DNA from: Candidatus Eremiobacteraceae bacterium
GTDB taxonomy: Bacteria; Vulcanimicrobiota; Vulcanimicrobiia; Eremiobacterales; Eremiobacteraceae
Direction: 5' to 3'
DNA length: 40,485 nt
Assembly (NCBI GenBank): GCA_035314825.1
Contig: DATFYX010000087.1
Coordinates: forward strand, 1 to 40,485
Position numbers and translations under genes: made by a program. The notes below the pieces were generated by a model. The model saw only the letters and a program-made list of their open reading frames with translations. It searched no databases and was not told the origin of the DNA. This document shows positions 1 through 40,485 of this stretch, piece by piece (position 1 is the first letter of the stretch; every line of letters starts with the position of its first letter).

Positions 1-78
1 CAACGCGTGAGCGGCCGCGAGTCCCGAGATTCCGCCGCCGATCACCGCGACGTCGAGATTCTCAAAGGGAGCGCTCAT
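1..78 (-). CDS. hemY: FAD-dependent protoporphyrinogen/coproporphyrinogen oxidase, N-terminal fragment
   Basis: Only the first 26 codons are in the window; the gene continues past base 1. The peptide starts MSAPFENLDVAVIGGGISGL, which contains the GxGxxG dinucleotide-binding loop of a flavoprotein amine oxidase/HemY-type enzyme. Its ATG overlaps the hemH stop by 4 bp (ATGA), so it is the third gene of a hemE-hemH-oxidase operon, the order known from Firmicutes hemEHY. The family oxidises protoporphyrinogen or coproporphyrinogen late in haem synthesis. The assignment rests on the flavin motif plus operon position; 26 residues cannot separate it from another FAD oxidase. Confidence 0.6.
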   Translation of the reverse strand, partial: MSAPFENLDVAVIGGGISGLAAAHAL

Positions 79-1046
79 GCGAGCGCTCGCTCCGCCAAAT
101 TGGCGAGACAGGTGATGTAGGCGGGATGGCACTTGACCGCGCACGCCCGCATGAATTCCTGGATGCCCGTCTCCTTCGCGACCGCCGCGTACTGTATGTC
201 GATCTCGTTGAGCGTCTCGACGTGCTCGGTGACGAAGGCGACCGGCACGATGCAGATCGCGCGTGCTCCCTCTCCGGCGAGCCGCTCGATCAGTTTTTCC
301 GTGGCGGGTTCGAGCCATTTCTCCGGGCCGAGCCGGCTCTGGAACGAAAGGTGCGTTGGACCCGGGTGCGCGAGCCGCGCGCACGCCGCGGCGACGGTCT
401 TCCTCACCTGATCCAGGTACGGATCGCCGCGCTCGATGTAGCGCATCGGCAAGCCGTGCGCCGAGAAGATCAGATGGATGCGTTCGGGCGGTGCCGCGAA
501 ATCTTTGAGGCAGCGGCGCGTGACGTCGACCAGGGCGGTCAGGTAGCCGGGGTCCTCGCAATACTGGTCAACGACGCGCAAGTCTGGTTCGAATCTCATC
601 GCGCGCATCACGCGGCGCAGCTCGTTGAGGCTGGAGCGCGTGGTCGAGTACGAATACTGCGGGTACAGCGGTACGAAGGCGAGCGTGGTGACGCCGTCTG
701 CACGCGCGGCGCGCAGCGCGTCTTCCGAGTACGGGCGCCAGTTGCGCATGGCGAGGTAGACCGGCATCTGATGTCCGCGCCGGCGCAGCTCGTCGCGCAG
801 CGCCTGCGCTTGCAGCTCGCTCTGCGCGCGCAGCGGCGAGCCTCCGCCGATCGAAGCGTAGAGCCGGCGTGAGTACGGAGCGCGCAGGGTCGAGATCAGC
901 CACGCGGTCGGCTTGATGAGCGGCGGCGGCACGGGGATGTTGTCGGGGATGAGATCGATAAAGAAATTGTAGAGGAAGGGGCGCACGTCGTCGAGCGTCT
1001 CGGGGCCGCCGAGCTGGGCGAGCACGACGCCTGATACGTCAGGCAT
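75..1046 (-). CDS. hemH: Ferrochelatase
   Basis: Inserts Fe2+ into the porphyrin ring at the end of haem synthesis. The 323-aa product is the usual family length. It opens MPDVSGVVLAQLGGPETLDD, the conserved ferrochelatase N-terminus. The FSAHGLP motif near residue 195 holds the catalytic His, and FVTEHVETLNEID near residue 270 holds the conserved acidic/His pair. The reading frame is open further upstream, but the ATG at 1046 fits the family start and gives an 8-bp overlap with hemE, which implies translational coupling. Whether the substrate is protoporphyrin or coproporphyrin cannot be read from the sequence. It lies between hemE and the oxidase gene. Confidence 0.95.
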   Translation of the reverse strand: MPDVSGVVLAQLGGPETLDDVRPFLYNFFIDLIPDNIPVPPPLIKPTAWLISTLRAPYSRRLYASIGGGSPLRAQSELQAQALRDELRRRGHQMPVYLAMRNWRPYSEDALRAARADGVTTLAFVPLYPQYSYSTTRSSLNELRRVMRAMRFEPDLRVVDQYCEDPGYLTALVDVTRRCLKDFAAPPERIHLIFSAHGLPMRYIERGDPYLDQVRKTVAAACARLAHPGPTHLSFQSRLGPEKWLEPATEKLIERLAGEGARAICIVPVAFVTEHVETLNEIDIQYAAVAKETGIQEFMRACAVKCHPAYITCLANLAERALA

Positions 1047-2061
1047 TCGCTTTGGGAGCGTCGACGAACGCCGCGGCACATTCGAGCGGCGTCTGCGGCA
1101 AGATCCCGTGACCCAGATTGAGGATATGGCCGATCGGGCCCGCAGCCTCCATCGTCGCAAAGGCGGCCTCCGCGGTCCGCACCGGGTTGCTCAACAGCAC
1201 GGTCGGGTCGACATTGCCTTGCAACGTGACGCCGCTGCCGACTCTTGCGCGCGCGTCGCCGAGAGCGAGACGCCAGTCGATGCTGAGCACGTCCGCTCTC
1301 GTGCGTGCCATCGATTCGAGCACGCCAGCGCATCCGTTGACGTAGAGGATGGCCGGCACGCCGCACGCCCGGATGCGCTCGATGACACGGGCTTGGTACG
1401 GCTGTGCGAACTCGTCGAAGGCGCACGGCTCGAGCTCACCGGCCCACGTGTCGAAGACCTGCACGGCCTGAGCGCCGGCGGCCACCTGAGCCGCCGCGTA
1501 TTCGGCGACCGTAGCGGCGAGTTTGTCGAGCAGCGCGTGGAAGGTGGCTGGTTGCGAGTACATCAGCGCTTTGGTCGCGGCGAAGTTCTTCGAACCTCCG
1601 CCTTCTATTATATACGAGGCCAACGTGAACGGCGCGCCGGTGAATCCGACGAGGGCGGCGCGGTCGAGAAGGGCGCGCTTGCACAGCCGCAGCGTCTCCA
1701 TCACGAACGGCGTGGCCACGAGCGGATCGGGTACCCGCAACGCGTCCACGTCGGCGCGCGTGCGCACGCGCCGCTCGAGCTGCGGTCCGCCATCGCCGAA
1801 CGTCACCGGCACGCCCATCGCCTCGACGGGGATGAGGATGTCGCAGAACACGATGCACGCGTCCATGCCGAAACGGTCGATCGGCTGCAGCGACACCTGC
1901 GCGGCGAGCTCGGGGGTCTTGCACAGCGTGAGGAAGTCCAGTTTTTCGCGCACGGCACGATATTCAGGCAGATAGCGGCCCGCCTGGCGCATCATCCACA
2001 CGGGGGTGCGATCGACGGGCTTGCTCGCGCAAGCCGCGAGGAAACGTTCAGGTGCGTTCAT
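1039..2061 (-). CDS. hemE: Uroporphyrinogen decarboxylase
   Basis: Decarboxylates the four acetate side chains of uroporphyrinogen III to give coproporphyrinogen III in the cytosol. The 340-aa protein has both family signatures: the N-terminal WMMRQAGRYLPEYR segment (about residues 22-35), with the Arg residues that bind substrate carboxylates, and GFTGAPFTLASYIIEGG (about 139-155). FCDILIPVEAMG supplies the catalytic Asp. Translation starts at ATG 2061. It is the first gene of the haem operon, overlapping hemH by 8 bp. Three REP-like palindromes occupy the gap upstream, between it and the metK stop. Confidence 0.96.
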   Translation of the reverse strand: MNAPERFLAACASKPVDRTPVWMMRQAGRYLPEYRAVREKLDFLTLCKTPELAAQVSLQPIDRFGMDACIVFCDILIPVEAMGVPVTFGDGGPQLERRVRTRADVDALRVPDPLVATPFVMETLRLCKRALLDRAALVGFTGAPFTLASYIIEGGGSKNFAATKALMYSQPATFHALLDKLAATVAEYAAAQVAAGAQAVQVFDTWAGELEPCAFDEFAQPYQARVIERIRACGVPAILYVNGCAGVLESMARTRADVLSIDWRLALGDARARVGSGVTLQGNVDPTVLLSNPVRTAEAAFATMEAAGPIGHILNLGHGILPQTPLECAAAFVDAPKANA

Positions 2062-2094
2062 CTGGCGGGGCCTTCGACGGTGGCGAGGGGAACG

Positions 2095-2121
2095 CCCGCG
2101 CTCGAGAGCGCGGGACTACAT
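2095..2121 (-). repeat. REP-like palindrome, copy 1
   Basis: Bases 2095-2114 form a perfect 9-bp stem around a GA centre (CCCGCGCTC/GAGCGCGGG). Read on the minus strand, the stem is preceded by ATGTAGT, so a GTAG tetranucleotide sits 1 nt 5' of the hairpin, as in RAYT-linked REP elements. It is first of three in the metK-hemE gap. A near-identical stem recurs at 32237-32256. Confidence 0.65.
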
Positions 2122-2130
2122 CTTGTGTGC

Positions 2131-2153
2131 GCGTTCAAAGAACGCTGTTACAT
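2131..2153 (-). repeat. REP-like palindrome, copy 2
   Basis: GCGTTC-AAA-GAACGC (2131-2145) forms a 6-bp hairpin. On the minus strand it is preceded by ATGTAACA, so the tetranucleotide is GTAA rather than GTAG. This is the weakest member of the trio and may be a decayed copy. Confidence 0.5.
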
Positions 2154-2179
2154 GCGCGTTCGAAGAACGCGCTACTACA
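2154..2179 (-). repeat. REP-like palindrome, copy 3, overlapping the metK stop
   Basis: GCGCGTTC-GAA-GAACGCGC (2154-2172) is an 8-bp hairpin preceded on the minus strand by TGTAGTA. The metK TAG stop (2177-2175) is the TAG of this GTAG element, so the repeat sits exactly at the end of the gene. Confidence 0.6.
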
Positions 2180-3395
2180 CTACTTGTTCGACCTTGATGC
2201 CAGCGGCTTCACGCAGCGTGGCCGCGAGGTCGACGCGCTCCCATGGCAGATCGAGCTCCGGGCGACCGAAGTGGCCGTAGCACGACACCTGACTGTAGAT
2301 CGGCCGGCGCAAGTCGAAGCGTTCGATGATGGCGCCAGGACGCAGGTCGATGTGCTCTTGCACCAGTTCGCCCAGGCGCCACTCGTCGATGACGCACGTG
2401 CCGAACGTGTCGACGTAGACCGAAACGGGCTTGGCCACGCCGATCGCGTACGCGACTTGGATCTCGCAACGATCCGCCAGGCCTGAGGCGACCACGTTCT
2501 TGGCGGCCCAGCGCGCGGCGTAGGCCGCCGAACGGTCGACCTTGGTCGGATCCTTGCCGGAAAACGCGCCGCCGCCGTGCCGCGCCATGCCGCCATACGT
2601 GTCGGCGATGATCTTGCGGCCTGTCAACCCTGCATCGCTGAGCGGCCCGCCGATGACGAAGCGGCCCGTGGGATTCACCAGAATCTTCGTGTTCGCGTCG
2701 AGCAGCCGGCCGTCGATAGCCGGATTGATGACCTGGCTGATGATGTTCTCCCGGATGGTCTCCAGCGGGTAGCCCTCCGCGTGCTGCGCCGAGACGACGA
2801 TCGTGTCGATCCGAACGGGTTTGAAGCCGTCGTACTCAACGGTGACCTGCGTCTTGCCGTCCGGCCCGAGAAAATCCACGACGCCCTGTTTGCGGACCGC
2901 CGCCAGCCGCTGGGTCAGCCGATGCGCGAGCACGATCGGCATCGGCATCAGCTCTTCGGTCTCGGTGCACGCGAAGCCGAACATCATGCCTTGGTCGCCG
3001 GCGCCGATGGACTCGGCGGCCGATCTGCCCGATGCCGCTCCGCCTTTGACTTCAAGCGCCTGGTCCACGCCCAGTGCGATATCTGCAGACTGCTCGTCGA
3101 TCGAGATCGATAAGCCGCACGTGTCGCCATCGAAGCCAAACCGCGGGCCGGCGTAGCCGATGTCGCGGATGGTCTTGCGCGCGATGCGCGGGATGTCGAT
3201 GTAGCACGATGTGGTGATCTCGCCCGCCACGTGCACTTGGCCCGTGAGCACGAGCGTCTCGCACGCGACGCGCCCGTATGGGTCTTGCGCGAGGATCGCA
3301 TCGAGCACCGCGTCCGAAATCGAATCCGCGACTTTGTCGGGATGGCCCTCGGTGACGCTTTCGGAGGTGAACAGTCTCGTATGATGTGCGGCCAT
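2175..3395 (-). CDS. metK: S-adenosylmethionine synthetase
   Basis: Makes S-adenosylmethionine from methionine and ATP. The 406-aa product carries [12 protein letters not shown] at the N-terminus (ATP and Mg2+ binding), [12 protein letters not shown] near residue 133 and a [20 protein letters not shown]-loop near residue 275, both family signatures. I place the start at ATG 3395 ([11 protein letters not shown]), which has AAGGAA about 14 nt upstream and lies 8 nt after the ahcY stop. An earlier in-frame start at 3422 would overlap ahcY. The gene follows ahcY in one transcript, linking SAM synthesis to SAH removal. Its stop is embedded in a REP-like element. Confidence 0.96.
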
Positions 3396-3403
3396 ATGAA
3401 GCG

Positions 3404-4744
<1,341 letters not shown>

Positions 4745-4759
4745 TCACGGAGCGGAAAT

Positions 4760-4784
4760 CCTCGCCCGAGGGCTCGGCCCGAGG
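4760..4784. other. Inverted repeat in the ahcY/fchA divergent region
   Basis: A nested inverted repeat lies in the 109-bp gap between the divergent ahcY and fchA starts. The outer arms are CCTCG/CGAGG and the inner arms CCGAG/CTCGG, with only GG at the centre. It could be an operator or part of the ahcY leader. It does not match the SAH or SAM riboswitch consensus I know, so no function is claimed. Confidence 0.35.
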
Positions 4785-4802
4785 CGGATTGAATGGGCGC
4801 TT

Positions 4803-5441
4803 GTGACGCTTTCGACACTTGGCATCGATGCATACGCGCGTGCCCTCGCCTCGGCTGCTCCCACTCCCGGTGGCGGTAGCGCGAGCGCCGTCATCGGCGT
4901 GCTCGCTGCGAGCCTTGCGGGCATGGTCGCGCGCTTGACCGGCGACTCGGCCAAGTATGCTGCGCTCGCTCCTCGTATGAAGGCGATCGCAGATGAAGCT
5001 GCTCGACTGTCAGATGCATATCTCACGGCGATCCATGACGACGTCAGCGCGTTTGATCGCGTCAGCGCCGCCTACAAACTCCCGAAATCCACCGATGCCG
5101 AACGTGCCGCGCGCAGCGATGAGATCCAAAACGCGCTGGTGGGCGCCACCGACGCGCCGATGCACGTCGTCGAGCTCGGCCTGCAGACGTCGCGCCTCGC
5201 GATGGAATTGGTGGATGCCGGCAACCCGAACGCGATCAGCGATGCGGGCTGCGCGGCGCTGTTCGCGCAGGCCGCCGCGCGCGGCGCCGCATTGAATATC
5301 CGCATCAACGTCAAAGGACTCAAAGACGCCGCCCTGGCGGCGTCATATCAGCGCCGGCTCGACGATCTGCTCGCCCAGATCGGCATCCTCACCGAGGTCG
5401 CGGTGGTCAAGGCCGAACGCGCCACAGAGCGAACACCGTAG
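4803..5441 (+). CDS. fchA: Formimidoyltetrahydrofolate cyclodeaminase family protein
   Basis: The 212-aa protein belongs to the FTCD-C/FchA family, all-helical enzymes that close the ring of formimino- or formyl-folate to 5,10-methenyl-THF. The diagnostic APTPGGGSASAVIGVLAASL segment is at about residues 17-36. The reading frame stays open far upstream over the ahcY leader. I start at GTG 4803 because the family begins just before this motif; the ribosome site is weak (GAGGCGG about 15 nt upstream). It is followed after 4 nt by folD, so the pair probably acts together on methenyl/methylene-THF. Confidence 0.88.
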   Translation: MTLSTLGIDAYARALASAAPTPGGGSASAVIGVLAASLAGMVARLTGDSAKYAALAPRMKAIADEAARLSDAYLTAIHDDVSAFDRVSAAYKLPKSTDAERAARSDEIQNALVGATDAPMHVVELGLQTSRLAMELVDAGNPNAISDAGCAALFAQAAARGAALNIRINVKGLKDAALAASYQRRLDDLLAQIGILTEVAVVKAERATERTP

Positions 5442-5445
5442 CCAT

Positions 5446-6297
5446 ATGCCCGCACGAACGCTCGAAGGCCGCCCAATCGCCGAGCGCATCCGCAACGACG
5501 TCGCCAATCGAGCGGCGGCGCTGCGCGATGCCGCGATCGTACCGCATTGCAAATGCTTCGTCGGCGAAGGCGATGCCGAGGGTGCGTATTACGCGAACAG
5601 CCTGCTCAAGGTCGGCGCAAAGATCGGCGTCGAGGTCAGCATCGACACTATGACGTTGCGCGAGGGTACGCGCGGCTTTGTCGCCGCGATCGAGCGCGCC
5701 GCCGCCGATCCAAAGATACACGGCATGATCGTGCAGCGCCCGCTGCCTCCGGCGCTCGACTTGTACGAGATCAACCGCTTGATCCCCGCGGAGAAAGACG
5801 TCGACGCTGCAAATCCGCTGTCGCTCGGCCTGCTCGCGCAAGGCGTGCCGCATTTCGTGCCGGCGACGGCCGCTGCGGTGATCGAGCTGCTACGAGAGCC
5901 GGATCTGCCGGCGATCGCCGGAGCGCGCGCGGTCGTCATCGGGCGATCTGCGGTGGTAGGGCGTCCGGTGGCCTACATGCTGACCTCGGCGGACGCAACC
6001 GTCACGTTGTGCCATTCGCGCACGCGCGACCTCGAAGCCATCTGCCGCAGCGCCGAGATACTTGTGGCCGCGATCGGCAAGCCGCGTTTCGTCGGCGCGA
6101 GCATGCTCAAGCGCGGTGCGGCCGTCGTCGATGTCGGCACGAATCTCATCGAGGGCCACGTCGTGGGCGACGTCGATTTCGACGCGGTCGCCCAGATCGC
6201 TGGGGCGGTCACGCCGGTGCCGGGCGGCGTGGGCGTGGTGACGACCTCCATCCTTTTGCGCAACGTCGTGGCGGCGGCGGAGCATGGCACGATCTAG
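5446..6297 (+). CDS. folD: Methylene-THF dehydrogenase / methenyl-THF cyclohydrolase
   Basis: Bifunctional enzyme interconverting 5,10-methylene-, 5,10-methenyl- and 10-formyl-THF with NAD(P). The 283-aa protein has AYYANSLLKVG near residue 46, containing the catalytic Lys of the Y-x(n)-K motif. It also has QRPLP (usually QLPLP), KDVDAANP with the conserved Asp, the nucleotide-binding GRSAVVGRP and HSRT segments, and TPVPGGVGVVTT near the C-terminus, where the canonical form is TPVPGGVGPMT. It starts at ATG 5446, four bases after the fchA stop. The TAG stop abuts a REP-like palindrome. Confidence 0.95.
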   Translation: MPARTLEGRPIAERIRNDVANRAAALRDAAIVPHCKCFVGEGDAEGAYYANSLLKVGAKIGVEVSIDTMTLREGTRGFVAAIERAAADPKIHGMIVQRPLPPALDLYEINRLIPAEKDVDAANPLSLGLLAQGVPHFVPATAAAVIELLREPDLPAIAGARAVVIGRSAVVGRPVAYMLTSADATVTLCHSRTRDLEAICRSAEILVAAIGKPRFVGASMLKRGAAVVDVGTNLIEGHVVGDVDFDAVAQIAGAVTPVPGGVGVVTTSILLRNVVAAAEHGTI

Positions 6298-6322
6298 CGG
6301 TCGAATGAATTCGACCGCTCCA
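6297..6322 (-). repeat. REP-like palindrome, copy 4
   Basis: A 10-bp perfect stem around GA (6297-6318; arms GCGGTCGAAT/ATTCGACCGC). On the minus strand it is preceded by ATGGAG, so the tetranucleotide is GGAG. Its first base is the last base of the folD TAG stop. Downstream is the ECF sigma gene. Confidence 0.65.
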
Positions 6323-6342
6323 TGGACCGAGGGGCCGGCGCG

Positions 6343-6915
6343 GTGAGCGCTCGCGCCGCCGGCCCAACGACGCCGCCCACGCCCGAGCAGGTCGCGTTCC
6401 TCGAGGACGCGATGGCCAAGTTCGGGCGTCAAACGTACAACTACGCCTACCGCTTGACCGGCAATGAGGCCGACGCACGCGATCTCACGCAAGAGGCGTT
6501 CATCCGGGTCTTCCGCGCCTGGCAGTCGTTTCGGCCCGGCACGTCATTTCTGGCGTGGATCTACCGGATCGTCACCAATCTCTACCGCGACGAGCTGCGC
6601 CGGCGCAAAGGCGTCTTCGCGCAACCGCTGCCCGACGACAACCAACCGCACGAACAGGTCGCGCCGCATCACGATCCCATCCAATCCATGCACGAGCGCC
6701 AGCTCTCAGCGGGTATGGAGCGCGCGCTCAAAGCGCTCACCCCGGAGCAGCGCAGCGTCATCCTGCTCGCCGACGTCGAGGAGTATTCGTACCAGGAGAT
6801 CGCGGACGTGATCGGCTGCTCGATCGGCACCGTCCGCTCGCGCCTGCACCGGGCACGGGCCCAGCTGCGCCGCCTGCTCGAGCGCGAGCACGCCTCGCGA
6901 GGGCTTCAGGCATGA
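6343..6915 (+). CDS. ECF-family RNA polymerase sigma factor
   Basis: A 190-aa group 4 sigma factor. Region 2 (about residues 25-90) carries NYAYRLTGNEADARDLTQEAFIRVFRAW in pieces and FLAWIYRIVTNLYRDELRRRK, which bind the -10 element and core polymerase. Region 4 (about 128-178) has EEYSYQEIADVIGCSIGTVRSRLHRAR, the helix-turn-helix for the -35. I choose GTG 6343, with GAGGGG 8 nt upstream (6329-6334). The alternative ATG 6322 lies against the REP element and lacks a ribosome site. The next genes encode its likely anti-sigma factor and an RseB-like protein, so the module probably senses envelope state. Confidence 0.92.
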   Translation: MSARAAGPTTPPTPEQVAFLEDAMAKFGRQTYNYAYRLTGNEADARDLTQEAFIRVFRAWQSFRPGTSFLAWIYRIVTNLYRDELRRRKGVFAQPLPDDNQPHEQVAPHHDPIQSMHERQLSAGMERALKALTPEQRSVILLADVEEYSYQEIADVIGCSIGTVRSRLHRARAQLRRLLEREHASRGLQA

Positions 6916-6960
6916 TCCCGGTCCGTCCGGCGGTACGCGCCCGCCGTGTTTCACCTCGCG

Positions 6961-6988
6961 GGAACGCATCGGCCCGTACGTGCGTTCC
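6961..6988 (+). promoter_or_regulatory. Candidate ECF-type promoter / inverted repeat between sigma and anti-sigma genes
   Basis: GGAACGCA and TGCGTTCC form a perfect 8-bp inverted repeat with 12 nt between the arms. The same bases read as GGAAC-N17-CGTT, the usual shape of ECF -35/-10 elements. It lies in the 151-bp gap between the sigma stop and the anti-sigma start and could give the two downstream genes their own autoregulated promoter. Sequence reading only. Confidence 0.35.
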
Positions 6989-7066
6989 TCTAACAGAGGG
7001 AGTCTGCGCCGACGCGCGACGCCCGCTATTGCCACGCACCAGCCACGACGTGAGGACCTCGACCCG

Positions 7067-7552
7067 ATGAACTGCTCCGATTGCCGACAACTGCTCACCG
7101 ACTACGCGCATCACGAGCTCGATGACGCGCAGGATGCGCTCGTCTACGAGCACCTGCAGTCGTGCGTCGAATGCCGCGCGGCGTGGCAGGCCGAGCTCGA
7201 CCTGACCGATTCGATCCGCTACGCGTATTCGGAAGAGCACGAACTGCCCATGTCGGTCGTGGCTGCCGTGCGCCAGTCGGTGCGCGGGCGTTCGGCGCCG
7301 ACGTTCCTTGACCGCGTGCGCGCGGCGCTTCGGCCCGCCGTCTTGGCTCCCGCCGCAGCCGTCGTGCTCATCGCGGCCGGCGTGCTGCGCTACGGCCCGC
7401 TGCTGCACCCGGCGTCATCCGGGCTGTCTTCTTCCTATTTCGTGCGTCAGCACGTCGCGCAGACGCTGGATTCGCCGTCAAGCGACCGCAGCTGGTCCGC
7501 ATACGTGCTGACCTCTGAGAACGCCAAGAGCTCGCAGGCCGGTGCGCCCTAG
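7067..7552 (+). CDS. Zinc-finger anti-sigma factor
   Basis: A 161-aa membrane protein expected to hold the adjacent sigma factor inactive. The N-terminal domain starts MNCSDC and carries HLQSCVEC (HxxxCxxC) near residue 30, the zinc-binding anti-sigma motif. One transmembrane helix lies near residues 93-110 (VLAPAAAVVLIAAGVL), leaving about 50 residues outside. ATG 7067 is preceded by TGAGGA about 11 nt upstream. The open frame upstream (from 6980) has no family similarity and is excluded. It overlaps the next gene by 11 bp. Confidence 0.87.
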   Translation: MNCSDCRQLLTDYAHHELDDAQDALVYEHLQSCVECRAAWQAELDLTDSIRYAYSEEHELPMSVVAAVRQSVRGRSAPTFLDRVRAALRPAVLAPAAAVVLIAAGVLRYGPLLHPASSGLSSSYFVRQHVAQTLDSPSSDRSWSAYVLTSENAKSSQAGAP

Positions 7553-8570
7553 TCTCGCGCTGCTCGCGCTTTGGGCAGCCGCTGTCATATTCGCCGGCGG
7601 CGCTTCGCAAGCGCGAGCCGCTGCAGCCGACGGGTACACGCTGCTGCAGAACGCCGTCACGGCCGACGATCACGTATCGTTCTCCGGCACCGTGACGACG
7701 GTCGTCTACGGCGGCAATTCCACCAGCGCCACCGTCGTGCGCATCGAGCACAAGGCGCCTAACGACTGGCGACTGTGGTACGTCGCGCCCGCGGATGCCT
7801 ATGGCCGGCTCATCATCAGCAACGAGTCGGTCGCCTACGAATACGAGCCGACCACCGGCAAGGTGTTCTCAAACGACTGGGCGTCGCTGGCGCCGTTCGC
7901 GACCTCCTTGGACATCGGGCGCATCAAGCGCAACTATACGGTCCAGGCGGGCGATCACGCGAACATCGCCGGGCGCACGGCGAGCACGCTCTCGCTGATC
8001 TCCAGTCACTCGCACACGCTCGCATTGCGCGTATGGATCGACAGCGCCACCGGGATCATCTTGCGGCGCGAGAGCTATCACGGGGACGGCACGATCGCGG
8101 CCAAGACCGAGTTCGACGCCATCCGCTTCGTCAAAGATCTGCCCGACGATCTGTTCAAGATGACGGTGCCGGCCGGCATGACGCTCACGCCCGGCGCCGA
8201 CTACGGAGCCTCGACCTCGGCGATGGACTCGCTGACGAGCGGCCTGTCGTTCAAGCCTGTCGGGCCCCGCGAGCTGCCGGATGGGTTCACATTCGAAAAG
8301 GGCTCGACGACCACGCGCGGCGGCGTGCAGACGGTGCAGTTCGTCTATTCAGACGGACTACGGAGCCTCTCGCTGTTCGAGAATCCGACGGGCCGGTATC
8401 CGTCGTTCGACGATCCGACCCCCAAGTCGGTGACGGTCGGCAAACAGGACGGCAAGTACACGTCGCTTAGCGGTCAGACGTTGCTGAGCTGGAACGCCGG
8501 CGGTCTGAACTTCATCATGGTCGGCGATCTGCCGGCGCGCGAACTGGCGCACATCGGCGCCTCGCTGTAG
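7542..8570 (+). CDS. RseB/MucB-like periplasmic sigma-regulatory protein
   Basis: A 342-aa secreted protein with a GTG start inside the anti-sigma gene (11-bp overlap) and a signal peptide of about 27 residues ending ASQARA-A. The body matches the MucB/RseB layout: an N-terminal LolA-like beta sheet domain (about 30-215, with IEHKAPNDWRLWYVAP and KTEFDAIRFVKDLPDDLFKM) and a smaller C-terminal domain beginning FKPVGPRELPDGFTF. In proteobacteria RseB binds the outer part of the anti-sigma factor and blocks its cleavage. The gene order sigma, anti-sigma, RseB-like supports the same role. No catalytic residues are expected. Confidence 0.8.
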   Translation: MRPSLALLALWAAAVIFAGGASQARAAAADGYTLLQNAVTADDHVSFSGTVTTVVYGGNSTSATVVRIEHKAPNDWRLWYVAPADAYGRLIISNESVAYEYEPTTGKVFSNDWASLAPFATSLDIGRIKRNYTVQAGDHANIAGRTASTLSLISSHSHTLALRVWIDSATGIILRRESYHGDGTIAAKTEFDAIRFVKDLPDDLFKMTVPAGMTLTPGADYGASTSAMDSLTSGLSFKPVGPRELPDGFTFEKGSTTTRGGVQTVQFVYSDGLRSLSLFENPTGRYPSFDDPTPKSVTVGKQDGKYTSLSGQTLLSWNAGGLNFIMVGDLPARELAHIGASL

Positions 8571-8571
8571 C

Positions 8572-9606
8572 TCAGCGCCTGACCCAACCGAGCACGTCCT
8601 CGATCATCGCCCGCAGATCTTGATCGTGCGGCATGCGGCCTTCGGGCACGTGCACGCGGTTCGCATCCGCACCGAACGAGCGCGCGAGCGTGCGGCCGCT
8701 GGCATGCAGGTTGGGCAGCGAATAGCCGCCTTCGAGCACGAACGCCAGTCCGGCGCCGTGATCGGCCGCGGTCTCGCCGAGCAGCGCGCACAGCGCTCCG
8801 ACTGCCTCGATGCCCACCGGCAGCCCGGCGATCGGGTCGCCCTCGAGAAAGTCAAACCCCGTCGAGACGACGATCGTCTTGGGCCTGATCCTGGCGGCGA
8901 GCGGCGGCAGCAGCATCGACCATACGCCGATGAAATCGTGCGTCTGCGTGCTCAGATCCAGCGGGATGTCGATCACGAAACCGTTATCGGTGCGGCGCGA
9001 CTCGGAGAACGCGCCCGTTCCCGGGTACGCGGGATAGGCGTGCGTCGAGATGAAGCCGAGCGGCGCGCCGCCGTCGCCGAGGGCGCGCTCCGCCCACGCC
9101 TGGGTGCCGTTGCCGTGATGATAGTCGAAGTCGACGACGAGCGTGGCGCCCGCGCGCAGCCGAGCGGCCTGCGCGGCGATCGCGACGTTGTTCAGCAGGC
9201 AAAAACCCATGCCGCGCGCCGGTTCGGCGTGGTGCCCGGGCGGGCGGACAAGGGCGAACATCGGCCGGTCCGGACGTGCGCGGCTGGCCGCATCCACCGC
9301 GGCGCCGGCGGCGAGCAGCGCGATGTGATACGAGTCGTGGCCGACCATCGCGTCGCCGGTCGGCAGCTCCGAGACGAAATAGTCCGGCGTCGCTTCGCAG
9401 ACGCGTTCGACGAGCGCGACGTAGGCGGGGTCATGCACGCGCGCCAGCGCGCCGGGATCGACGATCGTCGGCAGCTGGTACGAGTCGGGCGGACAGCCGC
9501 CTTCGGTGAGGCCGTCGATGAGCGCGCGAAGGCGCGCCGGACGTTCCGGATGATCCTCGCCGGTGAGATGCTCCGCGAACTGGCTGTCGTAGATGACGTC
9601 GAGCAC
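8572..9606 (-). CDS. Histone-deacetylase-family (AcuC/HDAH-like) amidohydrolase
   Basis: A 344-aa zinc amidohydrolase that removes acetyl groups from lysines, polyamines or similar small substrates; the substrate here is unknown. Motifs in order: HPERPARL (about 19), RPPGHHAEP (His pair, about 122), GFCLLNNVAIAA (about 134), VDFDYHHGNGTQ (zinc Asp and His, about 158), STHAYPAYPGTG, STGFDFLEGDP (second zinc Asp, about 252) and LEGGY. The start is GTG 9606; no earlier start codon exists in the open frame. That GTG directly abuts a REP-like palindrome and no Shine-Dalgarno is visible. It converges on the RseB-like gene with a 1-bp gap. Confidence 0.9.
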   Translation of the reverse strand: MLDVIYDSQFAEHLTGEDHPERPARLRALIDGLTEGGCPPDSYQLPTIVDPGALARVHDPAYVALVERVCEATPDYFVSELPTGDAMVGHDSYHIALLAAGAAVDAASRARPDRPMFALVRPPGHHAEPARGMGFCLLNNVAIAAQAARLRAGATLVVDFDYHHGNGTQAWAERALGDGGAPLGFISTHAYPAYPGTGAFSESRRTDNGFVIDIPLDLSTQTHDFIGVWSMLLPPLAARIRPKTIVVSTGFDFLEGDPIAGLPVGIEAVGALCALLGETAADHGAGLAFVLEGGYSLPNLHASGRTLARSFGADANRVHVPEGRMPHDQDLRAMIEDVLGWVRR

Positions 9607-9630
9607 GGTCGAATAAATTCGACCGCTACA
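9607..9630 (-). repeat. REP-like palindrome, copy 5
   Basis: GGTCGAATAAATTCGACC (9607-9624) is self-complementary. On the minus strand it is preceded by TGTAGC, giving GTAG plus hairpin. It touches the GTG start of the HDAC-family gene, so the hairpin would occupy the normal ribosome-binding position. Confidence 0.75.
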
Positions 9631-9649
9631 GCGCCGACTCCGGCGAACC

Positions 9650-9673
9650 GGTCGAATAAATTCGACCGCTACA
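9650..9673 (-). repeat. REP-like palindrome, copy 6
   Basis: Identical in core to copy 5 (GGTCGAATAAATTCGACC, 9650-9667) with the same GCTACA flank, 43 bp further along in the same orientation. It begins one base beyond the TAG stop of the TPR gene. Copies 5 and 6 form a tandem pair filling the TPR-HDAC gap. Confidence 0.75.
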
Positions 9674-9674
9674 G

Positions 9675-11147
9675 CTATTGGGAGAGCTGTTTGATGTAGG
9701 TGTGCGCCTTGGCGGCGATATCGCCCGTGGGCTGGATCGCCAGGACGTTCTTATACGCCGCGATCGCGTCCGGCTTGTCGCCGAGCATGCGGTTCGCGTC
9801 GCCGAGGAAGAACCAGACCTGCGCGTCCGGGTGCTTCGGGTCTTGGTGCGTGGCGATGGCGGCAAACGCGTCGCGCGCCGAACGGTAGTCCTTGAGCGTG
9901 TAGAGCACCACGGCCAAGTTGAACAGCGCGGTCGCCGAGTGCGTGATCTCGAACGTCTTCTGGAAATCATCGCGCGCCTGGATCCACTTGCCCATCGAGC
10001 CATACGCCTCGCCGGCGAAGAACAGCGCGTCGGGATTGTTCGGATCCTTGGCGAGGATCTTGTCGAACTGGTCGAGCGCCTTTTGCGGGTTCTTGAGATT
10101 CGAGAGCTGCAGGCGGCCGTATTCGAACAGGATGCGCGGATCATCGGGCGCGATCGCCAGCGCCTGTTCGTACTCCGCAGCGGACTGCGCGTAATGCTTC
10201 TGGGTCTGGTCGTACTCGGCTTGCAGGACGTACGGCTCGGTCGCCTTGGGGTGATCTTTCTCAGCCGTCGCGAACGATGCGCGCGCCTGGTCGAGCATGT
10301 TCTTCGAGAGATACATCTCGGCCAGATCGTCTTCGGGCTCGACCGCGGTCGGGTTCAGCTTGATGAGCTGCGTCAGGATCGCTGCCGCGCCGGCGATGTC
10401 GTTCTTCAGCCCCAAGGCCTCGGCTTTGGAATGCAACGCGTCGACGTTCTTCGGGTCGGTCTGGAGCACGATATCGAACTGCGCGATGGCAAGATCTGGA
10501 TCGGGTTTCTTGTCGGCCAGATAGGATCGCCCGAGCACGAGGTGCTCGTGCGGATCTTTGGGGTCGATCGCCATGGCCTTCATGACGTTGACGCGGCCGG
10601 CGTCGTAGTCGCCCTTGTCGAGCTGCACCGTACCGAGCGCGAGATAGCCGAACGCCTCATTCGGATGCAAGGCCACGGCGCGGTTGGCGACCCTCATCGC
10701 GTCATCGATCCGGCCGACCGAGAGATACGCGTCCGTGAGACTGGAGAGAACGGCCTCGTTGCCGGGATCGGCGAGCTCCGCCTTCTCGAACGCGGTCACG
10801 GCGTCGGCCATGTCGTTGAGCTGGCGGTTCGCCACACCGATGAAGAACCAGAGCTGCGCGTCGTTGGCTCCTAAGCGCGCTGCGTCCTCAAGCTGATCGC
10901 GGCCGTCCCTCGGCTGGCCTTGGTCGATGAGCAGCACGCCCAGCTCCTCGTGGGCGTCTTTGTCGTTCGGATTGTCCTTGATCGTCTGCTGCAGCGTCTT
11001 GATGCGATCGAGCGGGTTTTCGGTCGGCGACGCCGAGGGCACCGGGCTCGAAGCCGCCGGCTTGCCCTTGGCCAGCGCGCTCGGCGCTTGCGAAAAGGCG
11101 GCGATGCTGCACGCGAGCAGGCACAGGATGATGAAGATACGGCGCAA
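9675..11147 (-). CDS. Secreted tetratricopeptide-repeat protein
   Basis: A 490-aa exported scaffold protein. A signal peptide (MRRIFIILCLLACSIAAFSQA) is followed by a Ser/Pro/Ala-rich linker (about 28-45) and then a run of 34-residue TPR units from about residue 60 to the end. Typical units hold LGVLLIDQGQ, AVTAFEKAELADPGN, ALGTVQLDKGDY and AVVLYTLKDYRSARDAF. TPR proteins mediate protein-protein contacts; the partner is unknown. The start is TTG 11147, supported by AGGAG 5 nt upstream. It follows etfA by 22 nt, so it is probably co-transcribed with etfBA. Confidence 0.88.
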   Translation of the reverse strand: MRRIFIILCLLACSIAAFSQAPSALAKGKPAASSPVPSASPTENPLDRIKTLQQTIKDNPNDKDAHEELGVLLIDQGQPRDGRDQLEDAARLGANDAQLWFFIGVANRQLNDMADAVTAFEKAELADPGNEAVLSSLTDAYLSVGRIDDAMRVANRAVALHPNEAFGYLALGTVQLDKGDYDAGRVNVMKAMAIDPKDPHEHLVLGRSYLADKKPDPDLAIAQFDIVLQTDPKNVDALHSKAEALGLKNDIAGAAAILTQLIKLNPTAVEPEDDLAEMYLSKNMLDQARASFATAEKDHPKATEPYVLQAEYDQTQKHYAQSAAEYEQALAIAPDDPRILFEYGRLQLSNLKNPQKALDQFDKILAKDPNNPDALFFAGEAYGSMGKWIQARDDFQKTFEITHSATALFNLAVVLYTLKDYRSARDAFAAIATHQDPKHPDAQVWFFLGDANRMLGDKPDAIAAYKNVLAIQPTGDIAAKAHTYIKQLSQ

Positions 11148-11169
11148 TGCGACTCCTATGGTATCAACG

Positions 11170-12150
11170 CTAGGCGTTGGCGCGGCGTTCCTTGACCAGC
11201 TTGGTCAGTTCAGGAACGATCTGGAACAGATCGCCGACCACCCCGAGGTCGGAAAATTCGAAGATCGGCGCGTTGGGGTCTTTGTTGATCGCGACGATGG
11301 TGCCCGCCGACCGCATGCCGACCTTGTGCTGGATCGCGCCCGAGATCCCCACCGCGATGTAGAGCTGAGGCGAGACGGTCTTGCCGGTCTGGCCGACCTG
11401 GTGCGAATGCGCGATCCACCCCGCGTCCACGGCCGCGCGCGACGCGCCGACCGCTCCGCCCAGCGCATCCGCAAGCGCTTCGATGATGTCGAAGTGTTCG
11501 GGACCGCCCAGTCCTCGGCCCCCTGAGACGACGATGCTCGCCTCTTCGACGCCGAGCTTGCCAGCCTCTTGCGAGACCTTCTCCTCGACTTTCGCCGCGT
11601 ACGTCTTCCCAGCCGGGCTGGCAAACTGTTTGACCTCACCCTTGCCGGCTTCTTGCCGCGCGATGAAGCTGTTCGCACGGCAGGTGATGACGCCATACTC
11701 CGAGTTCTTGAAGCCGATCGTCGCGATGACCGACCCGCCGAACTTCGGCGACTGGACGCTCACCGCGCCGGCCTTCACCGCGATGTCGGTCGCGTCGGTG
11801 ATGACCCCGGCGGACAGTCGCACGCCGATGCGCGCGGCGATGTCTTTGCCGAGATTGGTCAGCGGGAACAGCGCCAGCGTGGGGCCGAGCTCGCGCAGCA
11901 GCGCCTCGACCGCGTCCACGGCCGGATCGCTGAGGAAGCTGTCGAGCTGATTATCCTCGCCGACGTAGATCGCGTCGATGGGCGTGGATTTGAGCAGTTC
12001 CGCGGCCTTGCCGGCGCCCGCACCGAGGACGACGGCCGCCGACGGCACGCCGAGCTCTTTGGCGACGTCGGCGCCGCGCGTGCACATCTCAAGGCCGATG
12101 CGCCGGATGGCGCCATCTTCATGTTCGACGAATACGAGCACGGCTTTCAT
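11170..12150 (-). CDS. etfA: Electron transfer flavoprotein alpha subunit
   Basis: The FAD-binding subunit of ETF, which takes electrons from acyl-CoA and related dehydrogenases and passes them to a membrane quinone oxidoreductase or a bifurcating partner. The 326-aa protein has an N-terminal adenine-nucleotide-like domain and the C-terminal signature [17 protein letters not shown] near residue 265, followed by [23 protein letters not shown] 12150 lies 6 nt after the etfB stop, so etfB and etfA form one operon continuing into the TPR gene. No dehydrogenase partner is in the window. Confidence 0.95.
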
Positions 12151-12156
12151 CGGCGT

Positions 12157-12948
12157 TCAGATGACTTTCTTCGCGATGAGGAAATCGAGGATCTGCTTGG
12201 CGCCCTCTTTTGGATCCGAGGCGGTGATGACGGCGCCCTTTTGGCGCGCTCCGACGGGCGCGAACGCTTCGACCGCCGTCTTCGAGCCGGCGTCGCCGAG
12301 CTTGCTCGTTTCGGCGCCGATGTCGGCAAGGGTCGGGGTCTTGAGCTCCTTTTTCTTGGCGCCCATGATGCCTTTGAGGGTCGGGTAGCGCGGCTCGTTG
12401 ATCGATTTGGTCACCGAAACGAGCGCGGGCAGCGGCGCGCGCACGCGCAAGTAGCCGCTCTCGGTCTCGCGCTGGGCTTCGACCGAGCCGCCGGCGATGG
12501 TCAGTTTCTTCACGTAGGTGAGACACGGAACGCCGAGGTGCTCGGCCACGGCGGCGGGCACGACGCTGCAGATCGCGTCGGTGCTCTGCGTGCCCGATAG
12601 CACGAGGTCGAAGCCGATGTTCTTGATCGCGAGCGCGAGGGCGTAGGAGGTGGCCATGGTGTCGCTGCCGCCGATGACATCGTCGGAGAGCAGCACCGCG
12701 TTGTCGGCGCCCATGCCGAGCGCTTTGCGCACGACGTCGGCACCGCTGGGCGGCGCCATGGTGAGGATGGTGACGGTGGTGTCGCCGCCTTGCGCTTCCT
12801 TTATCCTCAAGGCTTCTTCGATCGCGTATTCGTCGAACGGGTTGAGCACGTTCTCGATGGAACTGCGGTTCAACCGTTTGGTGGTAGGATCGAACGTCTT
12901 CTCGGCGTTCGTATCGGGCACTTGTTTGACGGTGACGACGATCTTCAA
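12157..12948 (-). CDS. etfB: Electron transfer flavoprotein beta subunit
   Basis: Partner of EtfA in the ETF heterodimer. The 263-aa sequence starts MKIVVTVKQVPDTNAEK and has LNPFDEYAIEEALRIKE near residue 36, GADNAVLLSD near 80, DLVLSGTQSTDAI near 113 (GxQ/STD motif) and the family signature VTKSINEPRYPTLKGIMGAKKK near 178. The start is TTG 12948, chosen because the family begins with this MKI stretch; only a weak GGAG is seen 15 nt upstream. It is the first gene of the etfB-etfA-TPR run, divergent from the repeat protein at 13062. Confidence 0.95.
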   Translation of the reverse strand: MKIVVTVKQVPDTNAEKTFDPTTKRLNRSSIENVLNPFDEYAIEEALRIKEAQGGDTTVTILTMAPPSGADVVRKALGMGADNAVLLSDDVIGGSDTMATSYALALAIKNIGFDLVLSGTQSTDAICSVVPAAVAEHLGVPCLTYVKKLTIAGGSVEAQRETESGYLRVRAPLPALVSVTKSINEPRYPTLKGIMGAKKKELKTPTLADIGAETSKLGDAGSKTAVEAFAPVGARQKGAVITASDPKEGAKQILDFLIAKKVI

Positions 12949-13061
12949 AGTCGAGGCGGCTCCAGAACGAAGGCGACCTCGCGGCCGCCCGATGGGGAAT
13001 CTCTCTGTTTTCTCGGTCCGGCTGTCCCGAACCCTGCCGGCGGACGGTGTCCGACGGCGTC

Positions 13062-13706
13062 ATGAAGAACGCGCGCTGCATGATCACGCATACGTTTCCC
13101 AAGCCCGCCCCCAGCGTCGTCGGGCTCGCCTGGGACGGATCGTCGCTGTGGGCCGGCGACTGGGAGTCGCGCACGCTCATGCGATTGGGCGCCGATGCGG
13201 TCGCCGTCGAGACGTTTCCCGCGCCCGGCCGCATGGTCGGCTTGCTGTATCTCGATGGCTCGATCACCGCAGTGGTGAGCGATCCGGACACCGATGACCG
13301 GACGATCCGTACCTTCTCGATCGCACGGCGGAGCTGGGACGAGCGCGTGCTGCGCTGTCCGGGCGATACCGGATCTCAGCTCGCATGGGACGGGCAGCAT
13401 CTGTGGCTTGGCCAGCGCTACGAGCATCGCGTCATGCAGCTGTCCGCGGACGGCCAGGCCGACCGGATCATCGAGCTGCCGTGCGAAGTGGTGGGCCTGC
13501 ACTGGATGGGCCCGACCTTGTGGCTGAATCTGCGCATGCGAAAAGGCATGTCCGACATCGGACGGCTTGACGCCGGCGCCGACGACCCGGAGCTGGTCGA
13601 GCAGTACGATAAGGGCTATGTCTCGCTCGCATACGACGGCGGCGGCTTTTGGATGAGCGACCTGCGCGGCACGACCATCGCGCGGGCGGTGCCGCCTGGG
13701 ATCTAA
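13062..13706 (+). CDS. Hypothetical beta-propeller-like repeat protein
   Basis: A 214-aa protein, cytosolic by appearance (no signal peptide). It is built of short repeats of the form LAWDGSSLWAGDWESRTLMRL, each with a WDG-LW core (VGLAWDGSSLW, QLAWDGQHLWLG, VGLHWMGPTLWL, LAYDGGGFWMSD). This pattern is seen in SMP-30/Vgb-type beta propellers, but only about four to five blades fit this length. No catalytic residues are recognisable. Possible starts are GTG 13047, ATG 13062 and ATG 13080; none has a good ribosome site. It overlaps the convergent hydrolase gene by 4 bp at the stop codons. Confidence 0.6.
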   Translation: MKNARCMITHTFPKPAPSVVGLAWDGSSLWAGDWESRTLMRLGADAVAVETFPAPGRMVGLLYLDGSITAVVSDPDTDDRTIRTFSIARRSWDERVLRCPGDTGSQLAWDGQHLWLGQRYEHRVMQLSADGQADRIIELPCEVVGLHWMGPTLWLNLRMRKGMSDIGRLDAGADDPELVEQYDKGYVSLAYDGGGFWMSDLRGTTIARAVPPGI

Positions 13707-14653
13707 CGCTGCAGGCCGCTCAGGAAATTCTTGATGGCCGCGTTGAGCGCGTCCGGCTGATCCAGCATCACGAAGTCCTTCGAGTTGGCGATCGTCTGCA
13801 CGGTGACGGTCTTTGCGCCGTCGTACTGCGAGGCGTAATAGTTACGTATCGTCGCCGTGAGCTGGTCGGGCGTGAGCGCGCGGAGCTGCTCGTTCATGTA
13901 TGGCGCTTGGCTTGAGACCGGCGCGATGACCATCACCGGCACGGTGATCCTGGCAAGCCCCGGACGCAGGTCCTCGAGCGACATCTCGCTGGTCGCACCG
14001 GCGAGCGTGGCGCGGTCGCTGCGCAGCGAGTGCTGGGCGATATTGTCTGCCTGGGCGGGGTCGTTGACCATCGATGCTGCGGTCGAACGCGTCTGATCGT
14101 CGTACAACCAATCGGGCGCTGATTGTATGCCTTCGGCGAGGTCCGCGATGCCCTGCGCGCGCTGTTGCGCGGTCTGCCCGGCCGCGAGCGGCGGGAAGTA
14201 GGGCGTCTCGTCCACGATGACCGCGCCCCCGAAGACATCGGAGTGCTCTTCGACCAGCCGCAGCGCGAGATGACCGCCTATGCTGTGGCCGACGAGCACC
14301 GGCGCTTTGAGATTCTCCTTGCGCACGAGCTGCACGATCGCGTTGTCCGCTTGCGGGATGTAGGGACCTGCCGCCGGCTGCGTGCCGTCAAATCCGTCGA
14401 GGGTGGCGGCGTACACGGTGTGATCGACGGCGAACGCCGAGATCGTGCTCTGCCACTCCCACGCGCCCATGGATAGACCCGGTATGAGAATCAGCGCGGG
14501 ACCTGGATCGGCGGCTGGCCCGTATTTGTCGAAGCGCATGTTGCCTATGGCGAAGCTGCTGCTCGGTGAGGCGGTCGCCGGCTGCGCGGGCGCGCGATCC
14601 GCGGCTACGAGCAGCAACAACGCGCCGCAGAGCGCCGAAATGAACGGCTTCAC
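13703..14653 (-). CDS. Secreted alpha/beta-fold hydrolase
   Basis: A 316-aa exported hydrolase. A signal peptide (MKPFISALCGALLLLVAADRAPAQ) precedes an alpha/beta-hydrolase domain with LILIPGLSMGAWEW (oxyanion-hole strand, about 54-67) and VGHSIGGH (nucleophile elbow GxSxG, Ser near residue 122). The catalytic His is not obvious; the family's final segment reads SKDFVMLDQPDALNAAIKNFL, where the motif is usually an His before F-M-x-D. The GTG start overlaps the lgt-like stop by 4 bp (GTGA), so it is the last gene of the radical SAM/Lgt cluster. Substrate unknown; an esterase or lipase fits the lipid context. Confidence 0.82.
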   Translation of the reverse strand: MKPFISALCGALLLLVAADRAPAQPATASPSSSFAIGNMRFDKYGPAADPGPALILIPGLSMGAWEWQSTISAFAVDHTVYAATLDGFDGTQPAAGPYIPQADNAIVQLVRKENLKAPVLVGHSIGGHLALRLVEEHSDVFGGAVIVDETPYFPPLAAGQTAQQRAQGIADLAEGIQSAPDWLYDDQTRSTAASMVNDPAQADNIAQHSLRSDRATLAGATSEMSLEDLRPGLARITVPVMVIAPVSSQAPYMNEQLRALTPDQLTATIRNYYASQYDGAKTVTVQTIANSKDFVMLDQPDALNAAIKNFLSGLQR

Positions 14654-15336
14654 GTGGTTGCCGGTGTGAGCGCAGGTCTCGATGGCGCCATCTCTTTGCT
14701 GACGAGTTCTATCATCTTATACCCGAAAAACGCCAGACCGGCGATGCAGGCGAGTTGCGCGAGCGTGAGCCCCGCGAGCATGACCGGTCCCTCGCGGAAG
14801 AACTCGATGCCGAAACGGGTGGTGCACAGCAGCATCCCCTGCAGATAGAACAACGCATTCTCGGGGAGCGGTTTCTCGTGCAGCTGCCAGAGCACGATGA
14901 AGACGCCGGTCGCGGCGAGCGCAAGGTACGCTTGCGTGGGGTGGCGATATGCCCCGTGCTCATAGACCGCCCACGGCAGATGCGACGCGATCTTGCCGTA
15001 ACAGCATTGGCCGAAGAAGCAGCCCCAGCGGCCGATCGCTTCGCCGGCGGCCAGCGCCATCGCGAAGAGATCGCCGGTGGGGCGCACGATGCCGAGATAG
15101 CGCTTCAGGAGCACGACGGCCAGGTAGCCGCAAACGACGCCGCCGAGCAGCGTCTTGCCGGGCGATCCTGTGACGATGAGCTGCGTGAGATTGGCGCCCG
15201 CCAAGCCGCCGACCAAGCCCGCGCTCATGAGCATCCAGATGCCGGAGGTGGCGATGCCGCGGCGGCGCGCCATGTAGCCGAACGCCGCCAGGCCGGCCAG
15301 GTAGCCGAGCGCGTAGCAGGTCGCTGACAAGATCAT
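14650..15336 (-). CDS. Divergent Lgt-like (prolipoprotein diacylglyceryl transferase family) membrane protein
   Basis: A 228-aa polytopic membrane protein with about seven helices. It has the Lgt-family core: GKTLLGGVVCGYLAV near 60, GEAIGRWGCFFGQCCYGK near 98-115 and HPTQAY near 131. The GRxGCF..CCYG form differs from the classical Lgt GRxGNF signature, marking a diverged subfamily. True Lgt moves diacylglycerol from phosphatidylglycerol to lipoprotein cysteine; this paralogue may act on another lipid or protein substrate. ATG 15336 has AAGGAG 8 nt upstream. It sits in a cluster with a radical SAM lipid-enzyme-like protein. Confidence 0.8.
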   Translation of the reverse strand: MILSATCYALGYLAGLAAFGYMARRRGIATSGIWMLMSAGLVGGLAGANLTQLIVTGSPGKTLLGGVVCGYLAVVLLKRYLGIVRPTGDLFAMALAAGEAIGRWGCFFGQCCYGKIASHLPWAVYEHGAYRHPTQAYLALAATGVFIVLWQLHEKPLPENALFYLQGMLLCTTRFGIEFFREGPVMLAGLTLAQLACIAGLAFFGYKMIELVSKEMAPSRPALTPATT

Positions 15337-15351
15337 CGCGCCGCTCCTTCC

Positions 15352-15600
15352 TTAGTGATAGTTATGCCATAGCCCGCTGCAGATCGCCAGGGCGCCAAGC
15401 GCCACGACGAGAGGCAGGACGACCGCGCAGCCGACGAGCCCCAGCATGATCCCCAGCCACGTGCGGTTTTTCTTGGCGATATGACCCTGTCTCTCCGGCG
15501 AGACGTTCAGCGCGCCGCAATGCTGGCACACGGGAGCGTTCGGCGGCACGCTGTGACCGCAATTGGGGCAGGGCGACCCGCTTGGCGTGACGTCAGGCAC
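15352..15600 (-). CDS. Small zinc-ribbon membrane protein
   Basis: An 82-aa protein with an N-terminal zinc ribbon (CPNCGHSVPPNAPVCQHCG, two CxxC pairs at about 11-29), a basic linker (KKNRTW) and one hydrophobic helix (about 49-75) that anchors it in the membrane. The start is GTG 15600, overlapping the upstream small membrane gene by 8 bp. Function unknown. Co-location with the Lgt-like and radical SAM genes suggests an accessory or assembly factor. Confidence 0.72.
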   Translation of the reverse strand: MPDVTPSGSPCPNCGHSVPPNAPVCQHCGALNVSPERQGHIAKKNRTWLGIMLGLVGCAVVLPLVVALGALAICSGLWHNYH

Positions 15601-15865
15601 GGAAGAACAACCAGTACACTTGGAAGGCTGCGATGCCAGCCATCGCGATGACGATCCAGGGCGGCTTCACGAAGCAGCGCCATTCGCGCACGCCCGACGC
15701 CCCGGCGTACAGATAGAGGATCGTCGCGATGCCCGCGGTCGCCAGCAGCGTGTATCTGCCGAACAGCAGCGCTAAGAACGCCGCTTTGCAGAACGTGAAA
15801 GCCCAGCCCTCGACCATCTCGCCGCGTCGGACGCGTGGATCGAGTTCGGGCGCGTCAAGAGCCAT
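15593..15865 (-). CDS. Small two-helix membrane protein
   Basis: A 90-aa protein with two likely transmembrane helices (about 26-52 and 68-88) and an acidic N-terminus (MALDAPELDPRVRRGEMVEGW). ATG 15865 overlaps the radical SAM gene by 11 bp and is preceded by GAGGT about 11 nt upstream. No family is recognised. Tight overlap on both sides makes it a real gene and ties it to the radical SAM/Lgt cluster. Confidence 0.7.
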   Translation of the reverse strand: MALDAPELDPRVRRGEMVEGWAFTFCKAAFLALLFGRYTLLATAGIATILYLYAGASGVREWRCFVKPPWIVIAMAGIAAFQVYWLFFRA

Positions 15866-17381
15866 GATAGTGCGCTACCTCCGCGCGCGTCGTCGCTCCT
15901 TCGAGCGCTTTCGCGCGGACCTTGGGAAAAAGGCGGGCGGCGCAGAACGGCATGCGCACCGGATCGTTGCCCGCGCTGCCGACGTGGACGCAGCATTGCT
16001 CCAGCCGTTCGGCGATGAGCGTATCCGCGTCCATGAAGTGCTTGATGGTCACTCGTTTGACGCGCGTGCCGACGAAATCATGCGACGACTCTTTGCGGAA
16101 CGCCGCGGCGATGAGGCCGGCGACGCCGCCGAAATCGCACGCCGAGCACAGCGTTGACAGGTGCACGACCAGCTCGGGGCGCGACAGCGTCATGGATTCG
16201 GACATGATGCCGGCGAGGGCGTCGCGCACGACCGCCAACGTGTCCGCAAACGCGATCGTATTGCCGACCAAGCCGAGGTTCTGGCGCAGCACGTCGTGGC
16301 CGACCAGCCGTGCGAGGCTCTGATAGGCTTCGTCTTTGCCCTTGAGCAGGTAGCCGATCGAGCAGCAGTCCGGATGGCTGCACGGCAGCGCGATGAGATC
16401 GTCGGCACGCACGCGCGCGCACTGCTCGTCGATACGCCGCAAGACGCCGGTGGCGGTCACCCGGTCCATGCTGTCGAAGCGCGGCGCCCGGCCCGAACCG
16501 AACACCGGCTGGAACATCACACCGCCGACGAACGGCGTGTCGAGCACGGTGTCCATGACCTCGCCGATCAGATCCTGGTTCTGCCGGGTCACCACCATGA
16601 CCAGCGTGGTGAAGACTTTTGCGGCGGAGAGGCGTTCGAGGGTGCGCCGTTTGATCTCGCGCAGATCCTGGCCGCGCAGATACAGCTGCGTGTCGGCGCG
16701 CTGGCCGTCGTACTGGAGGTAGATCTCGATCCGTCCGCGATGCTGCGCGAGAAACGACGTCAGCTCGCCGTCAGCAGCCAGGCGGATGCCGTTGGTGTTG
16801 AGCAGCACCCGGGTGACCGGCAGCGCAGCGATAGCGCGCAGGATCTCGATGATCTGCGGATGCACCGTCGGCTCGCCGCCGCTGATCATCACGACGTCAA
16901 GCCGCCCGCCTTCGCGATCGATAGCCGTCCGCACCGCGCGCATGATGCTCTCGAGAGGCATGTACTGCGTCTGTTCGGGTCCAGAGCCCGCGTAACACGC
17001 CGGGCATGAGAGATTGCACTGCGACGTGACGTCGAGCAAGAAGATGCAGGTGTGCTGCAGATGCGCGGGTCCGAGGCCGTGCTCGTAGCCGGTCGGCACC
17101 GGGAAGATCTCGCGCGTGTCGGGGTTGATGATCTTGGTGGGGACGCGCCACTGCTGCAGATACTGCCACAGCTCGAAGTCTTCTTCGTACAGCGACCAGA
17201 CCTCGCCGTGACCGCGCCGGCAGTAACGGCGCAGGTAGACCTTGCCGTCGCGCGCGACCAGGTGGCCGTCTGCGATGTCGGCGGGCCATTGCGGGTCGAA
17301 CGCCGGATCGTCGGCGAAACAGCGCGGACAGACCGCGCGCACGCTCTTGAGAACGGTGTGGTCGTTAACCGCCAGCGCCAT
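15855..17381 (-). CDS. Radical SAM protein resembling tetraether/membrane-spanning lipid synthases (Tes/MJ0619-like)
   Basis: A 508-aa radical SAM enzyme. An N-terminal cysteine domain (Cys at about 18, 21 and 54, with CRRGHG) precedes the core. CNLSCPACYA (Cys 122, 126, 129) is the CxxxCxxC 4Fe-4S motif, and ISGGEPTVHP is the GGE motif. Further cysteines near the C-terminus (PCSHPDCCSIG, LCSACDFGG, EQCCVH, PFCAARLF) suggest auxiliary clusters. This layout is that of the archaeal Tes/MJ0619 group, which joins lipid tails into membrane-spanning ones; other radical SAM enzymes cannot be excluded. Starts are ATG 17381 or TTG 17387. It heads a cluster ending in a divergent Lgt and a hydrolase, which supports a lipid role. 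Confidence 0.75.
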   Translation of the reverse strand: MALAVNDHTVLKSVRAVCPRCFADDPAFDPQWPADIADGHLVARDGKVYLRRYCRRGHGEVWSLYEEDFELWQYLQQWRVPTKIINPDTREIFPVPTGYEHGLGPAHLQHTCIFLLDVTSQCNLSCPACYAGSGPEQTQYMPLESIMRAVRTAIDREGGRLDVVMISGGEPTVHPQIIEILRAIAALPVTRVLLNTNGIRLAADGELTSFLAQHRGRIEIYLQYDGQRADTQLYLRGQDLREIKRRTLERLSAAKVFTTLVMVVTRQNQDLIGEVMDTVLDTPFVGGVMFQPVFGSGRAPRFDSMDRVTATGVLRRIDEQCARVRADDLIALPCSHPDCCSIGYLLKGKDEAYQSLARLVGHDVLRQNLGLVGNTIAFADTLAVVRDALAGIMSESMTLSRPELVVHLSTLCSACDFGGVAGLIAAAFRKESSHDFVGTRVKRVTIKHFMDADTLIAERLEQCCVHVGSAGNDPVRMPFCAARLFPKVRAKALEGATTRAEVAHYHGS

Positions 17382-17403
17382 GGACAACGGTTAGCGGCTG
17401 CGC

Positions 17404-17433
17404 GCGTCGTAGCCTGTCGAACAGGGTCGACGC
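17404..17433 (+). repeat. REP-like hairpin, copy 9, opposite orientation
   Basis: In the divergent gap between the radical SAM and FAD oxidase genes, GTAG (17409-17412) is followed directly by CCTGT-CGA-ACAGG, a 5-bp hairpin. Outer arms GCGTCG/CGACGC enclose the whole. This has the GTAG-plus-hairpin form of the other copies but on the plus strand and with an unrelated stem, so its family membership is less certain. Confidence 0.45.
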
Positions 17434-17457
17434 GGCACGCCTTGAATGCAGGCCGCG

Positions 17458-18567
17458 ATGAAGATCGCGGTCATCGGCGCCGGCATCAACGGATTGTCGT
17501 CCGCGTGGGCGCTCACGCGCGACGGGCACGACGTCACCGTGTACGAGCAAGGCCCGATCCCAAATCCGCTCGGATCGTCCGTGGATCAGAACCGGCTCAT
17601 CCGTTTCCCATACGGCGCGAGCATGGGCTACACGCGCATGGTCTTCGCCGCATACGAAGCCTGGGAGCTTTTGTGGGCGGATCTGGGCGAGACGCTGTAC
17701 GCGCGCACCGGCACTCTTGCCATCGCGCGCGACGAGTCGAGCTGGACCGATCTTTCCGCTGCCACGCTGGCGCGTATCGGCGTCGAGGCGCGTCGCCTTT
17801 CACCGGCGGATATCGAGCGCGTCTTTCCCATGCTGCGCACGGACGGCATGCGGTACGCGCTGCACTTGGAATCCGGCGGCGAGCTGTTCGCGTCGCGCAT
17901 CATCGAGGCGCTGGCGCGTCATCTGCGCGCGCGCGGCGTCGAACTCGTCGAGCACACGCCGGTGGAGTCGGTCGATGTGGAGCAGCCTCACGCGGTCATG
18001 CGCGACGGGTCTGTGGTCTCGTGCGATGCGCTGGTGATCGCCGCGGGACCGTGGGTGAGCCGGCTGCTACCCTCGATGGCGTCGCGCGTCACGCCGTCGC
18101 GGCAGGTCGTCGCGTACGTCGAGCCGCCTGCGCAGTATGCCGGGCATTGGCGGCACGGACCGATGCTCATGGACCTTGACGGCGCGGGCTTCTACCTCGT
18201 GCCGCCCTACGGCGGCACCGACCTCAAGATCGGCGATCATCGCTTCAGTTTGGCCGGCCAGCCAGATGCGGACCGCGAGCCGGCGCTGCCTGAAGCGCAG
18301 GCGGTCTTCGAGCAGGCGCGCCGCGCGCTGCGAGATTTCGATCAATACCGGATCAAGGGGATGCGCACGTGCTTCTACACGGTGCAGCCGCAAGAGCGTT
18401 TCTTGGTCGAGCGGTTGGATCGGTCGTGGCTGGTCAGCGCGTGCTCGGGCCACGGCTTCAAGTTCGGAGCGCTCAACGGTCTGGCGGTCGCGGACGGCAT
18501 CGCGGGCCGGCGGACCGCGGACGCGATCGCCTCGTACGCCGCCGGCGACGCGGTGGCTTCCGGGTAG
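17458..18567 (+). CDS. FAD-dependent oxidoreductase (DAO / monomeric sarcosine oxidase-like)
   Basis: A 369-aa flavoprotein. MKIAVIGAGINGLSSAWAL is the GxGxxG FAD-binding N-terminus. VIAAGPWVSRLLP (about 196) and GMRTCFYTVQPQERFLV (about 301) follow, and SACSGHGFKFGALNGLAVAD (about 327) closes the FAD site. In monomeric sarcosine oxidase the Cys of the xxCxYTxxPD-type segment binds FAD covalently, and a Cys is present here at the matching place. Likely substrates are secondary or tertiary amino acids such as sarcosine. I prefer ATG 17458, with AGG 6 nt upstream, over ATG 17446. Confidence 0.82.
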   Translation: MKIAVIGAGINGLSSAWALTRDGHDVTVYEQGPIPNPLGSSVDQNRLIRFPYGASMGYTRMVFAAYEAWELLWADLGETLYARTGTLAIARDESSWTDLSAATLARIGVEARRLSPADIERVFPMLRTDGMRYALHLESGGELFASRIIEALARHLRARGVELVEHTPVESVDVEQPHAVMRDGSVVSCDALVIAAGPWVSRLLPSMASRVTPSRQVVAYVEPPAQYAGHWRHGPMLMDLDGAGFYLVPPYGGTDLKIGDHRFSLAGQPDADREPALPEAQAVFEQARRALRDFDQYRIKGMRTCFYTVQPQERFLVERLDRSWLVSACSGHGFKFGALNGLAVADGIAGRRTADAIASYAAGDAVASG

Positions 18568-18573
18568 CATCGG

Positions 18574-19662
18574 ATGAGCGAATGGCAGTGGCTCGAGCTT
18601 GCGGCCGGCATTTTTGTCGTCGGCCTGATGCTGTACGACGTGTTCGCCTCGGTCGTCGTGCCTCGCATGGTCTCGCCGACGCTGCGTCTCTCGGTGGGGA
18701 TGGTCAGGTTGACGTGGCGGCTCTGGAAATGGTATGCGCTGGGGATCAAAGATCCGGACAAGCGCGAAGATTCCTTGGGGCGTTATGCGCCTGCCGTCCT
18801 GGTCCTCTTGCTCATCGTCTGGCTGATCGGCCTGCTGCTCGGATACGGCCTCGTGTTCTACGCGCTGCGCGCGCACACGCAGCCCCCGATCCACTCGTAT
18901 TTCGACGCCGTGTATTTCGCGGGCGCGTCGATGCTGACGATCGGCTATGGTGACATCGTCGCCACCGGCGATATGACGCGTCTATTCTCACTGGCCGCCG
19001 GCGCAACGGGTTTGGCGCTGTTCGCACTCATCATCTCCTTCATCTTCTCCATCTTCGGCGCATTCCAGCGGCGCGAGCTGTTCATCGTCATGATGGGCAG
19101 CCGTGCAGGCGCCCCGGCCTCCGGCGTCACCTTCCTCGAGAGCGCCGGGAAATACAAGCTATACGACGATCTTGTGACGAGCATGCGGGAGGCCGAAGCG
19201 TGGGCCGCCTCGGTGCTCGAGTCGCATCTCGCATATCCGACGCTCACGTACTTCCGCTCCAGCCACGACGACGAGTCGTGGGTGGGCACGCTGGGGGCGA
19301 TGCTCGACGCCGCCACATTGCTCATGACGATCGCGGACAGCCCATACCTCGGCCAAGCGAAGCTGTTGCATAACATCTGCGTGCATCTGGTGCGGGACCT
19401 GAGCCGCTACTTCCGTCTTGAAGGTGACGATGTGATCGGCATCGATCGCCGCGAGTTCGACCAGGCGTGCGCTCAGCTGTCGGCTGCCGGCTGGTCCATC
19501 CACGCTGACGACGAGGCCTGGCGGCGATTTGCGGCATTGCGGATGCAATACGCGGGTCCGCTCAATGCGATGGCGGCGTTTTGGGCCATTCCGCCGGCTC
19601 GCTGGATCGGCGACCGTTCCGAGATCAGCGCGCGCAGCATGCACGCGGCTGTCACGCGATAG
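18574..19662 (+). CDS. Two-TM-type potassium channel with soluble C-terminal domain
   Basis: A 362-aa membrane protein. An N-terminal helix (about 5-29) and a second helix (about 70-95) precede the pore loop YFAGASMLTIGYGDIVATG, whose TIGYGD is the K+ selectivity filter. The inner helix follows (about 130-156). The last 200 residues are soluble and match no RCK/TrkA nucleotide motif (no GxGxxG), so the gating domain is unidentified. It starts at ATG 18574, 6 nt after the oxidase stop, suggesting co-transcription. Probably a passive K+ conductance in the inner membrane. Confidence 0.85.
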   Translation: MSEWQWLELAAGIFVVGLMLYDVFASVVVPRMVSPTLRLSVGMVRLTWRLWKWYALGIKDPDKREDSLGRYAPAVLVLLLIVWLIGLLLGYGLVFYALRAHTQPPIHSYFDAVYFAGASMLTIGYGDIVATGDMTRLFSLAAGATGLALFALIISFIFSIFGAFQRRELFIVMMGSRAGAPASGVTFLESAGKYKLYDDLVTSMREAEAWAASVLESHLAYPTLTYFRSSHDDESWVGTLGAMLDAATLLMTIADSPYLGQAKLLHNICVHLVRDLSRYFRLEGDDVIGIDRREFDQACAQLSAAGWSIHADDEAWRRFAALRMQYAGPLNAMAAFWAIPPARWIGDRSEISARSMHAAVTR

Positions 19663-19731
19663 GGCGCCGGAGCGCCGCCCCTGAAAGAGCGTGCGGGGCA
19701 ACCTTGCTGCTGTGCGGAGAAACCCGACCCG

Positions 19732-20337
19732 ATGCGATTTCAGATCCTCGCCACCCTCGGCGCACTCGCGCTTGGCGCACTCGTCTTCACGCAACCCGCG
19801 CCGGCGCGCGCCGACATCACCTGGACCATCGATCCCGGCCACTCGCTCGCCGAATTCTCAGTCGTACACTTGGGCGTGACGCACGTGCGCGGCTCGATCC
19901 TGATCCAGCAGGGCAGCATCGTTTCCGCTTCCGGAGATGGGCAGCCCACGGCGATCAGCGCCACGCTGGACGCGTCGAGCATCGACACCCGGAATCAGGA
20001 TCGCGACGCCGATCTGAAAAGTTCGAATTGGCTCGATGTGACGAAGTACCCGACGTTGAGCTTCAAGAGCACGAATATCGTGCCGGGCGCGAACGGCGCA
20101 TTCGCTGCGACCGGGGATCTGACGCTTCACGGGGTGACGAGACCGGTCACGCTGCAGGGGCACGTCGACGGTACGACCACGGATGGCCGCGGACATCAGC
20201 GCGTGGCCTATTCGGCGAGCACGACGATCAAACGTCAGGACTTCGGGCTGAATTGGGCGCAGCAGACGCCCGGCGGCACGTTCGTGGCGGGTGATGACGT
20301 GGACATCTCGATCACGATCGAAGCGGTCAACCGTTGA
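19732..20337 (+). CDS. YceI-family periplasmic lipid-binding-like protein
   Basis: A 201-aa secreted protein with a signal peptide (cleaved near PAPARA-D, about residue 27). It has the YceI beta-barrel pattern: WTIDPGHSLAEFSVVHLGVTHVRG in parts at about 30-53, SIDTRNQDRDADLKSSNWLDV (about 86) and YPTLSFKST (about 109), then GDLTLHGVTRPVTL (about 129). YceI proteins bind isoprenoid-type lipids in a lipocalin-like barrel; the ligand here is unknown. ATG 19732 has GGAG about 12 nt upstream. A short GC hairpin (19663-19676) follows the preceding channel gene. Confidence 0.92.
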   Translation: MRFQILATLGALALGALVFTQPAPARADITWTIDPGHSLAEFSVVHLGVTHVRGSILIQQGSIVSASGDGQPTAISATLDASSIDTRNQDRDADLKSSNWLDVTKYPTLSFKSTNIVPGANGAFAATGDLTLHGVTRPVTLQGHVDGTTTDGRGHQRVAYSASTTIKRQDFGLNWAQQTPGGTFVAGDDVDISITIEAVNR

Positions 20338-20342
20338 GAGCG

Positions 20343-21011
20343 ATGCGCATAGCTCTGGTGATCGGCGCCGCGATAGCGCTGGCGATACCCGCGCTCGCGG
20401 CGACGAATAACGGGACGATGCAGTCCCATGCCGTCGCGGCGCCGCTGCCGTCGGCTCTGCCGACCATCCCGCCGCCGATGGCCGCGAAGTACGTCGGACT
20501 GATCACGCATCTGCGCCCTTCGGCGGCGTCGTGGGCGAGCCAAGAGGCGCAACGCATCGCCGGGCAGCCGGTGAACCTCCAGCAGCTCGAGAGCGCTATA
20601 AGCGCGCATTTCGCCCCGTCGATCGGAGGCACGGGCATTCCGCCCGGTATGGACATCGAAGCGCTGGCGTTCATCGTTCTGATGCAGGCCACTCAGGATC
20701 AAGACAAAGACCTGCAGTCGATCATGGACGGCGTCCAAGAGATCAACAAACAAAAGGCGGCGCTGCGCAGTCAGATGCAAGCGCTGAATCAGCTCGAAGC
20801 CAACAACGCGAAATCCTCGCCCGGCCCGAGCCCGTCGCCGTCATCGGGCGCGCTCAAGAGCCGGCTCGACAGCCTCAACGAGCTGAGCGAAACGCAGTCG
20901 CTCCAGTTGCAGATGACTATGGACCGGCGCTCGAAGCTGATCGATACGCTGTCAAACGTCATGAAGTCGATCGCAAATACGAGCGACGCGGTCGTCCAGA
21001 ATCTGAAGTGA
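20343..21011 (+). CDS. Secreted coiled-coil protein of unknown function
   Basis: A 222-aa exported protein. A signal peptide (MRIALVIGAAIALAIPALAA) is followed by a Pro/Ala-rich stretch (about 35-48). A central helical region contains DIEALAFIVLMQATQDQDKDLQSIM. After that come two coiled-coil segments separated by a low-complexity SSPGPSPSPSSG linker (about 160-170). No family is recognised. I prefer ATG 20343 over the TTG at 20334, which overlaps the yceI stop. It is likely co-transcribed with the YceI gene, and its stop lies 56 nt before the tRNA-Leu gene. Confidence 0.72.
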   Translation: MRIALVIGAAIALAIPALAATNNGTMQSHAVAAPLPSALPTIPPPMAAKYVGLITHLRPSAASWASQEAQRIAGQPVNLQQLESAISAHFAPSIGGTGIPPGMDIEALAFIVLMQATQDQDKDLQSIMDGVQEINKQKAALRSQMQALNQLEANNAKSSPGPSPSPSSGALKSRLDSLNELSETQSLQLQMTMDRRSKLIDTLSNVMKSIANTSDAVVQNLK

Positions 21012-21067
21012 GAGCGGGCCGTCGAGGGTTTCAAGGCCGCCGGAGCTAACGGAATGGCGACCATCGT

Positions 21068-21369
21068 GGGATGATGGTGGAATCGGAAGACACAACGGAC
21101 TTCCAATTGGAGCCGTAGGATGGGAAACCGCCTGCGGGATGCGCTCAAAGTCGGTGGACTCTTCGCCGGAGTGAACGGCATGACGACGCCGAGCCAAGCC
21201 CCGCGTACGGGGAAGGTGTAGAGACTGGACGGGCGCGGCCTACGTCGTGAGCGTCACGATATGGTCAAGGCACAGTCCGGACCACGAACGCGATGCGGTG
21301 GCGAAAGCCATGGTGGTGCGAAAATCCGTTGCCCGAAAGGGCGTCCGGGTTCGAGTCCCGGTCATCCCA
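21068..21369 (+). tRNA. tRNA-Leu(UAA), split by a group I intron
   Basis: Exon 1 is 21068-21102 and exon 2 is 21321-21369; spliced length is 84 nt. Every arm pairs. The acceptor is GGGATGA with TCATCCC (21362-21368), with A73 at 21369. The D stem is GTG/CAC. The anticodon stem is ACGGA (21095-21099) with TCCGT (21325-21329), around loop C-T-T|A-A-A-A. The long variable arm GCCC-GAAA-GGGC marks a leucine tRNA, and the T arm is CCGGG-TTCGAGT-CCCGG. The anticodon is U34 (21102), A35, A36, so UAA. CCA is not encoded. Exon 2 overlaps the opposite-strand ppx stop by 8 bp. Confidence 0.93.
21103..21320 (+). ncRNA. Group I intron in the tRNA-Leu(UAA) anticodon loop
   Basis: The 218-nt insert lies between U34 and A35, the site used by cyanobacterial and plastid tRNA-Leu introns. 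It ends in G (21320), the required omega-G. P1 forms between exon CTT plus the first intron C and internal guide GGAG (21109-21112), putting the exon's last U in a U-G wobble at the 5' splice site. The core is recognisable: GCCGAGCCAAGCC (Q-like, about 21188-21200), hairpin CCCCG-CGTA-CGGGG (21199-21212), GTGTAGAGACTGGACGG (R-like, 21216-21232) and CACAGTCC (S-like, 21271-21278). GACT/AGTC gives P7, and TGGC-GAAA-GCCA (21299-21310) is a GNRA-capped P9 hairpin. It has no ORF and resembles the IC3 type. Confidence 0.9.
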
Positions 21370-22273
21370 TTCTGATCGTTTCGAGAAGAAAACCTACCAA
21401 GAGATCGCTCTCGCTGACCGTGAACTCTTGCACGCCGGCGCGCGAGACTATCTCGTCGATGATCGCCAAGCCCGCCGGAAAGATCTCGGCCCGCGACTCG
21501 GGCAGGCCGTGGAGACGTTTGCGCTGCTCGAGCGGCAGCGACGAGGTCAAGCGCAGCAGATCCTCGAGGTCCGCTCGACGCACCGCGCCGACGTGGACGG
21601 CCGACGTAGGGTCATACGCGTAGAGCATGCGTGCCGTCGTGTCGGCCGTGCCGCCGACGAAGACGAGGTTTCCTACGGACTGGGCCGGGGCTGCGTGGAG
21701 CTCCATGCGCACCGCCGTCCGGCAGGCGTTGAGCTCTTCGGCGCGCGGCGGATCGTGCTTGAAAAAGCGCTCGGTCATGCGCACGGCGCCCAGCGGCAAG
21801 GAGACGAGCGTGACGCGATCGGCTGGTTGCGCGCGCGATGCGAACTCCGTGCTGCGGCCGCCGATATCGATGACCGTCACGGCGCCGGCCGGCGTGCGCC
21901 CGGCGCGATCGAGCGCCCACAGCGCACCATCGAATGAAGCGCGGGCTTCTTCTTCTCCGCTGAGAACGCGCATCTCAACACCGGTTATCTGACGCACGCG
22001 CGCGATGAAGTCGCTCGCATTCTTCGCTTCACGCAGCGCAGCGGTGCCGATGGCGAGGAGCCGATCCGCCTGCTTGCCGAGCTGCGCGAACTCCTCGATG
22101 GCGGCGAGCGAGCGTTCCATCGCTGGAGGCGAAAGAACGCCCGACGCGCTGACGCCTTCGCCGAGGCGCGTGATGCGGATATCGTGATGTTCGACGTGAG
22201 GTTGGTCGGCGTCGATGCGGGCGATCAGCAACCGGCACGAGTTGCTCCCGGCCGAGATGACGGCTGCACGCAT
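21362..22273 (-). CDS. ppx: Exopolyphosphatase / guanosine pentaphosphate phosphohydrolase (Ppx/GppA family)
   Basis: A 303-aa member of the ASKHA-fold Ppx/GppA family, which removes terminal phosphate from polyphosphate or pppGpp. Landmarks are AVISAGSNSCRLLIARID (phosphate-1 loop; the usual D of DxGSNS is S here), IGTAALREAKN (about 75), VLSGEEEARASFDGA (about 104), VIDIGGRSTEF (phosphate-2 loop, about 131) and FVGGTADTTARM (about 214). The length fits the short, two-domain form lacking the HD domain. ATG 22273 lies 5 nt after the S1-like gene. The stop codon lies inside the acceptor stem of the opposite-strand tRNA-Leu. Confidence 0.9.
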   Translation of the reverse strand: MRAAVISAGSNSCRLLIARIDADQPHVEHHDIRITRLGEGVSASGVLSPPAMERSLAAIEEFAQLGKQADRLLAIGTAALREAKNASDFIARVRQITGVEMRVLSGEEEARASFDGALWALDRAGRTPAGAVTVIDIGGRSTEFASRAQPADRVTLVSLPLGAVRMTERFFKHDPPRAEELNACRTAVRMELHAAPAQSVGNLVFVGGTADTTARMLYAYDPTSAVHVGAVRRADLEDLLRLTSSLPLEQRKRLHGLPESRAEIFPAGLAIIDEIVSRAGVQEFTVSESDLLVGFLLETIRMG

Positions 22274-22278
22274 CGGGC

Positions 22279-22725
22279 TTAGCGCTTTTTCTTCGGGCGG
22301 GGAGGTTTCTTCGGCGACTCGCGATACTGGCGCCGTGCGCGCACCTCGAACGGCAGCAGTCGATCGGCGCGCGCCTGTTTGGCCTCGTGAGCACGGCTGG
22401 CGATGGCGCCGTTCGGATCCCAGTCTTCGGTCTGGCGAAGGTACTCGATGATCTTGTCGTCGAGGTCGCGGGCCGGACTCGAGTCGCGCTCAGGCGCTAC
22501 GTCCGGGGAGGCGGGCGCCGGCGATGCATCATCCGGCATGAGGCGCAGTATCAGCCAGCCATCCTGCTCGGAGACGGCAAACTCGAATTGCGGCCGCCGG
22601 CGCTGTGCGAGGGTGCGGCGTACGTCTTTGTGGCCGGGATCCGATGAGGGCAGGCTGGCGATTCGTCCGTCTTCGAGGCGCACGGTGCAGCCATAACGGC
22701 CACACGCGACAACGGTACCTTTCAC
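22279..22725 (-). CDS. S1-like RNA-binding protein next to ftsB
   Basis: A 148-aa protein. Residues 1-60 form a short S1/OB-like barrel (VKGTVVACGRYGCTVRLEDGRIASLPSSD in parts), followed by a disordered Pro/Ala/Asp stretch, a helical DLDDKIIEYLRQTEDWDPNG segment and a very basic tail (SPKKPPRPKKKR) suited to nucleic-acid binding. The frame stays open upstream to 22803, but GTG 22725 lies 10 nt after the ftsB stop and begins the S1 fold. In Bacillus the S1 protein YabR follows divIC in the same way. Molecular role unknown. Confidence 0.7.
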   Translation of the reverse strand: MKGTVVACGRYGCTVRLEDGRIASLPSSDPGHKDVRRTLAQRRRPQFEFAVSEQDGWLILRLMPDDASPAPASPDVAPERDSSPARDLDDKIIEYLRQTEDWDPNGAIASRAHEAKQARADRLLPFEVRARRQYRESPKKPPRPKKKR

Positions 22726-22735
22726 GCGCGAAGGG

Positions 22736-23119
22736 TCATTTGGGAGCGGGTGTCGCCACCTGTATGAAGACCTCGTGCGGCTTGGTGAGACCGAGCTGCT
22801 CATGGATCAACGGCACGAGGAACTCCGGATCGCGCGAGAGGATCACGTCCTTGCGCAGCTTGACCGATTCGGCGGTCAGCTGCCGGTTCTGGTCCTCGAC
22901 CGCGTCGATCTGCTTGTGCAGCTGATAGTTCTGGGCGCCGACGCGCCAGGCCTGAACCGAGAACGAGACGGCCACCAGCAGCACCGCCGCCAGCGCGACC
23001 ATCCTGCCCGCGGCCGACATGACGCGCAGCATGCCGCGCTCGCGCTGCTTGCGCGCGCCGCGGCCGAGCGGCGGTGCCGCCAACCGGCTGATCTTGTGGC
23101 CGAGGCTACCGCGCCGCAC
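22736..23119 (-). CDS. ftsB: FtsB/DivIC-type septum formation protein
   Basis: A 127-aa bitopic membrane protein of the cell-division machinery. A basic cytoplasmic N-terminus of about 38 residues is followed by one helix (MVALAAVLLVAVSFSVQAW) and a coiled coil (QNYQLHKQIDAVEDQNRQLTAESVKLRKD in parts). The conserved C-terminal DPEFLVPLIHEQLGLTKPHEV is the FtsB/DivIC signature region contacting FtsL. The start is GTG 23119, overlapping accA by 14 bp; an internal ATG 23032 is the alternative. Downstream neighbours S1-like and ppx suggest one transcript from accD. Confidence 0.83.
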   Translation of the reverse strand: MRRGSLGHKISRLAAPPLGRGARKQRERGMLRVMSAAGRMVALAAVLLVAVSFSVQAWRVGAQNYQLHKQIDAVEDQNRQLTAESVKLRKDVILSRDPEFLVPLIHEQLGLTKPHEVFIQVATPAPK

Positions 23120-24080
23120 GGTCTTGCACCATCTCTTCGTGCGCGCCGATCTTGCGATACTTCTCGTAGCGCCGGTCCGCGAGCGTATCCCCGCTCAAAC
23201 TCATCAGTTTGGCCAAGGCGCGTTTGTCGGCTTCCAGCACGGCATCGATCGTCTTGGCGGGGTCGCGGTGTGCGCCGCCCATCGGCTCAGGCACGATCTC
23301 GTCGATGATGCCGAATTCGAAGAGGTCCTCCGAGGTGAGGCGCAATCGCGACGCCGCCTCTTCGGCTTTGGTCGAGTCGCGCCACAAGATCGACGATGCC
23401 GCTTCAGGCGAGGCGACCGAGTAGACGGCGTGCTGCAGCATCGCGACATGGTCGCCGACGCCGATGGCCAACGCTCCGCCGCTGCCGCCCTCGCCGACGA
23501 TGTTGACGACGATCGGCGTGTGCAGCCCGGCCATCAACTTGATGTTGGTGGCGATGGCTTCTGACTGCCCGCGCTCTTCAGCGCCGATGCCGGGATATGC
23601 GCCCGGCGTGTCGATGAACGTGAGCAGCGGCTTCTTGAACTTCTCCGCCAAACGCATGATCCGCGCGGCCTTGCGATAGCCTTCCGGATGCGCCATGCCG
23701 AAATTGCGATAGAGGTTCTCTTTGGTATCTCGGCCCTTCTGCTGGCCGAGGACGAACACGGGTATGCCGCCCAAGAACGCGTAGCCGGCCACGAGCGCCG
23801 GATCGTCGCGGAACATGCGGTCGCCGTGCAGTTCGACGAAGCCGTCGAGCTTGGCGATGTAGTCCAATGCGAGCGGACGGCGCGGATGGCGCGCTAGGTG
23901 CACGCGCTGCCACGGCGTGAGGTTGCCGAAGATCTCCGCCTCGAGCGTCCTGGCCTTTTCTTCAAGCGCGCGGATCTCACTGGAGAAGTCGACGCGCTGG
24001 GTCTCGTTGAGCTTCTTCAACCCTTCGATCTTGGCCTCAAGCTCGAGCAGCGGCTTTTCGAGCTCGACGATGACGTTCAC
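23106..24080 (-). CDS. accA: Acetyl-CoA carboxylase carboxyltransferase alpha subunit
   Basis: With AccD it transfers carboxyl from biotin to acetyl-CoA, the first step of fatty-acid synthesis. The 324-aa protein starts MNVIVELEKPLLELEAKIEGL and has LDGFVELHGDRMFRDDPA (about 93), GQQKGRDTKENLYRNFGM (about 125), IDTPGAYPGIGAEERGQ (about 170) and NIVGEGGSGGALAIGVGD (about 206), all AccA hallmarks. The frame is open far upstream within accD, but GTG 24080 matches the family start and forms a 4-bp GTGA overlap with the accD stop. It lies downstream of accD and upstream of ftsB. Confidence 0.96.
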   Translation of the reverse strand: MNVIVELEKPLLELEAKIEGLKKLNETQRVDFSSEIRALEEKARTLEAEIFGNLTPWQRVHLARHPRRPLALDYIAKLDGFVELHGDRMFRDDPALVAGYAFLGGIPVFVLGQQKGRDTKENLYRNFGMAHPEGYRKAARIMRLAEKFKKPLLTFIDTPGAYPGIGAEERGQSEAIATNIKLMAGLHTPIVVNIVGEGGSGGALAIGVGDHVAMLQHAVYSVASPEAASSILWRDSTKAEEAASRLRLTSEDLFEFGIIDEIVPEPMGGAHRDPAKTIDAVLEADKRALAKLMSLSGDTLADRRYEKYRKIGAHEEMVQDRAAR

Positions 24081-24961
24081 GCGGGTATCGGTCGAATAAA
24101 TTCGACCGCTCCATTGGGTTTGGCGGCGGGGGTCGTCAAGAAGCGCAGCGCGCTTGCGAGCGCCGCTTTCATGTCCGCGCGGCGCACGACCATGTCGACC
24201 TGCCCATGCTCGAGCAGGAACTCGGCCTCTTGGAATCCTTCGGGCAGTTTTTGACGGATGGTCTGGTCGATCACGCGCCGGCCGGCGAAGCCGATCGCCG
24301 CACCGCTCTCGGCGATGATGATGTCGCCCTGGAAGCCGAACGACGCCGACACGCCGCCGGTGGTCGGGTCGGTGAGGATCGAGATAAGGGGCAGGCCGAG
24401 CGCGCCGAACCGTTCGACGGCTGCACTCGCCTTGGCGAGCTGCATGAGGCCGATCATGCCTTCTTCCATGCGCGCGCCGCCCGATGCGGTCACGATGACG
24501 CACGGCACGCGCCGGCGCGCGCACTCTTCGATAAGGAGCGTCACCTTCTCGCCGACGACTCCGCCCATGGTGCCGCCGCGAAAATGGAAATCCATCACGC
24601 CCAGACCGATGGGGATGCGTTCGACGGTGCAAAAACCGACGAGCACCGCTTCGAGCAGGCCGGACTTCGCGCGATCGTTCTGCGTCTTCTGCGGATACGA
24701 GATGCGGTCAGACCATTGCAGCGGATCGCCGGTGACCAGGTTCTCGCCGATCTCGTCGAAATCGCCGTCGGCGAGAAGCGCGATGCGGTCGAGCGCAGAC
24801 AGCCTGAAGTTATGCCCGCACTTGGGGCACACGTGCAGCCGCGCGTCGAGATCCTTGATGAAGATGCGCTCGCCGCACGACGGACAGATCTCCCAGAGCT
24901 TGTCGTCGGCGGGTTGCGGCCGCGCCGTGCGTCTGCGCAGCCAGTTGGGCGTCGGGCTCAC
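24077..24961 (-). CDS. accD: Acetyl-CoA carboxylase carboxyltransferase beta subunit
   Basis: The zinc-ribbon partner of AccA. The 294-aa protein has the four-Cys ribbon (CPSCGE and CPKCGHNF, about 26-50), FRGGTMGGVVGEK (about 127), TASGGARMEEGMIGLMQLAK (about 158) and DPTTGGVSASFGFQGDIIIAE (about 197). It starts at GTG 24961 with a 4-bp GTGA overlap with the glycosyltransferase stop. The last dozen residues (NGAVEFIRPIPA) are encoded largely by a REP-like palindrome, so the C-terminus appears extended by a repeat insertion. Confidence 0.96.
   Translation of the reverse strand: MSPTPNWLRRRTARPQPADDKLWEICPSCGERIFIKDLDARLHVCPKCGHNFRLSALDRIALLADGDFDEIGENLVTGDPLQWSDRISYPQKTQNDRAKSGLLEAVLVGFCTVERIPIGLGVMDFHFRGGTMGGVVGEKVTLLIEECARRRVPCVIVTASGGARMEEGMIGLMQLAKASAAVERFGALGLPLISILTDPTTGGVSASFGFQGDIIIAESGAAIGFAGRRVIDQTIRQKLPEGFQEAEFLLEHGQVDMVVRRADMKAALASALRFLTTPAAKPNGAVEFIRPIPA
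24089..24113 (-). repeat. REP-like palindrome, copy 7, inside the accD 3' end
   Basis: GGTCGAATAAATTCGACC (24090-24107), the same core as copies 5 and 6, preceded on the minus strand by GGAG. It lies wholly within the accD reading frame, 9 nt before the accA start, and encodes AVEFIRP near the AccD C-terminus. Confidence 0.75.
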
Positions 24962-25659
24962 GTGCGGCCCCCGAAATAGACTTTCGATAACTGCTTCAGG
25001 TAGTTGACGATCTCCCCACTATTGAGTTTGCTCGTCCCTGCAGTTCGATCGGTGAAAACATATGGTATTTCCTTGACGCCGGAATACTTCCCTTTGAGTA
25101 TGACTTCGAGCCCGATCTTGAAGCCGATGGGATCGAGCTTCACGCCGTCGATCACCGGACGTTTGAAGAAGAAAAATCCGGAGGTGATATCTCTCACCGG
25201 CGTCAACGGACGCGCGAGCGCGATCGCGACGCGCGACGTGATCTTGCGCCGCCAAGGCCAATTCGTGATGCCGCCGCCGGCGACGTAGCGGCTGCCGATC
25301 GCCAGCTCGCACCGCCCGCTTTGGACCGCTCCGATGAGTGCGGGAACGATCGCCGGATCGTGGCTGAAGTCGGCGTCCATCACGCCGATGATGGGCGAGG
25401 TGCACGTGGCCCAGCCGTCGATCACCGCCGAAGAGAGTCCGAGCTTGCCCGCGCGATGGATGCAACGCACCGGGTACTTCGCGGCGAGCGAATCCACCAA
25501 TGCTCCGGTGCCGTCCGGCGAGTTGTCGTCCACGATGACGATCTCGCCGTTGATGCCGGCGTCCGCGAATTCTTGAGTCAGCGCGACGATCAGTTTCTCG
25601 ATGCCGAGCGCCTCATTATATGTGGGGATGACGACGGAGACGTCGTAGGACGCGGTCAT
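24958..25659 (-). CDS. Family 2 glycosyltransferase, polyprenol-phosphate sugar synthase-like
   Basis: A 233-aa single-domain GT-A enzyme of the DPM1 type, which moves mannose or another sugar from a nucleotide to polyprenyl phosphate on the inner membrane face. Motifs are VVIPTYNEALGIEKL (about 10), IVIVDDNSPDGTG (about 40), GVMDADFSHDP (DxD, about 93) and DITSGFFFFKRPV (about 158). It has no C-terminal membrane helices, unlike longer family members. ATG 25659 is chosen because the catalytic domain starts there, although the frame is open upstream over the rsmE region. The accD start overlaps its stop by GTGA. Confidence 0.88.
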   Translation of the reverse strand: MTASYDVSVVIPTYNEALGIEKLIVALTQEFADAGINGEIVIVDDNSPDGTGALVDSLAAKYPVRCIHRAGKLGLSSAVIDGWATCTSPIIGVMDADFSHDPAIVPALIGAVQSGRCELAIGSRYVAGGGITNWPWRRKITSRVAIALARPLTPVRDITSGFFFFKRPVIDGVKLDPIGFKIGLEVILKGKYSGVKEIPYVFTDRTAGTSKLNSGEIVNYLKQLSKVYFGGRT

Positions 25660-25705
25660 TGCAAGCGCGTTCTGGCCGTCGAAAATAGGCACCTGGCGAT
25701 CGCGC

Positions 25706-26437
25706 CTACCACCAGCCGGCGCCGGCGGCCAGTGCTGCGAGCATCGCGGCAGCGGCCGTCTCCGTGCGCAAGATCGTGGGGCCAAGGGATACGAGCGCGC
25801 AGCCGGCGGCGCGCGCAGCCTCGACCTCGGCCGCGGTGAGGCCGCCCTCGGGTCCGATCGCGATCGCGATGTCGCGTGCACCGGCGATGCCCCGCAGCGC
25901 CTCGGCGAACGAGCCGGCCGGCGCGTTCTCATACGCGACCAACGGCCTCGCATCGCCCCGAAAGGCCTGCAGAGCGTCGGCCCATCCCATGGGTTCCGCG
26001 ATGACCGGCACGTGGAGCCGGCGCGCCTGCTGTGCTGCCGAGCGCGCGATTCGCCGCCAGCGATCGAGCCTGTGCCGGCTCGCATCCGCGTAGCTGCGTT
26101 CGCAGTGCACGGGCACGATGCGTCGCGCGCCCAACTCGACCGTCTTCTCGACCACGTCGTCGAACTTCGCACCCTTGACGAGCGCCTGCAGCACGCTGAC
26201 GCCGACGGGCAGTTCGCCGAGCGATTCATCGCGGGATTTTGCGACGTGCGCTCGGACCGCACCGGCTTCGCCCTCGATCAGTGTCGCGTCCCACGCTTTG
26301 CCGCCATGCAGGACGATAAGCGCATCGCCGCCGTGCATGCGCAGCACGTGCGTGGCGTGATGCGCGTCGTCAGCATGCAGCTCGACTTCGAGGCCGGGCC
26401 TGCACGCAGTGTCGACGAAAAAGCGCGGTGCGCTCAC
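25706..26437 (-). CDS. rsmE: 16S rRNA (uracil-1498-N3)-methyltransferase
   Basis: Methylates N3 of U1498 in 16S rRNA using SAM. The 243-aa SPOUT enzyme begins with a PUA-like domain (APRFFVDT, HHATHVLRMHGGDAL). The trefoil-knot domain follows with QALVKGAKFDDVVEKTVELGARRIVPV in parts, AIGPEGGLTAAEVEAA (about 192) and LGPTILRTETAAAAML (about 214), all diagnostic. I choose GTG 26437 because it forms a GTGA overlap with prmA and matches the family start; the frame is open to 26464. It is preceded by dnaJ and prmA in the same run. Confidence 0.95.
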   Translation of the reverse strand: MSAPRFFVDTACRPGLEVELHADDAHHATHVLRMHGGDALIVLHGGKAWDATLIEGEAGAVRAHVAKSRDESLGELPVGVSVLQALVKGAKFDDVVEKTVELGARRIVPVHCERSYADASRHRLDRWRRIARSAAQQARRLHVPVIAEPMGWADALQAFRGDARPLVAYENAPAGSFAEALRGIAGARDIAIAIGPEGGLTAAEVEAARAAGCALVSLGPTILRTETAAAAMLAALAAGAGWW

Positions 26438-27309
26438 GGCTTCACGTGCAGATAGGCGAGCCACTGCCCGCGGCGCCGTTCCGTGACGAAGTCGAGCCCC
26501 GCGTGCGCGTATGCGGCGAGTGTCGCAAGCCGGCCGCGCGCCGTGATGCCCGAGCTCACCAACGCGCCCCCGCGCGCGAGCTTCGACGCGAAGCTCCGGG
26601 CGAACGCTTGCAACGTTTCAGCCGTGATGTTGGCGACGATGATATCGGCTTTGGGGAACTCTTGGGGCACCCGATCTGCACGCGCCAGCGCGGCCGCGCG
26701 CGCGGCGTTGGCGGCGAAGTTGGCGCGCGCCGCACGCAGCGCGGTCGCGTCGTCGTCGAACGCGTACGTCTTGGCGCCGCGCTTGGCGGCGGCCAGGGCA
26801 AGGATCCCCGAACCGCAGCCCGCGTCGATCACGACGTCTCCTTCCTTTAGATACTCGAGCAGCAGGCCGGCGGCGAGCTGCGTCGTCGCGTGGCGTCCGG
26901 TGCCGAAGGCCATGCCAGGGTCGAGGCGCAGCGTGTCGGCGCCGTGCGGCGGTTCGTAGCCGCGGTGCCACGAGGGCACGACGTACATCCCAGAAGTCAG
27001 ACGCAACGGTTTGAAATGCTCTTTCCAGGCGTTGGCCCAATCGCGTTCCACCACGTTCGCGTGACGCATGGCCGCCGGGCCCATCAGCCCCGCACGGCGG
27101 CGCGACGCGATCCCATCGTGCAAGCGCTTGCGCATGGCGGTCAGGTCTGTACTGCGAGGCACGTATATACTGGCCGCGACGCGGCTGCTTCCCTCGCGTT
27201 GCTCGAACGCGACGTGGGCGCCCGAAACGGCGCCGAGCAACGCACTCGCGCGTTCTGCATCGATCGCCGCAACGTCGAGGGTGAGGCGCCGCCAACCGCG
27301 CCGCTCCAT
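26434..27309 (-). CDS. prmA: Ribosomal protein L11 methyltransferase
   Basis: A class I SAM-dependent methyltransferase that trimethylates ribosomal protein L11. The 291-aa protein has an N-terminal recognition domain (about 1-95), ANAWKEHFKPLRL (about 93) and DPGMAFGTGRHATTQL (about 130). SAM motif I is DAGCGSGILALAAAKRGAK (about 163), and IIVANITAETL corresponds to the NPPF/NPPY-type position. The start is ATG 27309 (TGATG with the dnaJ stop) or the adjacent GTG 27312 (GTGA). It sits between dnaJ and rsmE, a common order in Gram-positive heat-shock operons. Confidence 0.94.
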   Translation of the reverse strand: MERRGWRRLTLDVAAIDAERASALLGAVSGAHVAFEQREGSSRVAASIYVPRSTDLTAMRKRLHDGIASRRRAGLMGPAAMRHANVVERDWANAWKEHFKPLRLTSGMYVVPSWHRGYEPPHGADTLRLDPGMAFGTGRHATTQLAAGLLLEYLKEGDVVIDAGCGSGILALAAAKRGAKTYAFDDDATALRAARANFAANAARAAALARADRVPQEFPKADIIVANITAETLQAFARSFASKLARGGALVSSGITARGRLATLAAYAHAGLDFVTERRRGQWLAYLHVKP

Positions 27310-28427
27310 CACTCGTTTCCGAGCGCTCGTCTGACCTTCTTGAAGAGATTGGGCTCGGGGATCTCCTCGCCGCCGGCTTTCGCGTAGGCCTCAAGCAATT
27401 CGCGCTGCTTGCGTGTCAGCCGCTGCGGGATGGCGACGTTGATGTCGACGATGAGGTCGCCCCGGCCGCTCCCGCGCATGCGCGGCAGGCCCCGACCCGG
27501 AATCCGAAACCGCGTGCCGCCCTGGGTTCCTGCGGGCAGGTCGAGCGCAGCGGCGCCGTCCAGACCCTCGATCTCCAGCTTCGCGCCCAACGCGGCTTGG
27601 GTGAACGAGACATCGGTCACGCAGTGGAGGTCGGCGCCGTCGCGTTCGAACGTCTCATCCGGCTCCATGGCCAGATAGACGTAGAGGTCTCCGCTGGGAG
27701 CGCCGCGCTCACCCGCTTCGCCGAGGCCGGCGAAGCGTATGCGCGTGCCCTCCTCGACGCCGGGTGGCACCTTCACGCTGAGCTTCTTCTTCACTTCGCG
27801 GCGGCCGCGGCCGTGACACGAGCGGCATGGGTCGGTGATGATACCGCCGCTGCCGTCGCAGCGCGGGCAGGGTCCGGTCGTGACGAACTGGCCCAGCATG
27901 GTATTGCGCATCGAGCGCACCTGGCCGCTGCCGCGGCACTGCGGACACGTCGCGGGGGCCGACTTGTCGGCCGAACCGCTGCCCTCACAGGCCTCGCAGC
28001 GCCCGAGGTGCGAGAACGAGATCTCGCGCGTGGTGCCGGTCAGCACGTCGGCGAGCTTCACGCTCAAGTCATAGCGCAGGTCGGCTCCGCGCTGCGGCTG
28101 CACGCGACCGCGCCCGCCGCCGGCGCCGAAGAAAGTCTCGAAGAGATCGCCGAACGGGAAGTCGCCGAAGTTGGGCGCTCCCTGAGCGCCTGCCGCGCCG
28201 GCTGCGTGCCCGAAGCGGTCGTACTGAGCGCGGCGCTGCGCGTCCGAGAGCACGGCATAGGCCTCGTTGATCTCTTTGAAGTGCGATTCGGCGGCGGCCT
28301 TGTCGGGCGTGGTGGCCACATCGGGATGGTGCCGGCGCGCCAGATTGCGATAGGCACGCTTGATCTCCGCTTCCGAGGCGGAGCGAGAGACGCCGAGCAC
28401 CTCGTAATAATCGCGTTTGGGCGGCAC
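27309..28427 (-). CDS. dnaJ: Chaperone DnaJ (type I Hsp40)
   Basis: Co-chaperone that stimulates DnaK ATPase and delivers unfolded clients. The 372-aa protein has a J domain (about 6-72) with HHPDVA, carrying the essential HPD, then a Gly/Phe-rich region (FGDFPFGDLFETFFGAGGG, about 88-106). Four CxxCxGxG zinc repeats follow (CEACEGSG, CPQCRGSG, CPRCDGSG, CRSCHGRG, about 143-208), then two C-terminal substrate domains. The start is GTG 28427, 2 nt after the hrcA stop. dnaK and grpE, often between hrcA and dnaJ, are absent here and must lie elsewhere. Confidence 0.96.
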   Translation of the reverse strand: MPPKRDYYEVLGVSRSASEAEIKRAYRNLARRHHPDVATTPDKAAAESHFKEINEAYAVLSDAQRRAQYDRFGHAAGAAGAQGAPNFGDFPFGDLFETFFGAGGGRGRVQPQRGADLRYDLSVKLADVLTGTTREISFSHLGRCEACEGSGSADKSAPATCPQCRGSGQVRSMRNTMLGQFVTTGPCPRCDGSGGIITDPCRSCHGRGRREVKKKLSVKVPPGVEEGTRIRFAGLGEAGERGAPSGDLYVYLAMEPDETFERDGADLHCVTDVSFTQAALGAKLEIEGLDGAAALDLPAGTQGGTRFRIPGRGLPRMRGSGRGDLIVDINVAIPQRLTRKQRELLEAYAKAGGEEIPEPNLFKKVRRALGNE

Positions 28428-28429
28428 GG

Positions 28430-29515
28430 TCAGGCGGGCTCTTCGTTTTGGAAGAGCGCGTTGAGGCTCTGCGCGACGTGGCCGACCAGCGCGAGCAGGC
28501 GCGCGTAATGCATGCGCCGCGGACCAAGGACGCCGAGCGCGCCGGCGTTGCGGTCGCCGACCTTATATGGGATAGTCACGACGCTGCACTCGTTCATGTC
28601 GGCGCTGCCGAGCTCGTGACCGATGCTCACCGTCGCGCCCTGATGCGCCAACGACTCTTGAAGCCAGCGATACAACGTCTGCTGCTCTTCGAGCAGCTCC
28701 AAGATGGCGCGCAGCTTGCGGAAATCCCGGAACTCCTGCTGGTCGAGCAGATTGTTCGCGCCGCCTGCGTACAGCCGGCGCTCGAGCTCGACGTCGCCGT
28801 GCACCGCGAACATGCCGGCCAGCGAACGCAGCAGATCGTGGGGCAGCAGCGTGTCGTGGGCGAGCTCGGACAGCGCCGTCGCCGTGATGTCGCTCAGGCG
28901 GCGACCGGCGAGATTGGCGTTGAAGTTGTTGCAGGCGCGCGTGAGCTGGTCGGGATCGACGTCGACCGCGACTTCAATGGTCGCCTGCGCGGCGATGCCG
29001 AGGTTGGTGACGAGCACGACGTGGACGTGGCGCGCGTTGACCCAGATGAGCTGGAGATGCCGGAACGTCTGGCTATCGAGGCGCGGCGCGATCGCGAATG
29101 CGATGCTGCGTGTCAGATTTGAGAGCACGTGCGACGCGTGGTCGACGACGCTATCGAGCTGCGTGCGCGCTCGATGGATCTCGGTGTTGATCTGCTCGCG
29201 CTCCTCGGCGCTGAGCACTTCGGGCTGGATAAGACGGTCAACGTAATAGCGGTAGCCCAAATCCGAGGGCACGCGCCCTGCCGAGGTGTGGGGCTGATCG
29301 AGATACCCTTCGCCTTCGAGCGCAGCCATCTCGGCGCGCACGGTCGCCGGACTCACGCCCAGATTGTACTTCTGCGTCAGGGTGGCCGACCCGACCGGCT
29401 CGCCGGTCGCGATATACTCATACACGACCGTGCCGAGGATCGACGTCTTGCGGCGATCCAGTTCCGGCTGGTCGGATGGGGCCTGATTCTTGTCGTCTTC
29501 TTTGGGCATCTTCAT
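28430..29515 (-). CDS. hrcA: Heat-inducible transcription repressor HrcA
   Basis: Represses class I heat-shock genes by binding CIRCE. The 361-aa protein has an N-terminal winged helix (about 20-85: VYEYIATGEPVGSATL, NLGVSPATVRAEMAALEGEGYL, HTSAGRVPSDLGYRYYVD), the most conserved part of the family, followed by the GAF-like and dimerisation domains. The start is ATG 29515, whose A is also the first base of the CIRCE operator, so binding would block both promoter clearance and the start region. dnaJ, prmA and rsmE lie downstream and probably share HrcA control. Confidence 0.96.
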   Translation of the reverse strand: MKMPKEDDKNQAPSDQPELDRRKTSILGTVVYEYIATGEPVGSATLTQKYNLGVSPATVRAEMAALEGEGYLDQPHTSAGRVPSDLGYRYYVDRLIQPEVLSAEEREQINTEIHRARTQLDSVVDHASHVLSNLTRSIAFAIAPRLDSQTFRHLQLIWVNARHVHVVLVTNLGIAAQATIEVAVDVDPDQLTRACNNFNANLAGRRLSDITATALSELAHDTLLPHDLLRSLAGMFAVHGDVELERRLYAGGANNLLDQQEFRDFRKLRAILELLEEQQTLYRWLQESLAHQGATVSIGHELGSADMNECSVVTIPYKVGDRNAGALGVLGPRRMHYARLLALVGHVAQSLNALFQNEEPA

Positions 29516-29541
29516 TAGCAGTCAGCACAGGAGAGTGCTAA
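29515..29541. promoter_or_regulatory. CIRCE operator
   Basis: TTAGCAGTC-N9-GAGTGCTAA matches the consensus TTAGCACTC-N9-GAGTGCTAA at 17 of 18 arm positions with the exact 9-nt spacer. It overlaps the hrcA start codon and lies about 120 bp before the divergent esterase gene. It is the expected HrcA binding site and implies autoregulation of hrcA-dnaJ. Confidence 0.94.
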
Positions 29542-29659
29542 TCCGATGTACGGCGTTCGGGGAGAGCGTCCCTCTAGTGGAACGGGTCTCACGGCCGCCT
29601 CATACCCTTCTCACGCCGTTTTCCGGCGCCGCCGAGGGCGTGTGGGCGACAATACGCTC

Positions 29660-30610
29660 ATGAAACCGGTCGCCGCAATCGCAACCTTGCTAGCGCTGGC
29701 CCTTCTCCCAGGCTTGCGCACTGCAAGCGCTGATACGGCGACCGATTCATCCGCCGCGATCCAAGTCGGCGGCGTCGAGCGCGAATACCTTATCCACATC
29801 CCCGCCTCGTATCATGGCGCGCACCCCACGTCCTTGGTCTTGGTCTTCCATGGCGGCGGCGGAGCGGCAGCTGGGATGGAGCGCATCTCAGGCATGAACG
29901 AGGTCGCCGATCGCCACGGGTTCATCGCCGCATACCCGCAGGGCATCGATCGACAGTGGAAAGATGGTCGAAACGTGCCCGCGCGCGGCTCGTCCGGCGC
30001 GATGCTCACGCAAACGGATGATGTGACCTTCATCGCCGCATTGATCTCTTCGCTTGAATCGAAGTACAGGATCGATCCGAAGCGCGTCTACGCGACCGGC
30101 ATTTCGAACGGTGCAATATTTTCGCTTCGGCTGGCCTGCGATCTCGGGGCCCGGATCGCGGCGATCGCCCCGGTGGCGGGCTCCATACCACGCGGTTTCG
30201 CGGATGCGTGCGAGTCGCAACCCGTCTCGGTGATGATGATCAACGGCACTGACGACCGGCTCGTGCCGTTCGACGGCGGAAAGGTCGGGGGGCCCTTCGC
30301 AGGGCAGGGCTACGTCATTCCCGTCGCCGATGCGCTCGCGACGTGGATCAAGACCGATGGCTGTTCGTCCACGCCGCGTTCGTTTGCGCTGCCGGACGCC
30401 GACCCGAACGACGGCACCACCACCGCGGTGCAGGCATTCGACGCATGCCGCAACGGCACGGCGGTCGAGCTGTACACCGTCAACGGCGGCGGCCACACGT
30501 GGCCGGACGGGCCGCAATACCTGCCCCAGTTCATCGTCGGCAAGGTGAGCTACGACTTCAACGCGAGCGAAGCGATATGGCAGTTCTTCGCGTCGCATCC
30601 GGCGAGGTGA
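29660..30610 (+). CDS. Secreted polyhydroxybutyrate depolymerase/feruloyl esterase-like hydrolase (LpqC family)
   Basis: A 316-aa exported esterase. A signal peptide (MKPVAAIATLLALALLPGLRTASA) precedes the alpha/beta-hydrolase domain. SLVLVFHGGGGAAAG (about 59) is the oxyanion-hole strand, YATGISNGAIFSLRLA (about 148) holds the GxSxG nucleophile Ser, INGTDDRLVPFDGG (about 194) the acid and NGGGHTWPDG (about 276) the catalytic His. The family cleaves short polyhydroxyalkanoate or feruloyl esters outside the cytoplasm. ATG 29660 is chosen because the signal peptide starts there, although the frame is open from 29546. Divergent from hrcA. Confidence 0.88.
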   Translation: MKPVAAIATLLALALLPGLRTASADTATDSSAAIQVGGVEREYLIHIPASYHGAHPTSLVLVFHGGGGAAAGMERISGMNEVADRHGFIAAYPQGIDRQWKDGRNVPARGSSGAMLTQTDDVTFIAALISSLESKYRIDPKRVYATGISNGAIFSLRLACDLGARIAAIAPVAGSIPRGFADACESQPVSVMMINGTDDRLVPFDGGKVGGPFAGQGYVIPVADALATWIKTDGCSSTPRSFALPDADPNDGTTTAVQAFDACRNGTAVELYTVNGGGHTWPDGPQYLPQFIVGKVSYDFNASEAIWQFFASHPAR

Positions 30611-30647
30611 CCGCAGGACCGCTCGCCGCCTCTTTGAAGCTCCGCTC

Positions 30648-31871
30648 GTGAAGCTACCTCGGATAGGACCCGGGTTCGTATCCGCTGCGTCCGATAACGA
30701 TCCCACGACCGTGGCGACGCTGGCCGTTGTCGGCGCGACGACAGGCTACGCGCTGACGTGGCTCGTCGTCTTGCTGTTGCCGATGCTTGCGGTCGTCCAG
30801 ATGATCGCCGGTTCGATCGGCGCGGTGACGCGGACCAGCTTACAGGGGGCGATCCGCAGCCGCTACGGATTGTTCTGGGCCTGCATCGCGCTCGTGTCCG
30901 TCGTCGCCGTCAACGTCTTCACGCTGACGGCCGACGTCGAGGCTGGCGCCGTCGCACTGACGCTGTTGACCGGCGTCGCGTATCAGTATTTCGTGCTGCC
31001 CTTCGTGGCCGTCGTCGGCTGGCTGCTCGTCTCGCAGCGCTATTCGCGCATCGAACGCCTCCTGTCGCTATTGCCGTTCATCTTCCTCGCGTACGGTGCA
31101 AGCGCGATCGCCGCCAGAGCGGATTGGGGCCTAGTCGCGCGCGCGATCGTCCTGCCGCAGTTCCATCTCAACGCCGTGTTCATCGGCGGGGCGCTCGCGC
31201 TGCTGGGCACGACGTTGACCGGCTACGTCTACATCTGGGAGTCGGTCGAAGTGGCGGAGCGCGCGCCGGCGCTCTCGCAGCTCCGCTCGGTCAGATTCGA
31301 TGCCACGCTCGGCATGCTGTTCGCGACGCTGACGTTCTTGTTCATCTTGGTCGCCACCGGCGCGACGTTGGGGCGAGAGCATACGCTGGTGCAGACGGCT
31401 GCCGACGCGGCGCTTGCGCTCAAACCGCTCGCCGGTCCGTGGGCGTCCGCGCTGTTCGGTGTCGGCGTGTTGGGATCGGCGCTGCTCGCGGTGCCCGTCA
31501 TCGCCGGCACGACGGGCTACGTCGTGGCGCACACGTTCGGCTGGCCGGGCACGTTGAACGCTCCGTTCCGCGAGGCGAAGGCATTCTATGGGGCGATCCT
31601 GGCGTCACTTGCGATCGCCGCCGTCTTCTCTTTCACCGGAGTCTCGCCGATCGCGCTCTTGCTCGCCGCTTCGGTCGCGGGCGGCCTCGCAACCCCTGTG
31701 ACGCTTTACTTCGCCATCCGGCTCGCGCGTGACGAGACGACGATGGGCAGCCATCGCATCGCTCCACTGCTCGCCGGTGCGGGCTGGGTGGTGGCCGCGA
31801 TCATGACGGCCGCGTCGATTTTGTACCTCGGTCTGGGCGTCGGCGCGTGGGGTATGACGTCACATCTTTAA
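30648..31871 (+). CDS. NRAMP-related divalent metal transporter, non-canonical TM6
   Basis: A 407-aa inner-membrane protein with about 11 helices. TM1 has GPGFVSAASDNDPTTVAT, the unwound metal-binding helix (DPGN in true NRAMPs, here DNDP). The TM6 metal motif, normally A/G-T-x-MPHN, reads LLGTTLTGYVYIWESVEVAE: the Met-Pro-His is absent. Such replacements are known in Mg2+/other-ion branches of the superfamily (NRMT), so the substrate may not be Mn2+/Fe2+. The start is GTG 30648, 37 nt after the esterase stop. Only the family assignment is firm. Confidence 0.85.
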   Translation: MKLPRIGPGFVSAASDNDPTTVATLAVVGATTGYALTWLVVLLLPMLAVVQMIAGSIGAVTRTSLQGAIRSRYGLFWACIALVSVVAVNVFTLTADVEAGAVALTLLTGVAYQYFVLPFVAVVGWLLVSQRYSRIERLLSLLPFIFLAYGASAIAARADWGLVARAIVLPQFHLNAVFIGGALALLGTTLTGYVYIWESVEVAERAPALSQLRSVRFDATLGMLFATLTFLFILVATGATLGREHTLVQTAADAALALKPLAGPWASALFGVGVLGSALLAVPVIAGTTGYVVAHTFGWPGTLNAPFREAKAFYGAILASLAIAAVFSFTGVSPIALLLAASVAGGLATPVTLYFAIRLARDETTMGSHRIAPLLAGAGWVVAAIMTAASILYLGLGVGAWGMTSHL

Positions 31872-31999
31872 GTTTTCTTAACAGTTCGTCCCGTATCGCA
31901 ATACAAGCTCTTGTCCACGGATGCGAACAGGTGTACGCTGTTTGAAACTTGGCCTTTTCGTGGGACGTTTAGAGACATAGATAATGGAGGTTCTGCGGA
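31872..31999 (+). promoter_or_regulatory. Intergenic region with candidate ECF-type promoter
   Basis: After the transporter stop a short AT-rich inverted repeat, TTAAG-TTTT-CTTAA (31869-31882), may end transcription, though no U-tract follows. Further on, GAAAC (31944-31948), 17 nt, CGTTT (31966-31970) has the form of an ECF promoter and would start RNA near 31977. GGAGG (31986-31990) then serves the TTG at 32000. The 17-nt spacing equals that in the candidate at 6961-6988. Inference from pattern only. Confidence 0.35.
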
Positions 32000-32230
32000 T
32001 TGAAAAAGTATCAGTGCGGGAGATGCCCCTTCGGCAGCGATGACCTCGAAGAATTCGGCGCTCATATCTGCGTGGGCGCGAATCCGATGCTTGCGGCACT
32101 CGGCGGGATGATCTCCACACCCGAATTCACTATCGATCTGACGATGGCCGTCAAAGAGAGCATCGAACGGCGCAGAGTGCAGACCGCCGTGGACGGACTC
32201 GAAGACGCGCTGAGGCGCGGAGAGCTGTAG
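32000..32230 (+). CDS. Small zinc-finger-like protein
   Basis: A 76-aa orphan protein. It opens MKKYQCGRCPFGSDDLEEFGAHIC, with Cys 6, Cys 9, His 22 and Cys 24, a spacing like a CCHC/C2H2-type finger that could bind zinc. The C-terminal half is helical and charged (TMAVKESIERRRVQTAVDGLEDALRRGEL in parts). TTG 32000 is chosen because GGAGG lies 9 nt upstream and no ATG is in frame. Target unknown. It stands alone between the transporter and the opposite-strand M48-like gene, with its own candidate promoter. Confidence 0.7.
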   Translation: MKKYQCGRCPFGSDDLEEFGAHICVGANPMLAALGGMISTPEFTIDLTMAVKESIERRRVQTAVDGLEDALRRGEL

Positions 32231-32236
32231 GAGTTG

Positions 32237-32263
32237 CCCGCGTTCAAGAGCGCGGGACCACAT
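32237..32263 (-). repeat. REP-like palindrome, copy 8, containing the M48-like stop codon
   Basis: CCCGCGTTC-AA-GAGCGCGGG (32237-32256), nearly the same stem as copy 1. On the minus strand it is preceded by ATGTGGT, giving the GTGG form of the tetranucleotide. The TGA of the M48-like gene (32246-32244) lies in the hairpin. Confidence 0.7.
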
Positions 32264-33110
32264 TCGGGGGCGTCAGGTACAAGTTCGGGTCGACGGGCTT
32301 ATACGTGAAGCCCGCATCGCGCAGTTCTTGGATGCGGACCAGCGCTTGGGGCCGTGGGTAGAAAAAGGCGTTGAAGAACGACCAGAAGCCGCCATAGCGC
32401 CGCGCCTGGGCGAGATAATCTGGGATGTCGACATAGTCCATCATGCGCCGGCCGGCCGCGTAGATGAGCAGACCGCGAAAACCGGTCGGCGCCAAGAACG
32501 CTCCGTAGCGGTCGCGCGAGAAGACGCGGATCCGGCTCAGCGGATTCGCGAGAAACTTGATGGCGTGGACGTACGTCAGCAGCATGTCGTTCCAGAGCGC
32601 GGTGTGGTGCAGCCGTAACGCACCGAGCTCGTGGCCGAGCGTGAAGGCGACGACGTCAAGCGTCTGGCGATAGTCGCTGCCGAACAGGTTTTGATGGAGT
32701 ATGATATAGTCTTCGTGCCAGGCCGAGTAGGTCTGCGAGTACGGCTTGATCGTGTCGGCGGTGAGAAAAAGCTCGGGCAGTTGCGTCATCTCAAGCACGC
32801 TGCAATGCGCTTCGAGAATGGCGTAGATCTCCGGGAATTGGGTCCGCGAGAGCCGGACCGAGTTGCCGCGGATGTAGGCCTCGCGCCGGTTGCGATTCAC
32901 CGTGAGCATCGGGATTCCGATGAGGGCGGTGATCGCCAGCAAGCGGGCGATGCCCAGTTCCTTGTTGAGCAACGGATGATCCTTCAGCCAGGGAAGTGGC
33001 GGGTTGTACACGATGAGCGCGATCGCCGCGGCCATAAGAACAAAGTTGAGGATCACCGACACGATGAAGAGACGCCGCTCGAGCGGATGTCGCAGGTCCT
33101 TTTCGGTCAC
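32244..33110 (-). CDS. M48-family peptidase homologue with degenerate zinc motif
   Basis: A 288-aa membrane protein with two N-terminal helices (about 14-35 and 52-70) and an M48-like domain. The usual HExxH reads TLGHELGALRLHH (about 165-177), that is HELGA: the second zinc His is Ala (codon GCG). Surrounding sequence (QTLDVVAF before, LWNDMLL after) fits the family. It may be a non-catalytic relative or use a downstream His. The start is GTG 33110, with a GTGA overlap with the channel gene. Its last residues and stop fall inside a REP-like repeat, so the C-terminus may be altered. Confidence 0.75.
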   Translation of the reverse strand: MTEKDLRHPLERRLFIVSVILNFVLMAAAIALIVYNPPLPWLKDHPLLNKELGIARLLAITALIGIPMLTVNRNRREAYIRGNSVRLSRTQFPEIYAILEAHCSVLEMTQLPELFLTADTIKPYSQTYSAWHEDYIILHQNLFGSDYRQTLDVVAFTLGHELGALRLHHTALWNDMLLTYVHAIKFLANPLSRIRVFSRDRYGAFLAPTGFRGLLIYAAGRRMMDYVDIPDYLAQARRYGGFWSFFNAFFYPRPQALVRIQELRDAGFTYKPVDPNLYLTPPNVVPRS

Positions 33111-33871
33111 GATTGGTTCGGGGTCTTCGGATTCTGCGGTTCCAGCTCGGCTCGTAATCCCTCGCCCAGCTTGTGGCGCTCCTTCTCGCCGGCCTTCAGA
33201 GCTGACGGCTCCCATGGCTCCCACTCTTCCCACCCGAGCGTCTGCGCCGTGAGCCGGAAACCGAAGCCGAAGACAAAGGCGATCGCGGTCGACACGACGG
33301 TCGATAATCCTATCGCCTCTTTGCAGACGAGATAAAGCGCTGCCGTCATGACGGCGGTGAGCACGAAGAATTCGCCGCGGATCAGCTGTTTGGGCACGAC
33401 GCCGCAGGCGATGTCGATGATCCAGCGTCCGCCGGTCGTCGCGATGGTGCCGACGAGAACCGCGCCCACGTACCCCAAGTGCGATTCGACGGCGACTTGT
33501 GCGCCGACGATCGCGTACCACGGCAGCGAGAATGCGGTCATGAACTGGAACAGGCCGTCCTTGAAGCGCTGCTCGCTGCGATATTCGATGAGCAGGGCGA
33601 GGCTCGCGGCCGCAAAGCAGCCGATGAGGTACCATGGGTTGACCAGCGGCGATGGGACCTTGTTGCAGAGCACGTCGCGGATGATGCCGCCACCGATGCC
33701 GCCGACGTACGCCAGCAGGATCACCCCGATCAGCGTGAAGTGCTTGTAGTGGTCGGGCCGGCGCGCCAGCAGCGCGCCGTTGAACGCGTTCGTGGTCGCA
33801 GCGATCAAATCGATGATCGTCAGCGTTGTAAACGTCGCAAAACCGAACTGCGAGAGGATCAGCGGGGTCAT
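33107..33871 (-). CDS. TRIC-type (UPF0126/YadS) trimeric cation channel homologue
   Basis: A 254-aa membrane protein with seven predicted helices arranged as two repeats. TNAFNGALLARR (about 27) and GGIGGGIIRDVL (about 57) are repeat 1, and GTIATTGGRWIIDIACG (about 140) repeat 2; the GGGxxRD motif is the UPF0126/TRIC hallmark. Prokaryotic TRIC proteins form trimeric monovalent-cation channels. The C-terminal tail of about 40 residues (WEEWEPWEPSALK, then charged and Pro-rich) is longer than usual and probably cytoplasmic. It lies 10 nt after the transporter gene and overlaps the M48-like gene by 4 bp. Confidence 0.88.
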   Translation of the reverse strand: MTPLILSQFGFATFTTLTIIDLIAATTNAFNGALLARRPDHYKHFTLIGVILLAYVGGIGGGIIRDVLCNKVPSPLVNPWYLIGCFAAASLALLIEYRSEQRFKDGLFQFMTAFSLPWYAIVGAQVAVESHLGYVGAVLVGTIATTGGRWIIDIACGVVPKQLIRGEFFVLTAVMTAALYLVCKEAIGLSTVVSTAIAFVFGFGFRLTAQTLGWEEWEPWEPSALKAGEKERHKLGEGLRAELEPQNPKTPNQS

Positions 33872-33881
33872 GCGGCGCCTT

Positions 33882-34733
33882 TCATGCGGGAGCCGCGGGC
33901 GCGGCGGTCCGGCCGAAGTATATCCGTAAGATGATGGTCAAGATGAATTGGACGAGGAAATACGTCAGCACCGTCGGACCGACAAGAGTGTCTGCGAAGC
34001 TCGCGGTCGCAATAACCGCGCAGGTGCCGATGTTCCGCAGCGCCGTGGCGATGCTGAGCGTGCGGCGGTTCGCGTCTTGAGGCCCGCCGAAGATCCAGCC
34101 GCTGGCCACGCAGAGCAGCACGATGACGAGCATCGCCAACAAAGCATGCGTGCCGTATACAGAGGACACCGCTTTGATGAGCGCAGGGCCGATGAGCACC
34201 AGCAGCGCGGCGATGGCGACGAAGAACAGGAGCGTCAGTGGGCGCTTTAGTTTTTCCGCCAGCGCCGGAGCGCGATCCGCAATCGCCAGCCCGATGAGCA
34301 ACGGCACGAGCTGGAAGAGGATGAGCGTCATGGCAAGCTGGAGGCCCGGCACATGGGCATCCGCGTCCGGCGGAAGAACGAGCGGCGCCGTCAACGGGAT
34401 GGTGATGATCGACAGCGCCGGCATGATGAAGGCGAGCGCGGCTGCCAGCCCGAGACTGCCGCCGGGTTGGCGCCCCGCTGCACGGACCAGGAACGGAACG
34501 CCTGGAGCGATCGCCATGAGCAGGAACCCGACTGCGATGTCGCCTTCCAGGTGGAATAATCGCGCGAGGCCGACGCCGAAGAGCGGCACCAGGACGAAGT
34601 TCGCGAGCAGAGCGCGGCCTATCAGGCCAAAGTCCTTGAGCGCGGCGATGAGATGCTCGCGGTTAATCTCCATGCCGGCGCTGAGCATCAGCGACACCAG
34701 CATCACGATCGACGCGATCTTCTGGGGACTCAT
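33882..34733 (-). CDS. BASS-family (bile acid:sodium symporter-like) transporter
   Basis: A 283-aa polytopic membrane protein with about nine helices. The segment LMLSAGMEINREHL (about 14) corresponds to the BASS N-terminal motif, LANFVLVPLFGVGLARLF (about 43) to a conserved helix, and TALRNIGTCAVIATASF (about 232) to the crossover helix with the E/RN motif. Substrate unknown; the family carries organic anions or metal oxyanions with Na+. ATG 34733 has GGAG 8 nt upstream, better than TTG 34736. It follows the RHH gene by 12 nt and may be regulated by it. Confidence 0.83.
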   Translation of the reverse strand: MSPQKIASIVMLVSLMLSAGMEINREHLIAALKDFGLIGRALLANFVLVPLFGVGLARLFHLEGDIAVGFLLMAIAPGVPFLVRAAGRQPGGSLGLAAALAFIMPALSIITIPLTAPLVLPPDADAHVPGLQLAMTLILFQLVPLLIGLAIADRAPALAEKLKRPLTLLFFVAIAALLVLIGPALIKAVSSVYGTHALLAMLVIVLLCVASGWIFGGPQDANRRTLSIATALRNIGTCAVIATASFADTLVGPTVLTYFLVQFILTIILRIYFGRTAAPAAPA

Positions 34734-34745
34734 CAATACGACTCC

Positions 34746-35021
34746 TTAGTCAGCAGAGGACCCGGCGCGCTTTGTTCCGCTGCCCGAGCTCGGCCGGCGC
34801 CGGCGTGCGATCCCCGCTCGCCGCATCACGTCCAACAAGTCCCCGTCGCTCGTGTTCTTGAAGAACAGCCACAGCGCGCATTCGATGATCGCGCTTTCGC
34901 TCGTCCGCTTCTTGTAGGCCAGCGCGCGCACACGTCTCATAAGCGCGCTGCTCACCGAGTGCGACGAGCGCGAATACGATGGCTCGGTCGGACGCGTGTC
35001 CCTGCCCGGCGCCGAATGCAT
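34746..35021 (-). CDS. Ribbon-helix-helix-like DNA-binding protein B
   Basis: A 91-aa basic protein. Residues about 18-72 (HSVSSALMRRVRALAYKKRTSESAIIECALWLFF in parts) align with the neighbouring gene at 35161: LAYKxRxSES(A/S)I(I/V)E is shared, and this is the ribbon-helix-helix (CopG-like) pattern. The C-terminus is Arg/Ser-rich and disordered. The start is uncertain: ATG 35021 has no good ribosome site, and the open frame upstream has no family likeness. It lies just upstream of the BASS transporter. Similarity to its neighbour is the main evidence that it is real. Confidence 0.6.
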   Translation of the reverse strand: MHSAPGRDTRPTEPSYSRSSHSVSSALMRRVRALAYKKRTSESAIIECALWLFFKNTSDGDLLDVMRRAGIARRRRPSSGSGTKRAGSSAD

Positions 35022-35091
35022 GGAGGGATATGCACCCCGTTCCGATGAGGGCCCTTTGTTCTTGCGAATTCGTTGATAGCACGTAGCAGAT

Positions 35092-35131
35092 TGAAGGCGG
35101 GTACTGAAGGCGGTGTCAATGCGCCCGCCTT
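35092..35131. repeat. Iterons and inverted repeat between the two RHH genes
   Basis: TGAAGGCGG occurs twice 13 bp apart (35092-35100 and 35105-35113). A third, inverted partner, CCCGCCTT (35124-35131), pairs with AAGGCGGG (35094-35101). It lies 71-110 bp upstream of the RHH-B start, in the 139-bp gap after RHH-A. Short repeats of this kind are typical targets of ribbon-helix-helix repressors; no binding is known here. Confidence 0.4.
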
Positions 35132-35160
35132 TAGATCCCCGATTCTCGTAGGACGGTGGA

Positions 35161-35379
35161 CTACCGGCTGCGCAACGTCGCACCGTTCTGCCGCAGCACC
35201 ACGCCGAGTTGCTCGTCGTCGCCCCCGACGAAGAGAGTCTTGAGCGCGACCTCGACGATCGAGCTTTCAGACAAACGGTGCTTGTACGCGAGGTTTCGCA
35301 GATGATCGGAGACGCCAGCGCTGACATTGACCGAGAGCTTGGCGCGTTTTTGTTCTCTGGGAGAGGGTTCGATGCTCAT
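35161..35379 (-). CDS. Ribbon-helix-helix DNA-binding protein A
   Basis: A 72-aa protein. KRAKLSVNVSAGVSDHLRNLAYKHRLSESSIVEVALKTLF (about 11-50, in parts) gives the beta strand and two helices of a CopG/MetJ-like fold, the whole being close to the minimal size for this class. ATG 35379 is supported by AGGGA about 6 nt upstream. The frame continues upstream to 35466 without similarity. It is divergent from the XRE regulator at 35522 and paralogous to RHH-B downstream. Probably a dimeric repressor, perhaps of its own promoter. Confidence 0.72.
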   Translation of the reverse strand: MSIEPSPREQKRAKLSVNVSAGVSDHLRNLAYKHRLSESSIVEVALKTLFVGGDDEQLGVVLRQNGATLRSR

Positions 35380-35521
35380 ATTTTCCCTTGCTGCGGAACG
35401 GTTAGCAGGTATTACTTCGCACAGACACAGTAGCGAATTACGGCCAGGTTTACAAGCCTCCGCCAAATCAGCCCTTGGTTAGTGGGGAATCCGTTATCCA
35501 TGACTAGAAGAGCAGGGCCTC

Positions 35522-36421
35522 GTGAATGAGGTTAAGGCAGGCGGCAGGCGAGCCGAAGCCGTGGTGAGGCGCGCCGAACTCGCTCGTTTCCTGCGAGCGC
35601 GAAGGGAACGCCTCTCGCCGGAAGATGTCGGTCTGCCGAGGCATACGCGCCGGCGGACCCCCGGCCTGCGCCGGGAAGAGGTCGCGCTTCTCGCCGGCAT
35701 CGGCGCCGCCTGGTATGCGCGGCTGGAGATGGCGCACGACGTCAGGCCTTCGGTGGCGACTCTCATGGCGATCGCCCGGGCGCTGCTTCTCAATCCCGTC
35801 GAGATCGAGTATCTCTTCGTTCTGGCGGAGCTCTCGATGCCCCAGCTCCAAGGCTTCAGCCAGACGAGCATCCCTGAGGTGATCGAGCAGCTCGTGCCCG
35901 GGCTGCAGAACTTGGCGGCCTTCCTTTGGGGCCGCTATCTGATCCCGCTGCGCTGGAACGCCATCGCAGACGCTCTGTTCGGCTTCTCCAAGTATCCCGA
36001 TCCATACGAGCGCAATACGATTGTCCGGCTCGTCTGTCTGGCACACAACCGGGAATTGTTCGGAGAGCATTTCGAGGAGCTCCAGCGCAGTCTGGTGGGC
36101 ATGTTCCGCCTGGCCTACCTAGCCGATGAGCCGACACCCTACGGGCGCCGTATCTACGAGATCGCCAGCGAGTACCCTCGCTTCAAGGAGCTCTGGGAAG
36201 AGCATGTCATCGCAAACGACTACTTCGCCGAAGCGGGACCGCACCAGCGGTCGCATGATGCCGTCGGACCTCTGGCGATCACCACGACGAATTTCTATAT
36301 CGCGCGCCATCACGGCATGGTGTTGCGCATCGTCGCTCCCGCCGACCAGGCGACGGCTGAGAAGTTCGCCCAGCTGCAGGCGTTCGGAAAGCCGTCCACG
36401 CGCGAGACGCTGCTGCCCTAA
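35522..36421 (+). CDS. XRE-family regulator with MmyB-like ligand-binding domain
   Basis: A 299-aa transcription regulator. The N-terminal helix-turn-helix (about 18-95) has RAELARFLRARRERLSPEDVG, then TPGLRREEVALLAGIGAAWYARLEMAHDVRPS, the MmyB-type HTH with the RRTPGLRREEVA motif. The C-terminal MLTR ligand domain (about 115-285) has NLAAFLWGRYLIPLRWNAIADALFGF in parts and ends in a beta-rich segment. In the characterised family member MmyR the ligand is a fatty-acid-like molecule; the ligand is unknown here. The start is GTG 35522, with a weak ribosome site. Divergent from RHH-A with a 142-bp shared promoter region. Confidence 0.88.
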   Translation: MNEVKAGGRRAEAVVRRAELARFLRARRERLSPEDVGLPRHTRRRTPGLRREEVALLAGIGAAWYARLEMAHDVRPSVATLMAIARALLLNPVEIEYLFVLAELSMPQLQGFSQTSIPEVIEQLVPGLQNLAAFLWGRYLIPLRWNAIADALFGFSKYPDPYERNTIVRLVCLAHNRELFGEHFEELQRSLVGMFRLAYLADEPTPYGRRIYEIASEYPRFKELWEEHVIANDYFAEAGPHQRSHDAVGPLAITTTNFYIARHHGMVLRIVAPADQATAEKFAQLQAFGKPSTRETLLP

Positions 36422-36437
36422 CCCTTAGATGAAAACC

Positions 36438-36462
36438 GCGCCCAGCACGACGTGCTGGGCGC
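36438..36462. terminator. Bidirectional rho-independent-type terminator
   Basis: A perfect 12-bp inverted repeat with one central base (arms GCGCCCAGCACG/CGTGCTGGGCGC). On the plus strand it is followed by AATTT, on the minus strand by GGTTTTC. It sits between the convergent XRE regulator and the secreted-protein gene, so it can end both transcripts. Confidence 0.8.
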
Positions 36463-36502
36463 AATTTCGTACGCTTGCGGCTTATTCGCCGCCGCGCGAG
36501 GA

Positions 36503-37072
36503 CTACGGATTCATGTAGATGTGAGTGTTCTTCGGCGGGAGCTGCGGGTTTCTCCACTTCGTGCCGTCCGCGAACTGGATGTGCAGCGGAACGCAGCGCG
36601 GCAATCCGGTGCCGATCGGGAATGTGCTCGAGGGAACGCCGTACTTGTGCTTGATCTCCGCATTAGGCGAGAATTTTCCGACATCTCTGGCCTCGGCCTT
36701 GAGGATGCCGTTGGCGATGAGGCCGAACTCGACTTCTGTCATCACCTTCGGGGAGATGTTCATCCAATCGACGGCCATCTGCGGGTTGGTGCTGGTGTAG
36801 GCCGGCTGATAATAGCTCGCTCCCCAGGCGTCTCCCCAGCGTCCTCCCCCATAGAAACCGGGAGCGTAGCCCATGTAGCCGCCGCCGCTCTGCGACACGT
36901 TGAGCGAGGCGCTGCAGGCGCTGACGTGGATGAGCGATGACGCCGGCGGCGCGGCGGGCGCAGCGGCCGGCATGGCCGCCGGGGAAGCCGTCGGCTGCGC
37001 AGCTCCGGGAACCGCTAAGCAGAGCAGTGACGCGGTCACGAGAGAGAACGCTAAGACGCGCGAGATATGCAT
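36503..37072 (-). CDS. Secreted protein of unknown function
   Basis: A 189-aa exported protein. A signal peptide (MHISRVLAFSLVTASLLCLAVPGAAQ) is followed by an Ala/Pro-rich stretch (about 28-45), a Gly/Tyr-rich patch (SGGGYMGYAPGFYGGGRWGD, about 62-81) and a globular part. The latter has VMTEVEFGLIANG (about 110) and PIGTGLPRCVPLHIQFADG (about 154-172), probably a beta-sandwich. Two cysteines (CSAS near 53, RCVPL near 162) could form a disulphide. No family is recognised. ATG 37072 has AGGAG 7 nt upstream. The gene ends near a bidirectional terminator. Confidence 0.78.
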   Translation of the reverse strand: MHISRVLAFSLVTASLLCLAVPGAAQPTASPAAMPAAAPAAPPASSLIHVSACSASLNVSQSGGGYMGYAPGFYGGGRWGDAWGASYYQPAYTSTNPQMAVDWMNISPKVMTEVEFGLIANGILKAEARDVGKFSPNAEIKHKYGVPSSTFPIGTGLPRCVPLHIQFADGTKWRNPQLPPKNTHIYMNP

Positions 37073-37151
37073 GCAAGATCTCCTAATCGAAGTGGGAACA
37101 GAATCGCTGTGACGTTTGGTCTTGTCGCCGCTCGCGCAGAAATCCTGTGCT

Positions 37152-39059
37152 TCAGCGGAGAAACGCCGCAACGTCCTCGAGCGAGTGCACGCGCCGCGCC
37201 GGCGGCAACGATGATAAGATGCGCCGGCCGTACGCCATCGTCTCGAGCCTGCCGTCGAGGACGCACATCAGACCTTTGTCCGAGCGGCTGCGGATGAGCC
37301 GACCAAGCCCTTGCTTGAGGCGCGTGATCGCCGCCGGGACCATGAGCGCTTCGAATGCGCCCACGCCATGAGCTTCGAGCATCTGCGAGCGCGCCGCGAT
37401 GATCGGGTCATCCGGCGGCGGGAACGGGATGCGGTCGATGATGACGCACGACAGCGCCTTGCCGATCACGTCGACGCCTTCCCAAAATGATGCGGTGGCG
37501 AATAACACCGGGTGTTGTTCCGTGCGAAACCAATCGAGGATCTGGGACTTCGGCGATTCGCCTTGCACGCGATAGGGGAAGGGCAGCGCGGGCGCCAGCG
37601 CTGCCGCCACTTCGCGCATCACCGCATACGAGGTGAAAAGCACGAACGCACGGCCTTGCGTCGCCGTCAGCACGCCGTCGATGACCTCGACCGCCCGCCG
37701 TGCGAAACGCGGATCCTTCGGATTGAGCCGCTCCGGCGGCAGATAGAGCATCGCCTGACGTTCGAAGTCGAACGGCGATTCCAGCACCAGTTCGTCCACC
37801 GGCGTGTTCTCAAGCCCGACCTGACGGCGCAGATAGTCGAACGAGCCGCCGGTGGCGATCGTGGCTGACGTCATGACGACGCAGCGCGTGTTGTCATACA
37901 GCCGCTCGCGCAGCGTGGGTGCGACGGTCACCGGCGCGCAGATCGCCGCGTACGAGTCGCGTCGCTCGCTCTCGCGCTCGACCCAACAGATGTAGCCGTC
38001 GAGATTGAGCCGCAGGCGTTCGATGGTCTGCGCCGTCGCGGCGACCGAGCTCGCGAGCAGGTCGCGCCTGCGCTCCAGCGCCGCTTCGCCGAGTTGTTGG
38101 AAGCGCGCTGCTCGCGACCAGTTGTCGGCGATCCAATTCTCCACGCGATACAGCGCCCGCTGCAGCGGATCCATCAGCTCGATCGCGCGGCCGTTCTTCT
38201 CCAGCGGATAGCGCCCAGGCGGCCCGTCGGCGAGGGCAGCTCCGAATTCATCCGCAGCATCGGATAGCTCCGCCCGCAGCGAATCCTTGAAGATATACGC
38301 GCGATCGATCTTGCCGAGCAGGCGGCCGACGATGGCGCGCGATAGCGACGATGAGAACGCTGCGGTGGCCCACTCCTCGATCTGGTGCGCTTCATCAAGG
38401 ACGGCGTAGTCGTAGGGCGGGATCAGGCCGCCCCCGCTGGCAAGGTCGATGAAGAACAGGGCGTGATTGACGACGACGATGTCCGCGTGGCGGGCCGTTT
38501 CACGCGCGCGCATGTGGTGGCAGCGCTCGGGCCCGAAGAACGAGCACGCCTCCATGATGCAATCGTCCGCGTCGGTGTCGACCTCGCGCCACAGCGCATC
38601 GGGCGGTATGAAGTCAAGCTCGGCGCGGTCGCCGGTATCGGTGCGGCCGGCCCAGCGGAAGAGATTGCGCTCGTGATCGGAGTGGGCCAGCACGAGGCGC
38701 TTGCGCAGCGTCTCGAGCTTGTCGCGGCAGAGGTAGTTATGACGCCCTTTGAGCACGACGACGCGCGCCTTGCTGTCGAGCGCGTCAAGGATGAGGGGAA
38801 TATCTTTGGTGAGCAACTGCTCTTGAAGGGCGAGTGTCGCCGTGCTGATCACGACGCGCTGACCCGAGAGCAGCGCGGGCACGAGATAACCCAGCGATTT
38901 ACCGGTGCCCGTGCCGGCTTCGACCATCACGTGGACGTGCTCGAGCAGACCCCGGTTGACGAGTTTGGCCATCTGGATCTGCGCCGGCCGCCATTCGTAA
39001 CCGGGCAACGACTTGGCGACGACGCCTTGCGGGCCGAGCACTTCTTCGATCGTCAACAT
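37152..39059 (-). CDS. DinG/XPD-like superfamily 2 DNA helicase
   Basis: A 635-aa ATP-dependent helicase of the DinG family. The Walker A box is EAGTGTGKS (about 47-55). Cys residues at CRDKLE (about 111) and CIMEACSFFGPERC (about 168-181) match the 4Fe-4S domain of XPD/DinG helicases. DEAH appears in AVLDEAHQ, TSATIATGGSFDYLR is motif III-like, and QGLGRLIRS is motif VI (about 590). These enzymes unwind DNA during repair or R-loop removal. ATG 39059. No nuclease (DnaQ-like) domain is fused, unlike Firmicutes DinG. Confidence 0.88.
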   Translation of the reverse strand: MLTIEEVLGPQGVVAKSLPGYEWRPAQIQMAKLVNRGLLEHVHVMVEAGTGTGKSLGYLVPALLSGQRVVISTATLALQEQLLTKDIPLILDALDSKARVVVLKGRHNYLCRDKLETLRKRLVLAHSDHERNLFRWAGRTDTGDRAELDFIPPDALWREVDTDADDCIMEACSFFGPERCHHMRARETARHADIVVVNHALFFIDLASGGGLIPPYDYAVLDEAHQIEEWATAAFSSSLSRAIVGRLLGKIDRAYIFKDSLRAELSDAADEFGAALADGPPGRYPLEKNGRAIELMDPLQRALYRVENWIADNWSRAARFQQLGEAALERRRDLLASSVAATAQTIERLRLNLDGYICWVERESERRDSYAAICAPVTVAPTLRERLYDNTRCVVMTSATIATGGSFDYLRRQVGLENTPVDELVLESPFDFERQAMLYLPPERLNPKDPRFARRAVEVIDGVLTATQGRAFVLFTSYAVMREVAAALAPALPFPYRVQGESPKSQILDWFRTEQHPVLFATASFWEGVDVIGKALSCVIIDRIPFPPPDDPIIAARSQMLEAHGVGAFEALMVPAAITRLKQGLGRLIRSRSDKGLMCVLDGRLETMAYGRRILSSLPPARRVHSLEDVAAFLR

Positions 39060-39072
39060 GCGAACAGGCGTT

Positions 39073-39088
39073 CGCTTCGGGAGAAGCG
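39073..39088. other. Hairpin upstream of the helicase gene
   Basis: CGCTTC-GGGA-GAAGCG forms a 6-bp stem in the 60-bp gap between the small basic-protein gene and the helicase start. There is no T-tract. It may be a decayed REP-like copy (CGCTCC follows on the plus strand) or an attenuator. Confidence 0.3.
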
Positions 39089-39119
39089 GCCGCTCCCCTT
39101 GGCGGTAAGGATACGAGCC

Positions 39120-39335
39120 TTAGATGTTCTCCCAGTCCTTGCGCTGCGAGCGCTTGCGCTCAAGCTTTCTCTTGCGCTCCGCAAGCGTCTCGCTGATGCG
39201 CGCCTGGCTGTTGACGGGCAACGTCGGTCTTGCAGCTCGCAGGCGCTGGGTCTTGAGCTTCTCCACGATCTCTGCGACGCGCTTGCGAACGCTTTTCTTC
39301 CTGGCCGGCTTCTTGCGCTTCTTGGAGCGTGACAT
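39120..39335 (-). CDS. Small highly basic protein
   Basis: A 71-aa protein with a strongly Lys/Arg-rich composition: SRSKKRKKPARKKSVRKR at the N-terminus and LAERKRKLERKRSQRKDW at the C-terminus, around a helical centre. Such proteins usually bind nucleic acids or ribosomes, but no family is recognised. I start at ATG 39335, with AAGG nearby; the frame is open upstream to 39491 but overlaps the divergent dehydrogenase. It may be co-transcribed with the helicase downstream. Confidence 0.5.
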   Translation of the reverse strand: MSRSKKRKKPARKKSVRKRVAEIVEKLKTQRLRAARPTLPVNSQARISETLAERKRKLERKRSQRKDWENI

Positions 39336-39390
39336 CGAGCCTTGCGTTATCGGCCGAAGGCGCGCACGCCTGCCCATCAGAATAGCGGCG

Positions 39391-40485
39391 ATGATGAAGA
39401 TGCGCACGGCGTCCGCTCCGGCAACGCCGCAGCAGGGCGCGCTCCCCAAGACGATGCGCGCGCTCGTCAAGGAGCGGGCCGGCCCCGGCATGTCGCTGCG
39501 CGAAGTCCCCGTGCCTTCCTATGGCCCGACCGACGTGTTGATCCGCGTGCGCAAGGCCGGCATCTGCGGCACCGACGGCCACATCTGGGAGTGGGATAAG
39601 TGGGCGCAAAGCCGCATCGTGCCGCCGCTCATCGTCGGACACGAGTTCATGGGCGTCGTCGCGGCGGTCGGGAGTGCGGTGCGCGGCGTGAGCGTCGGCG
39701 AGCGCGTGTCGGCCGAGGGTCACGTCGTGGACGGCACCTGCCTGCTGTGCCGGACCGGCCAAGCGAATCTATGCGAACGAGTGCAGGTGATCGGCGTCGA
39801 TCGCGACGGCTGCTTCGCCGACTACATCGCGATGCCCGAGGGGAATGTGTGGCGTTTGGATCCGGCCGTGCCGGACGATTGGGCGGCGGTCTTTGATCCG
39901 CTGGGCAATGCGGTGCACACCGTGATGACGGCGGACGTGAGCACCAAGAGCGTCGTGATCACAGGCGTCGGCTCGATCGGGCTGATGGCGATCCCGGTCG
40001 CGCGCGCCGCCGGGGCGGCCAAGGTCATCGCGATCGATGTCAATCCGAAGAAGTTGGAGCTTGCGCGCAGTCTCGGCGCTGATGAGGTGTTCGATTCGCG
40101 CACGCCGGGCGTGCGCGAACAGGTGCTCGCGTTGACGAACGGCGATGGCGCCGACGTGCTCTTGGAGATGAGCGGCAACGGCGCGGCGCTCGACCTGGGC
40201 CTGAGCACGGTGCGCAACGGCGGGCGCGCGGCGCTGCTCGGGTTGCCGTCCGATACGGTCAACATCAAGCTGGCCGAACACATCATCTTCAAGGGTCTCA
40301 CGGTGTTCGGCGTCTTCGGGCGCAAGATGTTCGAGACGTGGTATCAGATGCAGGCGCTGGTCAAGAGCAAACGCATCGACTTGGCGCCGATCATCACGCA
40401 CGTGCTGCCCCTCGAACGTTTCGAAGAATGCTTCGCGATGTTGAAGGCGGGCTCTGCCGTGAAGATCGTCATGGACGTGGCCGGG
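39391..40485 (+). CDS. tdh: L-threonine 3-dehydrogenase (zinc-type), 3' end cut by window
   Basis: An NAD-dependent medium-chain dehydrogenase oxidising threonine to 2-amino-3-ketobutyrate. Residues GICGTDGHIWEWDKWAQ hold the catalytic zinc Cys, and VGHEFMGVV the His-Glu pair. VITGVGSIGLMAI is the Rossmann loop, and VFGVFGRKMFETWYQM is diagnostic of threonine dehydrogenases. The structural zinc loop reads VDGTCLLC...NLC: the first Cys of the usual four is Asp, a natural variant able to bind zinc. Only the last few residues are missing. Starts are ATG 39391, 39394, 39400 or 39454; the last fits the family best. Confidence 0.9.
   Translation, partial: MMKMRTASAPATPQQGALPKTMRALVKERAGPGMSLREVPVPSYGPTDVLIRVRKAGICGTDGHIWEWDKWAQSRIVPPLIVGHEFMGVVAAVGSAVRGVSVGERVSAEGHVVDGTCLLCRTGQANLCERVQVIGVDRDGCFADYIAMPEGNVWRLDPAVPDDWAAVFDPLGNAVHTVMTADVSTKSVVITGVGSIGLMAIPVARAAGAAKVIAIDVNPKKLELARSLGADEVFDSRTPGVREQVLALTNGDGADVLLEMSGNGAALDLGLSTVRNGGRAALLGLPSDTVNIKLAEHIIFKGLTVFGVFGRKMFETWYQMQALVKSKRIDLAPIITHVLPLERFEECFAMLKAGSAVKIVMDVAG

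What the first reader, a model, noticed from the sequence alone, without database searches (positions are those of the whole stretch)
21068..21369. tRNA-Leu(UAA) gene split by a self-splicing-type group I intron
All tRNA arms pair only after removing 21103-21320. The insert sits after U34, ends in G, pairs with exon 1 through a P1 helix with the U-G wobble, and contains recognisable Q, R and S elements, P7 and a GNRA-capped P9 hairpin. This is the arrangement long known from cyanobacterial and plastid tRNA-Leu(UAA). It appears here in a genome whose neighbourhood is not cyanobacterial. The 5'-exon-side C-G pair in P1 where cyanobacteria have A-U suggests compensatory evolution rather than recent identical transfer.
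Basis: partly seen in the sequence, partly recalled or inferred. Interest (0 to 1): 0.92.

Follow-up and report, generated by a model that had tools for sequence, protein, structure and literature searches.

The report
Self-splicing intron in a tRNA-Leu gene

Summary
Confirmed. Window 21068-21102 + 21321-21369 form a canonical tRNA-Leu(UAA) only after removal of 21103-21320, and this is the only UUA-reading tRNA found in the 97%-complete genome. Exact joints are shown by intron-less orthologues at the same locus in the same class, including a syntenic pair of congeners. The 218-nt insert has P1-P9, the invariant U-G at the 5' splice site, R and S segments and a terminal G. Its helices covary strongly over 57 relatives (0 of 500 shuffles). 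A covariance model built only from other phyla and phages finds it (100.6 bits, E 9e-24). Rfam's RF00028 and ARAGORN miss it; RF00028 scores sister copies at 30-45 bits, below its cut-off, so 'no Rfam hit' reflects sensitivity. The 'cyanobacteria and plastids only' framing is out of date: I found the same intron site in about 50 Vulcanimicrobiota genomes, many Alphaproteobacteria, Beta- and Gammaproteobacteria, Acidobacteriota, Bacteroidota, one Chloroflexota MAG and 84 phage contigs. Vulcanimicrobiota copies are one clade (100/99) that follows host families: old vertical inheritance with repeated losses. The nearest outside relative is a huge-phage intron with an HNH endonuclease frame. Splicing is inferred, not shown.

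The parts
21068..21102 (+). 5' exon of tRNA-Leu(UAA), nucleotides 1-34 (ends at U34)
   Evidence: splice and fold; intron-less orthologues
21103..21320 (+). group I intron, 218 nt, no room for an endonuclease gene; last base is the terminal G
   Evidence: covariation, held-out covariance model, relatives
21321..21369 (+). 3' exon of tRNA-Leu(UAA), A35 to A73; CCA not encoded
21100..21112 (+). P1: exon C-U-U (21100-21102) pairs with intron G-A-G (21110-21112); U-G at the 5' splice site invariant in 57/57
21113..21137 (+). P2 hairpin (all 10 pairs with changes on both sides; 79% of cells paired)
21141..21146 (+). P3 5' strand GCGCUC, pairs with 21231-21236 GGGCGC
   Evidence: 100% of cells paired, 4 of 6 pairs compensatory
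21151..21156 (+). P4 5' strand UCGGUG, pairs with 21187-21192 CGCCGA
21160..21183 (+). P5 region hairpin (single-sequence fold only)
21193..21217 (+). P6 (GCC/GGU) and P6a hairpin
21215..21233 (+). R segment GGUGUAGAGACUGGACGGG (guanosine-binding region)
   Evidence: conserved in all relatives
21223..21227 (+). P7 5' strand GACUG, pairs with 21273-21277 CAGUC (pseudoknot with P3)
   Evidence: 100% of cells paired; last pair GC, AU or UA across 57 sequences
21231..21236 (+). P3 3' strand GGGCGC
21237..21266 (+). P8
21267..21278 (+). S segment AAGGCACAGUCC with P7 3' strand
21281..21317 (+). P9 stem with GAAA-capped hairpin 21298-21311

Best explanation
This is a functional tRNA-Leu(UAA) gene interrupted after U34 by a small, endonuclease-free group I intron of the tRNA-intron type (IC3-like, close to the Azoarcus type in its core). 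After transcription, the exon end CUU docks on the intron's GAG as P1; a guanosine bound in P7 attacks after U34; the freed exon then attacks after the terminal G at 21320; the joined tRNA is processed and CCA is added. Shown here: anatomy, exact boundaries, covariation, sole UUA decoder found in the genome, one clade in the phylum. Inferred: that splicing happens, that it needs only RNA and guanosine, and that the intron entered an ancestor of this class from a pool shared with phages, then passed down vertically and was lost many times.
For: Spliced tRNA-Leu(taa). Other tRNA-Leu genes found in the genome read CAA, UAG, GAG and CAG; no second UAA. Covariation: 41 of 60 pairs with double changes, 667 double-change cells vs 243 in shuffles, 0/500 shuffles as high, slid controls collapse. 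Held-out model from other phyla and phages: a single match in the window, 100.6 bits, E 8.7e-24. Empty site in a congener: L350 (no intron) and L351 (intron at 51-270) share exons and about 3.7 kb of flank. Vulcanimicrobiota introns one clade 100/100 and 100/99, following family (1 change) and genus (24 changes, minimum 23, shuffled 37). Nearest outside relative is a tRNA-Leu intron of huge phage LR756511 with an HNH-like open reading frame next to P6.
Against: No splicing data. Rfam RF00028 does not reach threshold on this copy. The assembly is a fragmented MAG in which several other tRNAs are not found, so a second tRNA-Leu(UAA) in a gap cannot be fully excluded. Host-to-intron congruence was judged from group codes, not from a host tree. 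No sigma-70-like promoter was found just upstream, although host promoters may differ.
Confidence: 0.93

Rival explanations
1. The insert is inert and the gene is a broken tRNA; UUA is read by another tRNA or hardly used.
For: UUA is very rare: 8 of 8058 codons in 22 genes of the window. RF00028 misses the copy.
Against: All core helices and both exons are intact and under pairing constraint; no other UAA anticodon was found; the same gene is kept intact with or without the intron across the class.
Confidence: 0.03
2. Recent transfer of the cyanobacterial or plastid tRNA-Leu intron into this genome.
For: Same gene and same insertion site as reported for cyanobacteria (PMC4476775, PMC4033280).
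Against: The copy sits inside a fully supported Vulcanimicrobiota clade that follows host families; its core is nearest to a phage and Azoarcus-type branch. Cyanobacterial sequences could not be fetched.
Confidence: 0.02
3. Contig contamination or misbinning: the tRNA belongs to another organism.
For: The genome is a fragmented MAG (89 contigs).
Against: Two other genomes of the same genus and four of the same family carry the same intron at 78-86% identity in this gene; exons match the class-specific tRNA.
Confidence: 0.01

Closest known systems
Azoarcus tRNA-Ile(CAU) group I intron (Reinhold-Hurek and Shub 1992; Tanner and Cech 1996, cited in PMC4033280)
   Same: Small, endonuclease-free, anticodon-loop insertion, same R and S segments, P7 and P9 GAAA; the tree puts the Vulcanimicrobiota clade on the same side as the Ile type. 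The Azoarcus sequence was written from memory but falls among close phage copies fetched here (L361, L367).
   Different: Other tRNA and other position in the anticodon loop; different P1 and 3' end.
Cyanobacterial and plastid tRNA-Leu(UAA) intron (trnL intron)
   Same: Same gene, same site after U34, same exon sequence CUU|AAAA (cyanobacterial side from established knowledge and PMC4033280).
   Different: Descent from one ancestor could not be tested: no cyanobacterial contig was fetchable, and the Anabaena sequence written from memory fell on a very long branch.
Alphaproteobacterial, acidobacterial and bacteroidete tRNA-Leu(UAA) introns found here (L225-L342)
   Same: Same gene, site and core.
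   Different: A separate group with other P2/P3 signatures (GAGTGC...GTAGAAC versus GAGCCG...GGGATGCGCTC).
Phage tRNA-Leu(UAA) introns (LR756511, L176, 84 IMG/VR contigs)
   Same: Same gene and site; LR756511 shares the P2/P3 signature GGGATGCGCTCAAA...GGGCGC with the window copy and is its nearest outside relative.
   Different: LR756511 and L183 carry HNH-like open reading frames; the window copy has none.

Membership tests
Group I intron | P7 and P3 pseudoknotted core with R and S segments | tested here: met
   P3 and P7 100% of cells paired, compensatory changes in both
Group I intron | U at the end of exon 1 in a U-G pair of P1 | tested here: met
   UG 57/57
Group I intron | Terminal G at the 3' end of the intron | tested here: met
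   G at 21320; G before AAAAT in all aligned relatives
Group I intron | Score over the cut-off of Rfam RF00028 (a detection statistic, not a biological criterion) | tested here: not met
   No hit; sister copies 30-45 bits, cut-off 50. The held-out model R2 gives 100.6 bits
Group I intron | Guanosine-dependent self-splicing | not testable with these tools
   needs RNA experiments
Group I intron subgroup IC3 (tRNA type) | Short tRNA intron, R segment GTGTAGAGACT-N-GACGG, GNRA-capped P9 | tested here: met
Group I intron subgroup IC3 (tRNA type) | Tertiary contacts such as L9/P5 and L2/P8 | not tested
tRNA-Leu(UAA) intron of cyanobacteria and plastids | Same gene and insertion after U34 | tested here: met
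tRNA-Leu(UAA) intron of cyanobacteria and plastids | Common descent with cyanobacterial copies | tested here: inconclusive
   no cyanobacterial contig available; recalled Anabaena sequence on a 1.86 branch

The most novel reading that the evidence does not exclude
The tRNA-Leu(UAA) intron, usually treated as an immobile cyanobacterial and plastid heirloom, belongs to a wide family that circulates through phage-borne tRNA genes with HNH homing endonucleases and has seeded several bacterial phyla separately, including the ancestor of this Vulcanimicrobiota class.
Probability: 0.4. Interest if true: 0.72.

Novelty: new member of a known kind. Interest (0 to 1): 0.45.

Why it matters
It adds the phylum Vulcanimicrobiota to the hosts of tRNA-Leu(UAA) introns and shows that standard tools miss this copy, so tRNA counts in such genomes lack one gene that looks essential. 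More broadly, the distribution found here (several phyla plus phages, with HNH-like frames in two phage copies) bears on the old question of whether the first-known bacterial intron is an ancient vertical trait or a mobile one. In papers I could read, bacterial tRNA introns are listed for cyanobacteria and a few alpha- and beta-proteobacteria (PMC4033280), and none was known in phage tRNA genes in 2014 (PMC3984707); most subscription papers were not searchable, so priority is not established.

Tried and rejected
Rfam at gathering score and at E 1 on 601 bases: no RF00028 hit; explained by model sensitivity. ARAGORN with introns allowed: finds the gene outline but misplaces the intron and names it tRNA-Trp. 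Surveys centred on L318 and L251 failed because a genome handle is needed. Attempts to get cyanobacterial copies: plasmid search with a recalled Anabaena sequence and a viral pattern scan gave nothing. Three classic papers on cyanobacterial introns are not held. Literature searches for tRNA-Leu introns in Proteobacteria, Acidobacteria or Vulcanimicrobiota found no report in the open library. Considered and rejected: archaeal-type (protein-spliced) tRNA intron, because the insert is after U34 and has a full ribozyme core; split or trans-spliced tRNA, because both halves lie in order 218 nt apart; a homing endonuclease in the window intron, because 218 nt leave no room.

Full report
OBSERVATION. 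The two exons 21068-21102 and 21321-21369 join into a standard tRNA-Leu(UAA) once 21103-21320 is taken out. ARAGORN finds no tRNA in the window as it stands; with introns allowed it finds the same outline but misplaces the intron. Rfam gives no group I hit on this copy, even at E 1 on 601 bases.

BOUNDARIES FROM NATURE. Of 149 genomes of the phylum, 88 have a BLAST match to the gene; about 50 of these hold the intron (46 fully extracted, plus partial ones), and at least 30 have an intact tRNA-Leu(UAA) without it, with the exon matches (query 9-43 and 262-310) lying side by side in many. The cleanest case is two species of one genus: L350 (no intron) and L351 (intron at 51-270) match on both exons and over about 3.7 kb of neighbouring sequence. 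Similar pairs exist in two more genera (L356/L357, L353/L354). The insert is therefore a discrete, precisely gained or lost unit.

STRUCTURE. With the P7 strands held open, energy folding alone gives P2, P3, P4, P5, P6, P6a, P8 and P9. P7 is GACUG (21223-21227) with CAGUC (21273-21277). On a MAFFT alignment of 57 introns (window phylum, Proteobacteria, Acidobacteriota, Bacteroidota, phages) made without reference to structure, 93.2% of cells pair, 41 of 60 pairs show changes on both sides, and no shuffle of 500 reaches any of the five measures; sliding the partners drops pairing to 31-39%. The U-G pair at the 5' splice site is present in 57 of 57. The shuffle control does not remove shared ancestry; the slid control keeps it and agrees.

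HELD-OUT TEST. A covariance model built from 28 introns of other phyla and phages only (A3, R2) was run on the whole window: one match, 21135-21286 +, 100.6 bits, E 8.7e-24. RF00028 itself scores sister copies at the same tRNA site in four genomes at 30.4-44.6 bits, under its cut-off of 50. The missing Rfam hit is a limit of one broad model.

IS THERE ANOTHER tRNA-Leu(UAA)? Forty tRNAs pass in the genome (2.55 Mb, 89 contigs, 97% complete). Those read by ARAGORN include tRNA-Leu CAA, UAG, GAG and CAG, no other UAA. Some other tRNAs (for example Tyr, Thr-UGU, Gly-UCC, Arg-CCU) were not found, so the list is not complete. UUA is rare here: 8 of 8058 codons in 22 genes of the window, which would make slow splicing cheap (inference).

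HOST. Named contigs with the same intron are labelled Candidatus Eremiobacterota or Vulcanimicrobiota (L234, L278, L294, L298), and the contig lengths of L278 and L294 equal those of G045:C6 and G027:C19 in the window's class. The host is thus a Vulcanimicrobiota (Eremiobacterota, WPS-2) bacterium; this step is inference from relatives.

DISTRIBUTION. Over all collections 191 loci could be resolved into exons and intron: 189 are split tRNA-Leu(UAA) and two read CAA. Named hosts: mostly Alphaproteobacteria (Caulobacter, Phenylobacterium, Rhodobacteraceae, Bradyrhizobium, Sphingomonas, Zymomonas and others), also Beta- and Gammaproteobacteria, Acidobacteriota, Bacteroidota and one Chloroflexota MAG. 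In an even sample of Alphaproteobacteria 40 of 289 genomes have a model hit, tRNA identity not checked. In IMG/VR 84 contigs match.

EVOLUTION. In two trees the Vulcanimicrobiota introns are one clade (100/100; 100/99). Inside it, family codes change once and genus codes 24 times (minimum 23, shuffled mean 37). That is what vertical descent with losses predicts. The nearest outside row is the tRNA-Leu intron of the 595-kb phage LR756511, which has the same P2/P3 signature and an HNH-like open reading frame in a 512-nt insert next to P6; then phage L176 and the Azoarcus-type introns of CAU tRNAs, also seen in phages. The proteobacterial tRNA-Leu introns form another group. The core is only about 200 columns, bootstrap values had not fully settled, and base composition differs between rows, so deep order is provisional. 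Cyanobacterial copies could not be included except one sequence from memory, which fell on a very long branch; that comparison is open.

MECHANISM. From established group I chemistry: P1 docks, an exogenous guanosine in P7 attacks after U34, exon 1 attacks after G21320, the exons ligate. All required parts are present and constrained; the reaction itself is untested.

VERDICT. Real, correctly placed and correctly named. A new host phylum for a known kind of intron. The wider distribution, including phage copies with endonuclease frames, is the more interesting part.

Noticed in passing
L343:3881-4190 (pCTX-M3, NC_004464.2, beside tmrB and aac(3)-IId); 1269 PLSDB plasmid records: Plasmids of Enterobacteriaceae and Acinetobacter carry, unannotated next to aac(3)-IId, a complete tRNA-Leu(UAA) gene split by a 213-nt group I intron of the alphaproteobacterial clade. 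It may mark the chromosomal source of this gene block. Only one record was read through.
   Followed up: partly
IMG/VR loci L141-L224; LR756511 (L359), LR756501 (L360): Phage-borne tRNA-Leu(UAA) genes with group I introns of about 200 nt; L183 and LR756511 have HNH-like open reading frames inside the intron. A 2014 review knew no phage tRNA introns (PMC3984707).
   Followed up: partly
L361, L364-L367, L369, L370 (IMG/VR): Phage contigs with Azoarcus-type introns in a tRNA with anticodon CAU.
   Followed up: no
L041, L043, L044 (G011, G012, G002): Sister genomes of the window's family have a second intron of this type, in a CAU tRNA that looks like initiator tRNA, between U33 and C34; two are about 650 nt long.
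   Followed up: partly
G000:C82:28291-28547 (L129:2292-2548), also C82:29168-29464: The window's own genome has a group I intron inside its 23S rRNA gene (62 bits) and a weaker second hit.
   Followed up: partly
G000 whole genome: Several tRNAs were not found (Tyr-GUA, Thr-UGU, Thr-GGU, Gly-UCC, Gln-UUG, Arg-CCU): assembly gaps or further split genes; model R1 finds no second such intron.
   Followed up: partly
L308, L331: Two proteobacterial MAGs in which the intron sits in a tRNA-Leu that reads as CAA instead of UAA.
   Followed up: no
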